64,000 nucleotides of DNA, taken from Rhodopirellula halodulae (lineage in GTDB: Bacteria; Planctomycetota; Planctomycetia; Pirellulales; Pirellulaceae). Positions 1 to 64,000 of this stretch are shown here, piece by piece. Position 1 is the first letter of the stretch, and each line of letters starts with the position of its first letter. The stretch covers positions 423,023-487,022 of the forward strand of contig NZ_JAJKFV010000011.1 of NCBI RefSeq assembly GCF_020966775.1, written 5' to 3'. The translations under genes and the position numbers were made by a program. The notes beneath the pieces are model-generated. The model ran no database searches and was not told the DNA's origin. It saw only the letters and a list, made by a program, of their open reading frames with translations.

Positions 1-16
1 CTTGATAAAAACCTCG

Positions 17-1807
17 ATGCATCTGTTTGGAACGCCACTCCGTGCTTTGTTGTTGGTTGTCATTGGCAACGTTTCGATCACATTCGCCGAGGACACGGCA
101 CGCTGGTCGATGGATTCATCCTCACCGAACACGCTTTTGGTTGGCAAAACGCCTGCGTATCGAGACGGTGTCGAAGGGCACTGCTCTGCGTTTGATGGCA
201 ACACTGTTTTGGAACTTGACGGCGCAAGCGGTCTTCCTGACAGCAAGCATTTCACCCTGGTTGTCTGGGTCAATCCACACACGCTGAATCGAAATCAACA
301 GGCGATCGCCGCTAAGAATCGGTATTCGCTTGGTGAACGCGAATGGACACTGATGCTGGATACCGATCGTCGATTCCGCCTGTACGTCCGAGAAGAAGGC
401 TGGCGTACGATCTCGGGTCCCGACGCTCGCCCAGGCAGCTGGCACCAACTGATCTTTGTTCGGAATGCGAATGAGATCACGTTTTACGTCGATGGTGAGA
501 AACAGGGGGAGCTTTCCATCAACGCTCTCGCAACCACCAACGCTCCCGTGACCGTCGGAGGAGTGAATGACAATGGCAACCTGCGGCAGACCCTCGTCGG
601 TGCCATTGATGAAGTCCAATTGCTGCCAAAGTCATTGACCGAAGCCGACGTGAAACAGTTCTACCGCCCCGTCACCTCGAAGCACGCTCTTCCCGAACCA
701 CCGCAACTGGAAACATTGTGGGACGAGTCCGAAGCACTTCCGACGGCGAGCAATTTGACACCGGCTGACGATGTGAAATTCCACGTCATTCAAACTTGGA
801 ATGAACCCGTGGATGGGTATCGGTTTTTGCACGGTGTTGCGTTGCAATTTCATCGCGGTCGTCTGTTCGCATCCTTCGGTCACAACCAAGGCGACGAGAA
901 CACGGTCACCGAAGAGGCTCACTACCGAATCAGTGACGATCAAGGAATGAGCTGGGGGCCACTTCACATCATCGATCATGGAGAAGAAGAAAATCTGGCC
1001 GTCAGCCATGGTGTCTTTCTATCGGAAGGAAATTCGCTCTGGGCGTTTCACGGTTCCTACTACGGACGCATGGAAGACATCCACACGCGAGCGTACCGAT
1101 ACGACGAGAACAGTGATCAATGGACTCCATTGGGACGTGTGATCGGCGAGGGGTTCTGGCCGATGAACCAACCCGTGCGGATGGAGGATGGAAACTGGAT
1201 CATGCCCGGACTGCTCGGCAAACGTTACGACAGCAACCAAGCCTTTCCGGCGGCGGTCGCAATCAGTCACGGCAACCATTTTGAAAAGTGGGACCTCGTT
1301 CGAATCCCGGTCGACAAAAACATCCATCAAATGTGGGGCGAATCCAGTCTGTGGGTATCAGGCGAGAACGTCTTCAACGTCTCACGTTTTGGTGACGACG
1401 CGAAAGCGTTGCTGGCAACCAGCGATGATTACGGCAGGACTTGGTCCCCATCGAAGATCAGCAACCTTCCCATGGCGACATCCAAACCCGCCGCAGGAGT
1501 CTTGAGCACGGGGCAGCGTTATCTGGTCTGCACAACGGCCGCTGAGAATGGTGGAAGACGCATGCCCCTGACCATCGCGATCTCACGCCCAGGTGAGAAC
1601 GTGTTTTCGAAAGTGCTGGTCCTTCGCCGTGCCATGCAGCCCAATGCCCCGGGTGAGTCCGCCAAACGACTCAGCCTGTCTTACCCGTATGCAATCGAAC
1701 ATGACGGGCATTTGTATGTTGGCTACTCCAACAACGGAGGTCGCTCGGCCAACTTGAACAGCGCGGAGATGGCGGTGGTCCCCATCGAATCGCTCCGCAC
1801 CGATTGA
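17..1807 (+). CDS. secreted LamG-domain / sialidase-like (BNR repeat) protein
   Basis: Predicted exported glycan-binding or glycan-cleaving protein of 596 residues. The N-terminus from the ATG at 17 is a signal peptide (hydrophobic LRALLLVVIGNVSITFAE). Residues about 30-205 form a concanavalin/LamG-type sandwich, and the rest is a sialidase-like beta-propeller with Asp-box signatures SDDQGMSWG and SDDYGRTWS. An in-frame TTG at 2 could extend it by five residues, but the ATG fits a signal peptide better; sequence before the window is unseen, so a longer form cannot be excluded. True sialidase activity is inferred only; many planctomycete homologues are of unknown specificity. It converges on the DUF4956 gene with a 38-base gap. 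Confidence 0.8.
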   Translation: MHLFGTPLRALLLVVIGNVSITFAEDTARWSMDSSSPNTLLVGKTPAYRDGVEGHCSAFDGNTVLELDGASGLPDSKHFTLVVWVNPHTLNRNQQAIAAKNRYSLGEREWTLMLDTDRRFRLYVREEGWRTISGPDARPGSWHQLIFVRNANEITFYVDGEKQGELSINALATTNAPVTVGGVNDNGNLRQTLVGAIDEVQLLPKSLTEADVKQFYRPVTSKHALPEPPQLETLWDESEALPTASNLTPADDVKFHVIQTWNEPVDGYRFLHGVALQFHRGRLFASFGHNQGDENTVTEEAHYRISDDQGMSWGPLHIIDHGEEENLAVSHGVFLSEGNSLWAFHGSYYGRMEDIHTRAYRYDENSDQWTPLGRVIGEGFWPMNQPVRMEDGNWIMPGLLGKRYDSNQAFPAAVAISHGNHFEKWDLVRIPVDKNIHQMWGESSLWVSGENVFNVSRFGDDAKALLATSDDYGRTWSPSKISNLPMATSKPAAGVLSTGQRYLVCTTAAENGGRRMPLTIAISRPGENVFSKVLVLRRAMQPNAPGESAKRLSLSYPYAIEHDGHLYVGYSNNGGRSANLNSAEMAVVPIESLRTD

Positions 1808-1845
1808 ACTTTCGCTCGGAAACCAATTGCTCAGCAGCAAGGTTC

Positions 1846-2520
1846 TCAAAGCGGCTTGGTGGCCAGCGATTCAACGGTTGGAATTGCATTGAGCGCCGCA
1901 ATCAGTTGGCTCGCATCCGAGCCTTCCAATGGTTCATAGCGATACACCAACTCCAACGATCCACCACGACGAGCGGTTTCAGCCGAAACGATTTCGTAGC
2001 TCTTGGTCAGCCGTTTCAATTCGTCTTCCCATCCACCAATCGAGTGCAGACCAACCTTCATCGTCAACCGCCACTGGTTCTTCGTCTTGGTGGTTGATTC
2101 GCTCGCCTTGTTCGCAGGACGCTCTCCATTGAACTGAGTCGCCCAGGTCAGGGTGATCAATCCAAGGAACGCGACCCAGTACTGACCGGCGCCGATGGCC
2201 ATGCCGACCACGACGGCTGCCAGTACAAACGCAACGTCCCGAGTGGAAGACACCGCGGCACGGAAGCGAACGATCGACAGCGCGCCCACGAGACTGAAGG
2301 CGCGAGCAATGTTGTCGCCGATGATCTGTGTCGCCATCGCGATCAGCACACTCATCAAAACCAACGTCAGCGTGAGATGCTGCCCGGAATCCGGAGCGGA
2401 CTTGATCCGCGCGATCAACGCAACGCACCAACCGCACAACCATGACAGAACCAAACGCAGCGCCAGCACCGAAAGATCGGCGTCCACCTGGGTCGAGATC
2501 GGAGGTAACCAATCAGGCAT
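1846..2520 (-). CDS. DUF4956 membrane protein
   Basis: Membrane protein of 224 residues. Three to four hydrophobic segments lie in the first 135 residues, including the conserved DUF4956 stretch around GDNIARAFSLVGALSIVRFR, followed by a soluble C-terminal domain of about 90 residues. Its start overlaps the end of the upstream VTC-domain gene by 8 bases (TTGTATGCCTGA), which indicates translational coupling. DUF4956 proteins commonly neighbour VTC-type polyphosphate polymerases and CotH kinases. A role as the membrane partner or channel of that system is my inference from context; no catalytic motif is visible. Confidence 0.85.
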   Translation of the reverse strand: MPDWLPPISTQVDADLSVLALRLVLSWLCGWCVALIARIKSAPDSGQHLTLTLVLMSVLIAMATQIIGDNIARAFSLVGALSIVRFRAAVSSTRDVAFVLAAVVVGMAIGAGQYWVAFLGLITLTWATQFNGERPANKASESTTKTKNQWRLTMKVGLHSIGGWEDELKRLTKSYEIVSAETARRGGSLELVYRYEPLEGSDASQLIAALNAIPTVESLATKPL

Positions 2521-3307
2521 ACAACAAACGCTCCGATCGCGAAGACAATTCGGTGGGAGCTTCGCACACCGGGACCTCTTGATCCAAGTTCCAGCAACGC
2601 ACCGCCGCCCGGTACTTCGAGAAACCAGTCACCGGGATCGGAAACGTTCGAAGCAGCTCTTTGAAAACGTGCGGCATGTAGCGATGAAACTTCAGTTCCA
2701 AAATCTCATACTCCGTCGCCTGCACTCGATGAGCTCGCTCATGTGCGTCGTCTTCCCTGGCCACCTGCCAACCGCGAGCCGGGCTGGCGTGCAGATGGCT
2801 GTCGATGGTCAAACGAATGTTTTGGCCCGAGGCATCCGCCATCCGAGCAAACCGTTGGTAGTGGACTTGCGTCGTGGGCTGCAATCGATGCAACTGCGTT
2901 TTGGTGATGAACCAATCACCAAACCATTCTTCCGACGATGAATCCTCGATCGACAACAGACGGCATGGCCGCTCGGTGTTCAATCGATGCTCCAACTGAT
3001 TTCGAATTTCCGTTTCATCACCGACCACTCGAGTCTTGTTGACTTCGCACTTCTTTTTGCGTTTGCTCTCCAGCCAAAGCTTCGACTCGCTGCCATAGCG
3101 GCGGATGCGATACTTCTTCTTCCCCACCACTCCGGTCTCGTGAAAGAGATCCAAGTCAGGCGAATCCAGATACAACGTGTTCACGTCATAGGTGTCACCT
3201 GAATCGCAATGTGGATCTGCCGCCAAATGTTCGCGAGCCCACTGTTTGACATCCGCTGCCAAACAAGGCTCCAGTTGATACTTCAGTTCGATTCGCTTGT
3301 CTTTCAT
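2513..3307 (-). CDS. VTC-domain polyphosphate polymerase-like protein
   Basis: Soluble protein of 264 residues with the VTC (triphosphate tunnel metalloenzyme) fold that in yeast Vtc4 makes polyphosphate from ATP. Visible hallmarks are the opening IELKYQL, YLDSPDLDLF, the basic strands KKKYRIRRYG and LWLESKRKKK, the R-x-T-I-D strand, and the late metal-binding glutamate in ILELKF. The start chosen is the ATG at 3307 directly before the conserved KYQ strand; an ATG at 3403, 20 bases after the CotH stop, would add 32 residues without family similarity. It lies between CotH and DUF4956 on one strand. Polyphosphate synthesis is inferred from the family. Confidence 0.85.
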   Translation of the reverse strand: MKDKRIELKYQLEPCLAADVKQWAREHLAADPHCDSGDTYDVNTLYLDSPDLDLFHETGVVGKKKYRIRRYGSESKLWLESKRKKKCEVNKTRVVGDETEIRNQLEHRLNTERPCRLLSIEDSSSEEWFGDWFITKTQLHRLQPTTQVHYQRFARMADASGQNIRLTIDSHLHASPARGWQVAREDDAHERAHRVQATEYEILELKFHRYMPHVFKELLRTFPIPVTGFSKYRAAVRCWNLDQEVPVCEAPTELSSRSERLLYA

Positions 3308-3423
3308 GACGCTGCTTGCAAGATGGTTGATACAAACAAACGCCTCGGCACTGCCGGCGGATGGAGCACCGTGTGGATGCAGCACCAAGGCGTTTGACTT
3401 CAAAGGAGAATTCGAGGGACGTC

Positions 3424-5331
3424 CTACTTCAGCAAAAATTCGCGTCGTCCGTCGGCGAATTGCTTGATGTTCATCGAGCCATGGCCTCGTCCCTGTGGTT
3501 CATGTGCGACGTCGCTCTCACCAGTCATCGCTTGGAACGATTCAAAAGTCCCCAGCTTACGGGTATCGACTTTCAGCAACGGCTCGATTTTCGAGGCTTG
3601 CGATTGAACGAACGGTCCGATCGTTTTCCAGTCCAACGACTCTTCCGCGATTTGTCTTACCTTCGACAAGTAGGCTTCCTTGTACGCAGGCACTGCCAAC
3701 ACTTTGCTGCGAAGCGGTTTGCTCGGATCGTTCAATCCAATCAATGGATCCAAGCCCAACGGAGACGACGATGCGCTGTCATCGGGACGCCCACCGCCTC
3801 GAGCGTTGTCACGCTGCGGTCCTGCAAATCCGCCTCGATCGAAGCCACCCCGATCGAAACCACCCCGATCAAAACCTCCACGTCCACCGCGACCGCCCGG
3901 GCCACCACGACCGCCGGGTCCTCCCGGTCCTCCCGCAGCACGGAATGCCTCGTTCATATCGTGTGGCACAAAGTGGAACACGTTGTCCTTGTCCAACACG
4001 ATGCTGTAGTCACTCGCTCGAATCCAATATCCATCCGAGTTCATGAGCACGTTGTCGAGCGCCAAGAACCAAAGCAGATTGTCGATGTCGACCATGGGTT
4101 CCAAAGCGGCGGGCAGTTGCTCCGTTGGTGTTTCGTTCAACACGCGGCACAAGTCGACCAAACGCCGCAGGTCTTCATCGTCACCTTTCTTTTGTTCGAA
4201 CGGGTGACGGTATTGTTCCAAGTCTTCCCCGTGGTACTCGAGCCCGCCTCCACCGCGAGGTGAGCCGGCAACTTTCCAACGGGCTCCCTTGCCGCTTCCG
4301 AAGTTCCGCTTGACGAAGTCTTTGTTGAACTGCTCCACGTTGGTGAACACGCCCCAATCTTCTCCGTTGACGACCACCCGAACAAAGTTGGCTCGCGGTG
4401 CAGGGATGTATTGGTTGGCGATGTGCGAGTAGAGCACGGTGCTCATCATCGAATCATCACTGGAACCGTTGAGCAGGTTCAGTGTTTTGTATCCACCGAT
4501 GGTTTGATCGTCGTCCGCCAAATCGACCGAGATGTTGAACGATCGTTTGTAGCCGCGTGGCACCATGCCATATGAACTCGCACCACGGAAACTGATACCA
4601 CAATTTGGATAGGCAACACCGTCGATCGTGATCGTCGCGGGAACCTCGATGTCCGTCCGGTGAAAGGTTTCCAGTTCGTCTTCCCAGTCCTGAACGGTGA
4701 AGTCCATGAACAAGGTCCGAACGACACCGGTGTCATACAGATCACCTTCGGCTGGCTGAACCGAATCTTTGGAAACCTGCTGTCCCGGTTTTGCCTCGGG
4801 TCGATTTCGGTTCATCCCCGGAGGGCCACCACGTCCCGGTCCACCTCGTCGGCCACGATCGGCTTCCGGTGGACCGCCACCTTCCGGCGGACCGAATCCT
4901 CCGGGCGGTCCAAAACCGGGACCTCCCGGTGGCGGGCCTTCACCAGGTCCTGGACCAAATCCGCCGGGACCAAATCCACCCGGGCCAAATCCGTCTTCGC
5001 CACCGCCGGGCGGAGGTCCAAATCCGCCACCGAACCCAGGGCCAGGACGATCACCACCTCGACGGCCACCGCGGCCTTCTTCAGCCGAGCGATTGGTCTT
5101 GAGAAACTCACGTGCTTCCACACGTTCCTCGTCATTCAACCAGCCGTTGTCATCACGATCGAACTTGTCGACCAATTCTTGATCCTGGCCACCAAATCCA
5201 CCTGGCCCACCCCCGGGTGGTTGAGCCTGAAGATTCGGCGAACAACCGGGGCCGCATGCCAAGGCGGTCAAAGCAGACAGAACGATCGACCGCCGAACGA
5301 TTCGCGAGCGATGACGGGAAGGTACAGACAT
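3424..5331 (-). CDS. exported CotH kinase family protein with EF-hand and Gly-rich linkers
   Basis: Exported protein of 635 residues starting at the ATG at 5331; in-frame ATGs upstream, up to 5475, would put an unlikely tail before the signal sequence. The signal region LSALTALACGPGC could be a lipoprotein site but deviates from a strict lipobox. A single EF-hand (DRDDNGWLNDEE, residues about 58-69) is followed by a long Gly/Pro-rich stretch, then the CotH atypical protein kinase domain from about residue 195 (ISFRGASSYG, KTLNLLNGSSDDSMM, FVPHDMNEAF). A second low-complexity block carries three tandem GGFDR units. It heads the VTC-DUF4956 set. CotH proteins phosphorylate surface proteins; the target here is unknown. 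Confidence 0.85.
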   Translation of the reverse strand: MSVPSRHRSRIVRRSIVLSALTALACGPGCSPNLQAQPPGGGPGGFGGQDQELVDKFDRDDNGWLNDEERVEAREFLKTNRSAEEGRGGRRGGDRPGPGFGGGFGPPPGGGEDGFGPGGFGPGGFGPGPGEGPPPGGPGFGPPGGFGPPEGGGPPEADRGRRGGPGRGGPPGMNRNRPEAKPGQQVSKDSVQPAEGDLYDTGVVRTLFMDFTVQDWEDELETFHRTDIEVPATITIDGVAYPNCGISFRGASSYGMVPRGYKRSFNISVDLADDDQTIGGYKTLNLLNGSSDDSMMSTVLYSHIANQYIPAPRANFVRVVVNGEDWGVFTNVEQFNKDFVKRNFGSGKGARWKVAGSPRGGGGLEYHGEDLEQYRHPFEQKKGDDEDLRRLVDLCRVLNETPTEQLPAALEPMVDIDNLLWFLALDNVLMNSDGYWIRASDYSIVLDKDNVFHFVPHDMNEAFRAAGGPGGPGGRGGPGGRGGRGGFDRGGFDRGGFDRGGFAGPQRDNARGGGRPDDSASSSPLGLDPLIGLNDPSKPLRSKVLAVPAYKEAYLSKVRQIAEESLDWKTIGPFVQSQASKIEPLLKVDTRKLGTFESFQAMTGESDVAHEPQGRGHGSMNIKQFADGRREFLLK

Positions 5332-5607
5332 AGTGTTCTCAATCAGGGCAACGAATGGGTTTGTATTGGCTTTCAACACCATCGTTGCGGGCATGATTCG
5401 AAACCGCCGCGAAAAAACCTTCATTTTTTCTTCACATGCAAAATACGGCGTCACGACGCTGCGTCGGTGCGGCATGAGGCTTGCGAAACAAAGCTTTCGA
5501 GGAATCTGCTTCGGGCGTTGCTTCGTAGAAAACCGCTGCTGACACGCATCGAAATTGCGTGTGAACAGTGTTTCTTGCCCGCATCACACACCACCAAAGA
5601 GCGACTG

Positions 5608-6798
5608 ATGAGCTTGATCCAACCACGAATCGAACGTCGGAATTTCCGTCGGGACCGGCGAATTTTTGTCATGGCGTGTGCTGCGTCACTCGCCATCTCG
5701 CCGTTGCAATCCAACCAACTTTTCTCGCAAGAGACCCCATCCACCACGACGGCGGAATCGAAGGATTCCAAGACCGACGAGTTGCGGCGGCAAATCGTGA
5801 ACAAGGGGTTGGCCTTCCTCGCCAAAGAGGGCCAATCCGATCAAGGCACGTTCTCTGACCGCGTCGGTCCCGGCGTGACCGCGTTGGCACTCACGTCGGC
5901 CCTTCGCAATGGAAAGGGTGTCGACGACCCAATGGTGGCCGAAGGACTTCGCGCGTTGGAAGGTTATGTCAAACCGGACGGCGGCATCTATGGAAATGGC
6001 CGTCTGAAGAACTACGAAACCTGCGTCGCCATGGTGTGCTTTGCGGAAGCCAACGCGTCCGGCAAATACAACACGCTGCTTCAACGAGCCAAAGCGTTTG
6101 TCACCGGCATTCAATACGGCGAAGGTGCTCGCGACCCCAGTGACCCTTGGTACGGTGGCGTTGGCTACGGTGGTGCCGGCCGCCCCGACTTGTCCAACAC
6201 GGCTTACATGGTCGAGGCTCTGCGTGCCGTTGAGACTCCTGCCAACGACCCCGCCATTCAGCGTGCTTTGGTCTTCATCTCCAGATGCCAAAACCTCGAC
6301 AGCCAATTCAACGACACGCAGTTCGCGGACAAGGTCGACGATGGTGGTTTCTACTACGAGATCCCCACCACAAAGATCGACCCGAGCACCTCGGAAGAAC
6401 GCTTCACCCCCAACGGCGGACTTCGAAGCTACGGCAGCATGGGCTACACGGGACTGAAAAGCATGATCTTTGCCGGTCTGACGAAAGATGACCCGCGAGT
6501 GAAAGCTGCATTGCAGTGGATCACCGATCACTACAGCGTGGAGAAGAATCCGGGCATGGGTTCGGCGGGTCTATATTACTACTACCACACCTTTGCCGCC
6601 GCGTTGGATGCCGCCGGACTGACGGAAGTCGTCGATGCGGACGGCAAGACGCACGATTGGAAAGCCGACCTAATCACGGAGTTGGCCGAACGGCAAAATG
6701 ACGATGGTTCTTGGAGCAATGACAATCAGCGTTGGTTTGAGAATGACAAAAACCTCGCGACCAGCTTCGCTTTGATGGCGTTGGGCCATTGCGATTGA
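5608..6798 (+). CDS. secreted prenyltransferase/squalene-oxidase repeat protein
   Basis: Protein of 396 residues. The frame is open far upstream, but coding character begins at the ATG at 5608: basic residues, then the hydrophobic stretch MACAASLAISPLQSNQLFSQ as signal peptide. The body shows alpha/alpha-toroid repeats of the prenyltransferase / squalene cyclase superfamily (GVTALALTSAL, ETCVAMVCFAEAN, YTGLKSMIFAGL, DDGSWSNDN). The DxDD acid motif of true cyclases is not evident, so I would not call it a hopene cyclase. Export suggests a structural or binding role. The 276-base gap to the divergent CotH gene must hold both promoters. Confidence 0.8.
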   Translation: MSLIQPRIERRNFRRDRRIFVMACAASLAISPLQSNQLFSQETPSTTTAESKDSKTDELRRQIVNKGLAFLAKEGQSDQGTFSDRVGPGVTALALTSALRNGKGVDDPMVAEGLRALEGYVKPDGGIYGNGRLKNYETCVAMVCFAEANASGKYNTLLQRAKAFVTGIQYGEGARDPSDPWYGGVGYGGAGRPDLSNTAYMVEALRAVETPANDPAIQRALVFISRCQNLDSQFNDTQFADKVDDGGFYYEIPTTKIDPSTSEERFTPNGGLRSYGSMGYTGLKSMIFAGLTKDDPRVKAALQWITDHYSVEKNPGMGSAGLYYYYHTFAAALDAAGLTEVVDADGKTHDWKADLITELAERQNDDGSWSNDNQRWFENDKNLATSFALMALGHCD

Positions 6799-6861
6799 GA
6801 CAAACGGGATCGCCGGAAAGCAACATCGCGGTGATCCGTGATAGCGAGGCAAAGGAACTGA

Positions 6862-7662
6862 ATGAGCACCTGCGTGAACACGGCTGGAATGAGCGAACCA
6901 AGCGACGCTCGTTCAAACCCAACGACCAAACGGCGTCATCAGCGTCGTGCCGGGTGGTCGTGGCTATGGCTCGCGCAGGCCATCTCGCTGTTGGGATTGG
7001 CCATCTGGGCCGCGTTGGATCCTTTGTTTTCAAAGGTTTCCCGTTTGTCAGCGTGGCAGACCTGGCAGGTCGGTCTCAACCATTGGCGTGTTCCACTTCT
7101 TGTCCTCATCGCAGCACTCGCCATCGGCAGTTTGCTACTTTTGTTGGTCCGCTTCCTAGCACGATCCAACCAGCGAATGCGGAGCCGATCGTTGGCACAA
7201 CTGCTCGCCATCACAACCTTGGCCGCCGCCTGGTGCGGCATGTTGATTCATTTGGATTCAATCGCCTGGCAGGGCAAACGCATTCGCTTTGTCGCACGAG
7301 TCGACCAATTGGAAGCCATCGCGGCGCCTCTGCGAACGGACTGGCCACAACAAGACGGCGAGGTCTCACAAGTTGGCCCGTTCATGGCTTATCCGTTTGG
7401 CCGCCCCAAGACGTTGGTGCTGTTACAAGCCCCGAGGGTCACTGAACGGGCGGTTTACGTCAGTTCGATCGAACGAGGTGACGATGGCTCGATCAAACTC
7501 CAATTGACCGGAACCGATGGTGGCGACTGGGCAGAATGGCACCCCGAAGGCAGCAGGCCGAAATCCTTCGTCGACGGTCTCTTTGAATTGCACCGATTGG
7601 ATTTCGCCACGCCGATCGGCCGCGGTTGGTACTTGGTTCGGTATCAAAGCGGCCCCCGCTGA
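6862..7662 (+). CDS. membrane protein of unknown function
   Basis: Unrecognised protein of 266 residues (257 if it starts at the ATG at 6889). Three hydrophobic helices are clear: around WLWLAQAISLLGLAIWAAL, VPLLVLIAALAIGSLLLLLV and LAQLLAITTLAAAWCGMLI. The second half is a soluble domain of about 140 residues, probably outside the cytoplasm, containing PFMAYPFGRPKTLVLL and ending in a beta-rich stretch. It follows the prenyltransferase-repeat gene by 63 bases on the same strand and may be cotranscribed. Tail to tail with the flavodoxin gene. No function is suggested by motifs. Confidence 0.75.
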   Translation: MSTCVNTAGMSEPSDARSNPTTKRRHQRRAGWSWLWLAQAISLLGLAIWAALDPLFSKVSRLSAWQTWQVGLNHWRVPLLVLIAALAIGSLLLLLVRFLARSNQRMRSRSLAQLLAITTLAAAWCGMLIHLDSIAWQGKRIRFVARVDQLEAIAAPLRTDWPQQDGEVSQVGPFMAYPFGRPKTLVLLQAPRVTERAVYVSSIERGDDGSIKLQLTGTDGGDWAEWHPEGSRPKSFVDGLFELHRLDFATPIGRGWYLVRYQSGPR

Positions 7663-7684
7663 TCGCGGCCGCTTTCGACGTTCA

Positions 7685-8413
7685 TCAAGAAGCGACCAAC
7701 TCGCCGTGGACGGTTGCTTCCACGGAGGCTTGCCAATTGGCCAATGCAATGGGATCCGCATCATCGACCTCGATGCGATCGGAACTGGTCACCGCACCAC
7801 ATCGCTGCAGCCAAGCGTCAACGGATCGTCCGAAAGCGCAGTATTCGTCGTAGCTGCTGTCGCCCAACGCGAGCACGGCGTAACGCAAACCAGACAGCGA
7901 CCAAACCGACTGCATCATGGTGTCATGGAATTCGCAGGCATGTCCCGGCGGCTCACCTTCGCCCGCCGTGCTGGCGAGAAAAAACGCCTGGGATGTTTGC
8001 TGCAACTTTACTTCGGTCACCTCTTCCAGCGGCAACAGCTCAACAGATCGATTCAAAGTCTGCAAAAGATCCACCGTTTGCTGTGCCAACTCTTCGGCAA
8101 AACCTGTTTCGCTGGCGTAAACCACCAAGACGGGAGCGATTGGTCGGGCGGGTTGCCCGATCGACTTGCCCGCATCCGTTTGTTCGTGCGAACCGGCAAC
8201 GCCGTCAATCGCGACAACGGTTGGCAGATTCCTCAGCACGTCACGAAAGCACCAAACACACAACACGGCATACGCCACCGAACCACCCGTGGCGACCCAC
8301 CACCGCTGGACACGCGGAGGAGCCACCCACCACGTGCCATCGGTCCACAGAGCACATCCCCAAGCCGCGAGCATCAGACTCGCGATGCAAAGGGCGTTGA
8401 CGACTTTCGTCAT
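7685..8413 (-). CDS. membrane-anchored flavodoxin-domain protein
   Basis: Protein of 242 residues with two N-terminal membrane helices (about 6-24 and 40-60) and a flavodoxin domain from about residue 92. FMN-binding features are the phosphate loop YASETGFAE, the FLASTAGEGEPP loop and the ALGDSSYDEYCAFG loop. It resembles the FMN domain of sulfite reductase or cytochrome P450 reductase but has no FAD/NADPH module. The ATG overlaps the stop of the upstream DUF4198 gene by four bases (ATGA). In related loci it sits with a PepSY protein and is thought to move electrons across the membrane to reduce ferric siderophores; that role is inferred. Confidence 0.85.
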   Translation of the reverse strand: MTKVVNALCIASLMLAAWGCALWTDGTWWVAPPRVQRWWVATGGSVAYAVLCVWCFRDVLRNLPTVVAIDGVAGSHEQTDAGKSIGQPARPIAPVLVVYASETGFAEELAQQTVDLLQTLNRSVELLPLEEVTEVKLQQTSQAFFLASTAGEGEPPGHACEFHDTMMQSVWSLSGLRYAVLALGDSSYDEYCAFGRSVDAWLQRCGAVTSSDRIEVDDADPIALANWQASVEATVHGELVAS

Positions 8414-9231
8414 TGAGGCAGAACTTCCAGCGTGCCCGCGTAACTCATGCGACGAGACGAAGCACGTTCGATCTTGGTCTGTTCGTCTTGGTGACTGGTT
8501 TCGATCCAGTACATTCCCGCGTCACCAAAGGCGACTTCAAATTCACCATTCTCATTGGTCTTCAACTGCTGTTCTTCTTGCGAATTGCGATAGCGCGTGC
8601 CGCCTTGAACAACGCTGATTTCCAAATCTTTCGCTGGCTTTCCGTTGACCAGGAAACGGAACGTGGCGGTCTCACCCGCGTACAGATCGTTAGGATGAGT
8701 GACCGGCAACAACTCGATGCCAACACCGGTTGGCTGCAGCGATTCTTCTGTTGGTGCGCCGTTGGTCACAAACGTTTCCACGCGACCGACGCTTTCTGAG
8801 ATTCGAAGGTTCGACGCGTCCGCGGGAATTTCACTGGCGATCGCATCAGCACTTCCGCGCCAACGGCGACGTTTGCCATTTTCTTCCCAGCTCGCAAACG
8901 CACCATTGTTCACGACGGCCACGCGATAGGTGCCTTGCTGCGTCAAAGGCAAATCAAAGACGCTGCGATACTTGCCGGTGGATTTGTTTTCCGCTTCGAC
9001 CTGCGTTCCATCTGGAGCGACGACGACAAGGTTGTCCAACCCGAGCGGAAAGTGATTGAAATAAAACAGATCGTTCGAAACCGCAGCGTCCACGGTCAAC
9101 CATGGCTCAGGTCCCGAGAACACCGTCTGCGATGGCAACAGCCAAACCTTGTGCGCAAAACTGGTCGACGGAACGGCAACCAACAACATCAAGAACGAAA
9201 AGACCAAACGATTCATAGCAACTTTTCTCAT
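8410..9231 (-). CDS. DUF4198 periplasmic protein
   Basis: Exported protein of 273 residues, or 268 from the second ATG at 9216. A signal peptide ends near STSFA, and the mature protein begins with the family-typical HKVWLLPSQT. It then shows Ig/carboxypeptidase-regulatory-like beta structure (GTYRVAVVNN, KDLEISVVQGGTRYR, NGEFEVAFGDAGMYWIE). DUF4198 proteins (NikM-like fold) are linked to metal uptake in several bacteria. It is the third gene of the PepSY-DUF2271-DUF4198-flavodoxin cluster and is translationally coupled to the flavodoxin. Function is by family and context. Confidence 0.83.
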   Translation of the reverse strand: MRKVAMNRLVFSFLMLLVAVPSTSFAHKVWLLPSQTVFSGPEPWLTVDAAVSNDLFYFNHFPLGLDNLVVVAPDGTQVEAENKSTGKYRSVFDLPLTQQGTYRVAVVNNGAFASWEENGKRRRWRGSADAIASEIPADASNLRISESVGRVETFVTNGAPTEESLQPTGVGIELLPVTHPNDLYAGETATFRFLVNGKPAKDLEISVVQGGTRYRNSQEEQQLKTNENGEFEVAFGDAGMYWIETSHQDEQTKIERASSRRMSYAGTLEVLPQ

Positions 9232-9266
9232 GGAACGGGGTGATTTGTCGTGAGCTTCAAGTGAAT

Positions 9267-9809
9267 TTAATTTTGCGAAAGCGATTCTGTGGCGGGGATC
9301 ACGAAGGTGATTTCCCCCAACTCTTCTTTGCCGGATGCGGACAGTTTTTGTGGCTTGTCCGAGGGCCAGGTGAATGGCAGTTCGATCAGTTCTCGACCGC
9401 CCACTTCACGAGACGCTTCCACCACAACGGAGTACTTTCCGGCGGATAAGCCCGAGAAGCGATTGTCCTGATCATCAAACGTCAGTTCGTGTTTTCCGGC
9501 CGGACGGGTGGCACCTGAAATCCCATCCACCGGCATTTGAAGCGAGCGTCCCGAACGTCGCCACCATTGACGAAGGTCCGGCAACCACTTGGTTCCTTCG
9601 CCTTCTCCGGAGCGTGTTTGCTGATACCAAACCGCAAGGTTCGCAACGCACTTGCGTTTCTCATCTTGGATCCACATCGCGACGTAGGGTCGGTGATATT
9701 CCGACACGCTCAATCGTGGAATTTCGACGGATGCTTGCCAATCTTCGGATCTGGCACGACCGACGCTGAACAAGGCAACGCCGACGATCAATAAAATGCG
9801 TTTCAACAT
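9267..9809 (-). CDS. DUF2271 periplasmic protein
   Basis: Exported protein of 180 residues from the ATG at 9809 ([21 protein letters not shown] as signal peptide). A TTG at 9866 would extend it but overlaps the PepSY gene. The mature part contains the DUF2271 pattern: [19 protein letters not shown], then [10 protein letters not shown], a W/R-rich [23 protein letters not shown] and a late beta region [24 protein letters not shown]2271 proteins almost always lie next to PepSY-associated membrane proteins in iron-responsive clusters. It follows PepSY by 31 bases, so the two are probably cotranscribed. Confidence 0.83.
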
Positions 9810-9840
9810 AAGGAATGACACCAACAAGAAAACGAAACGA

Positions 9841-10497
9841 TCAATGAATGAACAATACAGCGACAAGAAACGGCAACAGCAGCCCTAAGCCCACCAACGG
9901 CCATGTCATCTTGCGACGCCGTGCGTGCTCCACCAGCAACAACAAGCCGGTGATGCAAAACACGAGCGTCGCGATGGCAAACAAATCCAAAAACCACTTC
10001 CACGCGGCTCCCGTGTTGCGGCCCTTGTGAAGATCATTGGCATAGGAAATCCATCCACGTTGAGTGGACTCGAATTCAAATTCACCGGTCTCGCGATCAA
10101 TCGCCAACCAAGCATCCGAACCCGGGCCCGGCATCGAAAGATAGATTTCAAACTCCGACCAATCGGCCTGTCGTCCACCGATGGATTTCCCGACTCGCTG
10201 ACTCAGCCAATCCGCCAACTCACGAGGCAATGGTGCTCGTTCCGTTTGCTCGGATGCGGCAAGTCGCTCGACCCATTCATCCGGCAACGTTTCAACCAAC
10301 GATTCGCGATCGGGTTCCGTTTCAATCTGGGAAGCATGATTGAGCGTGATTCCCGTGATCGCAAACCCCAACATACCAATCAAGCAAACCGCCGAACTGG
10401 TCCAGTGCCACAGCACCACCATCCGCAACATCGCGGAAGAAAAACCGCTCTTTCGGATGGTGGCCGTGCTGCTGGACGACGCGGATGACTGATTCAT
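9841..10497 (-). CDS. PepSY-associated transmembrane protein (siderophore-iron reductase type)
   Basis: Membrane protein of 218 residues with a cytoplasmic Ser-rich head, a first helix near residues 24-50 ([28 protein letters not shown]), a periplasmic PepSY-like domain including [21 protein letters not shown] and [14 protein letters not shown], and two C-terminal helices. Histidines in HWTSS, LNH and DLHKG are typical of the PepSY-TM / FoxB-type inner-membrane reductases that release iron from siderophores. It is the first gene of the four-gene cluster. The upstream DUF1559 gene on the same strand ends only 21 bases before, so no room exists for a full separate promoter in that gap. Confidence 0.83.
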
Positions 10498-10518
10498 ACG
10501 AAACGTTGGTTGTTGGGA

Positions 10519-11619
10519 CTATCGATCAGACGCAATCGTCTCGACCTCACGTCCCATTCGGGTCCAACTGGCGTACCAGATTTCTTGGTTCACGGAGTCA
10601 GTCACGTTTTGCACGCTGCCGTCCGCCAACAACACCTTCACCAATCCGGTGTGATAGCTACGCGGTCCGGTGATTTTCGCGGACCGGAAACTCAAATCGG
10701 GAATCTGGCTGTTCGGCGTGAGGTAGCCGTTCATGACCGCGCCGTCTGGCACCGAACCTCGCAGCCAGTAGTGATTGCGGCTGCCGTCCCAGGAGTTCGT
10801 GACGGCTTCGACCGGTGGGTATTCGCTGCGCTGAGCGGCTTCGAGAACAGTCGTCGCGATGGAGCTGACGGACGCGCGGTAACCTCGAAGATCGGGCTTG
10901 GGGTCGACGGTTGCGATGTCAATTCCGGAACCGATCGTCGTCTCCGCGAACAAGATCGTGTTGGAGGTGCCATCCAGGATGTCGCGAAATTTCAGCTTGG
11001 CGTTGACCCAACACATCCCATCCGAAGGCGTTCCATTTCCGGGGTGAAAGACACCGTCCTGGCCGCTGCCTTGGTTCATCGAATAACTGGTGCCGGCAAT
11101 TTGAATGCTATCACCCGATGGCATCGTCAGGCTATGCAGTTCCGCACCAACATCGCTGGGGCACTCATAGGTGGGGACCCGAGTCGCCGCAGCCTCACGC
11201 AGTTCCACCGGCAAATCGTGCCGAGCAGGGTGGCCCATAGGGATACTGAAATCGATCAAGTCCTGCAGTTGAGCTTGCTCGAGAAAGGGCAGAATCTTGG
11301 CTTGCGGCGAAAAGTCGTTGGGATAATTCGGGCCGCTGAAACCGTTGTTAGGAAACGCTTCGGCATAGGTCGATGCGTAGTTGTGAACGGCCAACCCGAT
11401 CTGCTTCATGTTGTTGCTGCACTGCATCGAGCGAGCCGCCTCGCGAGCGGCCTGGACGGCGGGTAGCAAGAGCCCGACCAAGACCCCGATGATCGCGATG
11501 ACAACCAACAATTCGACCAAGGTGAATGCACGCTTGGACGCGGACGACTTCGGGGATGGCACCATCAACGTGGGATGGGCGGGGGTGTTGTGCGAGCCAG
11601 CTTGGATGGCAAAACGCAT
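10519..11619 (-). CDS. DUF1559 protein with prepilin-type N-terminus
   Basis: Protein of 366 residues. The start at 11619 is supported by a strong AGGAG Shine-Dalgarno eight to ten bases upstream; the ATG at 11565 would give a shorter leader. A type IV pilin-like segment (R-AFTLVELLVVIAIIGVLVGLLLP) anchors it, followed by the planctomycete H-motif region (AREAARSMQCSNNMKQIGLA) and the C-terminal H-x(9)-DG element (HTGLVKVLLADGSV). These proteins form a large paralogous family in planctomycetes; they are probably pseudopilin-like surface or periplasmic proteins, function unknown. Two more members are in this window (21405 and 50564). Confidence 0.88.
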   Translation of the reverse strand: MRFAIQAGSHNTPAHPTLMVPSPKSSASKRAFTLVELLVVIAIIGVLVGLLLPAVQAAREAARSMQCSNNMKQIGLAVHNYASTYAEAFPNNGFSGPNYPNDFSPQAKILPFLEQAQLQDLIDFSIPMGHPARHDLPVELREAAATRVPTYECPSDVGAELHSLTMPSGDSIQIAGTSYSMNQGSGQDGVFHPGNGTPSDGMCWVNAKLKFRDILDGTSNTILFAETTIGSGIDIATVDPKPDLRGYRASVSSIATTVLEAAQRSEYPPVEAVTNSWDGSRNHYWLRGSVPDGAVMNGYLTPNSQIPDLSFRSAKITGPRSYHTGLVKVLLADGSVQNVTDSVNQEIWYASWTRMGREVETIASDR

Positions 11620-12221
11620 CGGTTACTCCTAAAAGTAGCGTATCGATTAACGAATTCGCTCCGACGGTTGGCTGGCTGAGGAACAAGGTCCGTCGCTGGC
11701 TAGGTCAAAGACTGAGTTGTGAAAAAGAGGCTCCTGCACCGTGCGGGAACCAAACGTCAACGTGTTTTCATTGACGGCGTGGTTGAGATTGCAAGCGATG
11801 CGTCATCGCTCGAGTTGTGTTCATGGTTGATGGCAGCTCATCTGGATCTTTCGATCTTTGTGAGTCCAGTCACGATGCGACACAAGGACGTTGTTCGCGG
11901 ATGCCAGAGCGGCGAAAGGCAGGACGCAAATCGGGGTGAGAGATTCCGCCAGCGGAATCGCATTGAATCAAGCATCGACTACTCCAGCGAAAGGGCAAAC
12001 ATGAGGACGGACCGACCCATCGACAGCCGCGGCAAACAAGGCCGGGAAATCGAGGAGCAATACGAACGTGGCTTGCTAGAGGAATTCAAACCTCTCGGCT
12101 GGCTGCGTCGAAAAACCTGCTACTGCGAGTCATTCGCAATATAGTGCTGACTTCACCGGTCTCAATCAAGGGGTAAAACGAGTTCAAATATGAATTTTGA
12201 GCCCTGGCGGGTTCCTGACGG
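11620..12221. other. 600-base region without a convincing gene
   Basis: Lies between the starts/ends of two minus-strand genes. It must contain the promoter and leader of the DUF1559 gene at its left edge. A plus-strand frame at 11719-12144 begins with GTG and lacks any recognisable domain or ribosome site, so it is not called. The only clear structure is a palindrome at 11942-11959, listed separately. Confidence 0.5.
11942..11959. repeat. 18-base palindrome
   Basis: GATTCCGC-CA-GCGGAATC: two perfect 8-base arms with a two-base centre, standing alone in a gene-free region. It could be an operator, a dispersed repeat unit or the remnant of a hairpin; no T-run follows on either strand, so a terminator is less likely. 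Confidence 0.5.
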
Positions 12222-13013
12222 TTATCCGACCGTTTCGGCGAGTTTGGCGGCCACTCCAGTCAGAATTTCTTGGTATTTCGCGGCTAAGGACTGTGCGTCG
12301 CCGCAGATTTGGGTCGGGAATTGGTCGACGATCGCCCCATCTTTTAGCACCACCACCGAGTCCGCCCAGATCGCGACGGATGGTTCGTGGGTGACCATCA
12401 CGATGGTTCGTTTTTGCTGATCACAGAGCGTTCGCAGCAGGCGGCAGATCGATTCGCCGGTCGCCGAATCCAAACTTCCCGTCGGCTCATCCGCGAAAAC
12501 GATGGCGGGATCGGTGATCAAGGAACGGGCGATCGCCACACGTTGCTGCTCGCCGCTACTGAGTGCGTCGGGCAAATGGTGCAGACGATCAGCGATCCCA
12601 AGCTGCTCGGCAAGTTCTCTGAGCACATCTTCGCTTTCCAAAGACCGACCGGCCGCGTAAAGCGGAAACAGAATGTTGTCACGGGCGGACAGAGACGACA
12701 CCAAATTGAATGCCTGGAACACCAAACCAATGCGGCTTCGGCGGAAACAGGTCAGTTGCTGATCCGACAAACTCGCAATGCTTTGGCCATCGACCTGCAC
12801 CTCGCCGGAACTGGGGCGTGTCAACCCGCTCATCAAGTGCAACAGCGTGCTCTTGCCTGAGCCACTGGCACCCATCACGGCAACAAACCGGCCTCGAGGG
12901 ACATCCAGCGACACATTGCGCAGTGCATCCACACTTCGACTTCCTTGACGGTAAGTCTTTGACACAGATGCAACGCTTGCAGCCGAAATCGAATCGGGTT
13001 CGGAAGAAGTCAT
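12222..13013 (-). CDS. ABC transporter ATPase (LolD/MacB type)
   Basis: ATPase of 263 residues, start taken at the ATG at 13013 after which family similarity begins. All nucleotide-binding elements are intact: Walker [10 protein letters not shown] (about 48-56), Q-loop region [14 protein letters not shown], signature [14 protein letters not shown], Walker [13 protein letters not shown] and the switch histidine in MVTHEPS. Its closest class is the LolD/MacB/FtsE-like group that works with FtsX-domain permeases. A large FtsX permease lies nearby at 15287 on the opposite strand, a likely partner although not in the same operon. Substrate unknown. Confidence 0.9.
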
Positions 13014-13354
13014 CAACAACAAATTTGATATTGAGAACGAAACAGTGAAGACAAATGACCATGGCATTGTTCTCTGACGAAGCCGTCTCGTCCTAAAGCA
13101 GCGGTCGTGCCACAAGCTCGCCACAGCCGGAAGTTCATCCCAAGCTTTCCCAAAACGCCCGTCTTTTTCGCGGTCGATTCCCCCCGTGATTCAACAAGCA
13201 TGCAGCAACGAAGGAGCTTGCCTTGCGTCTCGACGATGAAATGGCCATCGCCGCCGAATGAAATTCCATCGAGCTTGACGCCTTCCGCCAGGCGAACAGA
13301 ATCAGCCGGTGTTGTCACAATCTTCCCCCGTGAACCACTCCATGCTGCTAGGTC
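13014..13354. other. divergent intergenic region, no gene called
   Basis: A 341-base region between the ABC ATPase (minus) and the esterase (plus); it should hold both promoters. Overlapping short frames on both strands have no recognisable content. I see no clear operator. Confidence 0.4.
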
Positions 13355-15040
13355 ATGCTGCCAGACCATCCACTTCGTTGTCACGCCACACTTTGTTGCT
13401 TGCTCGGCTTCACGATCGTTTGTTCATTGAATGCAGTGGCCGGCACAGAGGAGTCGAAGCCAATCGTCCTCCGCGAAGGCATGCCTCATGAATCGCGACA
13501 CCCGGCGGACGAATCCACTGGAATCCCTGCTGCCACCCTTAAGACTCACTTTGCCTTGCCAGCATCCGCCACCACCGGAGCGTACGTGCGTGGGTCCATC
13601 CGTGGTGCAGGCAGTCTGGTTTGGTTGACCAATCCCAATGGCGAACCGATTCGGCAACTCGCTCGGGGAGAAGGCATCCTGCAAACATTTCACTTTGTGG
13701 TGGACGATCCGGCTTGTCGGCTGAGTGTTTCTGGACCGCCTTCGTCCGAGTACGCTCTGTCGGTTGATTCAATCATTCCGCTGTCGGATCAACGGCCACC
13801 ATCACCAAGTTTGCAAAGTCCACGTCTGGCGGAATTGCGATCGCATCTTCAACGAGGCAAATCCACCGACGCGTTTTGGCGTTCACTTCGTGATGGCGGC
13901 ACGCCACTGATCGAAGAACAAAACACTGACGGATCGCTTTCTGAACACGAGGTGCTGGTCACGTTCTTATATCGCGGTGCCAAACGGAACGTTCGTCTCT
14001 TTGGAGCTCCCTCGGGTGACCACGATGAATTGACACGACTCGGCGACAGCGACGTTTGGTACGGCAGCTATGTCGTCTCGAAGCAAGCTCGCATCGACTA
14101 CCGATTGGCACCGGATGTTCCCGTCTTTGATGCAGACTATCGCCAACGACGGCGAGCGATTCTGGCAACGGCCCAGCGTGACCCGCTGAACCCGAATCAC
14201 GAACCCGCCAATCCGACCGACATCTACGACGGCGTGTCCGTCGTGACTTTGCCCGATGCACCGTCATCACACTGGAGCCAAGCCTCGGCCTCCACGCCGA
14301 ATAACACTTTGCTAAAGGGTTCGGTGCAAACCATTCAAGTGCACAGCGACATTCTCAACAATGATCGCGAAGTTCACCTCTATCGTCCGGTGTCGTACCA
14401 ACCAAACGCCGCCGACAACGCAATGCTGATCGTTTTTGATGGCAACCGGTATCTCGAAGATGTCCGCCTTCCCACGATCTTGGACAACCTGATTGCGGCC
14501 AACAAAATCCCACCCACCGCGGCGGTGCTTGTGACAAACCCCGATCCCAAACAACGCGGTATCGAACTTCCTTGCAACGAGGATTTTGTCCGATTCCTGA
14601 CGGACGAATTGATGCCCGTCGTCCATGCCCGGTCGCTGCATGCCTCCCGCGAACGAACGGTTCTTGTGGGTGCGAGTTATGGCGGGTTGGCGTCGTCCTT
14701 TGCCGCATTGAAAGCTCCGGAAAAATTCGGCAACGTTCTCAGCCAATCGGGCTCGTATTGGTGGTCACCCGGAGGCGAATTCGGACGAAACGAATCAAGC
14801 GAACCCAACTGGTTGATCCGGCAATACGTGCAGTCGAAACGCCAGCCCGTGCGGTTTGTTCTGCAAGCGGGAACGTTTGAATTGCCAAGCAACATCCTTC
14901 CCGACAACCGCCACTTCCGAAACTGTTTGGAAGCGAAGGGCTACGACGTTCAGTACTCCGAGTTTGTCGGTGGGCACGGCTACTTCCATTGGCGCCACGC
15001 ACTTCCTGATGGATTGATGCGTGTTCTGCCGACACCGTAA
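13355..15040 (+). CDS. secreted enterochelin-esterase-like alpha/beta hydrolase
   Basis: Protein of 561 residues with a signal peptide (hydrophobic CCLLGFTIVCSLNAVAG). Residues about 30-140 form a beta domain, about 150-290 resemble the N-terminal domain of enterochelin esterase (DSDVWYGSYVV, RIDYRLAPD, RDPLNPNHEP), and about 320-560 are an esterase D/Fes-type hydrolase. The nucleophile is Ser441 in GASYGG; His541 in GGHGYFHWR is the likely catalytic histidine. It may hydrolyse catecholate siderophores or other esters outside the cytoplasm. Its position between an ABC ATPase and an FtsX permease, and close to the PepSY-flavodoxin cluster, supports an iron role, by inference. Confidence 0.82.
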   Translation: MLPDHPLRCHATLCCLLGFTIVCSLNAVAGTEESKPIVLREGMPHESRHPADESTGIPAATLKTHFALPASATTGAYVRGSIRGAGSLVWLTNPNGEPIRQLARGEGILQTFHFVVDDPACRLSVSGPPSSEYALSVDSIIPLSDQRPPSPSLQSPRLAELRSHLQRGKSTDAFWRSLRDGGTPLIEEQNTDGSLSEHEVLVTFLYRGAKRNVRLFGAPSGDHDELTRLGDSDVWYGSYVVSKQARIDYRLAPDVPVFDADYRQRRRAILATAQRDPLNPNHEPANPTDIYDGVSVVTLPDAPSSHWSQASASTPNNTLLKGSVQTIQVHSDILNNDREVHLYRPVSYQPNAADNAMLIVFDGNRYLEDVRLPTILDNLIAANKIPPTAAVLVTNPDPKQRGIELPCNEDFVRFLTDELMPVVHARSLHASRERTVLVGASYGGLASSFAALKAPEKFGNVLSQSGSYWWSPGGEFGRNESSEPNWLIRQYVQSKRQPVRFVLQAGTFELPSNILPDNRHFRNCLEAKGYDVQYSEFVGGHGYFHWRHALPDGLMRVLPTP

Positions 15041-15286
15041 ACCTCTCTCAACAATCCACGTCGTCGCGGCACGAGCAACCGAACCAGCGATGCGCAGACC
15101 ATCTTCGGCGGTGAAAAACCCGCCGCGAAAGTTTCGCCGAACTCGATCTTCGCGAATCGATCGCCGCAGAAAGACAACATTGAACGCTGTTTTGGCGGTT
15201 GGTCCACAGCTTGCATTGAGCGTCACACGATGACGTCCACGCATGGTTGCGTTTCACTCCTCCGCCCACTTGCGAACACTCTGTCC

Positions 15287-18229
15287 ATGAACCAGCTCCG
15301 CTTTCTTGCTCGCTTTGTCATTTCGCAAATGCGGCTCAATCCGGGGCGTGCCCTCATCACGATGCTTGGCATCGTCGCCTCCACCTGTGCGGTGATTTGG
15401 GTTGTCAGTGGATACGATGCCTTGGTTGGCCAGTTCGATGAGAACAGCAAAAAGTATTTGGGCCGATACGATTTGCTGATCGCTCCCAAATCTGGTCCCC
15501 CGGGATCCGAACCACGTTTCGTTCAACAGGACTTGATCGACGAATTGAAAGCCGATACCGGCGTGTTGGAGGTGAATCCCATTAGCCAGGCTCGCGTCAC
15601 GGTTCATCGCGTGGTGACAGAAGGCGAGATTGCCGACAAAGCACCCACTTCACTGGGCCTCGTCGTTGGTGCTCGACCGCCGGTCAATGGTGCGCCGCCC
15701 ATCGACCCCACGTTGATCAGCACGCCTGCCGCTGAATCACCCTACGAAGTCGTGGATGGTCGATGGCTCAGCGAAAGCCACCAAGCACGTGAGATCGTCG
15801 TCGGGGAACTCGTTGCAAAGGAGAAACAACTCAAGGTGGGTGACGAGCTGCGTCTCATCTCGCTTGCCAACGATGTGCGGCTAAGCGTGGTTGGAATTGT
15901 TGAGCAAGCTCCTCAAGCCCCGTCGCTTTCACAACGTGGGCGTGGTGGCCCGCCACGCGGTGGAAAGGGAGAACGGCTCAGCAAGGGACCGCCTGGAGAA
16001 CGTGCGACAAACCGACGAGCCGATCCAGCCGCGAAGGAAGACCTCTCGCCGAAAACCGTTCTGGGGATGCCCAAGAACTTCAGCGAAGGGATCGCTGCCA
16101 ACGCCATTTACGTTCGCCCGAATCTAGCTGCCGAAATCAACGGCTACGTTTCGCAACCAAACGTTTTGCAGATTGCCATCCGCGACACCATCGACGCGTC
16201 CGAGTTTGCTGACGTGTGGGCGTCACGCTTGGCCGAGCGACACCCTCCGATGCAGTTGATTGACTTCGATACGGTTCGGGAAGGCATGGAAACCACGCGC
16301 AGTGTTTCCAGCCAACGCTCGCAAGCTTGGGCGGCAACGGGCATGGCAACGCTGGCGGCCATCTTCATCATTTTCTCCACGCTCAGCATGGGAGTCAGCG
16401 AACGAACCCGAGAATTCGCGATGCTTCGCGCGGTGGCCATGACGAAAAAACAAATCGCCGCCATCATCACCATCGAAAGTATGTTGCTCGCGGTCATCGG
16501 TTGGGTCGGCGGCTTGGTTGCGGAATGGGGCGTCCTGTCGATTGGCCGTTGGTTCGTTCCGGGCTGGTTTACCGGCGATGCCGTCTTGGGCTGGGGATGT
16601 GTCATGCTCTCTGGGTTCACGGTTCTGATCGGCTCGCTGGCCGCTGCCTTCGTTCCGGCTTGGCGAGCCACGCGAATTGAACCATTGGCTGCCATGTCGA
16701 CGCGAATCCAACCGCCCCAGCGTCGAGCCTGGGTCCCCATGGCCGTCGGCGGTGCGTTGCTGTCCGCATTCACTCCGCTCGTCGTATTCGCCTTGCCCAT
16801 GTCCGACGAATGGCGAACTTGGATTTTCAGTTTCCTCGCCTACCCGGTCTTGCTGGTCGGCATGATTGGGTTGGCGCCCGCAATCATTGTGTTTTGTGAA
16901 CAAACCGTTGGACCATGGATCACGCGAGCACTGGGCATCGACACTCGTCTGATGAAAACGCAGCTTTCGACTCACCTGTGGCGGACGGCGGGTGCCACGC
17001 TGACGCTGTCCATCGGACTGGGGTTGTACGCCTCCACCCAGACCTGGGGCTATTCCATGTTAAGGCCTTTCACACCGGGCGATTGGCTGCCTGATGCCCT
17101 GGTGGCCTTTCACCCGGGAGGCGTCGATGAAGCGGGCATCGATCAAGTCCGTGAATTGGAGGGTGTCGATTCGCAACGCGTGATGCCGCTGGCGATCGAG
17201 CAGTCCCGGTTTGACTGGGGCGACGCGGATGCCCCTTCGCGGGTCACACGCGACAACGCGGTTCTGTTCGGAGTCGATCCGTCGTTCGCGTTTGGCAGTG
17301 ATGCTCCACTAGTCGACGTCGACTTTGTCCGAGGTGACCGTGAATCGGCGATGGAGGCGTTGCTGGATGGCGGAAGCTGCCTGATCTCAGAAGACTTCCA
17401 CATGAGTTCGGGGCTGGACGTTGGTGATGAGATGAGCTTCACGCCACCAACGGCTGAAAACGAGCAAGTCACCTATCGAGTTGCCGGCATCGTTTCGCTG
17501 CCCGGTTGGCATTGGGTCACCAAGTTTTCAGGCGTGCGACGACACTTTGTTCGAACCGCGACGATGGTGTTTGCAAACCGCAACGATGTGCAGCGAGATT
17601 TTCATCTTCCCAAAACAGAGTTCTTGTGGATGGACCTGCAACCGGGCGCGGACGTGGCCTCGGTGGAGTCCAGCCTGCAACCCATCGCCCAACGGGCTTC
17701 GGGGGAAACCTTTGTCGCCAGTGGGTTGGGCGACGTCAAAGCCTATCGTCCGTACGCCAGATTGACCGCTACCGAAACGGTTCGACAAGCCATTCGGATT
17801 CGCGCCGACGACATGATTTGGGGCATGAGCTATTTGCCGCTGATCACTCTCGCGATCATGTCGCTCGCAATCGCGAATACCGTGATTGCATCGGTTCGTT
17901 CCAGGACTCGTGAATTTGGCATCATGCGATCGATTGGCGTGACCCGCGGACAACTGGTGAGGCTGGTCATCACGGAAACCGTTTTGATCGGCCTTTCCGC
18001 CTGCGTGTTGAGTCTGGTCTTTGGGCTGATCGCAGGTTGGTGCGGTGTCGGCATGGCGCGGTACGGTGGATGGTTTGCCGGGCCACCTAATTTCGTCATC
18101 CCTTGGTCGCACCTGTCTCTCGGATTCGCGATGACGATTGGGTTGTGCTTGTTGGCCAGCGTTTGGCCCGCGTTTCGCATCGGCCGCATGGAACCGCTCA
18201 GCCTATTGCGTGCGGGGCGCGTTGGCTGA
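15287..18229 (+). CDS. large FtsX-type ABC permease
   Basis: Membrane protein of 980 residues from the ATG at 15287, which places a short basic head before the first helix; an in-frame ATG at 15230 would add 19 residues. About ten membrane helices are visible: one near residue 30, a block of FtsX helices around 365-460, further helices to about 590, and a C-terminal FtsX block (ITLAIMSLAIANTVIASV, LIGLSACVLSLVFGLIAGW). This is the two-FtsX-unit layout of YbbP/LolCE-like fusions. A Pro/Arg/Gly-rich insertion lies at about 210-250 in the first periplasmic domain. Probably partners the ABC ATPase at 12222-13013. Confidence 0.87.
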   Translation: MNQLRFLARFVISQMRLNPGRALITMLGIVASTCAVIWVVSGYDALVGQFDENSKKYLGRYDLLIAPKSGPPGSEPRFVQQDLIDELKADTGVLEVNPISQARVTVHRVVTEGEIADKAPTSLGLVVGARPPVNGAPPIDPTLISTPAAESPYEVVDGRWLSESHQAREIVVGELVAKEKQLKVGDELRLISLANDVRLSVVGIVEQAPQAPSLSQRGRGGPPRGGKGERLSKGPPGERATNRRADPAAKEDLSPKTVLGMPKNFSEGIAANAIYVRPNLAAEINGYVSQPNVLQIAIRDTIDASEFADVWASRLAERHPPMQLIDFDTVREGMETTRSVSSQRSQAWAATGMATLAAIFIIFSTLSMGVSERTREFAMLRAVAMTKKQIAAIITIESMLLAVIGWVGGLVAEWGVLSIGRWFVPGWFTGDAVLGWGCVMLSGFTVLIGSLAAAFVPAWRATRIEPLAAMSTRIQPPQRRAWVPMAVGGALLSAFTPLVVFALPMSDEWRTWIFSFLAYPVLLVGMIGLAPAIIVFCEQTVGPWITRALGIDTRLMKTQLSTHLWRTAGATLTLSIGLGLYASTQTWGYSMLRPFTPGDWLPDALVAFHPGGVDEAGIDQVRELEGVDSQRVMPLAIEQSRFDWGDADAPSRVTRDNAVLFGVDPSFAFGSDAPLVDVDFVRGDRESAMEALLDGGSCLISEDFHMSSGLDVGDEMSFTPPTAENEQVTYRVAGIVSLPGWHWVTKFSGVRRHFVRTATMVFANRNDVQRDFHLPKTEFLWMDLQPGADVASVESSLQPIAQRASGETFVASGLGDVKAYRPYARLTATETVRQAIRIRADDMIWGMSYLPLITLAIMSLAIANTVIASVRSRTREFGIMRSIGVTRGQLVRLVITETVLIGLSACVLSLVFGLIAGWCGVGMARYGGWFAGPPNFVIPWSHLSLGFAMTIGLCLLASVWPAFRIGRMEPLSLLRAGRVG

Positions 18230-18256
18230 GCGGATTGGCTGGCCGGATTGGCTGAC

Positions 18257-18276
18257 CAGCGACGTAGTGGTCGCTG
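18257..18276. terminator. hairpin between convergent genes
   Basis: CAGCGAC-GTAGTG-GTCGCTG: perfect 7-base stem with a 6-base loop, ending one base before the stop codon of the minus-strand response regulator and 27 bases after the permease stop. No T-run is present, so it is only a candidate bidirectional terminator. Three copies of TTGGCTG precede it (18219-18255). Confidence 0.5.
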
Positions 18277-19707
18277 TTACGAATTGGAATTCGCGGACGG
18301 ATCGTCCAAGTGATAAGCACGCATCCGATCGCGAAGCGTGCCTCGATGGATGCCAAGCATTTCAGCCGCTTTCGCCCGGTTCCCACCGGTATGTTTCATC
18401 ACCGTGCGAAGCAACGTCGGCTCGGTTGCTGCTAGAAAATCACTGTGCAAATCCATCGTGTCGGGTGACTCTTCGATCGCCTTTTCCGTCCAAGCTCGGA
18501 TGGCTTTCTCAACGCCCTGAACCGGCGAGACACCCGCGTTTTCGCGACCGGGTTTGGGTTCCGGAAAATCATCGATCGTCAGCTTCCGACCGCGTGCCAC
18601 CACGGCGGCGTGTCCGATCGCATTCTTCAATTCGCGGATGTTGCCGTGCCACGGTCGTGCTTTCAATTGCTCCAGCAACTCATCGTCCAATGCCGTGTCG
18701 ACGTCGCGATACTTCATGGACGCTAGAAAGTGTCGACAAAGCGGCAGCACGTCTTCCAAGCGATCGCGAAGCGGCGGCAGATGGATCTGCACCCCAGTCA
18801 AACGATGAAACAAATCTTCGCGAAACTTGTTGCTCGCGACATCTTCGTGCAGATCACTGTTGGTTGCCGCGAGAATGCGAACGTTCGCCGTTCGCGGCTT
18901 CACATCGCCCACGCGGCAATACTGGCCTTGCTCCAAAACACGCAGCAATTTGACCTGCGTTCCCAGCGGTAAATCACCGATTTCATCCAGCAACACCGTG
19001 CCGCCTTCGGCACGTTCAAACAATCCCGCTCGGTCGTCACTGGCTCCCGTGAATGCACCTTTGACATGACCAAAAAGCTCGCTTTCGATCAAATCCGGAT
19101 TCAATGCGACGGGCGCGATCGGGATGTACGGCCCATCGCTTCGGCGACTGTGACGATGAATGGCGGCGGACACCAATTCTTTTCCGGTGCCGGTTTCCCC
19201 CGTGATCAGCACAGACAAATCACTATCCGCAACCAAAGCAATTTGCCGAAACACCTGCTGCATCGCGGGTGATGTTCCGACCAACACGGAAGGATCCAAA
19301 TCCATCGGTTGAGTCGCGGCCGGTGCCGTCCGACGAGAGGACTTTTGCAAAGCGGTTCGGCAAGTCTGCAACGCGTCTTCCAGCTTGAACGGCTTGGTCA
19401 AGTAGTCCGTCGCACCATTGCGAACCGCGGCGACCGCCGTTTCCAAATCCCCAAAAGCGGTGATGATGATCACCGGTGCGTTGTCGGTGACTTCGAGAAA
19501 TCGCGGCAAGGCCGAGATGCCATCTTGCTTGGGAAGACGCACGTCAAGGATCACCATCGAAAGTTCGTTTTCCGCCGCCAGTCGCAGCCCTTCCTCAGCA
19601 CTGGAACCTGTGATGACATCGTGGCCTTCTCCCGTGAGCATTTTCTCCAATGCCCAACAGATCGAAGGCTCGTCATCAACGACAAGAATTTTATGTTGGT
19701 CTGTCAT
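18277..19707 (-). CDS. sigma-54-dependent response regulator (NtrC family)
   Basis: Regulator of 476 residues; the ATG at 19707 begins directly before the receiver domain. The receiver has the acidic pair D11/D12 and phospho-acceptor D55. The AAA+ domain has Walker A GETGTGKE (about 170-177) and an intact GAFTGA loop (217-222) that contacts sigma-54. The C-terminus has a Fis-type helix-turn-helix (GGNRAKAAEMLGIHRGTLRDRM). It starts 10 bases after the histidine kinase stop, so the two are coexpressed. A DUF1559 gene with a -24/-12-like element lies divergent on the far side of the kinase, a plausible target. Confidence 0.93.
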   Translation of the reverse strand: MTDQHKILVVDDEPSICWALEKMLTGEGHDVITGSSAEEGLRLAAENELSMVILDVRLPKQDGISALPRFLEVTDNAPVIIITAFGDLETAVAAVRNGATDYLTKPFKLEDALQTCRTALQKSSRRTAPAATQPMDLDPSVLVGTSPAMQQVFRQIALVADSDLSVLITGETGTGKELVSAAIHRHSRRSDGPYIPIAPVALNPDLIESELFGHVKGAFTGASDDRAGLFERAEGGTVLLDEIGDLPLGTQVKLLRVLEQGQYCRVGDVKPRTANVRILAATNSDLHEDVASNKFREDLFHRLTGVQIHLPPLRDRLEDVLPLCRHFLASMKYRDVDTALDDELLEQLKARPWHGNIRELKNAIGHAAVVARGRKLTIDDFPEPKPGRENAGVSPVQGVEKAIRAWTEKAIEESPDTMDLHSDFLAATEPTLLRTVMKHTGGNRAKAAEMLGIHRGTLRDRMRAYHLDDPSANSNS

Positions 19708-19717
19708 GAATTGGTTT

Positions 19718-21118
19718 TCAGTTTTGCAGCAGTGTGTCCAGCTCAAAGACCGTCATGTCGTTTTCACGTCGCCAACGAACCGACCCGCCAAGGTACTCCG
19801 CCGAACGCTGCACCACCGGCAATCCTAATCCCATTCCTTCAGGTTTGGAGGTGACAAACGGTTCGAACAGGCTCTCGGCGATGTCATCGGGAACGCCAGG
19901 CCCATTGTCCGTGACGGTGACCCGAAGCATTTCTTGCTGAGGTGATCGCACCTTCACCGTGACGTGATCGCTCACCTGAATGGCGTTGTGAATCAGATTC
20001 GTCACGGCTGCCACCCAAGTCGGTCCATCCTGGATCATGGATTCGGACAAGGATTCATCCAGCTCCCAAGTTAGGTCGATTCGCAAGTGTTTGGCAATCG
20101 GTGAAAGGCTGGTTCGAACATCGTCCAAACAAGTCCGCACACTTGCCGGGCGATCCTTGTCTTGCCGTCCCGACGCCACCAACAGCAGTCGCCGAACATA
20201 GTCTTCTGACAATTCGATTTGGTGAATCGCGACGCGGATGCCTTCGTCGTCTTCGATTCCGCGTTCCTGAGCATGAAGTTCGATGGCCATCCGCGCACCG
20301 GTCAAACTGTTGCGAAGCTGGTGTGCCATTCCGCCGGCAATTTGATGCAACAATTTCTGGCTTTGTTGCCGATTGATCTGTTTCCAAAGCTGCTGAAGCT
20401 GATCCGCCATGGACTCGACGGCATCTCCTAACACGCCGATCTCATCCGCCACGTCGTCGGACACGTCGTCGGACAGGGGCGAATCAAAATCACCTCCCGC
20501 CACGGCCTCAACTCGTCGCTGCAACTTGCCAATGCGACGAACCAACCGTGTGGTCAACCACAACGTCAGCGAACTCAACGCCACGATCGTCGACAATCCC
20601 GTTGCCAAGGGAAGCAGCGCCGCATTGCGACGACTGGCTTCAACCTGTTCCTCAGCAAAGAGCACCACAACCGACGCCACACGATCTTGCCGGAGTCGAC
20701 TTTCCACGGTGTCAAAGGACCACGCTCGATAATGCTGGGCGTTTTCATCGGGTGCAAACAGGACGGGGGTGCCGTCCGCTTCGGATCCACCACGCGACAC
20801 CAACACTGACAACTGCTCTCTCGCCCCGGTCGCCAGCGACACCGTGGAGGTGGTCACGTTTCCTGTTTCCGTGAGGCCAATCAATTCAGTTTGAGTGAGC
20901 TCAGCGAGTGATTCGAGCACCATCGAATTGAGGGGGAAATTGGAGTCCGACAACGTCGATTCGATGGCGTCAAATCGAGACCGCAAATCCTTCATCGCTC
21001 GTCGCGAGCCCAATTCGTACGACGCGACCGCAACCAAGATCGCCGCCATCAACGCCGTGGCGAGAATGGGGGCGAGCAGACGCAGGCGAAGCGAACGAAA
21101 TGGCGGAGATTGGGTCAC
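19718..21118 (-). CDS. sensor histidine kinase (NtrB/PilS-like)
   Basis: Membrane kinase of 466 residues. Two helices (about 11-34 and 168-190) flank a periplasmic sensor of about 130 residues with no recognised fold, followed by HAMP, then a HisKA domain with His266 in GGMAHQLRNSLTG, and a HATPase domain with N box LIHNAIQ, G1 VTDNGPGVPDD and G2 GMGLGLPVV. The H-box with GGMAHQLRN is typical of NtrB/ZraS-type partners of sigma-54 activators. Cotranscribed with the regulator downstream. Confidence 0.92.
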   Translation of the reverse strand: MTQSPPFRSLRLRLLAPILATALMAAILVAVASYELGSRRAMKDLRSRFDAIESTLSDSNFPLNSMVLESLAELTQTELIGLTETGNVTTSTVSLATGAREQLSVLVSRGGSEADGTPVLFAPDENAQHYRAWSFDTVESRLRQDRVASVVVLFAEEQVEASRRNAALLPLATGLSTIVALSSLTLWLTTRLVRRIGKLQRRVEAVAGGDFDSPLSDDVSDDVADEIGVLGDAVESMADQLQQLWKQINRQQSQKLLHQIAGGMAHQLRNSLTGARMAIELHAQERGIEDDEGIRVAIHQIELSEDYVRRLLLVASGRQDKDRPASVRTCLDDVRTSLSPIAKHLRIDLTWELDESLSESMIQDGPTWVAAVTNLIHNAIQVSDHVTVKVRSPQQEMLRVTVTDNGPGVPDDIAESLFEPFVTSKPEGMGLGLPVVQRSAEYLGGSVRWRRENDMTVFELDTLLQN

Positions 21119-21243
21119 GAAATCAGTCTAATCCGTCGTTCGCGACGGGAATTTCACCAGCTTCGGTGGAAGTCCCGTCGGCAAATGGAGTCAAAACGAG
21201 GGTTTGGATCATGATACGCAGGCCTTAGACGATCAATGCGAGA

Positions 21244-21259
21244 TGGCACGGCGGATGCT
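21244..21259 (+). promoter_or_regulatory. candidate sigma-54 (-24/-12) promoter
   Basis: TGGCACGGCGGATGCT matches the sigma-54 pattern TGGCAC-N5-TTGCA/T with the invariant GG and GC separated by exactly 10 bases; one base deviates (ATGC for TTGC). It lies about 145 bases before the DUF1559 start at 21405 and just outside an NtrC/NtrB pair. A single match can arise by chance, so confidence is moderate. Confidence 0.45.
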
Positions 21260-21404
21260 ATGCAATTGCCGTCACACTTTTCTGAATCACCGATGTCGAC
21301 GAGAAACACCGCGAACGAACAATCTGTTCCGTTTCCTGGTCCTATCCTATTTCCGTCGCTCGCGACCGCTGGACCGGTCGCACCCCGCGAAAGAATCGAA
21401 ACTC

Positions 21405-22415
21405 ATGAACCAACGACGCTCTGCATTTACTTTGGTCGAACTCCTGGTCGTCATCGCGATCATTGGAGTCTTGGTGGGTCTGCTTCTTCCCGCCGTTCAA
21501 GCCGCCCGCGAGGCTGCTCGCCGCATGCAGTGTGGCAACAACCTCAAGCAAATTGGACTCGCGTGCCACAACTACCAAAGTGCCTACAAACGATTTCCAC
21601 CCTCGGCGATTGTTGATCTCAGCGTTAACTCGACCGGCAATAATGGATCGTGGGGAGTGCACGGTCGGATCTTGCCGTTCCTGGAACAAGGCAACGTGTA
21701 CGAGAACGTCGATCTGTCGTTGGGCTGGGACAACCAAGACGTCATCCATGAACTGAAGATTCCGGTTTACGCCTGCCCCAGCGATCCTGGTACGGACCAA
21801 GAGCGAGTCTTCTCGGACAACCGCCCGACGCTCTATCCCACCACTTATGGATTCAATTTTGGACGCTGGTTCGTTTTCGATCCCACCACGCGGAAAGCCG
21901 GTGACGGCATGTTTGCTCCCAACCAGTTCTATGACTTCCGTGACTGCTTGGACGGCAGCAGCAACACCTTGTTGACCGGCGAAGTCAAAGCGTGGACGCC
22001 GTATCAACGCAACGGCGGGCCGTCGACCACAACCATGCCCGTGACCCAAGTGGATGCCGAAGCCATCGTTGCCAGCGGTGCACAGTTCAAAAACACCGGT
22101 CATACGGAATGGCCAGACGGTCGCGTCCATCACACGGGGTTCACGGTCGCCATGCCTCCCAACAGTGCGGTGCACTACGAGACCGGCGGACAACTGTACG
22201 AGGAAATGGACTTCAACAGTTGGCAAGAAGGCAAAAACGGACAAAGCGGCAGCCCCACCTACGCGATCATCACTTCCCGAAGTCACCACATCGGGATGGT
22301 GCATGTCGCCCGAGTCGATGGCAGCGTCACGTCCATCACCGATTCGGTGAATCGCGAAATTTGGCACGCTTTGGGCACCCGTGCCGGACGCGAAGTGATC
22401 GATGGGGACTATTGA
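21405..22415 (+). CDS. DUF1559 protein with prepilin-type N-terminus
   Basis: Protein of 336 residues. The frame is open for 67 codons upstream, but the ATG at 21405 gives the expected short leader MNQRRSAFTLVELL. Pilin-like helix, AAREAARRMQCGNNLKQIGLACHNY block and the C-terminal HHIGMVHVARVDGSVTSITDSVN element are all present. Its spacing to the divergent NtrB/NtrC genes and the -24/-12-like sequence recall the PilS/PilR control of pilins. It is followed 138 bases on by an EF-hand protein gene on the same strand. Confidence 0.88.
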   Translation: MNQRRSAFTLVELLVVIAIIGVLVGLLLPAVQAAREAARRMQCGNNLKQIGLACHNYQSAYKRFPPSAIVDLSVNSTGNNGSWGVHGRILPFLEQGNVYENVDLSLGWDNQDVIHELKIPVYACPSDPGTDQERVFSDNRPTLYPTTYGFNFGRWFVFDPTTRKAGDGMFAPNQFYDFRDCLDGSSNTLLTGEVKAWTPYQRNGGPSTTTMPVTQVDAEAIVASGAQFKNTGHTEWPDGRVHHTGFTVAMPPNSAVHYETGGQLYEEMDFNSWQEGKNGQSGSPTYAIITSRSHHIGMVHVARVDGSVTSITDSVNREIWHALGTRAGREVIDGDY

Positions 22416-22539
22416 GCGAAGGCCGTCACTCGATCAAAGATTATTCGATTTTCAAACGGCGGATTGAGAGACGTTGAGCAACCAGTGGTGTGGCGACCGG
22501 CAATCCATGTCGAATGGCCGGACGAACAATCCCCACACC

Positions 22540-22545
22540 AGGAGG
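22540..22545 (+). promoter_or_regulatory. ribosome binding site of the EF-hand protein gene
   Basis: AGGAGG, a perfect Shine-Dalgarno core eight bases before the ATG at 22554. It decides the start against the in-frame codon at 22464, which would put 30 extra residues before a clean signal peptide. Confidence 0.75.
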
Positions 22546-22553
22546 CCTCTTCG

Positions 22554-23528
22554 ATGAAGGCAATCACCCATCTCTCTTTCGCTTTGTTCACCAGCATTGG
22601 CCTTGGCACGGTTTACGCTCAACCGCCCGGCCGCCCCGGGGATCGTGACCGTCCAGGCTTGCCCGTCGATCGGCTGATGCGTCTGGATCAGAACGAAGAC
22701 GGCAAGTTGTCGGCTGACGAAGTCGAGGAAACTCGCGTCCGTGCAATGATCGAACGCGCCGACCAGGACAACGATGCCCTGGTCACTCGAGAAGAGCTGG
22801 AAGCATTCGTTCCTGATCGCTCCGCCGAAGGTCGATCCGGCGATCGCGAAGCACGCCCCCGTGAAGATCGGCCCCGTGAAGATCGGCCCCGTGAGGCACG
22901 GCCTCATGATGACCGCCCTGAGGCCCGGGGCGATCGTCCCGAGCATCGCAAAAGTCGCCGCGATGCACCGCGTGCTGAACGACGATCGGGCGAAGATCGT
23001 GACTTCGGAAAAGGACCTCGCGGTCGGCGTGGTCCCCAGCATCAACGTCCCGATGACCGAGGCTTCGGGCGACCAGACCACGGATCCCATCGCCCGCACG
23101 GCAAAATGGATCCAGGACGCCGCGAAGGTGATCGAAACCACTCGCATGGCCCCCAAAGTCATGGCCCCCAAAGTCATGGTCCCCAGGATCGTGGTCCTCA
23201 GAATCGTGGCCCCATACATCGCGAACCACGTGCCGCCGGCGGTCCACCCGCCGCGGGCCAAGTGTTGCCAGAATTTGTTCAAGACCGCATGGATCTGAAC
23301 GAAGAGCAACGCGACGCTCTGCGAAAACTGCAAGCGACCGTGGACAGCGAGCTGAAGGAAATCCTCACCGAGGATCAACTGCAATCGATGAAACAGGACC
23401 CAAGAAATCGCCCGCAACCACCGGAAGGTGCCGAGCGTGGACCGCGTCGAGGCCCACCTCGTGAGTTCGACCGGGATGATTCACGACGCGAAAATCGTCG
23501 CGAGCGTCCCGAGTCCGTCGACGCGTGA
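22554..23528 (+). CDS. secreted EF-hand protein with Arg/His/Pro-rich repeats
   Basis: Exported protein of 324 residues with signal peptide MKAITHLSFALFTSIGLGTVYA. Two EF-hand calcium loops follow (DQNEDGKLSADE and DQDNDALVTREE). The middle is very low-complexity: tandem REDRP units, then GPQSH/GPQDR/GPQNR units encoded by imperfect 15-base repeats. Near the C-terminus a conserved-looking segment VQDRMDLNEEQRDALRKLQATVDSELKEIL could be an amphipathic helix similar to periplasmic metal-stress (Spy/CpxP-like) proteins; this is tentative. The charged repeats may bind polyanions. A 321-codon frame lies antisense but is an artefact of composition. Confidence 0.8.
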   Translation: MKAITHLSFALFTSIGLGTVYAQPPGRPGDRDRPGLPVDRLMRLDQNEDGKLSADEVEETRVRAMIERADQDNDALVTREELEAFVPDRSAEGRSGDREARPREDRPREDRPREARPHDDRPEARGDRPEHRKSRRDAPRAERRSGEDRDFGKGPRGRRGPQHQRPDDRGFGRPDHGSHRPHGKMDPGRREGDRNHSHGPQSHGPQSHGPQDRGPQNRGPIHREPRAAGGPPAAGQVLPEFVQDRMDLNEEQRDALRKLQATVDSELKEILTEDQLQSMKQDPRNRPQPPEGAERGPRRGPPREFDRDDSRRENRRERPESVDA

Positions 23529-23543
23529 GTCGCCCCCGCACCT

Positions 23544-23561
23544 TCGCATAACGCAATGCGA
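23544..23561. terminator. hairpin between convergent genes
   Basis: TCGCAT-AACGCA-ATGCGA: perfect 6-base stem in the 43-base gap between the EF-hand gene and ppk2, which converge. No T-run; candidate shared terminator. Confidence 0.4.
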
Positions 23562-23571
23562 CCTCGGGCAA

Positions 23572-24483
23572 TCAATACACCATCGGAACGATCACGTCCG
23601 GTGGTATTTGTTTGCGCTGGTATTCGTCGCTGTGCAATCGTTCAGGCAATTCCACCGGATCCTGTTGCACTTCCGTGTAAGGAATCTGCGACAGCAAGTG
23701 GTGGATGCAGTTCAACCGAGCACGCTTCTTGTCGTTGCCTTCGATCACCCACCACTGAGCCTCGGGAATGTTGGATCGCTCCAACATGACTTCCTTGGCT
23801 TTGGTGTACTGTTCCCAGCGACGACGTGATTCCAAATCCATCGGACTCAACTTCCACTGCTTCAGCGGATCGTTGATTCGGCATTGGAACCGGAACTCTT
23901 GCTCGTCGTCCGTGATTGAAAACCAATACTTCAGCAGGATTGTTCCTGAAGCGACAATCATGCGTTCGAAATCAGGAACGGTCCGAAAGAACTGCTCGTA
24001 CTCTTCGTCGGTGCAAAACCCCATCACGCGTTCAACCCCCGCGCGGTTGTACCAACTCCGATCGAACAGAACGATCTCGCCGCCCGCCGGCAAGTGCTGA
24101 GCATAGCGTTGAAAGTACCACTGTGTCTTTTCACGTTCGTTGGGTGCCGGCAACGCCACCACACGGCACACCCGCGGATTCAATCGCTGGGTGATCCGCT
24201 TGATGGCTCCACCTTTTCCGGCCGCATCGCGACCTTCAAAAAGGACAGCCACCTTGACCTTGTTGGTCACGACCCATTCCTGCAACTTGACCAGTTCCAA
24301 CTGCAGCTTCAGCAAGTTGCGAAAGTACTCGTGTCGTCCCATCTTGCCTTCGCGAGTCCGATGAGGATCGCCTTCGCGTTCCATCAACGCGTCCCCAATT
24401 TCCGCTTCGATCTCTTCATCGATCGAATCCAAAATCTCCTCACGGATTCGTTCGTAGTCGTCGGGAAGTTGTGCGTCACTCAC
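23572..24483 (-). CDS. ppk2: polyphosphate kinase 2 (PPK2)
   Basis: Enzyme of 303 residues that transfers phosphate between polyphosphate and nucleotides. The single-domain PPK2 fold is evident: Walker A EGRDAAGKGG (residues 83-92), lid-region basic residues after it, the DRSWYNR Walker-B-like motif (141-147) and the conserved FRFQCRINDPLKQWKLSPMD and QWWVIEGNDKKRARLN segments. Length and motifs fit class I PPK2, usually ADP to ATP, or GDP to GTP; which nucleotide cannot be told. An acidic N-terminal helix (residues 8-35) precedes the fold. Its ATG overlaps the stop of the 81-residue gene by four bases, and that gene overlaps the Na/Pi transporter. Confidence 0.94.
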   Translation of the reverse strand: MSDAQLPDDYERIREEILDSIDEEIEAEIGDALMEREGDPHRTREGKMGRHEYFRNLLKLQLELVKLQEWVVTNKVKVAVLFEGRDAAGKGGAIKRITQRLNPRVCRVVALPAPNEREKTQWYFQRYAQHLPAGGEIVLFDRSWYNRAGVERVMGFCTDEEYEQFFRTVPDFERMIVASGTILLKYWFSITDDEQEFRFQCRINDPLKQWKLSPMDLESRRRWEQYTKAKEVMLERSNIPEAQWWVIEGNDKKRARLNCIHHLLSQIPYTEVQQDPVELPERLHSDEYQRKQIPPDVIVPMVY

Positions 24484-24725
24484 GACGGTTTCTCCTTGCG
24501 ATACTCCTCGATCAAGAACGCCAAAAATTCGCGGATCGATTTAAGCGAAAACTCGGCGCTCTTCATGTGGTTTTCCAGACCTTCGATTTGCACTTCCTGG
24601 GCCATCGCCTCACGACGTTGCATCTCGGCTTTCAATTGTGCGAGCGTCGTCTCGGTGTCCGAGATGAGGTTGGCAATGGTGCTGGTGGAATAATGTTTGA
24701 AGTCACTCACGGATTGATCTTTCAA
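24480..24725 (-). CDS. small coiled-coil protein in the NptA-PPK2 operon
   Basis: Protein of 81 residues, unrecognised. It is almost entirely alpha-helical with heptad-like spacing (TIANLISDTETTLAQLKAEMQRREA and SLKSIREFLAFLIEEYRKEKPS), charged, with no membrane segment or cysteine. Both ends overlap neighbours by four bases (ATGA type), which strongly argues it is a real gene translated with the Na/Pi transporter and PPK2. A PhoU-like helper or scaffold between transporter and kinase is my speculation from position only. Confidence 0.8.
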   Translation of the reverse strand: MKDQSVSDFKHYSTSTIANLISDTETTLAQLKAEMQRREAMAQEVQIEGLENHMKSAEFSLKSIREFLAFLIEEYRKEKPS

Positions 24726-25906
24726 AGAATGCTGGAAATGCCCAGGCAGAGCCCAGGAATGAGGAAGAAGACTCCGATGATGTAGGCCAGGGCAACCAGT
24801 TTGTTTTCAGCAGCGGTGGCTCCCAGCCATTCGGCTGCCTTGACCGGTAGAAAACGAAGGAACGGAATCCCGTAAATCACCAACACACCCAACACGTTGT
24901 AGGTCAGGTGAATGAATGCGATCTGCAAGGCCGCCGCTTGGTTCCCATCCGCCGCCGTCGCCGCCAACAACGCCGTGATGCAGGTCCCGATGTTTGCCCC
25001 CAACGTGAACGGGTAAATCTGCTTCAAACCGAATGCCCCGGATCCTGCCAACGGAACCATCAGCGAGGTCGTGGTCGAGGACGATTGCACCAGCACCGTG
25101 ACCAGCGTGCCAGAGAAAATGCCCGACACTGGACCTTTGCCGATCGCCGCATGCATGATGTCTTTTGCCCGACCGACCATCAATTGTTTCAGCAATTTGC
25201 CGACGTAGTGGATCGTGATAAAGATCATCACGATTCCGACCAAGATCAGAAGGCTTCCGCCCAAACCATCCGGCAGCCCTTCGACGGAGTGTTTGGCTGT
25301 GTTGACCACCGGGGCCGTGGCCGCTTTGACAAAGTTCATGCCTTTAATCGAGGCGTCTTCCACCACGAAGATGCCCGCCAGCATCTTTCCCAGATGCTCC
25401 AGCAGCCCGAACATCATCTCCAAGGGCAAAAAGATCACGACAGACAACAAGTTAAAAAAGTCGTGCACCGTCGCGGCGGAGAATGCACGGGCGAACTCTT
25501 TCTTTTCGCGAACGTGCCCCAGCGAGACAATGGTGTTGGTGATCGATGTTCCAATGTTTGCTCCCATGACCATGGGAACCGCTACCGAAACCGGCAAACC
25601 ACCGGCCACCAATCCAACGATGATGGACGTCACCGTCGATGAAGACTGGATCAACGCCGTCGCGACCGTTCCCACCACCAAACCCGCGAATGGATTGGTT
25701 GCAAATTCGAACATTTCCTTGGCTTCATCGCCGGTCGCCGTTTTGAAGCCCGAGCCTATCAACCCGACCGCACAGATCAAAAAGTAAACCAGCGCAGCAA
25801 CGGAAACCCACTGCAGAATTTGGTTTCCTGTGTCTTCCTTTGCCATGACTTCGTTTGCTGCGTCGTCAAGAACGTCGTCCACAATGCTCTCGGTGGTTTC
25901 AGTCAT
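24722..25906 (-). CDS. Na+/phosphate cotransporter (NptA/SLC34 type)
   Basis: Membrane protein of 394 residues with two inverted Na_Pi_cotrans repeats. Each carries the QSSS signature (ALIQSSSTVTSIIVGL at about 87 and VLVQSSSTTTSLMVPL in the second half) and a GANIGT motif (MGANIGTSITN, LGANIGTCITA). An acidic cytoplasmic tail of about 25 residues precedes the first helix. No PhoU domain is fused at the C-terminus, unlike YjbB-type members. It leads an operon with a coiled-coil protein and PPK2, linking phosphate import to polyphosphate use. Confidence 0.92.
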   Translation of the reverse strand: MTETTESIVDDVLDDAANEVMAKEDTGNQILQWVSVAALVYFLICAVGLIGSGFKTATGDEAKEMFEFATNPFAGLVVGTVATALIQSSSTVTSIIVGLVAGGLPVSVAVPMVMGANIGTSITNTIVSLGHVREKKEFARAFSAATVHDFFNLLSVVIFLPLEMMFGLLEHLGKMLAGIFVVEDASIKGMNFVKAATAPVVNTAKHSVEGLPDGLGGSLLILVGIVMIFITIHYVGKLLKQLMVGRAKDIMHAAIGKGPVSGIFSGTLVTVLVQSSSTTTSLMVPLAGSGAFGLKQIYPFTLGANIGTCITALLAATAADGNQAAALQIAFIHLTYNVLGVLVIYGIPFLRFLPVKAAEWLGATAAENKLVALAYIIGVFFLIPGLCLGISSIL

Positions 25907-26353
25907 GATGGAACCGTTCGGGATAGGAGCTTAAAGTTTGCAACCATTTCAGAAGCCACGAGGTACCGATTGCGAACCAATGTCGCTTCGACACCTTTAC
26001 CAGGCATTCCGCACGCGTGAGCCCGGCCACGCTTGAAATGATCCATGGGGAGAAAAGATCTCACGGCAACCAAAGCCCAACCAAGTGACGTCCCAGGGAA
26101 CGTGCATTGATTCGCGACCATCTTCGCCGTGAGCGGACTTTTATGAGAGAGCGATTGAAATCAATCAACCACTTTGAACCACTGTGTCAGAAACGACACA
26201 AAAACCGGCCAACTGCAATCGGCCAGCTTTTAACGGGTGAAAATTGAAACCTGAGACGCTTTCACCGGCAAAAGCGACCGAAAGTTCACCAGATCTTCAT
26301 CTGCCAAACGCGGCAACTTGCCCACATCAGGATTCGAGTGACCAGCCGACGGC
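25907..26353. other. intergenic region before the Na/Pi transporter
   Basis: A 447-base stretch without a supportable gene. It contains the promoter of the NptA operon and the 3' flank of the DUF3124 gene. No Pho-box-like direct repeat was recognised. An inverted repeat at 26183-26200 is listed separately. Confidence 0.45.
26183..26200. repeat. inverted repeat TGTGTC-N6-GACACA
   Basis: Perfect 6-base arms around AGAAAC, 277 bases before the Na/Pi transporter start and 154 bases after the DUF3124 stop. It could be an operator or part of a terminator; no T-run on the proper side. Confidence 0.35.
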
Positions 26354-27001
26354 TCAATCGATGGAAGCATCCAAGCTCAAATCGTCATCGACCATTTCGT
26401 CATCGTCGATCTTCGTTTCCCGAATGGCGACGGCCGGTGCGGTGAACGAGATGCCTTGCGTGTTGCTTGTGTCCACCATCACGGTTTCCACAATCGGTTG
26501 ATTGACTTCCGTTCCCGCTTTCCATTCGACCAAGAACGACGCACCACTTCCGCCGGATTTGTCATCTCGCTCAATCACAAACTCGGTTGCCGCCAAAGGT
26601 GCCAACTGAAGCGGCTTTTGCAGCAGAGATCGGATCTCTTTCCCACTGGTGTCGAAGTACCGCACCGACGTGATGACAATCTCGTTATCCACGTCGGTGT
26701 TGCGAACGTTCAACGTCACCGTCAACAGATACGGCTCGCCCTTTTGGTGGTAAACATGCGAATAGGCGGGCACATACAGTCGTTGTCCGGTGACGGGCCG
26801 CCATGGCATGGAGTCCAGTTCCATCCGAGCCTCATCGCGAACGCTGGGCGAACGCGATGGAAAACTATCTTCGATCGATCGGAATCGAAACTCGATGAAG
26901 ATCACCAACAAAACGATCGGCACAACCACAAACAAAAACGTCAACAGCTTCAGGTGCCGAGCCACTTGCTCAGCACGGTCTTCACGTGAGTTCGTCGACA
27001 T
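26354..27001 (-). CDS. DUF3124 membrane-anchored protein
   Basis: Protein of 215 residues from the ATG at 27001. One N-terminal anchor helix (LTFLFVVVPIVLLVIFI) follows a charged head, and the outside part carries the DUF3124 pattern: LYVPAYSHVYHQKGEPYLLTVTLNVRNTD, SVRYFDTSGK, LAPLAATEFVIERDDKSGGSGASFLVEW. An acidic tail ends the protein. It follows the SulP-carbonic anhydrase gene by 110 bases on the same strand. DUF3124 has no assigned biochemical role; coexpression with the bicarbonate/sulfate transporter is inferred. Confidence 0.83.
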   Translation of the reverse strand: MSTNSREDRAEQVARHLKLLTFLFVVVPIVLLVIFIEFRFRSIEDSFPSRSPSVRDEARMELDSMPWRPVTGQRLYVPAYSHVYHQKGEPYLLTVTLNVRNTDVDNEIVITSVRYFDTSGKEIRSLLQKPLQLAPLAATEFVIERDDKSGGSGASFLVEWKAGTEVNQPIVETVMVDTSNTQGISFTAPAVAIRETKIDDDEMVDDDLSLDASID

Positions 27002-27111
27002 GATGTGCCGTGTGATGGGTGGAACCGACAGGAACCGGTCACTCACATTGAGTGAACGACCGGCATGTCGGGCGAAAGGCAGGATGGTTCGATCCAGCGG
27101 TCCTCAACTCA

Positions 27112-29430
27112 TCAACCAGTCGTTTCGGCGGGTTCTTGCGAGGACGACGCTGGTTCCGGAGCAAGCTGGGGAATGTTCTCACCCAAGAACTTGGTGTGCC
27201 CGGTTTTCACATCATACAACGCTCCGATCACCTTCACACGTCCCGCTTCCACGGCCTCGCGAATGATCCGGCTGCGTTTCAAGATTTCATCGACCGTGTG
27301 AATCACATTTTGTTCCGCGATCCGATCAACGAACGCCTCCTTCTCATCGTCCGAAAGTGTTTCCATCGCCTTCGCGGAATCATCCGGAACGCAAGGGGCA
27401 ATTTCATCAACAATCGACTGCAAGTGCTGACAACCGGTGGCTGATTCCGCCCCTTGATTCGCGGCAACCAACTGCACCGACGAGGTCACCGCTCCGCACC
27501 GGGTGTGACCGAGTACCGCCACCAATTTAACGCCCGCGACACCGACGGCGTATTCCAAACTGCCAAGCGATTTTGTGCCCACCACGTTCCCGGCAACTCG
27601 GACACTGAATATGTCACCAACGCCCAAATCAAACACCAGCTCAGTTGGCACGCGCGAATCGATGCAACTGAGAACGGCCGCCAACGGGCTTTGACCGGCC
27701 GCCGTCGCGTTGACCTGACGCCCCAAGTCTCGATTCAAGCGATCACCGCGGACAAATCGATTGTTGCCATCGTGAAGGATCTTGATGACCTGGTCCGATG
27801 TGACCATTTCCTGTTTTTCGCGAGACGTGAAATCCGAGAACTCGCTGGCGTCACTGAGTTGGTATTTCTGGCGAAAACCGGTGAGATTGACCGACACACC
27901 ACGAGCCGGCGCCACGTTGCTTTTGAAGTCACGAAGCAAACTCAACACGTCCGGATCGATGTAATCCGAACGCGACGCATCAATGACGACCTTGCTGCCG
28001 GATTTGGCTTCATTCAGAACCGAATCCAAGGCTGCTCGGTTGAGGAAACTGACTTGGTTGGACAGCTCGATGTGTGTCACATCACCGTCGACCTGAGTCT
28101 CTTTGATACGTCGAATTGGACGACGAAGGTTGCTGTTAAGGATGAACAAAATGCTGATGGCCAAACCGATCAGAATCCCAATCAACAAGTCGGTCACAAC
28201 AATTGCCACCACCGTGACAATGAACGGTGTGAACTGGTAACGGCCTTCGCTCCACATCTGATGAAAGATCTTTGGGCTGGCCAATTTGAAACCGGTCACC
28301 AACAAAATTGCCGCCAGAGCCGATAGCGGGATCAAGTTCATAATCCCCGGCAGCAAGGCGACGCTGATCAACAGCAACGCACCGTGGAAGATCGCCGACA
28401 ACTTGGTCTTCGCTCCGGCACCTACGTTGACCGAACCTCGCACAATCACGGAAGTGACCGGCAATCCACCGATCAAACCACAAACCATGTTGCCGCAACC
28501 CTGCGCCACCAATTCACGGCTGGCGGGTGAATTTCGCTTGGCCTTGTCCAACTTGTCGACCGCTTCCAAGTTCAACAGTGTTTCCAGCGAAGCGACCACC
28601 GCGATGGTGATCGCACCGACGTAGATCGCGGGATCCAACGCGCGGGTGAAATCAGGCAGACGCAAGAAACCTAAGAACTCTGAAAAGCTTTGAGCGATCG
28701 GAATCTGAACCAAGTGAGATTCACCGACTTTCCAATCATCGCTCATGCCTTGAAAGCCCATGTTGATCAGCACGCCCATCACCACAACGACCAACGGAGC
28801 CGGCATCAGCGACTTCTTCAATGCGGGGATGCGATCCCAGACGACCAAGACCGCGATCGACAACAAACCGATGCACATGGCACCAAAATGGATTTCGCCG
28901 TCAAAAATGGTCAGCAACTCAGAGAACGTGTTCTTTTCATCCGGTTGCTGAAAAGACATCTCGCCCTCCGGGTCCGTGTCGTGACCAAACACGTGGGGGA
29001 TCTGCTTCAAAATCAGAATCACCCCAATCGCAACCAACAACCCTTTGATCACGCTGGAGGGAAAGAAGGCAGACAGGGCACCACCGCGGGCGATGCCAAA
29101 TCCAATTTGAATGATCCCCGCGATAAAGACCGCCAACAGGAATGCTTCAAAGGATCCCAGCGAAGCAATCTGGGCTGCCACAATCGCGGTCAAACCTGCT
29201 GCGGGACCGCTAACACTGGTATGAGAACCACTGACCGCGGCGACCACCAAGCCGCCGACGATCCCCGCCAACAACCCGGAGAACAGGTCCGCTCCCGATG
29301 CCAGGGCAATCCCCAGACACAACGGCAGGGCAACGAGAAAAACGACCAAGCCGGAAATCAAATCCCGAAGAATCGTGCTGGGTGAAAACAAGGAGGTGCT
29401 ATCGGGTGAAGGAGCTTCTGCAGTCGACAT
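27112..29430 (-). CDS. SulP transporter fused to beta-carbonic anhydrase
   Basis: Fusion protein of 772 residues. Residues about 15-432 are a SulP anion transporter with the family motifs (SGPAAGLTAIVAAQ, ETLLNLEAVDKLDK, FHQMWSEGRYQF). About 440-530 is a reduced STAS domain. From about 545 a beta-carbonic anhydrase follows with zinc ligands Cys589, His642 and Cys645 (SCIDSR, GHTRCG) and the Asp591-Arg593 dyad, all intact. The Na-dependent bicarbonate transporter BicA belongs to the same transporter family, so bicarbonate import with on-site conversion is the likely job, but sulfate cannot be excluded. Start at 29430 has AAGGA seven to eight bases upstream. Confidence 0.93.
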   Translation of the reverse strand: MSTAEAPSPDSTSLFSPSTILRDLISGLVVFLVALPLCLGIALASGADLFSGLLAGIVGGLVVAAVSGSHTSVSGPAAGLTAIVAAQIASLGSFEAFLLAVFIAGIIQIGFGIARGGALSAFFPSSVIKGLLVAIGVILILKQIPHVFGHDTDPEGEMSFQQPDEKNTFSELLTIFDGEIHFGAMCIGLLSIAVLVVWDRIPALKKSLMPAPLVVVVMGVLINMGFQGMSDDWKVGESHLVQIPIAQSFSEFLGFLRLPDFTRALDPAIYVGAITIAVVASLETLLNLEAVDKLDKAKRNSPASRELVAQGCGNMVCGLIGGLPVTSVIVRGSVNVGAGAKTKLSAIFHGALLLISVALLPGIMNLIPLSALAAILLVTGFKLASPKIFHQMWSEGRYQFTPFIVTVVAIVVTDLLIGILIGLAISILFILNSNLRRPIRRIKETQVDGDVTHIELSNQVSFLNRAALDSVLNEAKSGSKVVIDASRSDYIDPDVLSLLRDFKSNVAPARGVSVNLTGFRQKYQLSDASEFSDFTSREKQEMVTSDQVIKILHDGNNRFVRGDRLNRDLGRQVNATAAGQSPLAAVLSCIDSRVPTELVFDLGVGDIFSVRVAGNVVGTKSLGSLEYAVGVAGVKLVAVLGHTRCGAVTSSVQLVAANQGAESATGCQHLQSIVDEIAPCVPDDSAKAMETLSDDEKEAFVDRIAEQNVIHTVDEILKRSRIIREAVEAGRVKVIGALYDVKTGHTKFLGENIPQLAPEPASSSQEPAETTG

Positions 29431-29697
29431 GGGAATATCCTTGGCAATACGAATCAGTCGCAGTGCAAGTGAGTGATGATGAAAGAAGAAATCGAAGATT
29501 GCTCGAAAGGATGCATTCCGCTCGCGCCATCATGGAATCAATTCAACGAAAGCTGATTGACCGGGGATACCACAACACCGCGCGAGTGCTGCACGCTCGG
29601 AACGGAACATCGCCCAGGGCGCACGGGAACTTCAATTGGAAGCAATTCGAGTTTGAAGAGACAAACCGAGAACAAATCGTGAAGACAGACCGGTGGC

Positions 29698-30033
29698 CTA
29701 GCAGCGCATCGGTGCAAGCGATTCGTATTGGAAGCGGTGCCCACTGGGAAGCGGATGATCATCGGACGCGATCATCAACGCTCGCACCACCAGCGCCGCA
29801 TGCGTTTCAGCTCGCAAACAACCGACCATCGTCAGACGGCCATTGGGCGAACGAAGCTTTCGCACACGCCGCTGCGAAGAACAGTGGACTCGTTCTTCGT
29901 TTTCTTCCGTTTCTGCTTGGCGGACGTTTCCCAGCACAGAACGGGAAACGACCGAGGTGACTCCGAACCCTGGCAACGCCAATAGCAACAACATGATGAG
30001 AGACATCATGCGTTGGCTGCGGCCATGCGACAT
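29698..30033 (-). CDS. small putative secreted protein
   Basis: Unrecognised protein of 111 residues from the ATG at 30033 (118 from 30054). A basic head MSHGRSQR precedes a convincing signal segment MMSLIMLLLLALPGFGVTSV; the rest is Arg-rich with two cysteines and KLRSPNGRLTMVGCLRAE. No domain recognised. It precedes the SulP gene on the same strand by 267 bases. The signal peptide and lack of a better competitor support it, but it could be spurious. Confidence 0.45.
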   Translation of the reverse strand: MSHGRSQRMMSLIMLLLLALPGFGVTSVVSRSVLGNVRQAETEENEERVHCSSQRRVRKLRSPNGRLTMVGCLRAETHAALVVRALMIASDDHPLPSGHRFQYESLAPMRC

Positions 30034-30132
30034 TGGTTGGAAGAAAATATTCAAAGCTCTCGAATCTCAATCCGAATGGACGATTCAGTGACGGAGACCA
30101 CACGCGAAACGGCGTTTTTTTGATTCTAATGG

Positions 30133-31890
30133 TCAGCGATCGACCGGCAAAGACGATTCCGACTCAACTTCCGGTTGCGGGAGGATCGACATACCGACGT
30201 ACTGAATGGTTCCATCGGTCGAGATTTCTCGCAAATGCAGCACAATTTGGTCGATTTGCAACGCCGCACCGATCTGAATGTGATCTTCGTGAAGTTTGCT
30301 TCGCACCAGTTCCTCGAGCGTCATTTCACCGTTGTCGGACAATCGCAAGTCGTAAAACTGCTCCAACTCCGCCACGCGAATGGAACCTCGCAGCGGAAAC
30401 TCCAACTCCGTTGGCAATTGCTCCGGCTGAGATCGACGCGGAGCAAACACTCGGTCCACCGCACTACGAATGCTGGGCCGCAACACAACCACCACGTGAT
30501 CACCGGGCTGCAGCATGGAACGTCCTTGGGGCAGAACCGTTTGTTCCTCGCGAACGATCAATGCGATCACAACGCCTTCGGGAAGTGCCAAATCCTTGAT
30601 CATGCAACCGGCCGCGCGAGTTCCCTCTTCGATGTAGTAATCGACGATGTCGCCGTCCACCGTTTGCAAGGAACTGATTTCCAAAGTCACCGGTGGCGGT
30701 TGATTGGCGGGCACTTCCAATCGCAGCGTCTTCGCCACGGCGGGCAACGTCCACCCTTGCACCAGCGCCGACACCAACACGACAAAGAACACGGTGTCGA
30801 AGATTACCGACGCGGCCGGAAGCCCCGCGAGCATGGGAAACGTCGCGAGCGTGATCGGGACGGCTCCCTTCAATCCCACCCAAGACAAAAACGTTAGCTC
30901 ACGAACCGAGAACCGAAACGGAATTCCGCACAAAAACACAGCCACCGGACGAGCGATGAAGATCAACACGGAAGCGATCAACAACGCCGGAACGGCCACT
31001 TCCATCAATCGACTTGGGAACGAAAGAATCCCAAGCGCGGTGAACATCAAAATCTGACACATCCACGCCAAAGCATCGTGGAAAAGCAAAATGCCCCGGT
31101 GAAAGACCGGACGTCTGTTCCCGATCACCACACCGGTCAAATAGACCGCCAAGAAACCACTGCCGCCCAGCTCCGCCGCCATCCCGAACGAAAACAATCC
31201 CAACGCGGTGGCCATCACGGGATAGAGTCCCGCAGCCTCCAAGCGAATGTGCTGCAGCACCCAAGCACCCGCCCAACCCACCGCCAATCCCATCGCGGTA
31301 CCGACGACGGCTTGATTGAGAAACAAAACCACCAATCCAAAGCCAAACGGTGTTTGCTGAGTCAGCACCTCGATCAAACCGACCGTCAGAAAAATCGCCA
31401 TCGGATCGTTCGATCCACTTTCGACTTCCAACGTGTTTGCCAATCGCGGCCGGATGTGGACACCGCCGCCTCGCAAGACGGAAAACACAACGGACGCATC
31501 GGTGGACCCAACGATGCTGCCCAGCAGCAATCCCTGCATCCAACTCAGTCCCAAGATCCACGACGCCGCCACGCCTGTGATGGCGGCGGTGACCACCACC
31601 CCGACGGTCGCCAGCATCGAAGCCGGTTTCCAGGCCGATCGAAACGCGGAATAGGGCGTGCCGATGCCGCCATTGAAAAGGATCAAACACAACGCCGTCG
31701 TCGCGAAACCATGTGCCAGCGTGTAGTCCTCGAACTCGATGCCACCAATGCCTTCTGAACCGGCCAACATGCCGATGGCCAGAAAGACCACCAAGACCGG
31801 CACGCCCATTCGCGCCGAAAACTTGTTCGACGCGATTCCCAGCAGGAGCAAGCTTCCCGCAATCAGAATGAGAGTGTCGATGGTGAACAT
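30133..31890 (-). CDS. CPA1-type K+/H+ (or Na+/H+) antiporter with TrkA-C and CorC-C domains
   Basis: Membrane protein of 585 residues from the ATG at 31890, which starts right at the first helix. About twelve helices form the exchanger; the transport-site motif ESGSNDPMAIFL is intact. A TrkA-C/RCK-C regulatory domain (about 410-490, GDIVDYYIEEGTRAAG ... LQPGDHVVVVLR) and a CorC/HlyC-associated domain (about 510-575) follow. This layout matches NhaP2/CvrA potassium-proton antiporters. Ion choice cannot be read from the sequence. Same strand as the RND operon but separated by its terminator. Confidence 0.9.
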   Translation of the reverse strand: MFTIDTLILIAGSLLLLGIASNKFSARMGVPVLVVFLAIGMLAGSEGIGGIEFEDYTLAHGFATTALCLILFNGGIGTPYSAFRSAWKPASMLATVGVVVTAAITGVAASWILGLSWMQGLLLGSIVGSTDASVVFSVLRGGGVHIRPRLANTLEVESGSNDPMAIFLTVGLIEVLTQQTPFGFGLVVLFLNQAVVGTAMGLAVGWAGAWVLQHIRLEAAGLYPVMATALGLFSFGMAAELGGSGFLAVYLTGVVIGNRRPVFHRGILLFHDALAWMCQILMFTALGILSFPSRLMEVAVPALLIASVLIFIARPVAVFLCGIPFRFSVRELTFLSWVGLKGAVPITLATFPMLAGLPAASVIFDTVFFVVLVSALVQGWTLPAVAKTLRLEVPANQPPPVTLEISSLQTVDGDIVDYYIEEGTRAAGCMIKDLALPEGVVIALIVREEQTVLPQGRSMLQPGDHVVVVLRPSIRSAVDRVFAPRRSQPEQLPTELEFPLRGSIRVAELEQFYDLRLSDNGEMTLEELVRSKLHEDHIQIGAALQIDQIVLHLREISTDGTIQYVGMSILPQPEVESESSLPVDR

Positions 31891-31983
31891 GAAATTCGCG
31901 ACTCGAAGAACAAAGAAGGATCCAACCGTTCGTTGACGCTCATCATGACGTTGGCACGGGGTTGCGTTCCAGGCCACCAACGG

Positions 31984-32019
31984 AAAAAGGCCTCGTCCGT
32001 TTTACGGCGACGAGACCTT
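31984..32019 (-). terminator. intrinsic terminator of the RND operon
   Basis: Read on the minus strand: AAGG-T-CTCGT, a CG bulge, CCG, loop TAAAA, CGG, ACGAG-G-CCTT, then a run of five T. The stem is about 13 pairs with one wobble and one bulge. It lies 50-85 bases after the RND pump stop codon and 94 bases before the antiporter start, so it separates the two units. Confidence 0.8.
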
Positions 32020-32068
32020 CAGAGAGTTCAGTGCGGGACCCACCGCAGGCGCGGCCGGAAAAGGTGGT

Positions 32069-35000
32069 TTAGGCAGCCTCGGATGACACCTGAGTTTCGA
32101 CCGCTTCCTGATCCTTTTTCGCGAATCGCCGAAGCAGCACATAGAACACCGGCGTCAGGAACAAACCAAACAAGGTTACGCCCAACATCCCGCTGAACAC
32201 CGCGGTGCCCAACACGCGACGCATCTCAAATCCGGCCCCCGTCGCAACCAGCAATGGCACCACACCCAAGATGAACGAGAACGCGGTCATCAAGATCGGA
32301 CGCAAACGCAGACGACATGCGGCGACCGCAGCATCAAAGCGATTCTTGCCCGCGTCCTCTTCGGCCTTGGCAAACTCGACGATCAAAATCGCGTTCTTAC
32401 ACGCCAATCCGATCAAAACGATGAAGCCGATCTGCGTCAAAACATTGTTGTCCATGCCACGCATCCAGACACCGGTCAGTGCGAACAGCAAACACAAGGG
32501 AACAATCAGAATGATTGCCAGTGGCAGCAGCCAGCTTTCGTACTGCGCCGCAAGAGCCAAGAACACGAACAGCACGGCCAATGGGAACAGGAACACAATC
32601 GTGTTGCCAGCTTGCTTTTCCTGGAACGCGATCTCGGTCCATTCATAACCGAATCCCGGCGGCAAATTCTTGCTCGCCAATTGTTCCATGGTCGCCAACG
32701 ACTGCCCAGTGCTGAATCCTGGCACCGTGGTGCCATTCAAGTCCGCCGCCGGAAACAAATTGAATCGCACAATTCGGTCTGGCCCGGCGGTCTGCTTCAC
32801 ATTCACAACGGAACCCAACGCCACCGAAGCCCCGCGATCGCTTCGGGTTCGAATACGAGTGATGTCGGTCGCATCGTCCCGGAACATCGGTTCGGCTTGG
32901 GCGGTGACTCGGTACGTCCGCCCCAGGAAGTTAAAATCGTTGATGTAAACCGATCCCAGGTAAACCTGCAAAGCCTCAAACACTCGGTTGACAGGGATGT
33001 CCAACATCTGAGCCTTCGTTCGGTCAACGTCGGCATACACCTGCGGCACGTTCATTCGAAGGTTGGTGAAGACCTGCATCAGTCCGGGTTGTTGGTTCGC
33101 TTCCGCTAACATGCTTTGGGCAACCTCGTTCAGCGCATCCATCCCCGCTCCACTGCGGTCCTGGACATACATTTTGAATCCGCCACCACGACCGATCCCG
33201 CGGATCGGTGGCGGGGGGATGATCAAAATCTGGGCTTCGTTGATCGACGCAACCTCGCGCCGCATGTCTGCGACGATTTCGTTGACGCCTCGATCACGTG
33301 CGGCACGTTCTTTCGCGTCTTCCAATGGCAAAAACGTCACCGCGGCGTTGGGTTTGATCGTGAACGTTGCCCCGGACAATCCCGCGATCCCAACCGCGTG
33401 TGCCACGCCGTCGATCTGCTGACCGATTTCGGCGACCTCGCGAACAACACGGTCCGTTCGCGCGAGCGAAGCACCATCGGGTAGGTTGATCGCAACAATC
33501 ACGTACCCTTGGTCTTGATCCGGAATGAACCCGGTCGGCACCATCCCAAAACTGAAACCCGTCGCCACGAGCAAAGCAACATAAAGCACGACCGAGAAAC
33601 CGGCCTTCTTCACCAAGCGACCAATCACGGAAGCATAAATATTGCTGGTGACATCGAACGTGCGATTGAACAAACGGAAGAACCATCCGAATAGCAAATC
33701 AACGATTCGTCCGATCCAGTTCTTCGGCGCATCTTTGGGACGCAACAACAACGCGCACAGTGCGGGACTGAGCGTCAGCGAAACGAACGTGGAGATCGCG
33801 GTGGAGATCGAAATCGTCAGGGCAAACTGCTGATAGAACTGACCGCTGATCCCCGGAACGAACACCGTGGGAACAAACACGGCAATCAACACCAACGTGG
33901 TTGCCACCAATGCAGAACCAACTTCGTCCATCGCCTTGTGAGTCGCCTCTCGGGCCGAATAGCCTTCCGCGATCAAACGTTCGACGTTCTCGACCACCAC
34001 AATCGCGTCATCCACCACGATCCCGATGGCGAGCACCAGCCCAAACAATGACAACGTGTTCAGCGTGACACCCAAGAACTGCATCACCGCGAACGTTCCC
34101 ACCAGCGAAATCGGAATCGCGATCACCGGGATGATCGTGGGCCGCCAACCGTGCAGGAACAAGAACACCGTCAGCACCACAAAAATCGTGGTGATGAAGA
34201 GTGTTTCAAACACCTCCGCGATCGAATCTTCCACGTAGTCCGTCGGGTTGTATGCGATCTCGTAACCGAGCCCTTGCGGGAAGTCGGCTTCCAACTCTCG
34301 CATCACCCGTTTGACTTCGTCGGCTGTGTCGACGGCGTTGGTGCCAGGCCGCTGGTAGACCAAAACGGCAATGGCCGATTTGCCATCCAAGTAACTTTGA
34401 CGCGAATAGTCTTGAGCACCCAACTCAATCCGCGCGACATCTCGCAAACGAGTGATCCGTCCGTCCTCGCCGCGTTTGACGATGATGTCACTGAACTCGT
34501 CTTCACGGATCAATCGACCTTGAGTGGTCACGTTCAATTGAAAGTCACCAACCTCGTCCGTGGGTGGCTGACCGATGACACCGGCTGCGACCTGCATGTT
34601 CTGCGCACGAATCGCCTCGACGACCTCACCGGCGGTGAGATCCACGTGGGTCATCTTTTCGATGTCCAACCAGATTCGCATTGCGTATTCGTTGCCACCA
34701 GCGATCCGGATTTCACCGACACCGTCCAAACGCATCAATGCGTCGCGCACACGTAAGAATGCGTAGTTGCTGATGTAGAGGTTGTCCCGACTTCCATCAG
34801 GCGAGTTCAGGTGAACCACCATCAGCATGTCAGGAATCTGTTTGGTGGTGGTCACACCAATTTGGCGGACCTGTTCGGGCAAACGTGACTCCGCAATCGC
34901 GACTCGGTTTTGCACCAGCACCTGGGCGTCATCCAAATCGGTGCCCAGCTTGAACGTCACCGTCAATTGCATGGTGCCATCGGAACTCGATGATGACTCC

Positions 35001-35239
35001 ATGTACAACATGTCATCGACGCCGTTCATCTCTTGTTCGATCGGCGTGGCGACGGTATCCGCAATCACTTCCGGCGTCGCACCGGGATAGCTTGCTCGCA
35101 CCAAAACCGTGGGCGGTGCCACGTTGGGATACTGCGAAACGGGCAACGTGAAATAGACGATCCCCCCGACCAAAACGATCAGAAAGGACAGCACCGACGC
35201 GAAAATTGGTCGTTCAATAAAGAAGTGTGGAAACTTCAT
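32069..35239 (-). CDS. RND efflux pump inner-membrane subunit (HAE1 family)
   Basis: Transporter of 1056 residues, the usual size for AcrB/MexB-type pumps. N-terminal FFIERPIFASVLSFLIVLVGG is the standard first helix. The proton-relay aspartates are present in GIVVDDAIVVVENVERLI, and both large periplasmic loops and the repeat helices are intact. It exports hydrophobic drugs or toxins across the envelope with an adaptor and an outer-membrane channel; no TolC homologue is in this window. Its ATG overlaps the adaptor stop by four bases. Followed by a strong terminator. Confidence 0.94.
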   Translation of the reverse strand: MKFPHFFIERPIFASVLSFLIVLVGGIVYFTLPVSQYPNVAPPTVLVRASYPGATPEVIADTVATPIEQEMNGVDDMLYMESSSSSDGTMQLTVTFKLGTDLDDAQVLVQNRVAIAESRLPEQVRQIGVTTTKQIPDMLMVVHLNSPDGSRDNLYISNYAFLRVRDALMRLDGVGEIRIAGGNEYAMRIWLDIEKMTHVDLTAGEVVEAIRAQNMQVAAGVIGQPPTDEVGDFQLNVTTQGRLIREDEFSDIIVKRGEDGRITRLRDVARIELGAQDYSRQSYLDGKSAIAVLVYQRPGTNAVDTADEVKRVMRELEADFPQGLGYEIAYNPTDYVEDSIAEVFETLFITTIFVVLTVFLFLHGWRPTIIPVIAIPISLVGTFAVMQFLGVTLNTLSLFGLVLAIGIVVDDAIVVVENVERLIAEGYSAREATHKAMDEVGSALVATTLVLIAVFVPTVFVPGISGQFYQQFALTISISTAISTFVSLTLSPALCALLLRPKDAPKNWIGRIVDLLFGWFFRLFNRTFDVTSNIYASVIGRLVKKAGFSVVLYVALLVATGFSFGMVPTGFIPDQDQGYVIVAINLPDGASLARTDRVVREVAEIGQQIDGVAHAVGIAGLSGATFTIKPNAAVTFLPLEDAKERAARDRGVNEIVADMRREVASINEAQILIIPPPPIRGIGRGGGFKMYVQDRSGAGMDALNEVAQSMLAEANQQPGLMQVFTNLRMNVPQVYADVDRTKAQMLDIPVNRVFEALQVYLGSVYINDFNFLGRTYRVTAQAEPMFRDDATDITRIRTRSDRGASVALGSVVNVKQTAGPDRIVRFNLFPAADLNGTTVPGFSTGQSLATMEQLASKNLPPGFGYEWTEIAFQEKQAGNTIVFLFPLAVLFVFLALAAQYESWLLPLAIILIVPLCLLFALTGVWMRGMDNNVLTQIGFIVLIGLACKNAILIVEFAKAEEDAGKNRFDAAVAACRLRLRPILMTAFSFILGVVPLLVATGAGFEMRRVLGTAVFSGMLGVTLFGLFLTPVFYVLLRRFAKKDQEAVETQVSSEAA

Positions 35240-36663
35240 GACGGCACCTCCGGACTGCGTGCCTCATTCATGCGATCCGCGACGGGCACTTCGGCGGGTG
35301 CGGGGGAAATCCATTCCTCTTTTGGGACGGGTTTGTACTCATCCGGCAGCCCGTCTTCGACCACTTCGATGGTGCCGTCTTTGACATTGACCTCCGCGTC
35401 AACGCGAGCTTGCATCAAACCTTCGATGACAAGACTCTCGGTGCCATCGAGTCCTTCACGAATGACACGAAGACCATCAATGATCGGTCCGGTCTCTACA
35501 CTGCGTCGCTGGATCTTTCCATCGACGACAACATAGACATATTGCGAAGACTGGTCGGTCCCGATCGCGGAATCCGGAATCAAAACCGCGTCGTGGGCTG
35601 CACTGCCGGGAATCCGCACGCGAGCGAACATGCCGGGAAACAGCATTTGGTCTTCATTGGCAAACACCGCTCGAGCACGCATGCTGGCGGTGTTCGCATC
35701 GAAGCTGTTGTCGACGAAGTCCATATGGCCATGGTGAGGAAATCCTTGTTCGTCAACCAACCCCAAGAACACTGGGTTCTTCGCCACGCGAGAGCTTTCA
35801 CGTTCACCGGATCGAGCCAAACGCTCGTACTTCAAAACGTCTTGTTCGGTCGCATCAAACACGGCATAGATGGGCTGGACCGACGTGATCGTTGTCAGCA
35901 ACGACGAGGTTGAACTGCCGCCGGCGATCAAGTTGCCTTCGGTCACGTACTTGCGACTGATGCGTCCGGTGATCGGTGCGCGAATCCGGGTGTATTGCAA
36001 ATTCAGTTTTGCAGTTTCGACACCCGCGCGAGCCACCTCAATCTCCGCTTCCGCCGTCGCAATCGCCGACTCCGCCGAGTTCAGGCTGGCTTTCACACCT
36101 TCGATGTCCGCCTTGGCTTTCAAGAACTCCGCTTCGCGATCATCCAACTCGTCTTGCGAAGACGCATTCTGTTGAACCAACCGCTGCACACGGCGATAGC
36201 GAACTTGGGCCAGATTCAACTGGGCCTCGGACTGCAACAGATTCGCTTTGGCGACTTCGGTCAACGCCTTCGCTTGCTGCAATTGTGACTCAGATTGCTG
36301 AAGCTTCGCTTGAGCCGCACTCAGCTCGGCTTCAAACGGCCGTGGGTCGATGATGAATAGCAAGTCGTCTTTGTCGACGATCTGTCCTTCATCGAAGTGG
36401 ACCGATTGCAGGTAGCCGCTCACGCGAGCTCGCACCTCGACCAAGTCGACCGCTTCCAATCGACCGGTGAAGGCATCCCATTCCACGATTTTCTTGGTCA
36501 CCGGCTTGGCGGTGGTGACCGTCGCGGGAGGCATTTCAGGTGGCCCACTGGCGTTGGGATTGCATCCGGCAACCATTACTAAGGTCGCTGAGATCAAAGC
36601 CCCGGCGGTCAGTGCCGAGGCGTTCCGACGCCTGAGCGGCATCTTCAAATCGTTCCAAATCAT
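35236..36663 (-). CDS. RND efflux adaptor (membrane fusion) lipoprotein
   Basis: Periplasmic adaptor of 475 residues. The lipobox-like end of the signal, LVMVAGC, places the lipid at a cysteine near residue 34. The lipoyl half-motif VRARVSGYLQSVHFDEGQIV, a long coiled-coil hairpin (about 95-210, rich in Q, A and E) and beta-barrel domains follow (YTRIRAPITGRISRKYVTEGNL). The ATG at 36663 overlaps the DoxX stop by four bases; one at 36642 is an alternative. The coil is that of a typical AcrA-like protein. Confidence 0.92.
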   Translation of the reverse strand: MIWNDLKMPLRRRNASALTAGALISATLVMVAGCNPNASGPPEMPPATVTTAKPVTKKIVEWDAFTGRLEAVDLVEVRARVSGYLQSVHFDEGQIVDKDDLLFIIDPRPFEAELSAAQAKLQQSESQLQQAKALTEVAKANLLQSEAQLNLAQVRYRRVQRLVQQNASSQDELDDREAEFLKAKADIEGVKASLNSAESAIATAEAEIEVARAGVETAKLNLQYTRIRAPITGRISRKYVTEGNLIAGGSSTSSLLTTITSVQPIYAVFDATEQDVLKYERLARSGERESSRVAKNPVFLGLVDEQGFPHHGHMDFVDNSFDANTASMRARAVFANEDQMLFPGMFARVRIPGSAAHDAVLIPDSAIGTDQSSQYVYVVVDGKIQRRSVETGPIIDGLRVIREGLDGTESLVIEGLMQARVDAEVNVKDGTIEVVEDGLPDEYKPVPKEEWISPAPAEVPVADRMNEARSPEVPS

Positions 36664-37121
36664 GTTGCATTCTCAGGTTGGTTGGCTGGTTCGGAGTTTC
36701 CACCGAAGAAAAGTCGATCGAGTGCGAAACGACCTGGGCCTAGCAAAGCAATTGAGGCGTAGACCAAGAGGTAGACGATGGCGAGTTCTTTCTTCTGCCA
36801 AGGATCGTCCGCGTGCACGACAAAGGCGGCGACCACCATCGTGAACGCCAAAGGCAAAGCGGCCAAACGGGTGAACAAACCCGCGATCAACAACAAAGAG
36901 CATCCCACTTCGGATGCGATCGCCATGATCAAACTGGTTTGGTGCCCCATCCCCAACGGATCGGGAAAACCTTCTGACATCTCGCTGAAGCCCTTCACTT
37001 TCGCGATGCCGTGCACCAGCATCAAAACGCTGATCCCCACGCGAAGCAGAAGCAATCCGATCGACATTGGCAACGGCGCTTCCTCGCGTGAAGCGTGAGA
37101 GGACTCTGTGGGATGTGACAT
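36660..37121 (-). CDS. DoxX family membrane protein
   Basis: Four-helix membrane protein of 153 residues: SIGLLLLRVGISVLMLVHGIAK, TSLIMAIASEVGCSLLLIAGLFTRLAALPLAFTMVVAAFVVH and a final helix LAIVYLLVYASIALLGPG. The R-x-G-x-S-x-x-x-L-x-HG and E-x-G-x-x-LLI-x-GLFTR patterns fit DoxX/YphA. Members are tied to redox and thiol stress. It lies first in the translationally coupled DoxX-adaptor-pump set and 147 bases after a MarR gene on the same strand. Confidence 0.88.
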   Translation of the reverse strand: MSHPTESSHASREEAPLPMSIGLLLLRVGISVLMLVHGIAKVKGFSEMSEGFPDPLGMGHQTSLIMAIASEVGCSLLLIAGLFTRLAALPLAFTMVVAAFVVHADDPWQKKELAIVYLLVYASIALLGPGRFALDRLFFGGNSEPANQPENAT

Positions 37122-37163
37122 GGGAAAATCAAGTTCGAGAGAGGCGAGAAGCCCGGTTCAACG

Positions 37164-37176
37164 CTCACGGAGTGAG
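37164..37176. promoter_or_regulatory. short inverted repeat upstream of DoxX
   Basis: CTCAC-GGA-GTGAG between the MarR stop and the DoxX start. A possible regulator site for the pump operon; arms are only five bases, so weak. Confidence 0.25.
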
Positions 37177-37268
37177 GCTTTATCCAAGGCTTGATGGAGG
37201 TGGGAAGGAAATGTCTTTTGAAAGGTTCAGCCTGACGCTCTAAACGTTGCGCCGGCATAATTTCGTGA

Positions 37269-37754
37269 TCAGCTTTGGCAAGCGTCATCGCACTGGGCGA
37301 TGGATTCCCGCGTGCGATTGAGCAATTGCAATAACTGCTCCTTTTCCGCATCGTTCAACTGCTTGAGCATCCGGTCCTCCAGTTCATAGAGAGGCTCCAT
37401 CGTTTGCTCGACCAGCTTGCGACCCTTCTCGGTGATGCTGACATGGACCACCCGACGATCCTCGGTGCATCGTTTCCGTTCGGCCAGTTCCTGAGAGCAA
37501 AGGTGATCGACCAGCGAGGTCACGGCGGGAACCACTTGAATCATCTGCTGACCAATCTCACCGCAGGTCAATGGCCGACTGGCCAGAGCGAGGCTTCGCA
37601 AGATGTTGAAACGCGAAAGCGTCAATCCGTGCTCGCGAAAGAGACGCGACATGCGATTGTCGAGCTGGTCTCCGATGCGAAGAAAATTCAACAACACTTC
37701 TTGGTCCTGGCTTCGGAATGGAACGGGACGATTGAGTTCTTGCTGCAGATTCAT
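37269..37754 (-). CDS. MarR-family transcriptional regulator
   Basis: DNA-binding regulator of 161 residues from the ATG at 37754 (in-frame codons up to 37862 add an unconserved tail). A winged helix is visible: LTLSRFNILRSLALASRPLTCGEIGQQMIQVVPAVTSLVDHLCSQELAERKRCTEDRRVVHVSITEKGRKLV. The D-x-R-x wing is canonical. It precedes the DoxX-adaptor-pump genes and probably represses them, released by a pump substrate; operator not identified with confidence. Confidence 0.9.
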   Translation of the reverse strand: MNLQQELNRPVPFRSQDQEVLLNFLRIGDQLDNRMSRLFREHGLTLSRFNILRSLALASRPLTCGEIGQQMIQVVPAVTSLVDHLCSQELAERKRCTEDRRVVHVSITEKGRKLVEQTMEPLYELEDRMLKQLNDAEKEQLLQLLNRTRESIAQCDDACQS

Positions 37755-37977
37755 CGCGACTTGTTCGACTGGACGGCGTTTCACTGCTGAATAGGTTATT
37801 AGTGAAATATCTTTTGTCGAATCGTTTCCGCCGGTAAAACATTCCGGGCAAGAGATCGCCATCAGGAGGCACGTAAGGATCTCTAAACGCCGCTAGAACG
37901 ACTGGCTCACTGAACAGATGAGCCCTAAGCGTCCTAATTCGGAACGCAAGGCCAGAACGTTGCCAGGAAGTTCCGGA

Positions 37978-38394
37978 TCAGAGCTTGTCCAACTGCGGCC
38001 GTGACGGCACGACATCGGCCAACGTCACGCTCTTCAGATATTCCATCTGAACGCGTTCGGCTTCGGCCAAAACGCCCTTGAGCTTGCAGAAAGAATGAAT
38101 GGCACAGCTATCGTCCGTGCCCACGCATGAAAGCAGATTGGTGTCCTGCTCCACGGTTGCGACCACTTGGCCAACCGAGATTTCTTCGGGTGGAATGGCT
38201 AACTCGATGCCACCACCCACTCCACGAATGCTCCGCACGTAGCCTTCTCGTGCGAGGAGATTGACCACTTTGGCGACGTGATTCACCGAGATGTTGAACA
38301 GCGAGGCCACACTGGCGACGTTGGCTCGAGTATCTCGCGTTGCCAAATACATCAACGTTCGCAACGCGTAATCGGTCTGAGTGGTCAGTTTCAT
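37978..38394 (-). CDS. Rrf2-family regulator, NsrR-like (three-cysteine Fe-S type)
   Basis: Regulator of 138 residues. Winged helix at 1-65 (MKLTTQTDYALRTLMYLA, NISVNHVAKVVNLLAREGYVRSIRGVGGGIELA). Cys90, Cys97 and Cys103 (LLSC...DDSCAIHSFC) match the cluster-binding cysteines of NsrR/IscR-type members; the spacing fits NsrR, the nitric-oxide sensor. It is divergent from the small secreted protein and multihaem cytochrome genes, which it may control. NO sensing is inferred from cysteine spacing and wing sequence. Confidence 0.88.
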   Translation of the reverse strand: MKLTTQTDYALRTLMYLATRDTRANVASVASLFNISVNHVAKVVNLLAREGYVRSIRGVGGGIELAIPPEEISVGQVVATVEQDTNLLSCVGTDDSCAIHSFCKLKGVLAEAERVQMEYLKSVTLADVVPSRPQLDKL

Positions 38395-38424
38395 GGCGTC
38401 TTCAGATTAAACCAGTGCAAGCAA

Positions 38425-38450
38425 AATATCGTACTGACTTTTGAATATCG
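38425..38450. promoter_or_regulatory. direct repeat AATATCG in the Rrf2 divergent region
   Basis: AATATCG occurs at 38425-38431 and 38444-38450, 19 bases start to start, within the 214-base region between the Rrf2 gene and the divergent secreted-protein gene. Spacing of about two helical turns is compatible with a dimer or tandem site. It is not a classic NsrR palindrome. Confidence 0.3.
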
Positions 38451-38608
38451 CCGTGGCTGGTTAACAAATCGAGTTCGCTTCGGTCCCTTATCTGCCCTAG
38501 TTTGATTGACTTCGGAAGATTCTCCGCCTAGTCTCAGGACGAGGCCGTTGAAGTTTTTTCAAGCTTCCTCGTCTTTTCGGCCCGCATCGCTCGGTTTTTG
38601 ACTGATCC

Positions 38609-39079
38609 ATGTCGCGTGTTCTTCTCCTCTTGCTAGCTCTTTTTGCACTGGTGGGCGTTCTGACGCCGCGTTCAGCGGAGGCGAGTTGTGGAGATTGGCT
38701 GCAACACCCGACGTCTCCATCCGAACCGTCCATTTCGGCGAGTGCGGCTGGCGGTCACGTTGCGAATGCCGACGATGACGCAGCGTCCGAAGCGTTTTCG
38801 AGCCAAGGGCATTCGCAGCCGAATCGCCCCGTTCCGCCGTGCAGCGGACCTCTGTGCAGCAAGCTGCCTTCGCTGCCGCTGCCTGCTCCCATGCCACCCT
38901 TACCGGTGCGTTCTCATCAGGAAGCTGCCTGGTTGGAACTGCGGCCCGCCGAGATTTTGCGAAGCTTCGCCCTGCGAGACGCAGAGGCACCTCTCGCGCT
39001 TCGAGAGGGTTTCCAGCAAGGAATTGATCGCCCCCCGCAATCGCCCAAGCCTTTCGGTTTGGAGCCGCTGCTCGGTTGA
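38609..39079 (+). CDS. small secreted Cys/Pro-rich protein
   Basis: Exported protein of 156 residues of unknown function: clean signal peptide MSRVLLLLLALFALVGVLTPRSAEA, then SCGDWLQHP, a disordered Ser/Asp stretch, and a PPCSGPLCSKLPSLPLPAPMPPLP motif with two cysteines. The C-terminal third is hydrophilic with leucines. It lies 209 bases before the multihaem cytochrome gene on the same strand and opposite the NsrR-like regulator. The cysteines may hold metal or disulfide; nothing more can be said. Confidence 0.75.
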   Translation: MSRVLLLLLALFALVGVLTPRSAEASCGDWLQHPTSPSEPSISASAAGGHVANADDDAASEAFSSQGHSQPNRPVPPCSGPLCSKLPSLPLPAPMPPLPVRSHQEAAWLELRPAEILRSFALRDAEAPLALREGFQQGIDRPPQSPKPFGLEPLLG

Positions 39080-39288
39080 ATCGATGATTAATGGCGTGAT
39101 TGCGCCGTGACAGCGATCCACCTTCATTTGCTCTGACTTGCCAGTCACGTTTCGATTTCGATTCGTGACATCGACGGTGATCATGCGTCTGCGCAATTCG
39201 TGCCAACGCGGATCACATCGCCGCTTTGGATCCTCACGGACGAAGTGGCCGTTCCCGTCAGTCCATCCGATCTGCTGGAAGGATCATC

Positions 39289-42183
39289 ATGTCGCCTGTT
39301 GAAAAAACCGGTGCGACGACCGCCAAACCTCGCAAGAAATACGTCCGGGCGGTCGGACCACGTTTGAAGAAACTGCTCTACCTCATCTTCGTTCTCTTCG
39401 CGTTGTTGCTGGCCAATTCGGGCTACCTCGCGACGTTCACGTTCTTGGAATGGTTCAAGAACCAGACCTACCAGGATTACTTTTATCAATACATGTTCCT
39501 CGCCCATTTGGTGATGGGACTGATCCTGATTCTGCCCGTTGTCATTTTCGGATTCATTCACCTTTGGAACACCAAAGACCGCCGCAACCGTCGAGCTGTG
39601 CGAATCGGGTATGCGTTGTTCGTCGTCAGCTTGGGCATTCTGGCAACGGGAATTCTGCTGGTCCGCATCGGTGGTTTTGATTTGAAACAACCGTTGGCAC
39701 GCAACACGGTTTACTGGTTGCACGTCGCGTTTCCACTGGCGGCGATCTGGCTGTACTGGCTGCATCGCTTGGCGGGCCCGCGAATCAAATGGCGAATCGG
39801 AATGAGCTTTGCCGGTGTCGCGGTGGCTTCCATTGCCATCATGGTCATTTTGCAGATGCAGGATCCTCGTCAATGGAACGCGATCGGCCCCGATTCTGGC
39901 GTGCAATACTTCGAACCTTCGTTGGCTCGAACATCCAGCGGCAACTTCATTCCATCCGATGCCTTGATGAATGATGAGTATTGCCTTAAATGTCACGCCG
40001 ACATCCACAAGGATTGGCAGGACAGCGTTCATCGCTTCAGTTCGTTCAACAACGCGCCGTACTTCGCCAGCGTTAGCGAAACGCGAGCTAAATCGCTCGA
40101 GCGTGATGGTTCGGTGCAGGCATCACGTTGGTGCGCCGGTTGCCACGATCCAGTGCCGTTCTTTTCGGGCGCTTTTGATGATCCTGAGTTCGACATGCGA
40201 GAGCACCCCACAGCAAAAGCGGGGATCACTTGCACGGTCTGCCACGCGATCACCAATGTGAACAGCGTTCGTGGCAATGCGGACTACACGATCGAGGAAC
40301 CTTTGCACTACCCATTCGCAAGTAGCGACAACAAAGTCCTGCAGTGGGTGAACAACCAATTGGTCAAAGCCAAGCCATCGTTCCACAAAAAGACGTTCCT
40401 CAAACCGTTTCACAAGACTGCGGAGTTCTGCTCCACCTGCCACAAGGTGCACCTGCCGGCTGCACTGACGGGCTACAAAGAGTTCCTACGTGGGCAGAAC
40501 CACTACGACCCGTATTTGTTCAGTGGTGTTTCGGGACACGGTGCGAGAAGTTTTTACTACCCGCCCAAAGCGGTCGACAATTGCAGCAAGTGTCACATGC
40601 CATTGGTCGCCTCCGATGACTTTGGCGCCCAACTGTTCGACGGTGCATCGGAACTCAGTGTCCACGACCACATGTTTCCGTCGGCCAACACGGGCATCGC
40701 GTGGCTGCGGAATCGTGATGACGTGATCGCGGCTCACCAAGAGTTCCTGCAAGACGTGATGCGAGTGGACATTTTCGGACTGCGTGACGGCGGTGAAATC
40801 GATGGCAAACTGACCGCACCACTCCGGCCGGAAGTCCCCGCGGTCCGCCCTGGCGAAAAGTACTTGATGGAAACCGTCATCCGCACCATGAAGATGGGGC
40901 ACTTGTTTTCGCAAGGCACGGTCGACAGCAACGAAATTTGGTTGCAGGTCAAAGTGACCAGCGGCGATCGACTGATCGGACATAGCGGACTGATCAACGA
41001 GAACGAACACAATGCGGTCGACCCTTGGTCGCACTTCGTCAACGTGTTCATGCTCGACAAAGACGGCAACCGCATCAACCGACGCAATGCGGAGGACATT
41101 TTCACGCCGCTTTACAACCACCAAATTCCACCGGGCGCCGGGCAAACGGTTCACTATGAATTGCAGATCCCGGACGACGTGACCGAACCGGTTCAGGTCG
41201 AATTGAAATTGCTGTATCGCAAGTTTGACACGGAGTACATGGACTTCGTTGCCAAACAAAACGAGGCTCACGGCGACCTGATCCGAGGCCATGAACCTGG
41301 TCAGGATTACACAAACGAGCTGCCCATCACGACACTCGCGACCGACAGCATTGTCTTTCCGGTTGACGGAATGAACCATGAGGTCGACAACGCCCCACGC
41401 GAAATTCCGCAGTGGCAGCGTTGGAACGACTACGGCATTGGTTTGTTGCTCAAGGGCAAAGCGGAACTTCGACAAGCGGAAGCCGCGTTCACCGAAGTCG
41501 AAAAGCTGGACCGTTGGGACGGACCAATGAATCTCGCTCGTGTTCTGAACACCGAAGGCCGGTTGGACGAAGCCGTGGAAGCATTGCAACGCGCCGACAC
41601 GTTCCGTGATGAGGAGGGTTACCCTCGTTGGACCTGGGCATGGCTTTCGGGTGTGATCAATGCCCAGCAAGGACGTTTGGAAGCGGCGGAGCAAAACCTT
41701 CGCAGCGTGCTCGAGGACAACACGGAAGACATGCAAAAGCGAGGTTTCGACTTCAGCCTGGACATTGAAGTCATCAACGAACTTGGGCGGACGCTATTCG
41801 ACCTTGGCAACGTTCGCGAGCGGCAGCGTCGTGAAGAAGAAAGCGTCGAGTACTTCCACGAAGCCGTGGCCCAATACAAAAAGACGCTGATGATCGATCC
41901 CGAGAACGTGTCCGCGCATCACAACTTGCAGTTGTTGTACGAACGCCTCGGTGAACAAGAGCTCGCCGAAAAGCATCGACAACGGCATTTGATTTACAAA
42001 CCCGATGACAACGCGCAGGGCCGGGCGATTCGACTGGCTCGCGAAAAATATCCGGCCGCCAATCATGCTGCGGAAGCGGTGGTGAAGTACTCGCTGCATC
42101 GACCGCTTCCCGAGCCTCCATCGGACGAGCCCGATCCGAACGCTGTGGCGACGCAAACCAAGGAGATTCGTGATGAGCAATAA
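39289..42183 (+). CDS. membrane cytochrome: b-type-like bundle, five c-haem motifs and TPR domain
   Basis: Protein of 964 residues; the ATG at 39289 is chosen for GGAAGGA six to twelve bases upstream. Five helices (about 29-51, 68-92, 107-125, 141-158, 171-191) carry histidines at 73, 91, 145 and 159, as in di-haem b bundles. Five CXXCH motifs follow at about 232, 282, 315, 381 and 432. Then comes a domain of unknown fold and, from about 720, TPR repeats (WQRWNDYGIGLLLKG, NVSAHHNLQLLYERLG). Likely moves electrons from quinol to a periplasmic acceptor. Overlaps the CRTAC1 gene by 11 bases. Substrate unknown. Confidence 0.88.
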   Translation: MSPVEKTGATTAKPRKKYVRAVGPRLKKLLYLIFVLFALLLANSGYLATFTFLEWFKNQTYQDYFYQYMFLAHLVMGLILILPVVIFGFIHLWNTKDRRNRRAVRIGYALFVVSLGILATGILLVRIGGFDLKQPLARNTVYWLHVAFPLAAIWLYWLHRLAGPRIKWRIGMSFAGVAVASIAIMVILQMQDPRQWNAIGPDSGVQYFEPSLARTSSGNFIPSDALMNDEYCLKCHADIHKDWQDSVHRFSSFNNAPYFASVSETRAKSLERDGSVQASRWCAGCHDPVPFFSGAFDDPEFDMREHPTAKAGITCTVCHAITNVNSVRGNADYTIEEPLHYPFASSDNKVLQWVNNQLVKAKPSFHKKTFLKPFHKTAEFCSTCHKVHLPAALTGYKEFLRGQNHYDPYLFSGVSGHGARSFYYPPKAVDNCSKCHMPLVASDDFGAQLFDGASELSVHDHMFPSANTGIAWLRNRDDVIAAHQEFLQDVMRVDIFGLRDGGEIDGKLTAPLRPEVPAVRPGEKYLMETVIRTMKMGHLFSQGTVDSNEIWLQVKVTSGDRLIGHSGLINENEHNAVDPWSHFVNVFMLDKDGNRINRRNAEDIFTPLYNHQIPPGAGQTVHYELQIPDDVTEPVQVELKLLYRKFDTEYMDFVAKQNEAHGDLIRGHEPGQDYTNELPITTLATDSIVFPVDGMNHEVDNAPREIPQWQRWNDYGIGLLLKGKAELRQAEAAFTEVEKLDRWDGPMNLARVLNTEGRLDEAVEALQRADTFRDEEGYPRWTWAWLSGVINAQQGRLEAAEQNLRSVLEDNTEDMQKRGFDFSLDIEVINELGRTLFDLGNVRERQRREEESVEYFHEAVAQYKKTLMIDPENVSAHHNLQLLYERLGEQELAEKHRQRHLIYKPDDNAQGRAIRLAREKYPAANHAAEAVVKYSLHRPLPEPPSDEPDPNAVATQTKEIRDEQ

Positions 42184-44044
42184 GCCCAAGATCAAAGAGC
42201 CTGAAATGAACGAAGTCGACGAAAGCGAACTTCGTGACGAGGCCGACATTGGTCGCGCCATGCGAAACTCCGTGGTCGCGGTTGCTTTGCTGGCAATTGC
42301 CGGGGGCAGCCTGGCTTACTTGCTCAGTCGCCCGGAGCCACCGCCCCCGGTCCGAGAATCGAAGTTGGCCGAAGTCGCGATCCGCGAACAACCCAAGGTT
42401 GCCATCCCGACGGTTCCATTTCGAGACATCACGGACGAAGCGGGCATTGAGTTTGTCCACAACAATGGCGCAACCGGCAACAAGCTGTTGCCCGAAACCA
42501 TGGGAGGCGGCAACGCATTCTTCGACTTTGACAACGATGGGGATGCGGACTTGCTGCTGGTGAATTCCAAAGATTGGGAGTGGGATTCACCGAGCGGTAA
42601 GAGCAACGTTTCCGCCTTGTACCGCAACGATGGTGGCCAGTTTGTGGATGTCACCGAAGGGTCCGGTTTAGACGTTGCCCTGTACGGGATGGGCGCCGCC
42701 GTGGGCGATTTTGATCAAGACGGCTTGGTCGACGTGTTCCTTTCGGCGGTGGGTGAAAACAAACTCTTCCGCAACCTGGGTGAAGGCAAGTTTAAGGATG
42801 TCACGGAGCTGGCCGGTGTTGGCGGCGAGCAGGATCGCTGGAGCACCAGCTCGGGTTTCTTCGACTATGACAATGATGGCGACTTGGATTTGTTCGTCTG
42901 CAACTACGTCGTTTGGAGCCGCCAGTACGATCAATCCCAGGGCTTTCAATTGGTGGGCGGGGGGCGTGCCTATGGTCGCCCGCAAAACTTCGAAGGCACG
43001 TTCCCTTATCTCTACCGCAACGATGGCGAAGGAAAATTCACGGACGTTTCGGAAGCATCAGGCATCCAGATCCGCAACGTATCGACGGGGGTCCCACAAT
43101 CCAAATCGCTGGGACTTGCGTTTTGCGACTTTGACCAAGACGGCCATCAAGACATCGTTGTCGCCAACGATACGGTTCAGAACTGCCTGCTTCGCAACAC
43201 CGGCGATGGCAAATTCGTTGAGATGGGAGCCATCTGCGGGATCGCGTTCGACTCCACCGGAAACGCTCGCGGTGCCATGGGAATCGACATCACGCCGTTT
43301 CGCGAACGGACGAGCATGGCCGTTGCCATTGGGAACTTTTCCAACGAGATGACGGCTCTGTATGTCACCAAGACGGGTCGCATGCAGTTCTACGACGAAG
43401 CGGTCTCCACGGGGCTCGGCCCCAGCACGCGACTGCTTTTGACCTTTGGATTGGCCTACGTGGATTTCGATCTGGACGGACGATTGGATTTGTTTTGTGC
43501 CAATGGGCACTTGGAAGAAGACATCAACCGTGTCCAACCAAGCCAGCACTACGAGCAACCACCGCAGATGTTTTGGAACGCGGGTTTTGAATTCGATACC
43601 GAGTTCTTGCCGATGGGTGAAGAACAGGTCGGCGCGGAGTTCCTACAACCCATGGTGGGCCGAGGTGCTTCCTACGCGGACATCGACCTCGATGGAGACC
43701 TGGATTTGCTCATCACCTCCACCGGGCAAAAGCCGAGGCTTCTTCGCAATGACCAGGACTTAGACCATCACTGGATCCGTCTGAAATTGGTCGGCGATGG
43801 CGAGCGTTGCAATCGCGATGCGATCGGTAGCTGGGTCGACATCGAAGTGGGCGACCAGGTTCTGACACAGCAAATCATGCCGACGCGGAGTTACCTATCG
43901 CAGGTCGAACTGCCCTTGTCAGTTGGTTTGGGTGAGCACGATGAAATCAAGCAGGTCACGGTCCGTTGGCCGGATGGATCGGTCAGCGAACATGGGTCCC
44001 TAGAAGTCGACCGCGAACACGTGATCGAGTATTCGGGTACCTAG
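42173..44044 (+). CDS. CRTAC1 family protein (FG-GAP/VCBS repeats, ASPIC/UnbV)
   Basis: Protein of 623 residues from the ATG at 42173 (a GTG directly precedes it); AAGGAG lies upstream. One membrane anchor (AVALLAIAGGSLAYLL) follows an acidic head. The outside part has repeated calcium-binding FG-GAP/VCBS blades (FFDFDNDGDADLLLVN, FDYDNDGDLDLFVCN, FCDFDQDGHQDIVVAND, YADIDLDGDLDLLIT) and a C-terminal ASPIC/UnbV module (ITQQIMPTRSYLSQVELP-like region with SVGLG and VRWPDGS). Translation is coupled to the multihaem cytochrome. A scaffold or partner on the cell surface is inferred. Confidence 0.9.
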   Translation: MSNKPKIKEPEMNEVDESELRDEADIGRAMRNSVVAVALLAIAGGSLAYLLSRPEPPPPVRESKLAEVAIREQPKVAIPTVPFRDITDEAGIEFVHNNGATGNKLLPETMGGGNAFFDFDNDGDADLLLVNSKDWEWDSPSGKSNVSALYRNDGGQFVDVTEGSGLDVALYGMGAAVGDFDQDGLVDVFLSAVGENKLFRNLGEGKFKDVTELAGVGGEQDRWSTSSGFFDYDNDGDLDLFVCNYVVWSRQYDQSQGFQLVGGGRAYGRPQNFEGTFPYLYRNDGEGKFTDVSEASGIQIRNVSTGVPQSKSLGLAFCDFDQDGHQDIVVANDTVQNCLLRNTGDGKFVEMGAICGIAFDSTGNARGAMGIDITPFRERTSMAVAIGNFSNEMTALYVTKTGRMQFYDEAVSTGLGPSTRLLLTFGLAYVDFDLDGRLDLFCANGHLEEDINRVQPSQHYEQPPQMFWNAGFEFDTEFLPMGEEQVGAEFLQPMVGRGASYADIDLDGDLDLLITSTGQKPRLLRNDQDLDHHWIRLKLVGDGERCNRDAIGSWVDIEVGDQVLTQQIMPTRSYLSQVELPLSVGLGEHDEIKQVTVRWPDGSVSEHGSLEVDREHVIEYSGT

Positions 44045-44064
44045 TCAGCCCTGCTCAGTTGAAT

Positions 44065-44093
44065 GCGACTTGACGGCGTGTGCCTCAAGTCGC
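44065..44093. terminator. strong hairpin between convergent genes
   Basis: GCGACTTGA pairs perfectly with TCAAGTCGC (9 pairs), and inside it GGC-GTGT-GCC forms three more pairs after a one-base bulge. It lies 20 bases after the CRTAC1 stop and includes the stop codon of the minus-strand regulator. No T-run; candidate bidirectional terminator. Confidence 0.6.
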
Positions 44094-45218
44094 AGCCAAC
44101 TCGGCTTCGCGTTGCTGCACTTCGACGGCAACGGTTTCCAACCCGACCATGTTCCGCAATCGCGTCACCATCGGCGGCGACAGTTTCCGACCGGAAGCGA
44201 TCAACAGCAGGCCATTGGGTGCACGAACGTCTTCTGCAACGGTCATGCCGGTCAACAATTCCGAGGTGGAGATGTTTTCGATCGTTTTCGGCGGCAGACT
44301 GTCGACGGATTGCTGCAATCGATCGGACACTTCCGCGTCCAGATTGGGAAAGAGTTCTTCCAGCTCGGCGATTGCCGTGGAAGCGTCTTCGCCTCGTCGC
44401 TTGAGCAAGCTCTGGTAATAGGACAACAACAGGCTCTGCGCGATTCGGTCTTCGTCATTGGCACAGGAACCTGCTTCCACGTCCAGTGTCGTCATCCGAT
44501 CCAACAATTCCGCAACGGGTTCCAAGCGAGGGATTTGCTTGATCAGTTGACTCGAAACCGAGAACACTTGATTAACAACTGCACGATGTTCGTCGGAAGC
44601 GATGGGCGTGCTGGCCAGTTTTTCTCGCTGATCGATGCTGAGCAATGGAATGCCAGCGACCATCAAACGTGACGTCAGCGGTACCCGCCAATCGGATCCA
44701 AGCTTCGTGTCCGATAACATCTCGACCACCGAGGCTTGAATGTCATCTGTGTCCACCATCGGGTCGTCAACGTACTCGATGATCTCAACCAAAACACTGA
44801 TCGCGCCAGCAAAGGTTTTCTTCAGCAATTCATCTTTGCTCGTGACCAAATCATATTGTTTGATCCCCGCTTCAATCGCCGTTTTGATGTCACTCATTTG
44901 ACACGGCTTGTTGAGGAATCGGAACACTTGACCTTCGTTCACGGCGTTCATCGCTGTCGTGAGGTCTTGGTTGCCAGTCAGCATCAAGAAAACGCTGTTG
45001 GGGGTCAACGGCCGAGCCTTTTGGATCACCTCGATCCCTTCCATCCCCGGCATCCGCATGTCGACCATGATCACGGAGAACGGCTCGGATTTCTGAATCA
45101 GCGCCAGTGCCTCAGGCCCCGATTCACACGTGGACACCTCAAAGTCAAACGCTAAGTTGCGTTTGAGAGTGTTCAGTAGGCTGCAGTCGTCATCGACGAG
45201 TAGGATACGGTCATTCAT
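44085..45218 (-). CDS. response regulator with degenerate HD (RpfG-like) output domain
   Basis: Regulator of 377 residues from the ATG at 45218. Receiver domain 1-120 has acidic D9-D11 and phospho-acceptor D53 (VIMVDMRMPG). The output domain (about 125-290) has the layout of RpfG-type HD domains (FAGAISVLVEIIEYVDD, IDQREKLASTPIASDEHRAVVNQ, LIKQIPRLEPVAELLDRM), but at the HDIG position it reads LMVAGIPLL, so the metal-binding His-Asp is missing and phosphodiesterase activity is unlikely. A small C-terminal domain (ELLTGMTVAEDVRAPNGLLLIASG) follows. It lies 39 bases after the kinase gene, its probable partner. Confidence 0.87.
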   Translation of the reverse strand: MNDRILLVDDDCSLLNTLKRNLAFDFEVSTCESGPEALALIQKSEPFSVIMVDMRMPGMEGIEVIQKARPLTPNSVFLMLTGNQDLTTAMNAVNEGQVFRFLNKPCQMSDIKTAIEAGIKQYDLVTSKDELLKKTFAGAISVLVEIIEYVDDPMVDTDDIQASVVEMLSDTKLGSDWRVPLTSRLMVAGIPLLSIDQREKLASTPIASDEHRAVVNQVFSVSSQLIKQIPRLEPVAELLDRMTTLDVEAGSCANDEDRIAQSLLLSYYQSLLKRRGEDASTAIAELEELFPNLDAEVSDRLQQSVDSLPPKTIENISTSELLTGMTVAEDVRAPNGLLLIASGRKLSPPMVTRLRNMVGLETVAVEVQQREAELAAT

Positions 45219-45257
45219 TTGATTTGCCCCCAAGTGAATGAAACGGAAAAAGTGAGC

Positions 45258-47564
45258 TCAATTCAGGACTGGAACCTGACAGGTGTCAGGACGATCCGAT
45301 GAATCGTCCGTCATGACTGGCTGGTCGCAATCCAAGGGCAAGGTCAACACGAAAGCGCTTCCTTGACCAGGCTCCGATTCAACGTGAATGGAGCCATTGT
45401 GTTTGGTGGTAACAATGTTGTAAGTCAGCGAGAGGCCCAAGCCGGTTCCTTTGCCAACGTCTTTGGTGGTGAAGAACTGGTGAAAGACTTTTGACCGCAC
45501 GTCCTCGGACATTCCGGTCCCATTGTCTTGCACACGGATCTCCACCTGGTTTTCATCGTGACTGGTTGAGATCGTGATTTGACCTTCCAAGTCATCCTCT
45601 GACTCTTTGCGTTCCGCGATCGCGTCGGCGGCGTTGACGATCAGGTTGATGAACACCTGACTCATTTCTGCGGCGAACGCGGGAACCATCGGTAATTCAT
45701 CACATAGTTCCAAGTTCAGGTTCGCGATGAATTTATAGCGATTGCGGCAGATGATCGTTGCTTGGCGAACCAACGTGTTGATGTCAACTTCGCTCATCTC
45801 CTGTTTGCCAGGATGCGACATCGCTTTCATCGCTCGAACAATCTCAATGACTCGCATCACGGCATTGGATGCTTCGTCGATGGCATCCGGCGTTTGTTGT
45901 CGCAACACGTCGTAGCGATACTGCTGGCACAATTTGTCGAGGTCATCCGTGGCGAACGAACCGCTCGGCGATGCCTTGATCATGTCAAACAGAGCGTCAT
46001 TGAAGTTGAACAATCGTTCGTAACTCACGGTCAGGAACTCAACGTTCCCGCTGACACACTGCATCGGCGTGTTGATCTCATGAGCGATTCCCGCTGCGAG
46101 CTGTCCCATCGACTCCAGTTTCTGAGCCTGTGCGAGTTGCCGTTCCATGGCCTGCGAATCACTCAAATCCGTACAGAATGCAACATAGACTGGCCGGTTT
46201 TCAAAGGTCGACCGGTGATAGTCAACGTGCACAGGAAACGTGGAACCATCTTTGCGGACATGCACCGTGTTGAAAGCGCATCTCCCCAATGGATCGGTCA
46301 TCGCAACCGCAATTCGTTGCCGCAGATCCTGGTTGGACATCTCCTTCAGAAAGTCTTCGGGAGAAGTCGTGGCCAATCGCGATTCATCCAGGCCAATGCT
46401 CGCCAAGAACCCTTGATTGGCCTCCACCAGACGCAGCGTTTCCGCATCAATGATGTACAGCTCATTGGGAGACTCCTGGATCAGATGCGCCAACGACTTG
46501 GCTCTTGATTCCGCGTGTTTCAACGACGTGACGTCCAGAAAACTCCCCAGTGTCCCAAAGCAATTGTGCTCATGGTCATGCAGCGAGGTGGCTCCGGCGA
46601 GCACGGTGCGTCGTTCCCCGTGAGCATTGTGAAGTTGTTCTTCGACATTGACCAACTCCACATTTTCATCAGGCGCGTCGCAGAAACTGGACAGACGGTT
46701 GTTGGTTTGATCACAGGGAAGAATGATGTCGTTCATTCGTTTCCCAATGATCTCACCGGGTGATTTCAACCCGAAGAAATCGCTGAACATTTCGTTGCAT
46801 CCGATGAACACCCCATCCGTATCACGCCAAAAGACGGCGGCGGGGATTCGTTGCAGAATGGTTTCTTGAATGCGTTTTTGTTGCTCGATCTCTGCGGTGC
46901 GTTGACGGACCCGCTGTTCAAGCAAGTCTCGCTGCTGGGTGAGCGAGGATTGGTTCTTCGCCAATTCCCACAGCGAGAGTCGATTCTGACGCACGCCCAT
47001 GATGAGAAAGAATGTTTCAAACAACACCCATCCCGCGTGCTCGAGCGCCCGCAACGGCGACGGCGACAACACACCAAACACCGACTCGGGCCAGAACATC
47101 GCGCGAACCAAATGATCCAACGAGATTACGGACACCGCGGGCAAGTAAACCCATGGGTCTTTGTAGAACGCCAAAAACGCCAACGATCCAAACACGTGGA
47201 AATGCGATTCGATTCGTCCGCCCATCAGATGAATCAGCAACGACGAGTACTGGACCTGCGCCAAAGCCATGATGATTCGTGTCAACCGATGCCCCGGAAG
47301 GTAATAGGCCAGAAAGACGGGAAACACCGTCAGTAGCCCACCGCCAATCACGGCACTCCACACGTGCATGTGAACCAATTTGTTCGCACCGTCCCATGTG
47401 TAGGGCGAGATGCAAACAGCGCACAAGATCGCGAACGCCCACTGCAACACCAGCAAGACGGCCAACGCGCGGTCCGCGTTGACTTGTCGTCGTTGCAAGT
47501 GTTCAGCGAATAGTTTGTCCGCCGTTTTGGGCGGGCTCGCTGGTTCCGTTTCGTGATCAATCAT
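45258..47564 (-). CDS. PAS histidine kinase with His-rich membrane sensor
   Basis: Kinase of 768 residues. The N-terminal membrane domain has about six helices (35-198) with many histidines: 65, 67, 92, 112, 121, 123, 151 and 176, including the block GGRIESHFHVFGSLAFLAFY. A coiled coil (200-235), PAS domains at about 236-350 and 358-475, a HisKA domain with His495 (AGIAHEINTP) and a HATPase domain with DNGTGMSEDV and GKGTGLGLS follow. All catalytic boxes are intact. It lies between a RedB-like gene (18 bases upstream) and the HD-type regulator, forming an operon. Redox or metal sensing is inferred. Confidence 0.9.
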   Translation of the reverse strand: MIDHETEPASPPKTADKLFAEHLQRRQVNADRALAVLLVLQWAFAILCAVCISPYTWDGANKLVHMHVWSAVIGGGLLTVFPVFLAYYLPGHRLTRIIMALAQVQYSSLLIHLMGGRIESHFHVFGSLAFLAFYKDPWVYLPAVSVISLDHLVRAMFWPESVFGVLSPSPLRALEHAGWVLFETFFLIMGVRQNRLSLWELAKNQSSLTQQRDLLEQRVRQRTAEIEQQKRIQETILQRIPAAVFWRDTDGVFIGCNEMFSDFFGLKSPGEIIGKRMNDIILPCDQTNNRLSSFCDAPDENVELVNVEEQLHNAHGERRTVLAGATSLHDHEHNCFGTLGSFLDVTSLKHAESRAKSLAHLIQESPNELYIIDAETLRLVEANQGFLASIGLDESRLATTSPEDFLKEMSNQDLRQRIAVAMTDPLGRCAFNTVHVRKDGSTFPVHVDYHRSTFENRPVYVAFCTDLSDSQAMERQLAQAQKLESMGQLAAGIAHEINTPMQCVSGNVEFLTVSYERLFNFNDALFDMIKASPSGSFATDDLDKLCQQYRYDVLRQQTPDAIDEASNAVMRVIEIVRAMKAMSHPGKQEMSEVDINTLVRQATIICRNRYKFIANLNLELCDELPMVPAFAAEMSQVFINLIVNAADAIAERKESEDDLEGQITISTSHDENQVEIRVQDNGTGMSEDVRSKVFHQFFTTKDVGKGTGLGLSLTYNIVTTKHNGSIHVESEPGQGSAFVLTLPLDCDQPVMTDDSSDRPDTCQVPVLN

Positions 47565-47582
47565 GACTGGTTATTCCGGCAA

Positions 47583-48266
47583 TTACATCCGACACCCAAA
47601 GACGGATGTCTCGTGCACAGGAGGTTCTTCTCCTCGCAACAACATCAACACGGCTCGCGAACCGATGTTGTCGCCTTCGTGATTTCGGGAAACCGTGATG
47701 CCACCGTGGAATCGCGTGCGTCCTTCAGGATCGAATACGGTCACGGCACCGGAGGTCCGCATTCCCATCTGCCCTGCGAGCAATCCGTTTTCATCGAACC
47801 GGACAATCGAATCAGGAACCTTTCGAAGGTGCTGATGAAGCCTAGCTTGGTCCCAGGTGACTTCTTCACCGGGTGGGTGGTAATACAAGAATTGGCATCG
47901 AACGGGCGATGAGGCCGATTCAGACGCGTGTTGATGCAAGATTTTGCGCAGCTCCGTCACCGAAGCGACTGTGCAAGGACATTGCGGATGCACCGCCATC
48001 ACAATTTGCCAAGGCGGTTGTTGGCCTGACAGAGCGGTTTGACCTTCGACTTTCGTCGAGATTGCCTCCGGAGCTTGTTCCGGAGGAGGGCCTGAAGGTC
48101 CCGGCGAATTGCCGTAGACAAACAACCCTGTGAACAGTGCTGCAAGCGTGAGCCCCCAAATGATGGCCAGACGCTGCAGAAAAACGGGTGTTCGTTCGGT
48201 GTCAGAACGAACATCCAACGGGTCTGTTCCCAGGTCGAAACCCGAGACAGATTTTCGGCTTAACAT
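47583..48266 (-). CDS. RedB-like membrane-anchored thioredoxin-fold protein
   Basis: Protein of 227 residues from the ATG at 48266. One helix (LAIIWGLTLAALFTGLFVYG) follows a cytoplasmic head; then a Pro-rich linker and a domain with HPQCPCTVASVTELRKIL, the motif of RedB/redoxin-like proteins, where CPC replaces the thioredoxin CxxC. Later FDENGLLAGQMGMRTSGAVTVFDPEGRTRFHGGITVSRNH fits a thioredoxin-like sheet. RedB members occur in anaerobic-aerobic signalling loci. It leads the operon with the kinase and regulator, 18 bases upstream of the kinase. Confidence 0.78.
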   Translation of the reverse strand: MLSRKSVSGFDLGTDPLDVRSDTERTPVFLQRLAIIWGLTLAALFTGLFVYGNSPGPSGPPPEQAPEAISTKVEGQTALSGQQPPWQIVMAVHPQCPCTVASVTELRKILHQHASESASSPVRCQFLYYHPPGEEVTWDQARLHQHLRKVPDSIVRFDENGLLAGQMGMRTSGAVTVFDPEGRTRFHGGITVSRNHEGDNIGSRAVLMLLRGEEPPVHETSVFGCRM

Positions 48267-48581
48267 GTCACGTGCCCCGCGATCAATGTTGGTAAAGATA
48301 CACTTCCACACCCGAAATGCTCGGATGTATCAAACGCTACAACGGAATCAGTGGGTGGCTGCAGACGAATGACTATTCGGGTGAGAGAAAACCGCTACCT
48401 TGTCCTGGTTAGTAGCGACCTTGGCGGTGATAGCGATTGCGACGTTTGGCTTGATTGCAGGCTGGATGACGTCGCCTTCACTTCATCTGGTCCACTCTAA
48501 AAATTCACATCTCTCGCGATACGCGGTTTAAAAAGCTCCGCCTCCCAGTCGATTCGCCTCGCATTCACCTGTTAGTCTTCC
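48267..48581. other. divergent intergenic region
   Basis: A 315-base stretch between the RedB-like gene (minus) and the ThrE-like gene (plus). It must contain both promoters. No gene, operator or hairpin stood out. Confidence 0.4.
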
Positions 48582-49826
48582 GTGAACTCTGATGTTTCCT
48601 CCAAACAGCTCGTCCTCGAATTGGCTCGCAGCCTGCATGCTTGTGGCTCGCCCGCGTACGAGTTGGATCTTGAAATGGAACAAGTTTCCGCGTCGCTCGG
48701 CCACGAGGCTTCGTTCTTCTCGACTCCGACGGCGTTGTTCGTCACCTTCGGCGGCGATGACACCCGGCTGATTCGGGTCTATCCCAGCGACACAAATCTG
48801 GGTCGCTACGCAGCTTTGTTTGAACTTCAGCGAGAGATCCAGGAAAACCAACTCAACACCCCGGCCGCCTGGCAACGGCTGTCGGAGATCAACGCCATGA
48901 GCGAAGGGTACGGCACCGTCACCCAGATCCTGTCGCATGGCGGGGTGGCCGCCTGCATCAGCGTGCTGGTTGGCGGAGACATTCGCACCACCCTTTCCGC
49001 GGGCGTGGTTGGATTGATGGTTGGAATTTTGGTGACTTGGCTGACCGCACAACGTCACCAAGTCCACCTGATCAATGTGGCAGCCGGCTTTCTCGCCAGT
49101 TCGGTCGCTTGCAGTATTCAGGCCTATTTCGGCACCGGCAACTTCGAGATCACTTCATTAGCAGCGTTGATCTTGCTCGTTCCCGGATTGCACCTGACCA
49201 TCAGCATCAACGAATTGGCCACGCAGAACCTGGCGTCGGGCTCGGCAAGATTCTCGGGAGCGATGACCACGTTGCTAACCATCGTCTTCGGCGTTTCCAT
49301 GGGTTACGGATTGGTGGATGCGCTGATCCCGATTCCTCCTTCGGTGCAACTGGACTCACCGGACTGGTTCGCGTCCTCATTGGTCCTGGTGCCCATCGGT
49401 CTGTGCGTCGCCGTGACCTTCCGCACACGTTATCGCGACATCCCATGGTTACTGGCGTCAACGCTGCTTGGCTACGGAGTCCTACGGTTAGCAGGAACCG
49501 TGTTTGGTCCCTTTGCCTCGGTGGGCATCGCCGCGTTTGTCACGGGCGTGACCAGCCATCACGCGTCAGCGCGACTTGGGTTGCCAACCGCTGTGATGCT
49601 GCTTCCCGCATTGTTGTTGCTCGTTCCCGGCAGCCTGGGATTTTCGGGCTTGTCCCAAATCATGTTGAAAGAGGATCTGCCGTCTGGCATTCACCTGACC
49701 GCGACCATGATGTTGACCGCCGTTTCCATCGTCGCAGGGTTGCTGCTGACGGATGTCGTGGTCTCACGTAGCGACAAGCAATCGCTGGAATCGCCAACCA
49801 CGAACACTTCTGAATCCTCCGACTGA
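48582..49826 (+). CDS. threonine/serine exporter family protein (ThrE-like)
   Basis: Membrane protein of 414 residues with a GTG start; the next Met lies well inside the conserved domain. Residues 1-110 are the cytoplasmic ThrE/DUF1212 domain (ARSLHACGSPAYELDLEMEQVSASLG, TPTALFVTFG), followed by about ten helices in two sets (QILSHGGVAACISVLVGG, LAALILLVPGLHLTISINEL, then ALLLLVPGSLGFSG). Both halves usually split in Gram-positives (ThrE N and C) are joined here. It exports small neutral amino acids in Corynebacterium; substrate here is unknown. Confidence 0.88.
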   Translation: MNSDVSSKQLVLELARSLHACGSPAYELDLEMEQVSASLGHEASFFSTPTALFVTFGGDDTRLIRVYPSDTNLGRYAALFELQREIQENQLNTPAAWQRLSEINAMSEGYGTVTQILSHGGVAACISVLVGGDIRTTLSAGVVGLMVGILVTWLTAQRHQVHLINVAAGFLASSVACSIQAYFGTGNFEITSLAALILLVPGLHLTISINELATQNLASGSARFSGAMTTLLTIVFGVSMGYGLVDALIPIPPSVQLDSPDWFASSLVLVPIGLCVAVTFRTRYRDIPWLLASTLLGYGVLRLAGTVFGPFASVGIAAFVTGVTSHHASARLGLPTAVMLLPALLLLVPGSLGFSGLSQIMLKEDLPSGIHLTATMMLTAVSIVAGLLLTDVVVSRSDKQSLESPTTNTSESSD

Positions 49827-49868
49827 ATTCCAGAAACCCAGCAGCGTCCATTTGAACGCGTATCCCAT

Positions 49869-50333
49869 TCAAGAAGCCGGCGGCAAACCATTATTCAGAA
49901 TCCGCTTCATCGCTTTCAGCGTTTCATCGCTGACGTGATGCTCGATGCCTTCACTGTCGATCGTGGCGGTGTTTTCGCTGACGCCCAGCCGCAACAAGAA
50001 CTCACGCACGATCTCGTGCCGTTGCCGAGCCTTGGTTGCCATCCGCTTCCCCTTGGGGGTCAAACTGATGGGCTGATAGGGTTCCGTCAGCACCAATCCA
50101 TCCCGCTGCAAACGGCTGATGGTGTTGTTCACGGTGGCATGGGTCACATCGAATTGCCGCACCAAGTCCACCGCCCGACAGATTCCATTTTCAGAAATGG
50201 ATTCCGCGATGGCTTCGACGTAATCCTCGGCCACTTCGCTGGCGTGGTCCGATCGAGTCCGGTGATGCGAATGGGATGGCAAAGGATCCGCCCTTCGGTG
50301 CCAGAGAGGGAAAATAAAGAAATGGAGAAGCAT
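49869..50333 (-). CDS. mntR: MntR-like metalloregulator (DtxR family)
   Basis: Regulator of about 154 residues. The DtxR winged helix (VAEDYVEAIAESISENGICRAVDLVRQFDVTHATVNNTISRLQRDGLV) and metal-binding dimerisation helices (MATKARQRHEIVREFLLRLGVSENTATIDSEGIEHHVSDETLKAM) match MntR, including the E-x-H-H-V-S metal-ligand stretch. No SH3-like third domain. The start is uncertain: the ATG at 50333 gives an odd hydrophobic MLLHFFIFPLW head; a GTG just before AEDY may be the true one. It presumably uses Mn(II) as corepressor. Two TTAG...CTAA palindromes lie upstream. Confidence 0.88.
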   Translation of the reverse strand: MLLHFFIFPLWHRRADPLPSHSHHRTRSDHASEVAEDYVEAIAESISENGICRAVDLVRQFDVTHATVNNTISRLQRDGLVLTEPYQPISLTPKGKRMATKARQRHEIVREFLLRLGVSENTATIDSEGIEHHVSDETLKAMKRILNNGLPPAS

Positions 50334-50395
50334 TTTAACAAGCAAAAGGGGTTCAGAAACCCTCTTGCAATCCGCTTGCATCAAAGATAGCCTCA

Positions 50396-50420
50396 GCTAA
50401 AGTTGTTAGCACGCGCTAAC
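50396..50420. promoter_or_regulatory. operator-like tandem palindromes upstream of mntR
   Basis: GCTAA-N5-TTAGC-N4-GCTAAC: two overlapping inverted repeats sharing the central TTAGC. The right-hand one contains TTAGCACGCGCTAA (50406-50419). The TTAG...CTAA form resembles DtxR/IdeR/MntR family boxes. It begins 63 bases before the mntR start chosen here, a position suited to autoregulation. Confidence 0.6.
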
Positions 50421-50547
50421 TGTCAAAAAAGCCGCTGCCGACAAATTGGATGCGTTTTGGCGACGCCGATAACGGTCCAGCCTCCGGCAAACACGCTTTT
50501 TCGATTTGACATCTCGTCCTGATTCTTCTCTTTTTTTGCACACAAAC

Positions 50548-50561
50548 TTAGCACAGACTAA
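50548..50561. promoter_or_regulatory. second operator-like palindrome, before the DUF1559 gene
   Basis: TTAGCACAGACTAA matches the mntR-proximal site at 11 of 14 positions (TTAGCAC...CTAA identical, only the central three differ). It ends two bases before the ATG at 50564, so bound protein would block the start region of the DUF1559 gene, or favour use of the ATG at 50582. Confidence 0.6.
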
Positions 50562-50563
50562 GA

Positions 50564-51727
50564 ATGAGGCCACGCGAAAATATGCGATATACAACCTCAA
50601 AGGCGTTAGCGATCGGCGATCGTGCCCGGCTCGCGTCGGAAACCACAGCCACTGGCCATCGTCGTGACGCAGGTTTCACTCTGGTGGAATTGCTGGTGGT
50701 GATTGCCATCATTGGTGTCTTGGTCGGATTGCTTTTGCCCGCGGTGCAAGCCGCTCGAGAGGCCGCCCGCCGCATGTCATGCAGCAACAACTTGCGGCAA
50801 ATTGGGCTGGCCGCGCAGAACTACCACTCCGCCTACCAGCGTTTTCCAGCCGGCTACGTTTCCTACGCCACCAATTCAGGAAACTCTCCCGCATCCGTCG
50901 CGATGGATCCCGTGACCTGGGATGCTGGCCCCGGATGGGGGTGGGGCGCGGGATTGCTTCCATTCGCAGAAGCCACCGCGGTCAACGACAGCCTCCGTTT
51001 TGACCAGCCGCTTTGGTCGCCCGCGAACGAAGCCGGTATCTCGGCCACGCTGCCGTTCTTTTTGTGCCCAAGTGCGGCAGGAGGCGATGAACCCTTTCCA
51101 GTTCAGAACGAGACGGGCGGCCAACTTCAAATCAATGGCCGGACGATCGAACTCGGACGAACACACTACGTTGCCAGTCACGGCCAAGAGAGTTGCTGGG
51201 GTGAATGCGGATCGGCTGCCACGGGCGTTGTCTTCACCAACATCTACACCTCGGAGACCAAAACCATCACGATCGACGGGGATACTGGACGCGTGGCAGA
51301 TGGTCCTTTCTATCGCAATTCCAAGACTCGTTTCCGAGACGTATTGGATGGGACCAGCAACACCATCTTCTTTGGCGAGCACACCTCCACGCTCAGCGAT
51401 AAAACCTGGGTCGGCGTCGTTCCCGGCGCGTTCACACACCCTCGCTTTGAATCCCCTGAGAACGGCCCCGATGCCGCCGCCACGCTGACCTTGGTCCACG
51501 CGGGTCCATCAGGCGGCGAATTGGACATCACCGGGTTCCCGATCATTCACCCCGTCAATTTCCCAACCTATCACGTGGGGCAAATGGTTTCTGACCATCC
51601 CGGCGGCGGGTTTGTCTGCCTTGGCGATGGATCCGTTCGCTTTATCACTGACTTCGTGGATCTCTACGTCTGGGCGGAAATGTCCAGCATGAACGAAGGC
51701 GAAACCATCGACTGGGAAAAACTGTGA
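50564..51727 (+). CDS. DUF1559 protein with prepilin-type N-terminus
   Basis: Protein of 387 residues, or 381 from the ATG at 50582, which leaves more room after the operator-like site. A long leader ends in RRDAGFTLVELLVVIAIIGVLVGLLLP, followed by AAREAARRMSCSNNLRQIGLAAQNYHSAYQRFP and the C-terminal HVGQMVSDHPGGGFVCLGDGSVRFI. Compared with the other two copies it uses the more classical GFTLVE cleavage site. Its stop overlaps the start of the small membrane gene. If the palindrome is real, this copy is metal-regulated. Confidence 0.87.
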   Translation: MRPRENMRYTTSKALAIGDRARLASETTATGHRRDAGFTLVELLVVIAIIGVLVGLLLPAVQAAREAARRMSCSNNLRQIGLAAQNYHSAYQRFPAGYVSYATNSGNSPASVAMDPVTWDAGPGWGWGAGLLPFAEATAVNDSLRFDQPLWSPANEAGISATLPFFLCPSAAGGDEPFPVQNETGGQLQINGRTIELGRTHYVASHGQESCWGECGSAATGVVFTNIYTSETKTITIDGDTGRVADGPFYRNSKTRFRDVLDGTSNTIFFGEHTSTLSDKTWVGVVPGAFTHPRFESPENGPDAAATLTLVHAGPSGGELDITGFPIIHPVNFPTYHVGQMVSDHPGGGFVCLGDGSVRFITDFVDLYVWAEMSSMNEGETIDWEKL

Positions 51728-52089
51728 TGCAAGCCCGAAAGCACATGAGCAAAGGCGACGAAACTGCCAGCTTGGCTCGCCGTTTTGGTTGGATCGGAAT
51801 CCTGGCGTTGATCGTTGCGATCGGGGTGTTCCTTTTCCCTCGCACCAAGGTCGAACTGGATGACCAAGGTTATGGAGCAGCCACCGCTTTGTTTCGTATT
51901 TGCAATCAACGTGATTCGGAATCTCTTGCCAAGATGGAGTCCGAAATTCAAACGTGGCGATCCGAAGGCAAGCTCTCGGACAAGTCATTCGATGCATTGA
52001 CCGACGTCATCGACCTCGCCAAGTCCGGTGATTGGCGAGACGCGAATCAGGCATGCCGAACGATCATGGAAGATCAAGTCAAACGATGA
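51727..52089 (+). CDS. small single-helix membrane protein
   Basis: Protein of 120 residues, unrecognised. One helix (FGWIGILALIVAIGVFLFP) is followed by a soluble helical domain (YGAATALFRICNQRDSESLAKMESEIQTWRSEGKLSDKSFDALTDVIDLAKSG). The ATG shares its A with the DUF1559 stop (TGATG), so expression is coupled. A GTG lies one codon upstream. The pairing suggests a partner of the pilin-like protein; nothing more is known. Confidence 0.75.
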   Translation: MQARKHMSKGDETASLARRFGWIGILALIVAIGVFLFPRTKVELDDQGYGAATALFRICNQRDSESLAKMESEIQTWRSEGKLSDKSFDALTDVIDLAKSGDWRDANQACRTIMEDQVKR

Positions 52090-52132
52090 GGCCATGCCCA
52101 ATGCCCGGTACGGCCAACCATCCCCGCGTTTT

Positions 52133-52153
52133 GTAGCACGCTTGCGTGCTTAC
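52133..52153. terminator. hairpin between convergent genes (AGCACGC-TT-GCGTGCT)
   Basis: Perfect 7-base arms in a 16-base palindrome, with outer GTA/TAC pairs after a one-base bulge. It overlaps the stop codon of the minus-strand endonuclease-fold gene. Compact symmetry suggests a dispersed intergenic repeat as well as a terminator. Confidence 0.5.
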
Positions 52154-52992
52154 TGTTTCGTCTGCAAACGCAGCACAGACAAAACGGGTCGATGGTCGGA
52201 AGCAACCGGTTCATCAATGACTTCGACGTGATCGATCTGCCAAGCAAACGATCCTGAAGACGCCTTTCCGGTTGACTCGCCCGCGGCGGGATAGGCGAAC
52301 AGAAAGTCGATCTCGCGTTTGGGGTCGTCCGATGCATACGTCAAACGATTGCCCTCCGGTTTCTTGGCTTCAACGAACGCCTCTTCAAAGAGCCCCAACG
52401 TTCGCGAATGGGGTTGATCATTGAAATCGCCCAATAGGATTGCCGGATCGCTTCCCGAGACAATCGCATCGCGGACCTTTTTCGCTTGCTCAAACCGAAC
52501 TTGGTCATCGGAGATGTAGTCGAAGTGCACGTTGATCATCTTCAACGTTTGCTCACCCGGCAATTCCATCGTGGCAACCAACGCCACGCGGGGTTCTCTT
52601 CCTTCGGGCAGTGGTAGTGCGTCAACAGCCGTGATCGGAAACCGCGACAACACCGCCATTCCATAGCGTCCACCGTCGTAGTCCATGAACGGAACAAAGG
52701 CATGATGCATTGAGAGCTTCTCACCAAACCAACGTGCCTGATCGACACCGCCACTCCGCCTGCAATTTTCGTCCACCTCTTGCAAGGCGACCAAGTCGGG
52801 ACGCGAAGCCTCAATCACTTTCGCTGTTCGAGCCAAATCCGTTACCCGGTCGTTTCCGTAGCCGCGTTTGATGTTGTAGGTCAGAACCCGCAGCGTGGTT
52901 TTGTCCGAACTGGTGTCTTGCGCACATGAGGCACTCGCAAACAACACCGAAACACTCAACGCAAAGACAGCAGCCAAAACTGTCCGTCTCAT
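52150..52992 (-). CDS. secreted endonuclease/exonuclease/phosphatase-fold protein
   Basis: Exported protein of 280 residues from the ATG at 52992, directly before a signal peptide (RRTVLAAVFALSVSVLFASASCAQ); 45 in-frame codons upstream are not conserved-looking. The EEP fold is complete: LRVLTYNIKRG, DLVALQEVD, MINVHFDYISDDQ, AILLGDFNDQP and the final VASDHRPVLSVL. The substrate may be DNA, a phosphodiester lipid or a phosphoester; the family cannot be narrowed from sequence. Monocistronic by position. Confidence 0.87.
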   Translation of the reverse strand: MRRTVLAAVFALSVSVLFASASCAQDTSSDKTTLRVLTYNIKRGYGNDRVTDLARTAKVIEASRPDLVALQEVDENCRRSGGVDQARWFGEKLSMHHAFVPFMDYDGGRYGMAVLSRFPITAVDALPLPEGREPRVALVATMELPGEQTLKMINVHFDYISDDQVRFEQAKKVRDAIVSGSDPAILLGDFNDQPHSRTLGLFEEAFVEAKKPEGNRLTYASDDPKREIDFLFAYPAAGESTGKASSGSFAWQIDHVEVIDEPVASDHRPVLSVLRLQTKQ

Positions 52993-53455
52993 CGATCGGG
53001 CTTGGGCTACAAACGGAGAGCCAGAAAACGTTCGCAACGGAGAGGGCATAGCAAGCAGCATCATGGAGGCAATTGGACAAACAACTTCTTTGCAGACCTT
53101 CCCATCATAGAAGATTTTGCTCGCCACGCTCGTGTCGAATGCGAATCAATTGTTCATGTGCTAGCAATCTAACTGCACCCGGGTTGGTCATTCTTCGATC
53201 GAGTCAGTCAGTGCTGGTTGATCGATTCGGATCCACCACTTGTGAACTTCGTTTCAAGCTTCGACGGGAATCACGCATTCCCATGAAGGCCATTTGCGTC
53301 AATCACGTGCATTCGCTCATCAACATGAACGCGAGATGAATATTCGGCGGAAGATCAATCGCGACGCTCCCCATCGGAACACGAGATGCACGATCGGTTG
53401 TCGCCGGAACCGACGTTGAGTTCCGGAACATCCCCCGGTTTGAAAGGATTTCCCT
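52993..53455. other. divergent intergenic region
   Basis: About 460 bases between the EEP-fold gene and the DUF4142 gene with no supported gene. It contains promoters for both directions; the DUF4142 ribosome site AAAGGA lies near 53444. Short frames here have no recognisable content. Confidence 0.45.
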
Positions 53456-54151
53456 ATGTCGAAAATGCGATTCACATTGGCTGTTGCCGCCTTGACCGCT
53501 GTCAGTGGACTCCCCCAAGCACAAGCACAACAAAACGACAATGGTTTGAACAACGGCATCAATCAGTTGCCGCCGCAAACGACGGAACTGGACAACCAGC
53601 GTTACGAAGCAAGACGAGCTCCCACCAGCTCGAGCCGACAACAACAACTTTCCGTTACCGAGGCCATCGTTCAGAAACTGCAAAAGGCCAACGAAAACGA
53701 AATTGAGCTGGCAAAGTTGGCAATGGAGAAAACAGACCATCAGGAACTCAAGCAGTTGACTGAAACGATCGTTCGCGATCATGAGGCCATCAACCAGAAG
53801 CTTCGCCAATTCAGCCAACAATACCAGACCGGCAACCAAGGCCCACGTGTTCCGCAACAGCTCTGCCAAATCGCTGATCAAGCGTGCGACAACGCGATGC
53901 GGATGACTCGCGACATGCTCAATCGCTATGAAGGTCAGGACTTCCAAATGGCTTTCCTCGGACAACAGTGTGTCGCGCACACGATGATGCTGGCCGAATT
54001 GAAGGCGATCGAAAGCACGGGTCCACAAGAGCTTCAACCGTTGGCTCAAGAAGCGATTTCGAAAGTTGAAAGTCACCTTGAAAAAGCCAAACAGCTCGCC
54101 AAGAAGCTGGAAGATAAAGAGGATGGAGGCAGCCGAACCAACCGTTCCTAG
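53456..54151 (+). CDS. DUF4142 periplasmic protein
   Basis: Exported protein of 231 residues with signal peptide MSKMRFTLAVAALTAVSGLPQAQAQ and a Shine-Dalgarno AAAGGA before the start. The mature part is a DUF4142 ferritin-like four-helix bundle: NENEIELAKLAMEKTDHQELKQLTETIVRDHEAINQKL, then CQIADQACDNAMRMTRDML and GQDFQMAFLGQQCVAHTMMLAELKAIE. Conserved E and H positions suggest metal binding, unproven. A 285-codon frame on the other strand is an artefact. It ends at a strong terminator. Confidence 0.85.
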   Translation: MSKMRFTLAVAALTAVSGLPQAQAQQNDNGLNNGINQLPPQTTELDNQRYEARRAPTSSSRQQQLSVTEAIVQKLQKANENEIELAKLAMEKTDHQELKQLTETIVRDHEAINQKLRQFSQQYQTGNQGPRVPQQLCQIADQACDNAMRMTRDMLNRYEGQDFQMAFLGQQCVAHTMMLAELKAIESTGPQELQPLAQEAISKVESHLEKAKQLAKKLEDKEDGGSRTNRS

Positions 54152-54179
54152 TTCAAACACTTTTGATTGATCTCGAATC

Positions 54180-54220
54180 GCATTGGCAGTCGATCATCTC
54201 GACTGCCAGTGCGTTTCTTC
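54180..54220 (+). terminator. intrinsic terminator after the DUF4142 gene
   Basis: GCA-T-TGGCAGTCGA, loop TCATC, TCGACTGCCA-G-TGC: 14 pairs including one G-T wobble, followed by GTTTCTTC. It begins 29 bases after the stop codon. Confidence 0.75.
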
Positions 54221-54419
54221 ATGCGCATCGATCCATGCCACCGCCACATACCTGGCAAAATACATTATCCATTTGACGCCGAGTCTCAGGGTTCTTGCCC
54301 GCGCAACCGCTACCATTGTGACGGCAGCATCGCACGCAGACTTCAACGTCGGCATTGCAATTTGACGAGATTTGTCAAAGCGGCTGCATCGCTTCATGGC
54401 ATCCGTGCGCAGGTCTCTC

Positions 54420-56069
54420 ATGTTTCGAATGGCTCTTCCCTCGACGCTCGTGTTTTCTCGGTTTTCCAAGAATTCTCGAACCGCATCCGCTTGGTTAGCC
54501 GGTGCCGCCATCCTGGTTTCGCTGCAAATCGCGGACACATCGATCGCGGATGATCGTCCCAACATCGTTGTCATTATGGTGGATGACATGGGTTTTTCGG
54601 ACATCGGTCCTTACGGGAGCGAGATCCCGACACCGCACTTGGATCAGCTGGCAGAAAACGGTGCCAAATTTTCTCAGTTCTACAACACGGGTCGTTGTTG
54701 TCCGACGCGAGCCTCGTTGCTGACAGGACTCTATTCCCACCAAACTGGCATCGGCTGGATGACGACTGACCAGGAGGTTGCCGGGTATCGCGGTCGACTG
54801 AACGATCAATGCGTCACGATTGCGGAGGTGCTGGGGGAATCCGGCTACTTCACCGCCATGACGGGAAAATGGCATGTCGGATTTCAACAGGGCGTGACAC
54901 CACACAGCCGCGGATTCGATCGCAGTTTGAACCTCCCGGCGGGAGGATTGCACTTCTCAGACCAAACCGGATCCAAAGGCGGGGCCAAGCTGTATCTGAA
55001 CGGCGAACAAGTTGACCGTGACGATCCTCAGTTTTCTCCACCGTGGTACGGAAGCGATCTTTGGACTGATCAAGGCATCCGATTCATCGACGAAGCCATT
55101 GCTGACGAACAGCCTTTCTTCTGGTACCTCGCCCACGTCGCCCCGCATTTCCCATGCATGGCCCCGGAGGCCACCATCGCGAAATTTCGGGGGCGTTACA
55201 TGGACGGTTGGGACCGCTTACGGGAAGAACGTTATGCTCGCCAAATCGAATCAGGATTGATTGACGAGCACTGGCAAATGGAACCTCGCCCGGAACAGAT
55301 TCCGGCATGGGAGTCGTTGGAGCCGTCCGAACAAAAACGCTACGACGACATGATGGCGATCTACGCAGCGATGATTGTCGAAATCGACAAAAACATCGGA
55401 AAGCTGGTCGCCGCCCTGAAGCAACGCGGCCAGCTAGACAACACCTTGATCCTTTTCTTGTCGGACAACGGCGGCAATGCCGAGGCAGGTGTCAGTGGTC
55501 GGTACGAAGGCGACTCACCGGGTGACCCGCACTCCAATGTGTTCATCGGTCGATGCTGGGCCCACTTGAACAACACGCCCTTTCGCAAGTACAAGCACTA
55601 CAACCACGAGGGCGGCACCGCCACGCCTTTGATCGCGCACTGGCCAGCTCGATTGAATCCGTCCACCGATGCAAATGGATGGATCAATACGCCGACACAC
55701 GTCATCGACATCATGGCCACCTGCGTCGATCTCGCCGAAGCAACTTACCCCAGCGACTTTCGTGGCCAGACCATTCATGGACTCGAGGGGCAAAGCCTTC
55801 AACCGCTGCTCACGGGCCAAGGCGAATTCGCGAAACGGCCTTTGTATTGGGAGCACGAAGGCAACGCTGCGATCCGAGTGGGTGACCGCAAACTTGTTCG
55901 GCAAGGAGTCCGCGGGACTTGGGAGCTATTCGACCTTGCCGCGGACAGAACGGAGCAGGTTGACCTGGCGAGCGAACATCCCGATGAAGTCGCGCAGTTG
56001 AAGAAGCAATGGCGACAATGGGCACAAAGCCATCAGGTCGTTCCTCGTCCGAACAAAAAAAAGAAGTAA
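54420..56069 (+). CDS. secreted arylsulfatase
   Basis: Sulfatase of 549 residues from the ATG at 54420, which leads into a signal peptide (TASAWLAGAAILVSLQIADTSIA). Metal-binding NIVVIMVDDMGFSDIG is followed by the active-site motif CCPTR (Cys93 converted to formylglycine), with SLLTGLYSHQTGIG after it. TGKWHVG supplies the substrate-binding Lys/His; LFLSDNGGNAE supplies the second metal Asp/Asn. C-terminal subdomain from about 430. It cleaves sulfate esters, probably from algal polysaccharides or mucins; substrate unknown. Confidence 0.94.
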   Translation: MFRMALPSTLVFSRFSKNSRTASAWLAGAAILVSLQIADTSIADDRPNIVVIMVDDMGFSDIGPYGSEIPTPHLDQLAENGAKFSQFYNTGRCCPTRASLLTGLYSHQTGIGWMTTDQEVAGYRGRLNDQCVTIAEVLGESGYFTAMTGKWHVGFQQGVTPHSRGFDRSLNLPAGGLHFSDQTGSKGGAKLYLNGEQVDRDDPQFSPPWYGSDLWTDQGIRFIDEAIADEQPFFWYLAHVAPHFPCMAPEATIAKFRGRYMDGWDRLREERYARQIESGLIDEHWQMEPRPEQIPAWESLEPSEQKRYDDMMAIYAAMIVEIDKNIGKLVAALKQRGQLDNTLILFLSDNGGNAEAGVSGRYEGDSPGDPHSNVFIGRCWAHLNNTPFRKYKHYNHEGGTATPLIAHWPARLNPSTDANGWINTPTHVIDIMATCVDLAEATYPSDFRGQTIHGLEGQSLQPLLTGQGEFAKRPLYWEHEGNAAIRVGDRKLVRQGVRGTWELFDLAADRTEQVDLASEHPDEVAQLKKQWRQWAQSHQVVPRPNKKKK

Positions 56070-56124
56070 CACCAAGAAACGTCCAATGAATGCGTGGTGA
56101 AGCGGACTGCTCGCCAGCAAAGAA

Positions 56125-56457
56125 CTAGGCCAACTTGACACCGTTTGGGACGGCTTGGTCGGGCACGGCGAGAATGACTGAACCATCATCACGATGGAGC
56201 CCGGTCAGCAGAAACTCCGACATGAACGGGCCAATTTGTTTCGGCGGAAAGTTCACGACACCGATCACCTGACGCCCCAGTAGTTCATCAGGTGAATAGT
56301 GGTCCGTGATCTGTGCACTGGTTCGCTTGACGCCAACCTCTTCCCCAAAGTCCACCGTCACTTTGTAGGCAGGCTTGCGGGCTTCCGGGAATTCCTCGAC
56401 GCGGACGACCGTTCCGACACGCAGGTCCACCTGCTCGAATTCTTGCCAAGTGATCAT
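56125..56457 (-). CDS. csaA: CsaA-type tRNA-binding-domain protein
   Basis: Protein of 110 residues from the ATG at 56457, the exact size of CsaA; a longer open frame to 56655 is non-homologous. An OB-fold tRNA-binding domain is evident: [80 protein letters not shown]. CsaA acts as a chaperone-like dimer and binds structured RNA. Converges on the sulfatase upstream and is divergent from the DUF1569 gene. Confidence 0.93.
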
Positions 56458-56648
56458 GGTGAAAGTTACTTTTCTTGAAAAGAAGAGGGACGCTGCATTC
56501 GCGTTTTCACTCGCGTGTGAACGAGACACGCTCACGCGCGTGCGGTTCAGTGTCGCGAGACAATGTTTCCGGAAGTGTTTGTCGATGGTCGCCGATAAAT
56601 TGACAAGCTCAACCATGCCTCGTCCCTTCTCTTCTGGAATTCGCTCCG

Positions 56649-57104
56649 ATGGCATCGAAACGACAATTGGACTTTCACAGCGGCGAAGAAGTCATCGCCG
56701 AAATTGAACGCCTACAAGGGACGCAATACGACAAGCTCAAGAACTGGAACCTGACTCAAATCTGCGAGCACTTGGACGTGATCATGCGAGGCGGCATGGA
56801 AGGCTTCGGGTTTCGGATGCCCAAACTACTGCGGGCGACGGTTTTGAAATGGGTCTTCGGACGGATGCTCCGTCAACGGAAAATGTCAAGTGCGCCAACC
56901 CTGGATCGACTCAAACCCAAGTCGCCCGGTGATGCCGAAGACGAGCAGATCATTCAACGATGCATTGCAACCATTCGCGAAGCGTCAACGTTTGAGGGCA
57001 GCATGGACCAATATCCATTTCTTGATGATCTGACACCGGAGCAATGGCGTCAGTTCATGTGGATCCACGCCGCCCACCACCTGGGTTTCTTGCTGCCTAA
57101 GTGA
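56649..57104 (+). CDS. DUF1569 protein (DinB-like fold)
   Basis: Soluble protein of 151 residues recognised as DUF1569 by [41 protein letters not shown] and the C-terminal [12 protein letters not shown]. The His residues ([12 protein letters not shown]) are spaced as the metal ligands of DinB/YfiT-type four-helix bundles. Function unknown. A hairpin lies 15 bases after its stop. Confidence 0.85.
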
Positions 57105-57118
57105 GAACATTTGATCGC

Positions 57119-57139
57119 AGCAGAGCAAAGCACTCTGCT
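57119..57139. terminator. hairpin between convergent genes
   Basis: AGCAGAG-CAAAGCA-CTCTGCT: perfect 7-base stem, 7-base loop, in the 80-base gap between the DUF1569 gene and a minus-strand sulfatase. No T-run of note. Confidence 0.5.
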
Positions 57140-57184
57140 TCGAATGCATGTTGAACGCGGACAGCAACGCAACGAACGGCCGAG

Positions 57185-58666
57185 TTACTTCTTCGGTGCT
57201 TTTCCGCGAGCCTGCCAATTGGGATGCGGCACATGGGCTTCGGCCATGGCGTTTTCCATCCGTTTCACAATTTCCGGATGCTGCTTCGCCAAGTTCTTGG
57301 TCTCACCCAGATCGCTTTCGAGGTCGTAGAGCTCGATGGGGCCGTTCATCCACGGTTGGCGAATGGCTTTCCATTTGCCAGCACGCACCGCCTGTCGACC
57401 TCCCTGTTCGTAAAACTCCCAGTAGAGATAGTCATGTGATTGCTGGGCTTCGGGGCGTCCAACGATACTTGGTGCAAAACTGATCGAATCCGCGTCCTCG
57501 GGAAATTCCGTTCCGGCCAACTCAGCGGTGGTGGCCATCAAATCGCCGAAGTAGCCAATGTGATCGGACACCGTGCCGGGCGGAGTCGTTCCGGGCCAGC
57601 GGACAATCAACGGAACTCGGATGCCGCCCTCGGTCAACGCTCGCTTCATCCCACGAAGAGGCCCAGCGGGATCGAAACGTTCGGGGTTGTGGCCTCCTTC
57701 GTTGTGAGGACCGTTGTCGCTGGAGAACATCACGACGGTGTCTTGGTCGATTTTGAGTTCGGCCAACAGATCCAAGATTCGACCGACATCTGAATCCATC
57801 CGAGTGATCATCGCGGCTTGGCCTTTATCCTGATCACTCCAATCCTTGTCCGAGTACATGCCGTAATCAGGAACCTCCTGCCCGTTGCCGGACATGCCCG
57901 TGCCTTCGTTGTTGGCATGGGGAATGGTCAACGAGAGATACAAAAAGAACGGCTGCTCGCGAGACTTCTCCGCCTTTTCACGAATGAAGTCGAGGGCGTC
58001 TTCGGCGATCAAGTCATGGGAATAGTCCACACGCTGAATTGCCATGCCTCCTGTGAAACCACCGTAGGATCGATCACGTCGCTCCACGACGTTCCGAAGC
58101 GGCTCTTTGGTTTCGTTCCGCCACAGGAACTCGGGGTAGTAATTGTGGGCATGAACCTGATTGAGGTAACCGTAGAAATGATCAAATCCTTGTTTGCGTG
58201 GCAGCCCTTCGCGGCCACCGGGAGCATCGTCACCGAGCCCCCATTTGCCGCACAAAGCGGTCGTGTATCCAGCCGCTTTCAAGACTTCCGCCACGGTCAC
58301 GTCTTCGTCACGCAGCGATTGCTTGGACATGTCAGGCCCACTCGCATTTCCGCGAACGTGAGTGTGCCCCATGTGCATGCCAGTCATCAAAACACTTCGT
58401 GACGGCGCGCAAACAGTGTTGCCGGCATAGAAGTCAGTGAACCGCATGCCTTCGGCTGCCATCTGATCCAAACGAGGAGTCTGGATCAATTCCTGTCCGT
58501 AACAGCCCAGGTCGGCATAGCCCAAATCGTCCGCCAAGATGAACACGATGTTGGGACGTTTGGCATCATCCGCGAACACAGACGAGCTGGCGAGAGCAAA
58601 CGAGACAAATGCGATGGCGAGCCACACAACACGAAGCGTTGCGTGGGCGGTCGAGATCTTTGGCAT
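57185..58666 (-). CDS. secreted arylsulfatase A-type enzyme
   Basis: Sulfatase of 493 residues from the ATG at 58666, giving a signal peptide ([22 protein letters not shown]). Motifs: [19 protein letters not shown] (metal), CAPSR at Cys86 (formylglycine), [22 protein letters not shown] (Lys) and [15 protein letters not shown] (metal, base). The C-terminal region ends in a Lys/Arg-rich tail. Distinct from the one at 54420 in the CAPSR active site and the RGN insert typical of arylsulfatase A-like enzymes. Third base of a sulfatase cluster. Confidence 0.94.
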
Positions 58667-58709
58667 AAGAGAGCAGGCGGGGATGGTGGTGGGGGTGGGG
58701 AGTGAACAG

Positions 58710-58741
58710 GCAAGCATGCAACGGGCAAGCATGCCTTGCCG
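58710..58741 (-). terminator. direct repeat plus hairpin after the minus-strand sulfatase
   Basis: GGCAAGCATGC occurs twice (58710-58720 and 58725-58735); the second copy continues into CTTGCC, giving stem GGCAAG/CTTGCC with a five-base loop, 58725-58741, eight bases downstream of the stop of the sulfatase at 58749. Candidate terminator without a T-run. Confidence 0.35.
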
Positions 58742-58748
58742 CATCGGA

Positions 58749-60260
58749 TCAGCCGCCGCGTTTCATCGGGGCTGGGTAGGTTTGCAATATCTTACTCAAA
58801 CGCTCGACCACTTCGGGTTGCCGCGCCGCCAAGTTTTCCCGCTCCAAAGGATCCGCTTCGTAGTCGTACAGTTCGTAGGCGATGTCGCCGCCACCGTCGT
58901 AGGGCATCCACTGCACCAATCGATAGCGATCGGTACGAATGGCGCGGCCCAATTTGCGTTTCGGGTAAGCATGAAACGCATGGTCACGTACACGTGCCGA
59001 TCCATCTTGAAGGACTGGAACCAAGCTGACTCCATCGACTGACTGCGGCCCTTGAGGTGCGGGCAGGCCGGCCAATTCCGCCAACGTGGGAAACAGGTCG
59101 ACACTTTCGGCCAATTGTTTGGTCGATGAACCGGCGGCGGTCACCCCCGGGGCAACAATCAAAATTGGAATCCGATTGGCTTGTTCGTAGTTCGTGTGTT
59201 TGGTCCAAATGCCCAAGTCTCCCAAGTGAAAACCATGGTCCCCCCAAAGCACCACGATCGTGTTGTCGGCGAGGCTCGAACGATCCAGCTCATCGATCAC
59301 CTTTCCAATTTGAGCATCGACGTAGCTCATGCTGGCGTAGTAGCCATGAATCAAATCGCATTTCAGCTCTTCGCTGAACTCAGCATTGGCCTTCTCGGGC
59401 ACAGGTTTGTAGTTTGTGATCTCTCCACCGCGTTTCCCCGCGACCGGTGGTGCATCCTTGGGCAACTGTTCGTGCTGTGGCATCGGCAACGTTTGTGGGT
59501 CGTACAAGTCCCAGTACTTTTTGGGAGCACTGAACGGCAGGTGGGGCCTCGCGAAACCGGCAGCGATGAAGAACGGTGTTCCCTCGGAATCCAACCGTGA
59601 CTTGGCTGCTCTCAAGCGACGGATCGTCTCTTCCGCCACACGTCCATCGGCATAGGCGCTGTCATCCACCTCGGGAGACTCATACGCGGCACCACGAGGG
59701 AGACTGCGAATCTGTCCGAGTTTCTGGTTGGTGAAGAAAGCCTCCTCGCGCGTTAGCTTGCCTCCATCCGTGCTGGCGGGTTCGACGTACTCAATCACCT
59801 TCTCTTTGAAATGAGGAACCGAAAACGACTCGGGATCACCATGATTTCCATGTCCAATGTGAAAGATCTTGCCCAGAGACTCGGTGCGATAGCCACCATG
59901 CTTCGCGAAATGCTGCGGCATGGTCACCGCGTTGGGCATCACTTGTCGCAACTGGCTTCCGAGGCCGTACAGTCCCGTCGAAGTTGAATGGGATCCAAGC
60001 ATCAACGTGAAACGCGAAGGCGCACAAACAGCTTGGTTGCAATACGCCGCATCGAAACGCATCCCACGAGCCGACAGCGCGTCCATGTGAGGTGTCTTGG
60101 CGTGCGGGTCGCCATAACACCCCATCGCAGGTTTCAAATCGTCAACCAGAATCAACAACACGTTGGGCTTCTCGGCAGCACCGGTTTCCGTTGAACCAAC
60201 GGTAACGAGGCAAATCAGCGAGAGAACGAAGGCAAGCGAGGCAAGGAGCTGTTTGGTCAT
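58749..60260 (-). CDS. secreted sulfatase (iduronate-2-sulfatase-like)
   Basis: Sulfatase of 503 residues from the ATG at 60260 (signal [23 protein letters not shown]). Motifs: [19 protein letters not shown], formylglycine Cys79 in CAPSR ([14 protein letters not shown]), [39 protein letters not shown] and [17 protein letters not shown]. The [15 protein letters not shown] and GDHGFHLGD blocks are hallmarks of the iduronate-2-sulfatase (choline-sulfatase-like) group. The polysaccharide target is unknown. It is followed by the arylsulfatase A-type gene on the same strand but with a candidate terminator between. Confidence 0.94.
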
Positions 60261-60719
60261 AAAAGATCGGAAGGGGGATGATGGAAGAAGCCGATTGGGC
60301 ACCATGCCCCAAGCGTCGCAGTCGAGACGCGACTCGAGAAGCACCGCCATTGACGGAGACACATTTCGATCATTTGTCACTCAAGCACTTTAAACGAGCC
60401 GCTGACCGAGTTGCGTGGCTCATTCTGCACAACAGCCACCATCCAAGCAAGTTTGCGGGACAAATTCTTTCGACCCACCAAGGTCGGCAAACACCGCCGC
60501 AAAAAAACGCCCGCTAGCCTCGTGAGCAACCAGCACCACAACTGAGATAAATTGTCCCACCCAAAACGTCCGCGAATCGAGATTGGATCGGGCTTCTCAA
60601 GCTCTCTTGAACTAGAATCTCCGGTTTGCTTGACTGCCGCTCAGAATTCGCCCCTCGTGTGAAATCGCATTGTCGCGATCGAGTTCACGCGTCACTTGAT
60701 TTGCTCGCCGTCCCAGCCC
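60261..60719. other. divergent intergenic region
   Basis: About 460 bases between the iduronate-sulfatase-like gene and the peroxidase gene, no supported coding frame. Presumed promoters for both. I see no palindrome or repeat of note. Confidence 0.45.
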
Positions 60720-62858
60720 ATGTCGTTCTTTCACGATTCCTATCGCCGCAATCGCAAGCACCGACGATGCCGATCGCGATTCCGGCGACCGCAGATGGAA
60801 TCTCTGGAGACGCGACAGTTGTTGGCCGCGGATGGGATTGCCTGTCGGCACAACGTCTACGACGCCGAAGACGTCAATGACGACGGTCGAGTATCCGCTC
60901 TGGACGCTCTGCTGGTCATCAACGCCTTGTCCGACGATCGGTCGGACGATGCTTCGGTTTTCACCGACGTCACCAACGATGGAAACCGAAGCGCGCTGGA
61001 CGCGTTGCGAGTCATCAATCGCATCGGCAATGACAACGAAGTGACTTCGATTCCTTCCGTCAGACCGGGGCCGCTGATCCCCAACGCACCCGAGGTCGTC
61101 TCATCCATTGACGGACGTGGCAACAATCTGACTCACACGAATTGGGGTGCCACAGGGCAGACGCTGCTTCGAATCGCACCCGCAGCCTATGCCGACGGTG
61201 TGTCCGCGCCCGCCGGAGCCAATCGGCCCAGCCCACGAGTGATCAGCAATTTGTTGTCGACAAACTCATTCGATTCACCCATCAACCAACATGGATTATC
61301 CGCATTCGTTTATGCGTGGGGGCAATTCATCGATCACGACCTCGGTCTCAGTGAAACGGAACAACAGGGCGAATCATTCAATATCGTCGTGCCAACCGGA
61401 GACCCACATTTTGATCCCGACCAAACGGGAACGAAAACCATCCCCTTTCACCGCAATGAATTTGCCTTGGGTACGGGAACATCGACCGACAACCCGGCAC
61501 AGCAAATCAATCTGATCACCGCCTTCATCGATGGATCGATGGTCTACGGCAGTGACGAGACCACGGCGGCATCACTTCGCACGTTCGTGGGAGGCCGAAT
61601 GAAAGTCACATCGAATGACTTGCTGCCGCTGGACGAACATGGAATGGCGATCGCCGGTGACAGTCGTGCTAGTGAGAACATTGGTCTGACCGCGATGCAC
61701 ACGTTGTTCATCCGCGAACACAATCGATTGGCCGACGCGATTCAAATCATCGACCCGGCGGCCGACGACGAAACCGTCTACCAGCGTGCTCGTGCGGTGG
61801 TCACCGCCATTGTTCAGTCCATCACCTACAACGAGTTTCTGCCCGCGTTGTTGGGTCGTGGCTTCATGACCGAATACGCCGGCTACAACTCGACGGTGAA
61901 TCCAGGCATCGCCACTGAGTTTTCGACAGCGGCTTTCCGGTTGGGACACAGCACGCTACGGGAAGAGATCGATTTTCTAGACAACGACGGCAAAGCCCTG
62001 CGAGACGAAGTTGCTTTGAAAGATGCTTACTTCCGAGCTTCGATGCTGGAGGAAACCGGAATCGACGGGCTGTTGAAGTTTGACGCTTCCGCAGCGGCAA
62101 ACGAAATTGACCTGGGCGTGGTGGACGCCCTGCGAAACTTCCTGTTCGGGCCTCCCGGTGCCGGCGGGATGGACTTGGTGGCGATGAACATTCAACGCGG
62201 TCGAGACCATGGACTCAGCGACTACAACGCTACGCGCGAAGCTTACGGGCTTCCGCCAGTCAGCACGTTTGCCGACATCACCGGCGACGTGACGCTCCAA
62301 AGCAGACTGGCATCGCTTTATGGTTCCGTGGATGACATCGATTTATGGGTGGGCTTGATGGCGGAAGACCATCTGCTGGACGCATCCGTTGGAGAATTGA
62401 CCGCAACCATCATTGCCGATCAATTCCAACGAACTCGGGATGGAGACCGCTTCTTCTATCGAAACCTGTGGGAAGGACAAGCTCTGCAAACACTTGAGCG
62501 AACGCGACTCAAAGACGTTATCGAACGCAACACTTCGGTGGATGGTCTGCAAGACAACGTGTTTTTCATGCGGACTGAACTTCGCGGACAAGTCTATGCC
62601 GATACTTCGCCCAGTTCGGAACCCAACGACCGCCGCGGCATCGAGGATTGCTTGATCGAATTGATGGATCAGGATTCCAAAGTGGTCGCGACGACGCGAA
62701 CCGACCGGTTTGGCAACTATCGATTTCGCGGTCTATCTCTTACCGGTGACTATCAAGTCCGTTTTGTAGATTCGGGCGAAACCCTGACCGCCAGCATCAC
62801 CAACGGCGATTCGCGAATTCGTCATTTGGATTTCATCGTGGCGGACATCAACGCCTAG
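60720..62858 (+). CDS. secreted haem peroxidase with N-terminal LEPR-XLL signature and dockerin-like repeats
   Basis: Protein of 712 residues, ATG at 60720. The basic head is followed by PQMESLETRQLLAAD, the planctomycete LExRxLL(A) signature. Two dockerin-like calcium repeats (DVNDDGRVSALDALLVINAL, DVTNDGNRSALDALRVINRI; about 50-102) come next. The animal-type peroxidase domain (about 120-600) has distal His206 (WGQFIDHDLG), Arg316 and Glu319 (DSRASEN), REHNRLA and proximal His410 (FRLGHS). A C-terminal SdrD B-like beta module follows. All key residues are present, so it should be active, using peroxide to oxidise halide or phenolic substrates outside the cell. Confidence 0.92.
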   Translation: MSFFHDSYRRNRKHRRCRSRFRRPQMESLETRQLLAADGIACRHNVYDAEDVNDDGRVSALDALLVINALSDDRSDDASVFTDVTNDGNRSALDALRVINRIGNDNEVTSIPSVRPGPLIPNAPEVVSSIDGRGNNLTHTNWGATGQTLLRIAPAAYADGVSAPAGANRPSPRVISNLLSTNSFDSPINQHGLSAFVYAWGQFIDHDLGLSETEQQGESFNIVVPTGDPHFDPDQTGTKTIPFHRNEFALGTGTSTDNPAQQINLITAFIDGSMVYGSDETTAASLRTFVGGRMKVTSNDLLPLDEHGMAIAGDSRASENIGLTAMHTLFIREHNRLADAIQIIDPAADDETVYQRARAVVTAIVQSITYNEFLPALLGRGFMTEYAGYNSTVNPGIATEFSTAAFRLGHSTLREEIDFLDNDGKALRDEVALKDAYFRASMLEETGIDGLLKFDASAAANEIDLGVVDALRNFLFGPPGAGGMDLVAMNIQRGRDHGLSDYNATREAYGLPPVSTFADITGDVTLQSRLASLYGSVDDIDLWVGLMAEDHLLDASVGELTATIIADQFQRTRDGDRFFYRNLWEGQALQTLERTRLKDVIERNTSVDGLQDNVFFMRTELRGQVYADTSPSSEPNDRRGIEDCLIELMDQDSKVVATTRTDRFGNYRFRGLSLTGDYQVRFVDSGETLTASITNGDSRIRHLDFIVADINA

Positions 62859-62867
62859 CGCAGGCGT
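62851..62867 (+). terminator. hairpin over the peroxidase stop codon
   Basis: ACGCCT-AGCGC-AGGCGT: perfect 6-base stem, 5-base loop, spanning the TAG stop of the peroxidase gene. No T-run; the next gene follows on the same strand. Confidence 0.4.
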
Positions 62868-63054
62868 GCAGTGAAATCGTCGCGAGAGTGATCTGGCGAA
62901 AAACTTCGCGGCAGAGTGACATCCGTCCATGCGTTTTCCCCTTTTCGGGAACAGCCAAGCCCGCAACCGCTTTCGACCAGCGTTTGCATCGCGAATCAAA
63001 GCGAATTTGGCGGTGGCAATGGATTGTTTCTCTTCTCTCGCAGCGTCTTTCGTC

Positions 63055-64000
63055 ATGCCCCAACGTCGCAAGCTCTCCCGTCGGTTGTCCATTCAGTCTC
63101 TCGAAAACCGTCGTGTTCTGGCGGCGAGTTTGGGTTGGGATGGGCCGGGGCTCGGAAGTGCGGACCTGACCTACACAATCAACGGATCGCCTGATTCTCT
63201 AAGCCAAGAAGAGACGAATGCGGCGATTCGTACTGCACTCGATGCCTGGGCTGACGTCGTGGACATCAGTTTCACGCAGACAGACCAAGTTGGCTTGAAC
63301 GACTCGCTGGATATTTCGTTCACTCAACTGGATGGAACCGCAGGCACGTTGGCTCAGGCCTACTTTCCGGACGACGTGAATCCGGCTCGCATCGCCGGCG
63401 ACATTCAGTTTGATTTGGCTGAAAACTGGGAAGTCGGCAACTCACAGGGAGGCTCCGCGTTCGACCTCGTCTGGGTCGCCGTCCATGAAATCGGTCACGC
63501 TCTCGGACTGGATCACTTGGAAGAACAGGAGAGCATCCTAGCGTCCTTTGTTTCCGCCAATCAGTTCTTCACCGAACTGGACAGCAGTGACGTTGCGGCA
63601 ATCACTCAGCTCTACGCGGAAGCCGATCCAACGCTGGTCGAAACCGACGACACGCTGGACACCACGACACCGGACGATGAACTCGACAACAGTGAACCTG
63701 ATAACGATGAACTCGACGACAGCGATTCCGACGACGGTGATTCGGACCCCGTCGACGATGTCGACGATGACACACCGCTACCCGACGATTCTTCGGATAG
63801 CGACGAGCCCACCAATCAACGCCGCCGTTTCTATTGGAGCTGGTGGACGAACAACCGATTCCGTGGACGATTCGCAGGTCGGTTGGATGCCGAATGGAGC
63901 TTCACCAATTACGTTTCACCGACCGATGTGAATCAAGACAACTCCACGTCAGCGCTCGACGCATTGATGATCATCAATGTGCTGAACCAAACTTCCGGTG
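63055..64000 (+). CDS. matrixin-type metalloprotease with LEPR-XLL signature and dockerin-like domain (partial)
   Basis: Open at the window end: 315 codons seen and no stop. The ATG at 63055 gives the head MPQRRKLSRRLSIQSLENRRVLAAS, again the LExRxLL(A) signature; an ATG at 63019 is possible. The catalytic domain (about 35-200) has zinc site HEIGHALGLDH (His144, Glu145, His148, His154) and ALDAWADVVDISF plus AGTLAQAYFP typical of matrixins. A strongly acidic D/E/S/T linker (about 205-260) leads to a dockerin-like repeat (DVNQDNSTSALDALMIINVLN, about 295-315). Exported, calcium-dependent. Follows the peroxidase by 196 bases. Confidence 0.88.
   Translation, partial: MPQRRKLSRRLSIQSLENRRVLAASLGWDGPGLGSADLTYTINGSPDSLSQEETNAAIRTALDAWADVVDISFTQTDQVGLNDSLDISFTQLDGTAGTLAQAYFPDDVNPARIAGDIQFDLAENWEVGNSQGGSAFDLVWVAVHEIGHALGLDHLEEQESILASFVSANQFFTELDSSDVAAITQLYAEADPTLVETDDTLDTTTPDDELDNSEPDNDELDDSDSDDGDSDPVDDVDDDTPLPDDSSDSDEPTNQRRRFYWSWWTNNRFRGRFAGRLDAEWSFTNYVSPTDVNQDNSTSALDALMIINVLNQTSG

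Follow-up and report, generated by a model that had tools for sequence, protein, structure and literature searches.

Layout of the locus

The window considered here is a stretch of 64,000 nucleotides from Rhodopirellula halodulae, whose genome is available as a 33-contig assembly of 6.6 Mb. Here, three plus-strand genes, encoding a small Cys/Pro protein, a large cytochrome, and a CRTAC1 protein, together span positions 38609-44044 and lie opposite the gene for an Rrf2-family regulator (Table 1). This layout had been read in a preliminary description of the sequence, and it stands; the small protein, the cytochrome with its five CXXCH motifs and TPR tail, and the overlapping CRTAC1 protein are all present.

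Two of the starts call for comment. The cytochrome likely begins with the ATG at 39289, which is favoured over the mechanically assigned TTG at 39226. The CRTAC1 protein begins at 42170 (GTG) or at 42173 (ATG), giving an overlap with the cytochrome gene of 11-14 bases.

Table 1. Features of the locus, in positions of the window.
Feature	Position	Strand	Basis or remark
NsrR-like Rrf2-family regulator, 138 aa	37978..38394	-	Pfam Rrf2; Asp8 and Cys90/Cys97/Cys103
Promoter-like element TTGACT-N17-TAGTCT	38506..38534	+	74 b 5' of the small gene
Small Cys/Pro protein, 156 aa, secreted-looking; first gene of the operon	38609..39079	+	Profile matches across loci
b/c cytochrome, 964 aa	39289..42183	+	Haem motifs, Pfam TPR, alignment, model
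Membrane part of cytochrome, residues 24-190	39358..39858	+	H73, H91, H145, H159; predicted di-haem b bundle
Periplasmic haem domain of cytochrome	39952..40698	+	CXXCH at residues 232, 282, 315, 381, 432; invariant extra His 248, 366, 461
Beta domain of c552/PHC fold, ~residues 491-690	40759..41358	+	Model and 5ze8 alignment; invariant H538
TPR superhelix, ~residues 707-910	41407..42018	+	Pfam TPR; MamA structure match
CRTAC1 protein: N-terminal TM anchor (by reading), FG-GAP propeller, UnbV/ASPIC domain	42170..44044	+	Pfam, 9etn, motifs

On one flank of these genes lies a MarR/DoxX/RND-efflux cluster, in which two RND-type genes were assigned by eye; on the other is a response regulator/histidine kinase pair. 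Elsewhere in the family, at locus L066, a TamA/TamB-like pair (again by eye) adjoins the cytochrome. No Rfam family matched at the gathering threshold anywhere in the window. A phage origin was considered and rejected, a PHROG search having given no match.

Distribution of the cytochrome family

The loci that were compared came from best genome matches, from a six-peptide scan, and from regions picked because they matched the cytochrome or the regulator, not by their neighbours. Fragments, duplicates, and frame-shifted or cut genes were removed by hand from the alignment, distance, profile and promoter sets.

Cytochrome homologues are found in 56 of 98 genomes, and in a sample of 294 genomes from across the phylum, 83 have the family at E 1e-20; the own genome is included in both counts. 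Among the named loci, the best match is that of Rhodopirellula europaea (locus L039), at 87%. The homologues fall into three subfamilies. Subfamily A comprises close orthologues, from which B and C stand apart at 25-31% identity. Subfamily B (~30% identical to A) has five CXXCH motifs and the TPR. Subfamily C (~25-28% identical to A) is ~700-850 aa long and has four CXXCH motifs together with a first motif of the form CX4CH; no TPR was found in the three subfamily C cytochromes that were scanned. The pair of cytochrome and CRTAC1 is present, too, under the labels Lysobacterales, Proteobacteria and Candidatus Sulfotelmatobacter (L058, L062, L067, L065), and cytochrome homologues occur in records labelled Gammaproteobacteria.

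The membrane part of the cytochrome

Hydropathy indicates four transmembrane segments in the N-terminal part of the cytochrome. The AlphaFold2 model of the full protein (pLDDT 78.5, pTM 0.74) has five long helices there, at residues 24-57, 64-95, 101-124, 135-162 and 168-190. Four histidines are placed on two of these helices, H73 and H91 on the second and H145 and H159 on the fourth. Among 52 aligned homologues, H73 and H145 are invariant, while H91 and H159 are conserved at 98%. Across subfamilies A, B and C, the first pair is kept in 14 of 14 sequences and the second pair in 13; locus L065 has neither H91 nor H159.

Three cut-outs of the membrane part gave no Pfam match over the cut-off. 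A comparison with solved structures returned only a weak transporter match (E 0.085), and no convincing relative. Judged from their conservation, the four histidines would hold two b haems, the models themselves containing no haem. A positive N-terminus, followed by five crossings of the membrane, would place the haem domain in the periplasm.

The haem domain and its fold

The five CXXCH motifs begin at 39982, 40132, 40231, 40429 and 40582. All five are invariant among the 52 aligned homologues, as are five further histidines (H248, H366, H461, H538 and H582). When sequences from all three subfamilies are compared, all 14 keep the five haem motifs and the extra histidines 248, 366, 461 and 538. 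Four universally kept histidines must therefore be set against five haems, which leaves the fifth haem without a universally conserved histidine partner.

In the model, residues 222-690 match pentahaem cytochrome c552 (5ze8) with Z 19.3 and rmsd 3.9 over 342 of 385 residues. When the haem domain was modelled alone, the model was poorer (pLDDT 67), and 5ze8 again came first (Z 12.9; VIA-align in both cases); the matches listed after it align to the beta domain, with Z of at most 8.5. That Ig-like domain, of the c552 type, is present by fold match in both models. The haem domain thus models as sharing the fold of pentahaem cytochrome c552. MccSep, AvECN and NrfA are not among the matches listed for either model, a circumstance that excludes none of them.

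Several enzymes were considered and set aside. The active haem of NrfA has the motif CXXCK, no such motif is present among the five here, and an identity as an NrfA-type pentahaem nitrite reductase was rejected on that ground. Neither an NrfA nor an HAO family gave a match over the cut-off in Pfam or NCBIfam. The architecture of hydrazine synthase does not fit. Selenocysteine was rejected as well; the in-frame stops that fall within the alignment in eight homologue loci all lie at protein ends (at the start in L066, at the C-terminus in the others), and there is no in-frame stop within the cytochrome here.

A b-haem-like membrane part that leads to a multihaem domain suggests that this is probably a quinol-linked periplasmic redox module. 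Here, quinol would be oxidised at the membrane part, and the electrons would cross the two b haems and reach the periplasmic set of five c haems. The c haem that has no conserved distal histidine could then be an exit or a catalytic site, with electrons passing to a periplasmic acceptor or a reaction taking place at the open haem.

If the latter, the cytochrome could be a terminal reductase that receives electrons from quinol by way of the b haems and whose open c haem reduces an N- or S-oxyanion, NO, hydroxylamine or peroxide. Five haem motifs, with only four further histidines invariant across A, B and C, are what such an enzyme might present, as are the SSFNN-type and QNxYD-type blocks that are conserved in the haem domain of the 14 sequences from the three subfamilies. 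PHC-type relatives keep suggestive company; in its available text, PMC11976967 puts sPHC and lPHC among potential catalytic cytochromes with pentacoordinate haems. The uniformly CXXCH motifs and the want of an NrfA or HAO match speak against a reductase, however, and no genes of any single pathway recur around the cytochrome in those loci that were viewed by eye. Further, a ligand other than histidine could, of course, occupy the site at the fifth haem. A terminal reductase is accordingly a possible reading, and one that we entertain with some doubt.

The CRTAC1 partner and the TPR arm

CRTAC1/ASPIC-UnbV proteins exist in vertebrates; for their bacterial members we know of no biochemical role. 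The CRTAC1 protein of this locus belongs clearly to the family by its Pfam matches, to FG-GAP_3 (E 4.6e-33, 114 bits against a cut-off of 26.9) and to UnbV_ASPIC (E 1e-17, 64 bits against a cut-off of 23.4). Six DxDxDG-type motifs lie in its propeller, and among solved structures it has a relative in cartilage acidic protein 1 (9etn, E 1.3e-29).

The preliminary description proposed a search for co-occurrence of CRTAC1 with the cytochrome, and that search finds the two paired nearly everywhere. A CRTAC1 gene lies on the same strand, no more than 600 b downstream of the cytochrome, in 95 of 104 distinct loci (82/87 in subfamily A, 7/11 in B, and 6/6 in C). Loci with 900 b or more of sequence beyond the cytochrome gene entered this count, after 6 duplicates and 14 fragments or short loci were dropped. 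Nine loci have no CRTAC1 gene directly downstream (L054, L066, L108, L110, L178, L189, L206, L207 and L225); in one of these, L110, it lies directly upstream of the cytochrome instead. As the own 6.6-Mb genome holds 11 UnbV matches, adjacency by chance is estimated at well under 1%. The distance matrices of the cytochrome and CRTAC1 are correlated over 47 loci (r 0.95, reached in 0 of 2000 permutations), a correlation that would be equally expected from shared species history. The pair is old.

The TPR superhelix of the cytochrome matches that of MamA (3vty, Z 18.7). This block is not confined to the cytochrome. At L219, a subfamily C locus, it is found at the C-terminus of CRTAC1 and not on the cytochrome; at L216, the following gene, which runs off the contig, combines TPR and FG-GAP. 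Within the own genome, the scan covered nine of the ten other UnbV matches (all but L234); in eight of these CRTAC1 paralogues a TPR shares the reading frame or is encoded by an overlapping preceding gene (E 1e-5), L232 being the one without. Because the TPR goes with CRTAC1 in L219 and in these eight paralogues, it is probably the docking part, which suggests that the TPR would mediate contact between the cytochrome and CRTAC1. The TPR is, of course, a general protein-binding module, and this weakens the argument. Were docking to occur, CRTAC1 would sit on the TPR arm and would present or shield the haem domain or its partner.

This architecture also bears on whether the cytochrome might be part of a conduit for extracellular electron transfer, of the nanowire type proposed for ExtKL/PHC and for archaeal AvECN. 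The fold of the haem domain would suit such a role, being that of c552, which the available text of PMC11976967 relates to ExtKL and AvECN. A membrane-anchored N-terminus and a large TPR arm do not suit it, nor does the CRTAC1 partner in the window, which has no CXXCH motif. Further, no porin or outer-membrane cytochrome was recognised alongside the cytochrome in loci that were viewed by eye, their neighbours mostly without a family scan. A conduit is thus quite improbable. Taken together, the haem motifs, the conserved histidines, the fold match and the conserved pairing support an electron-transfer unit of the membrane and periplasm, as had been proposed when the locus was first described.

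The small protein and the region upstream of it

The small Cys/Pro protein gives no match in Pfam, NCBIfam or PHROG. A profile made from it finds a small protein 5' of the cytochrome in 59 of 96 subfamily A loci (duplicates included) and in none of 17 B/C loci. Its conserved signature is ASCGDWL...PCxGPxC...RPP, where ASCGDWL follows a signal-like N-terminus and a proline-rich run precedes RPP. The protein would be a secreted accessory of some members of the group, perhaps for maturation or for the handling of metals or thiols.

Upstream of the small gene, a promoter-like pattern, TTGA[CT]N-N17-TAnnnT, is found in 20 of 22 loci, against 0.6% of shuffles that preserve base content only (as do the shuffles in all comparisons below). 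The pattern was drawn after 16 of the 22 loci had been viewed; four of the remaining six have it. It occurs in six of the six loci with an Rrf2 neighbour and in 14 of the 16 without one. A standard scan for consensus promoters found none at the element in the window. Transcription from such an element could carry the three plus-strand genes together.

The Rrf2 regulator and its candidate sites

The regulator is a member of the Rrf2 family (Pfam E 1.2e-35, 123 bits against a cut-off of 30), and its closest solved relative is the NsrR 5n07 (1.1e-14). Its NCBIfam NsrR score is 105.2 bits, below the equivalog cut-off of 182, and it is therefore called NsrR-like here, not NsrR. That it has the three cysteines that bind the cluster of NsrR was correctly noticed before; these are Cys90, Cys97 and Cys103, and together with Asp8 they align with the ligands of ScNsrR, which PMC9338935, in its available text, gives as Asp8 and Cys93/99/105. 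Asp8 is kept in 20 orthologue loci, as are the three cysteines, except in one broken match (L090).

Orthologues of the regulator are found in 22 of 60 genomes, own included. In six of the 22 (G000, G002, G004, G005, G007 and G010, all close Rhodopirellula relatives), the regulator stands beside the cytochrome. The 22 genomes yielded 20 regulator loci, G016 and G027 giving none. In all 14 of the loci away from the cytochrome, a Tll0287-like haem protein, a conserved monohaem protein without a Pfam match, or an ScdA_N-like gene (under the Pfam cut-off) is nearby; none of these is near the regulator in the six Rhodopirellula loci. The place of the regulator beside the operon is probably incidental.

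NsrR binds a palindrome with a consensus of 22 positions. It is of the same type as the consensus in PMC1274295. A first hint of such sites came from a count of dyads, where AAGATG-N11-CATCTT was found at four of 20 regulator genes, against no more than two in shuffles. The NsrR consensus itself, matched at 14 or more of its 22 positions, is present at 11 of the 20 regulator genes, either 5' of the start or spanning it; among shuffled regions, 22 of 940 have such a match. The copy of the regulator in the window is without a palindrome upstream.

A search of genomes with the pattern gave 26 forward matches in 12 genomes, and a reversed control gave 14, so that single matches prove little. Eleven loci with pattern matches were inspected. 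One match lies at hmp (L148), three at nirB-like genes (L145, L146, L147), and four at genes for Tll0287-like proteins (L150 and L153 called by search, L154 and L156 by eye); the other three (L151, L159, L160) have none of these genes, and none of the 11 lies at the cytochrome operon. In G004, G005 and G007, a nirB-like gene is preceded by a match; the family was tested for the G005 gene, which is partial. At L143 and L144, the match is at the regulator gene itself.

Sites were also scored by a position weight matrix. As this was built from nine of the sites that it later scored, those nine scores are circular; the consensus test is unaffected. With one mismatch allowed, the pattern occurs once in the own genome; this site overlies a TTGACA and lies ~73 b 5' of the point at which hmp approximately starts. 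This hmp scores 508 in NCBIfam, above the cut-off of 432. Among 16 hmp loci in 14 genomes, the own site scores 16.3, that of G018 12.2 and that of G005 4.9. Only the first two lie above the 99th percentile for shuffles (10.9), and in most relatives the hmp site is thus not conserved. A site at window position 53322 scores 16.1, level with the hmp site.

The preliminary description had the operon under the control of NO or of iron-sulfur status. Here, the Rrf2 protein would bind the divergent gap and repress the cytochrome operon until NO or damage to its cluster releases it. The divergent layout invites this idea, as do the NsrR-type ligands and the fact that the arrangement is kept in six Rhodopirellula genomes. 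Those six, however, are the only ones with this arrangement among the 22 genomes that have the regulator. The gap (38395-38608) shows no NsrR palindrome by alignment, consensus or matrix, and its best matrix score, 0.1, ranks 63rd among the 23-mers of the window. In 22 regions upstream of the operon, no score exceeded 3.7 bits, which means no recognised site and says nothing of binding. The promoter-like element is kept equally well where the regulator is elsewhere, and eight of the 11 inspected matches fall at hmp, nirB-like or Tll0287-like genes. Control of the operon by NO or iron-sulfur status is thus not borne out, and we consider it unlikely.

Limited adjacency, sites elsewhere, and a promoter kept regardless of the regulator argue instead that the regulator is a neighbour with an NO-type regulon of its own. 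On these sequence grounds, it is best read as an NsrR-type NO sensor with targets elsewhere, hmp being the candidate in the own genome. Once it is set apart from the operon, the cytochrome need not carry a doubtful NO label; a further outcome is the suggestion of an NsrR-type regulon among planctomycetes.

A proposed function

The reading toward which we lean, though by no great distance, combines these two halves. The three plus-strand genes would form a membrane-bound periplasmic redox module, and the Rrf2 protein opposite would be an NO sensor of the NsrR type that acts on genes elsewhere. A more ambitious form of this reading is offered tentatively. Here, the cytochrome would represent a widespread and so far undescribed class of planctomycete quinol-linked periplasmic oxidoreductase, a single chain with two b haems and five c haems in a c552/nanowire-related fold, one of them open, complexed with CRTAC1 by way of a TPR that has moved between proteins.

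The genomes that carry the cytochrome belong mostly to aerobic heterotrophs. To find in these a b-haem-like membrane part joined to a haem fold that also occurs in cytochromes proposed to carry electrons out of the cell means that the module may be an unrecognised respiratory branch. For the CRTAC1 family, the near-constant pairing with a multihaem cytochrome of the membrane provides a role that can be tested. If true, this would be, as far as we know, the first redox role for CRTAC1/ASPIC-UnbV proteins.

Comparison with known systems

It had been remarked that no characterised system has this gene content, and a search of the open-access literature likewise found none, which is not proof of absence. 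The module does not appear in the available text of PMC12758564, PMC1274295, PMC9338935, PMC10732223 or PMC11976967. Its nearest relatives by fold are c552 and the PHCs. PMC11976967, in its available text, relates c552 to ExtKL, Gsu2801 and the PHCs of cable bacteria. With these, the cytochrome shares the haem fold and a C-terminal beta domain; the sequences are also weakly similar across haem motifs one to three (E 1.2e-5). The same text describes the cable-bacteria PHCs as soluble and extracytoplasmic, whereas the cytochrome here is anchored in the membrane by a part with four conserved histidines, has a TPR arm at its C-terminus, and is almost always accompanied by CRTAC1. Because of its transmembrane segments, it is said here to have the same fold as the PHCs, and is not filed in their soluble family.

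The multihaem selenoprotein MccSep (9wt8/9wt9) is weakly similar across the stretch bounded by the first two haem motifs (E 2.5e-4), but the cytochrome here lacks an internal in-frame stop. In quinol oxidoreductases of the CbcL type, a b-haem membrane part is fused to a multihaem c domain; the likeness lies in the idea of a b/c fusion only. With other CRTAC1/ASPIC-UnbV proteins, the partner shares FG-GAP and UnbV, and differs in being a short form, without a TPR of its own, that stands beside a cytochrome. A precedent for CRTAC1 within a cytochrome cluster is given in the available text of PMC12758564, where CRTAC1 genes lie beside genes for hydrazine-synthase-like subunits; that cluster, as described there, has HZS alpha and beta-gamma genes and no cytochrome with transmembrane segments and TPR. 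With the NsrR regulon of PMC1274295, the candidate sites share the type of palindrome, and hmp as a likely target; the main text of that paper does not mention Planctomycetes or Rhodopirellula, and the likely targets here include Tll0287-like haem proteins. The parts, then, are of known kinds; their combination, and its conservation, look new.

NsrR-type sites and neighbourhoods

The NsrR-like genes of planctomycetes (loci L077-L104) have as neighbours genes for Tll0287-like monohaem proteins, ScdA_N-like genes, and genes for a conserved monohaem protein of the FENEPINYG type, which belongs to no Pfam family. Many of these regulator genes themselves bear NsrR-type palindromes. Together, neighbourhoods and palindromes suggest that planctomycetes likely have an NsrR-type regulon.

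Such palindromes also precede hmp, the flavohaemoglobin gene, in the window's own genome, where the site overlaps a −35-like TTGACA hexamer, and nirB-like genes in three genomes of the Rhodopirellula group.

Within the window, the position weight matrix for this palindrome matches at 53322 (16.1 bits) and 52511 (12.8 bits), near genes having no evident nitrogen role; these matches may be due to chance.

Coordinates of the features
Feature	Position	Context or method
NsrR-type palindrome	G000:C9:295164-295186 (= L148:1501-1523; also L161)	upstream of hmp; motif search
NsrR-type palindromes	L145:1501, L146:1501, L147:1501	5' of nirB-like nitrite reductase gene
CRTAC1 protein with C-terminal TPR block	L219:1975-4539	domain scan

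The cytochrome-CRTAC1 pair elsewhere

The pair also occurs in metagenome-assembled genomes (L058, L062, L067, L068) labelled Lysobacterales, Proteobacteria or Gammaproteobacteria, which may reflect transfer or binning error.

In locus L219, the TPR-bearing CRTAC1 protein adjoins a cytochrome of the TPR-less subfamily. This layout is a domain swap between the partner genes.
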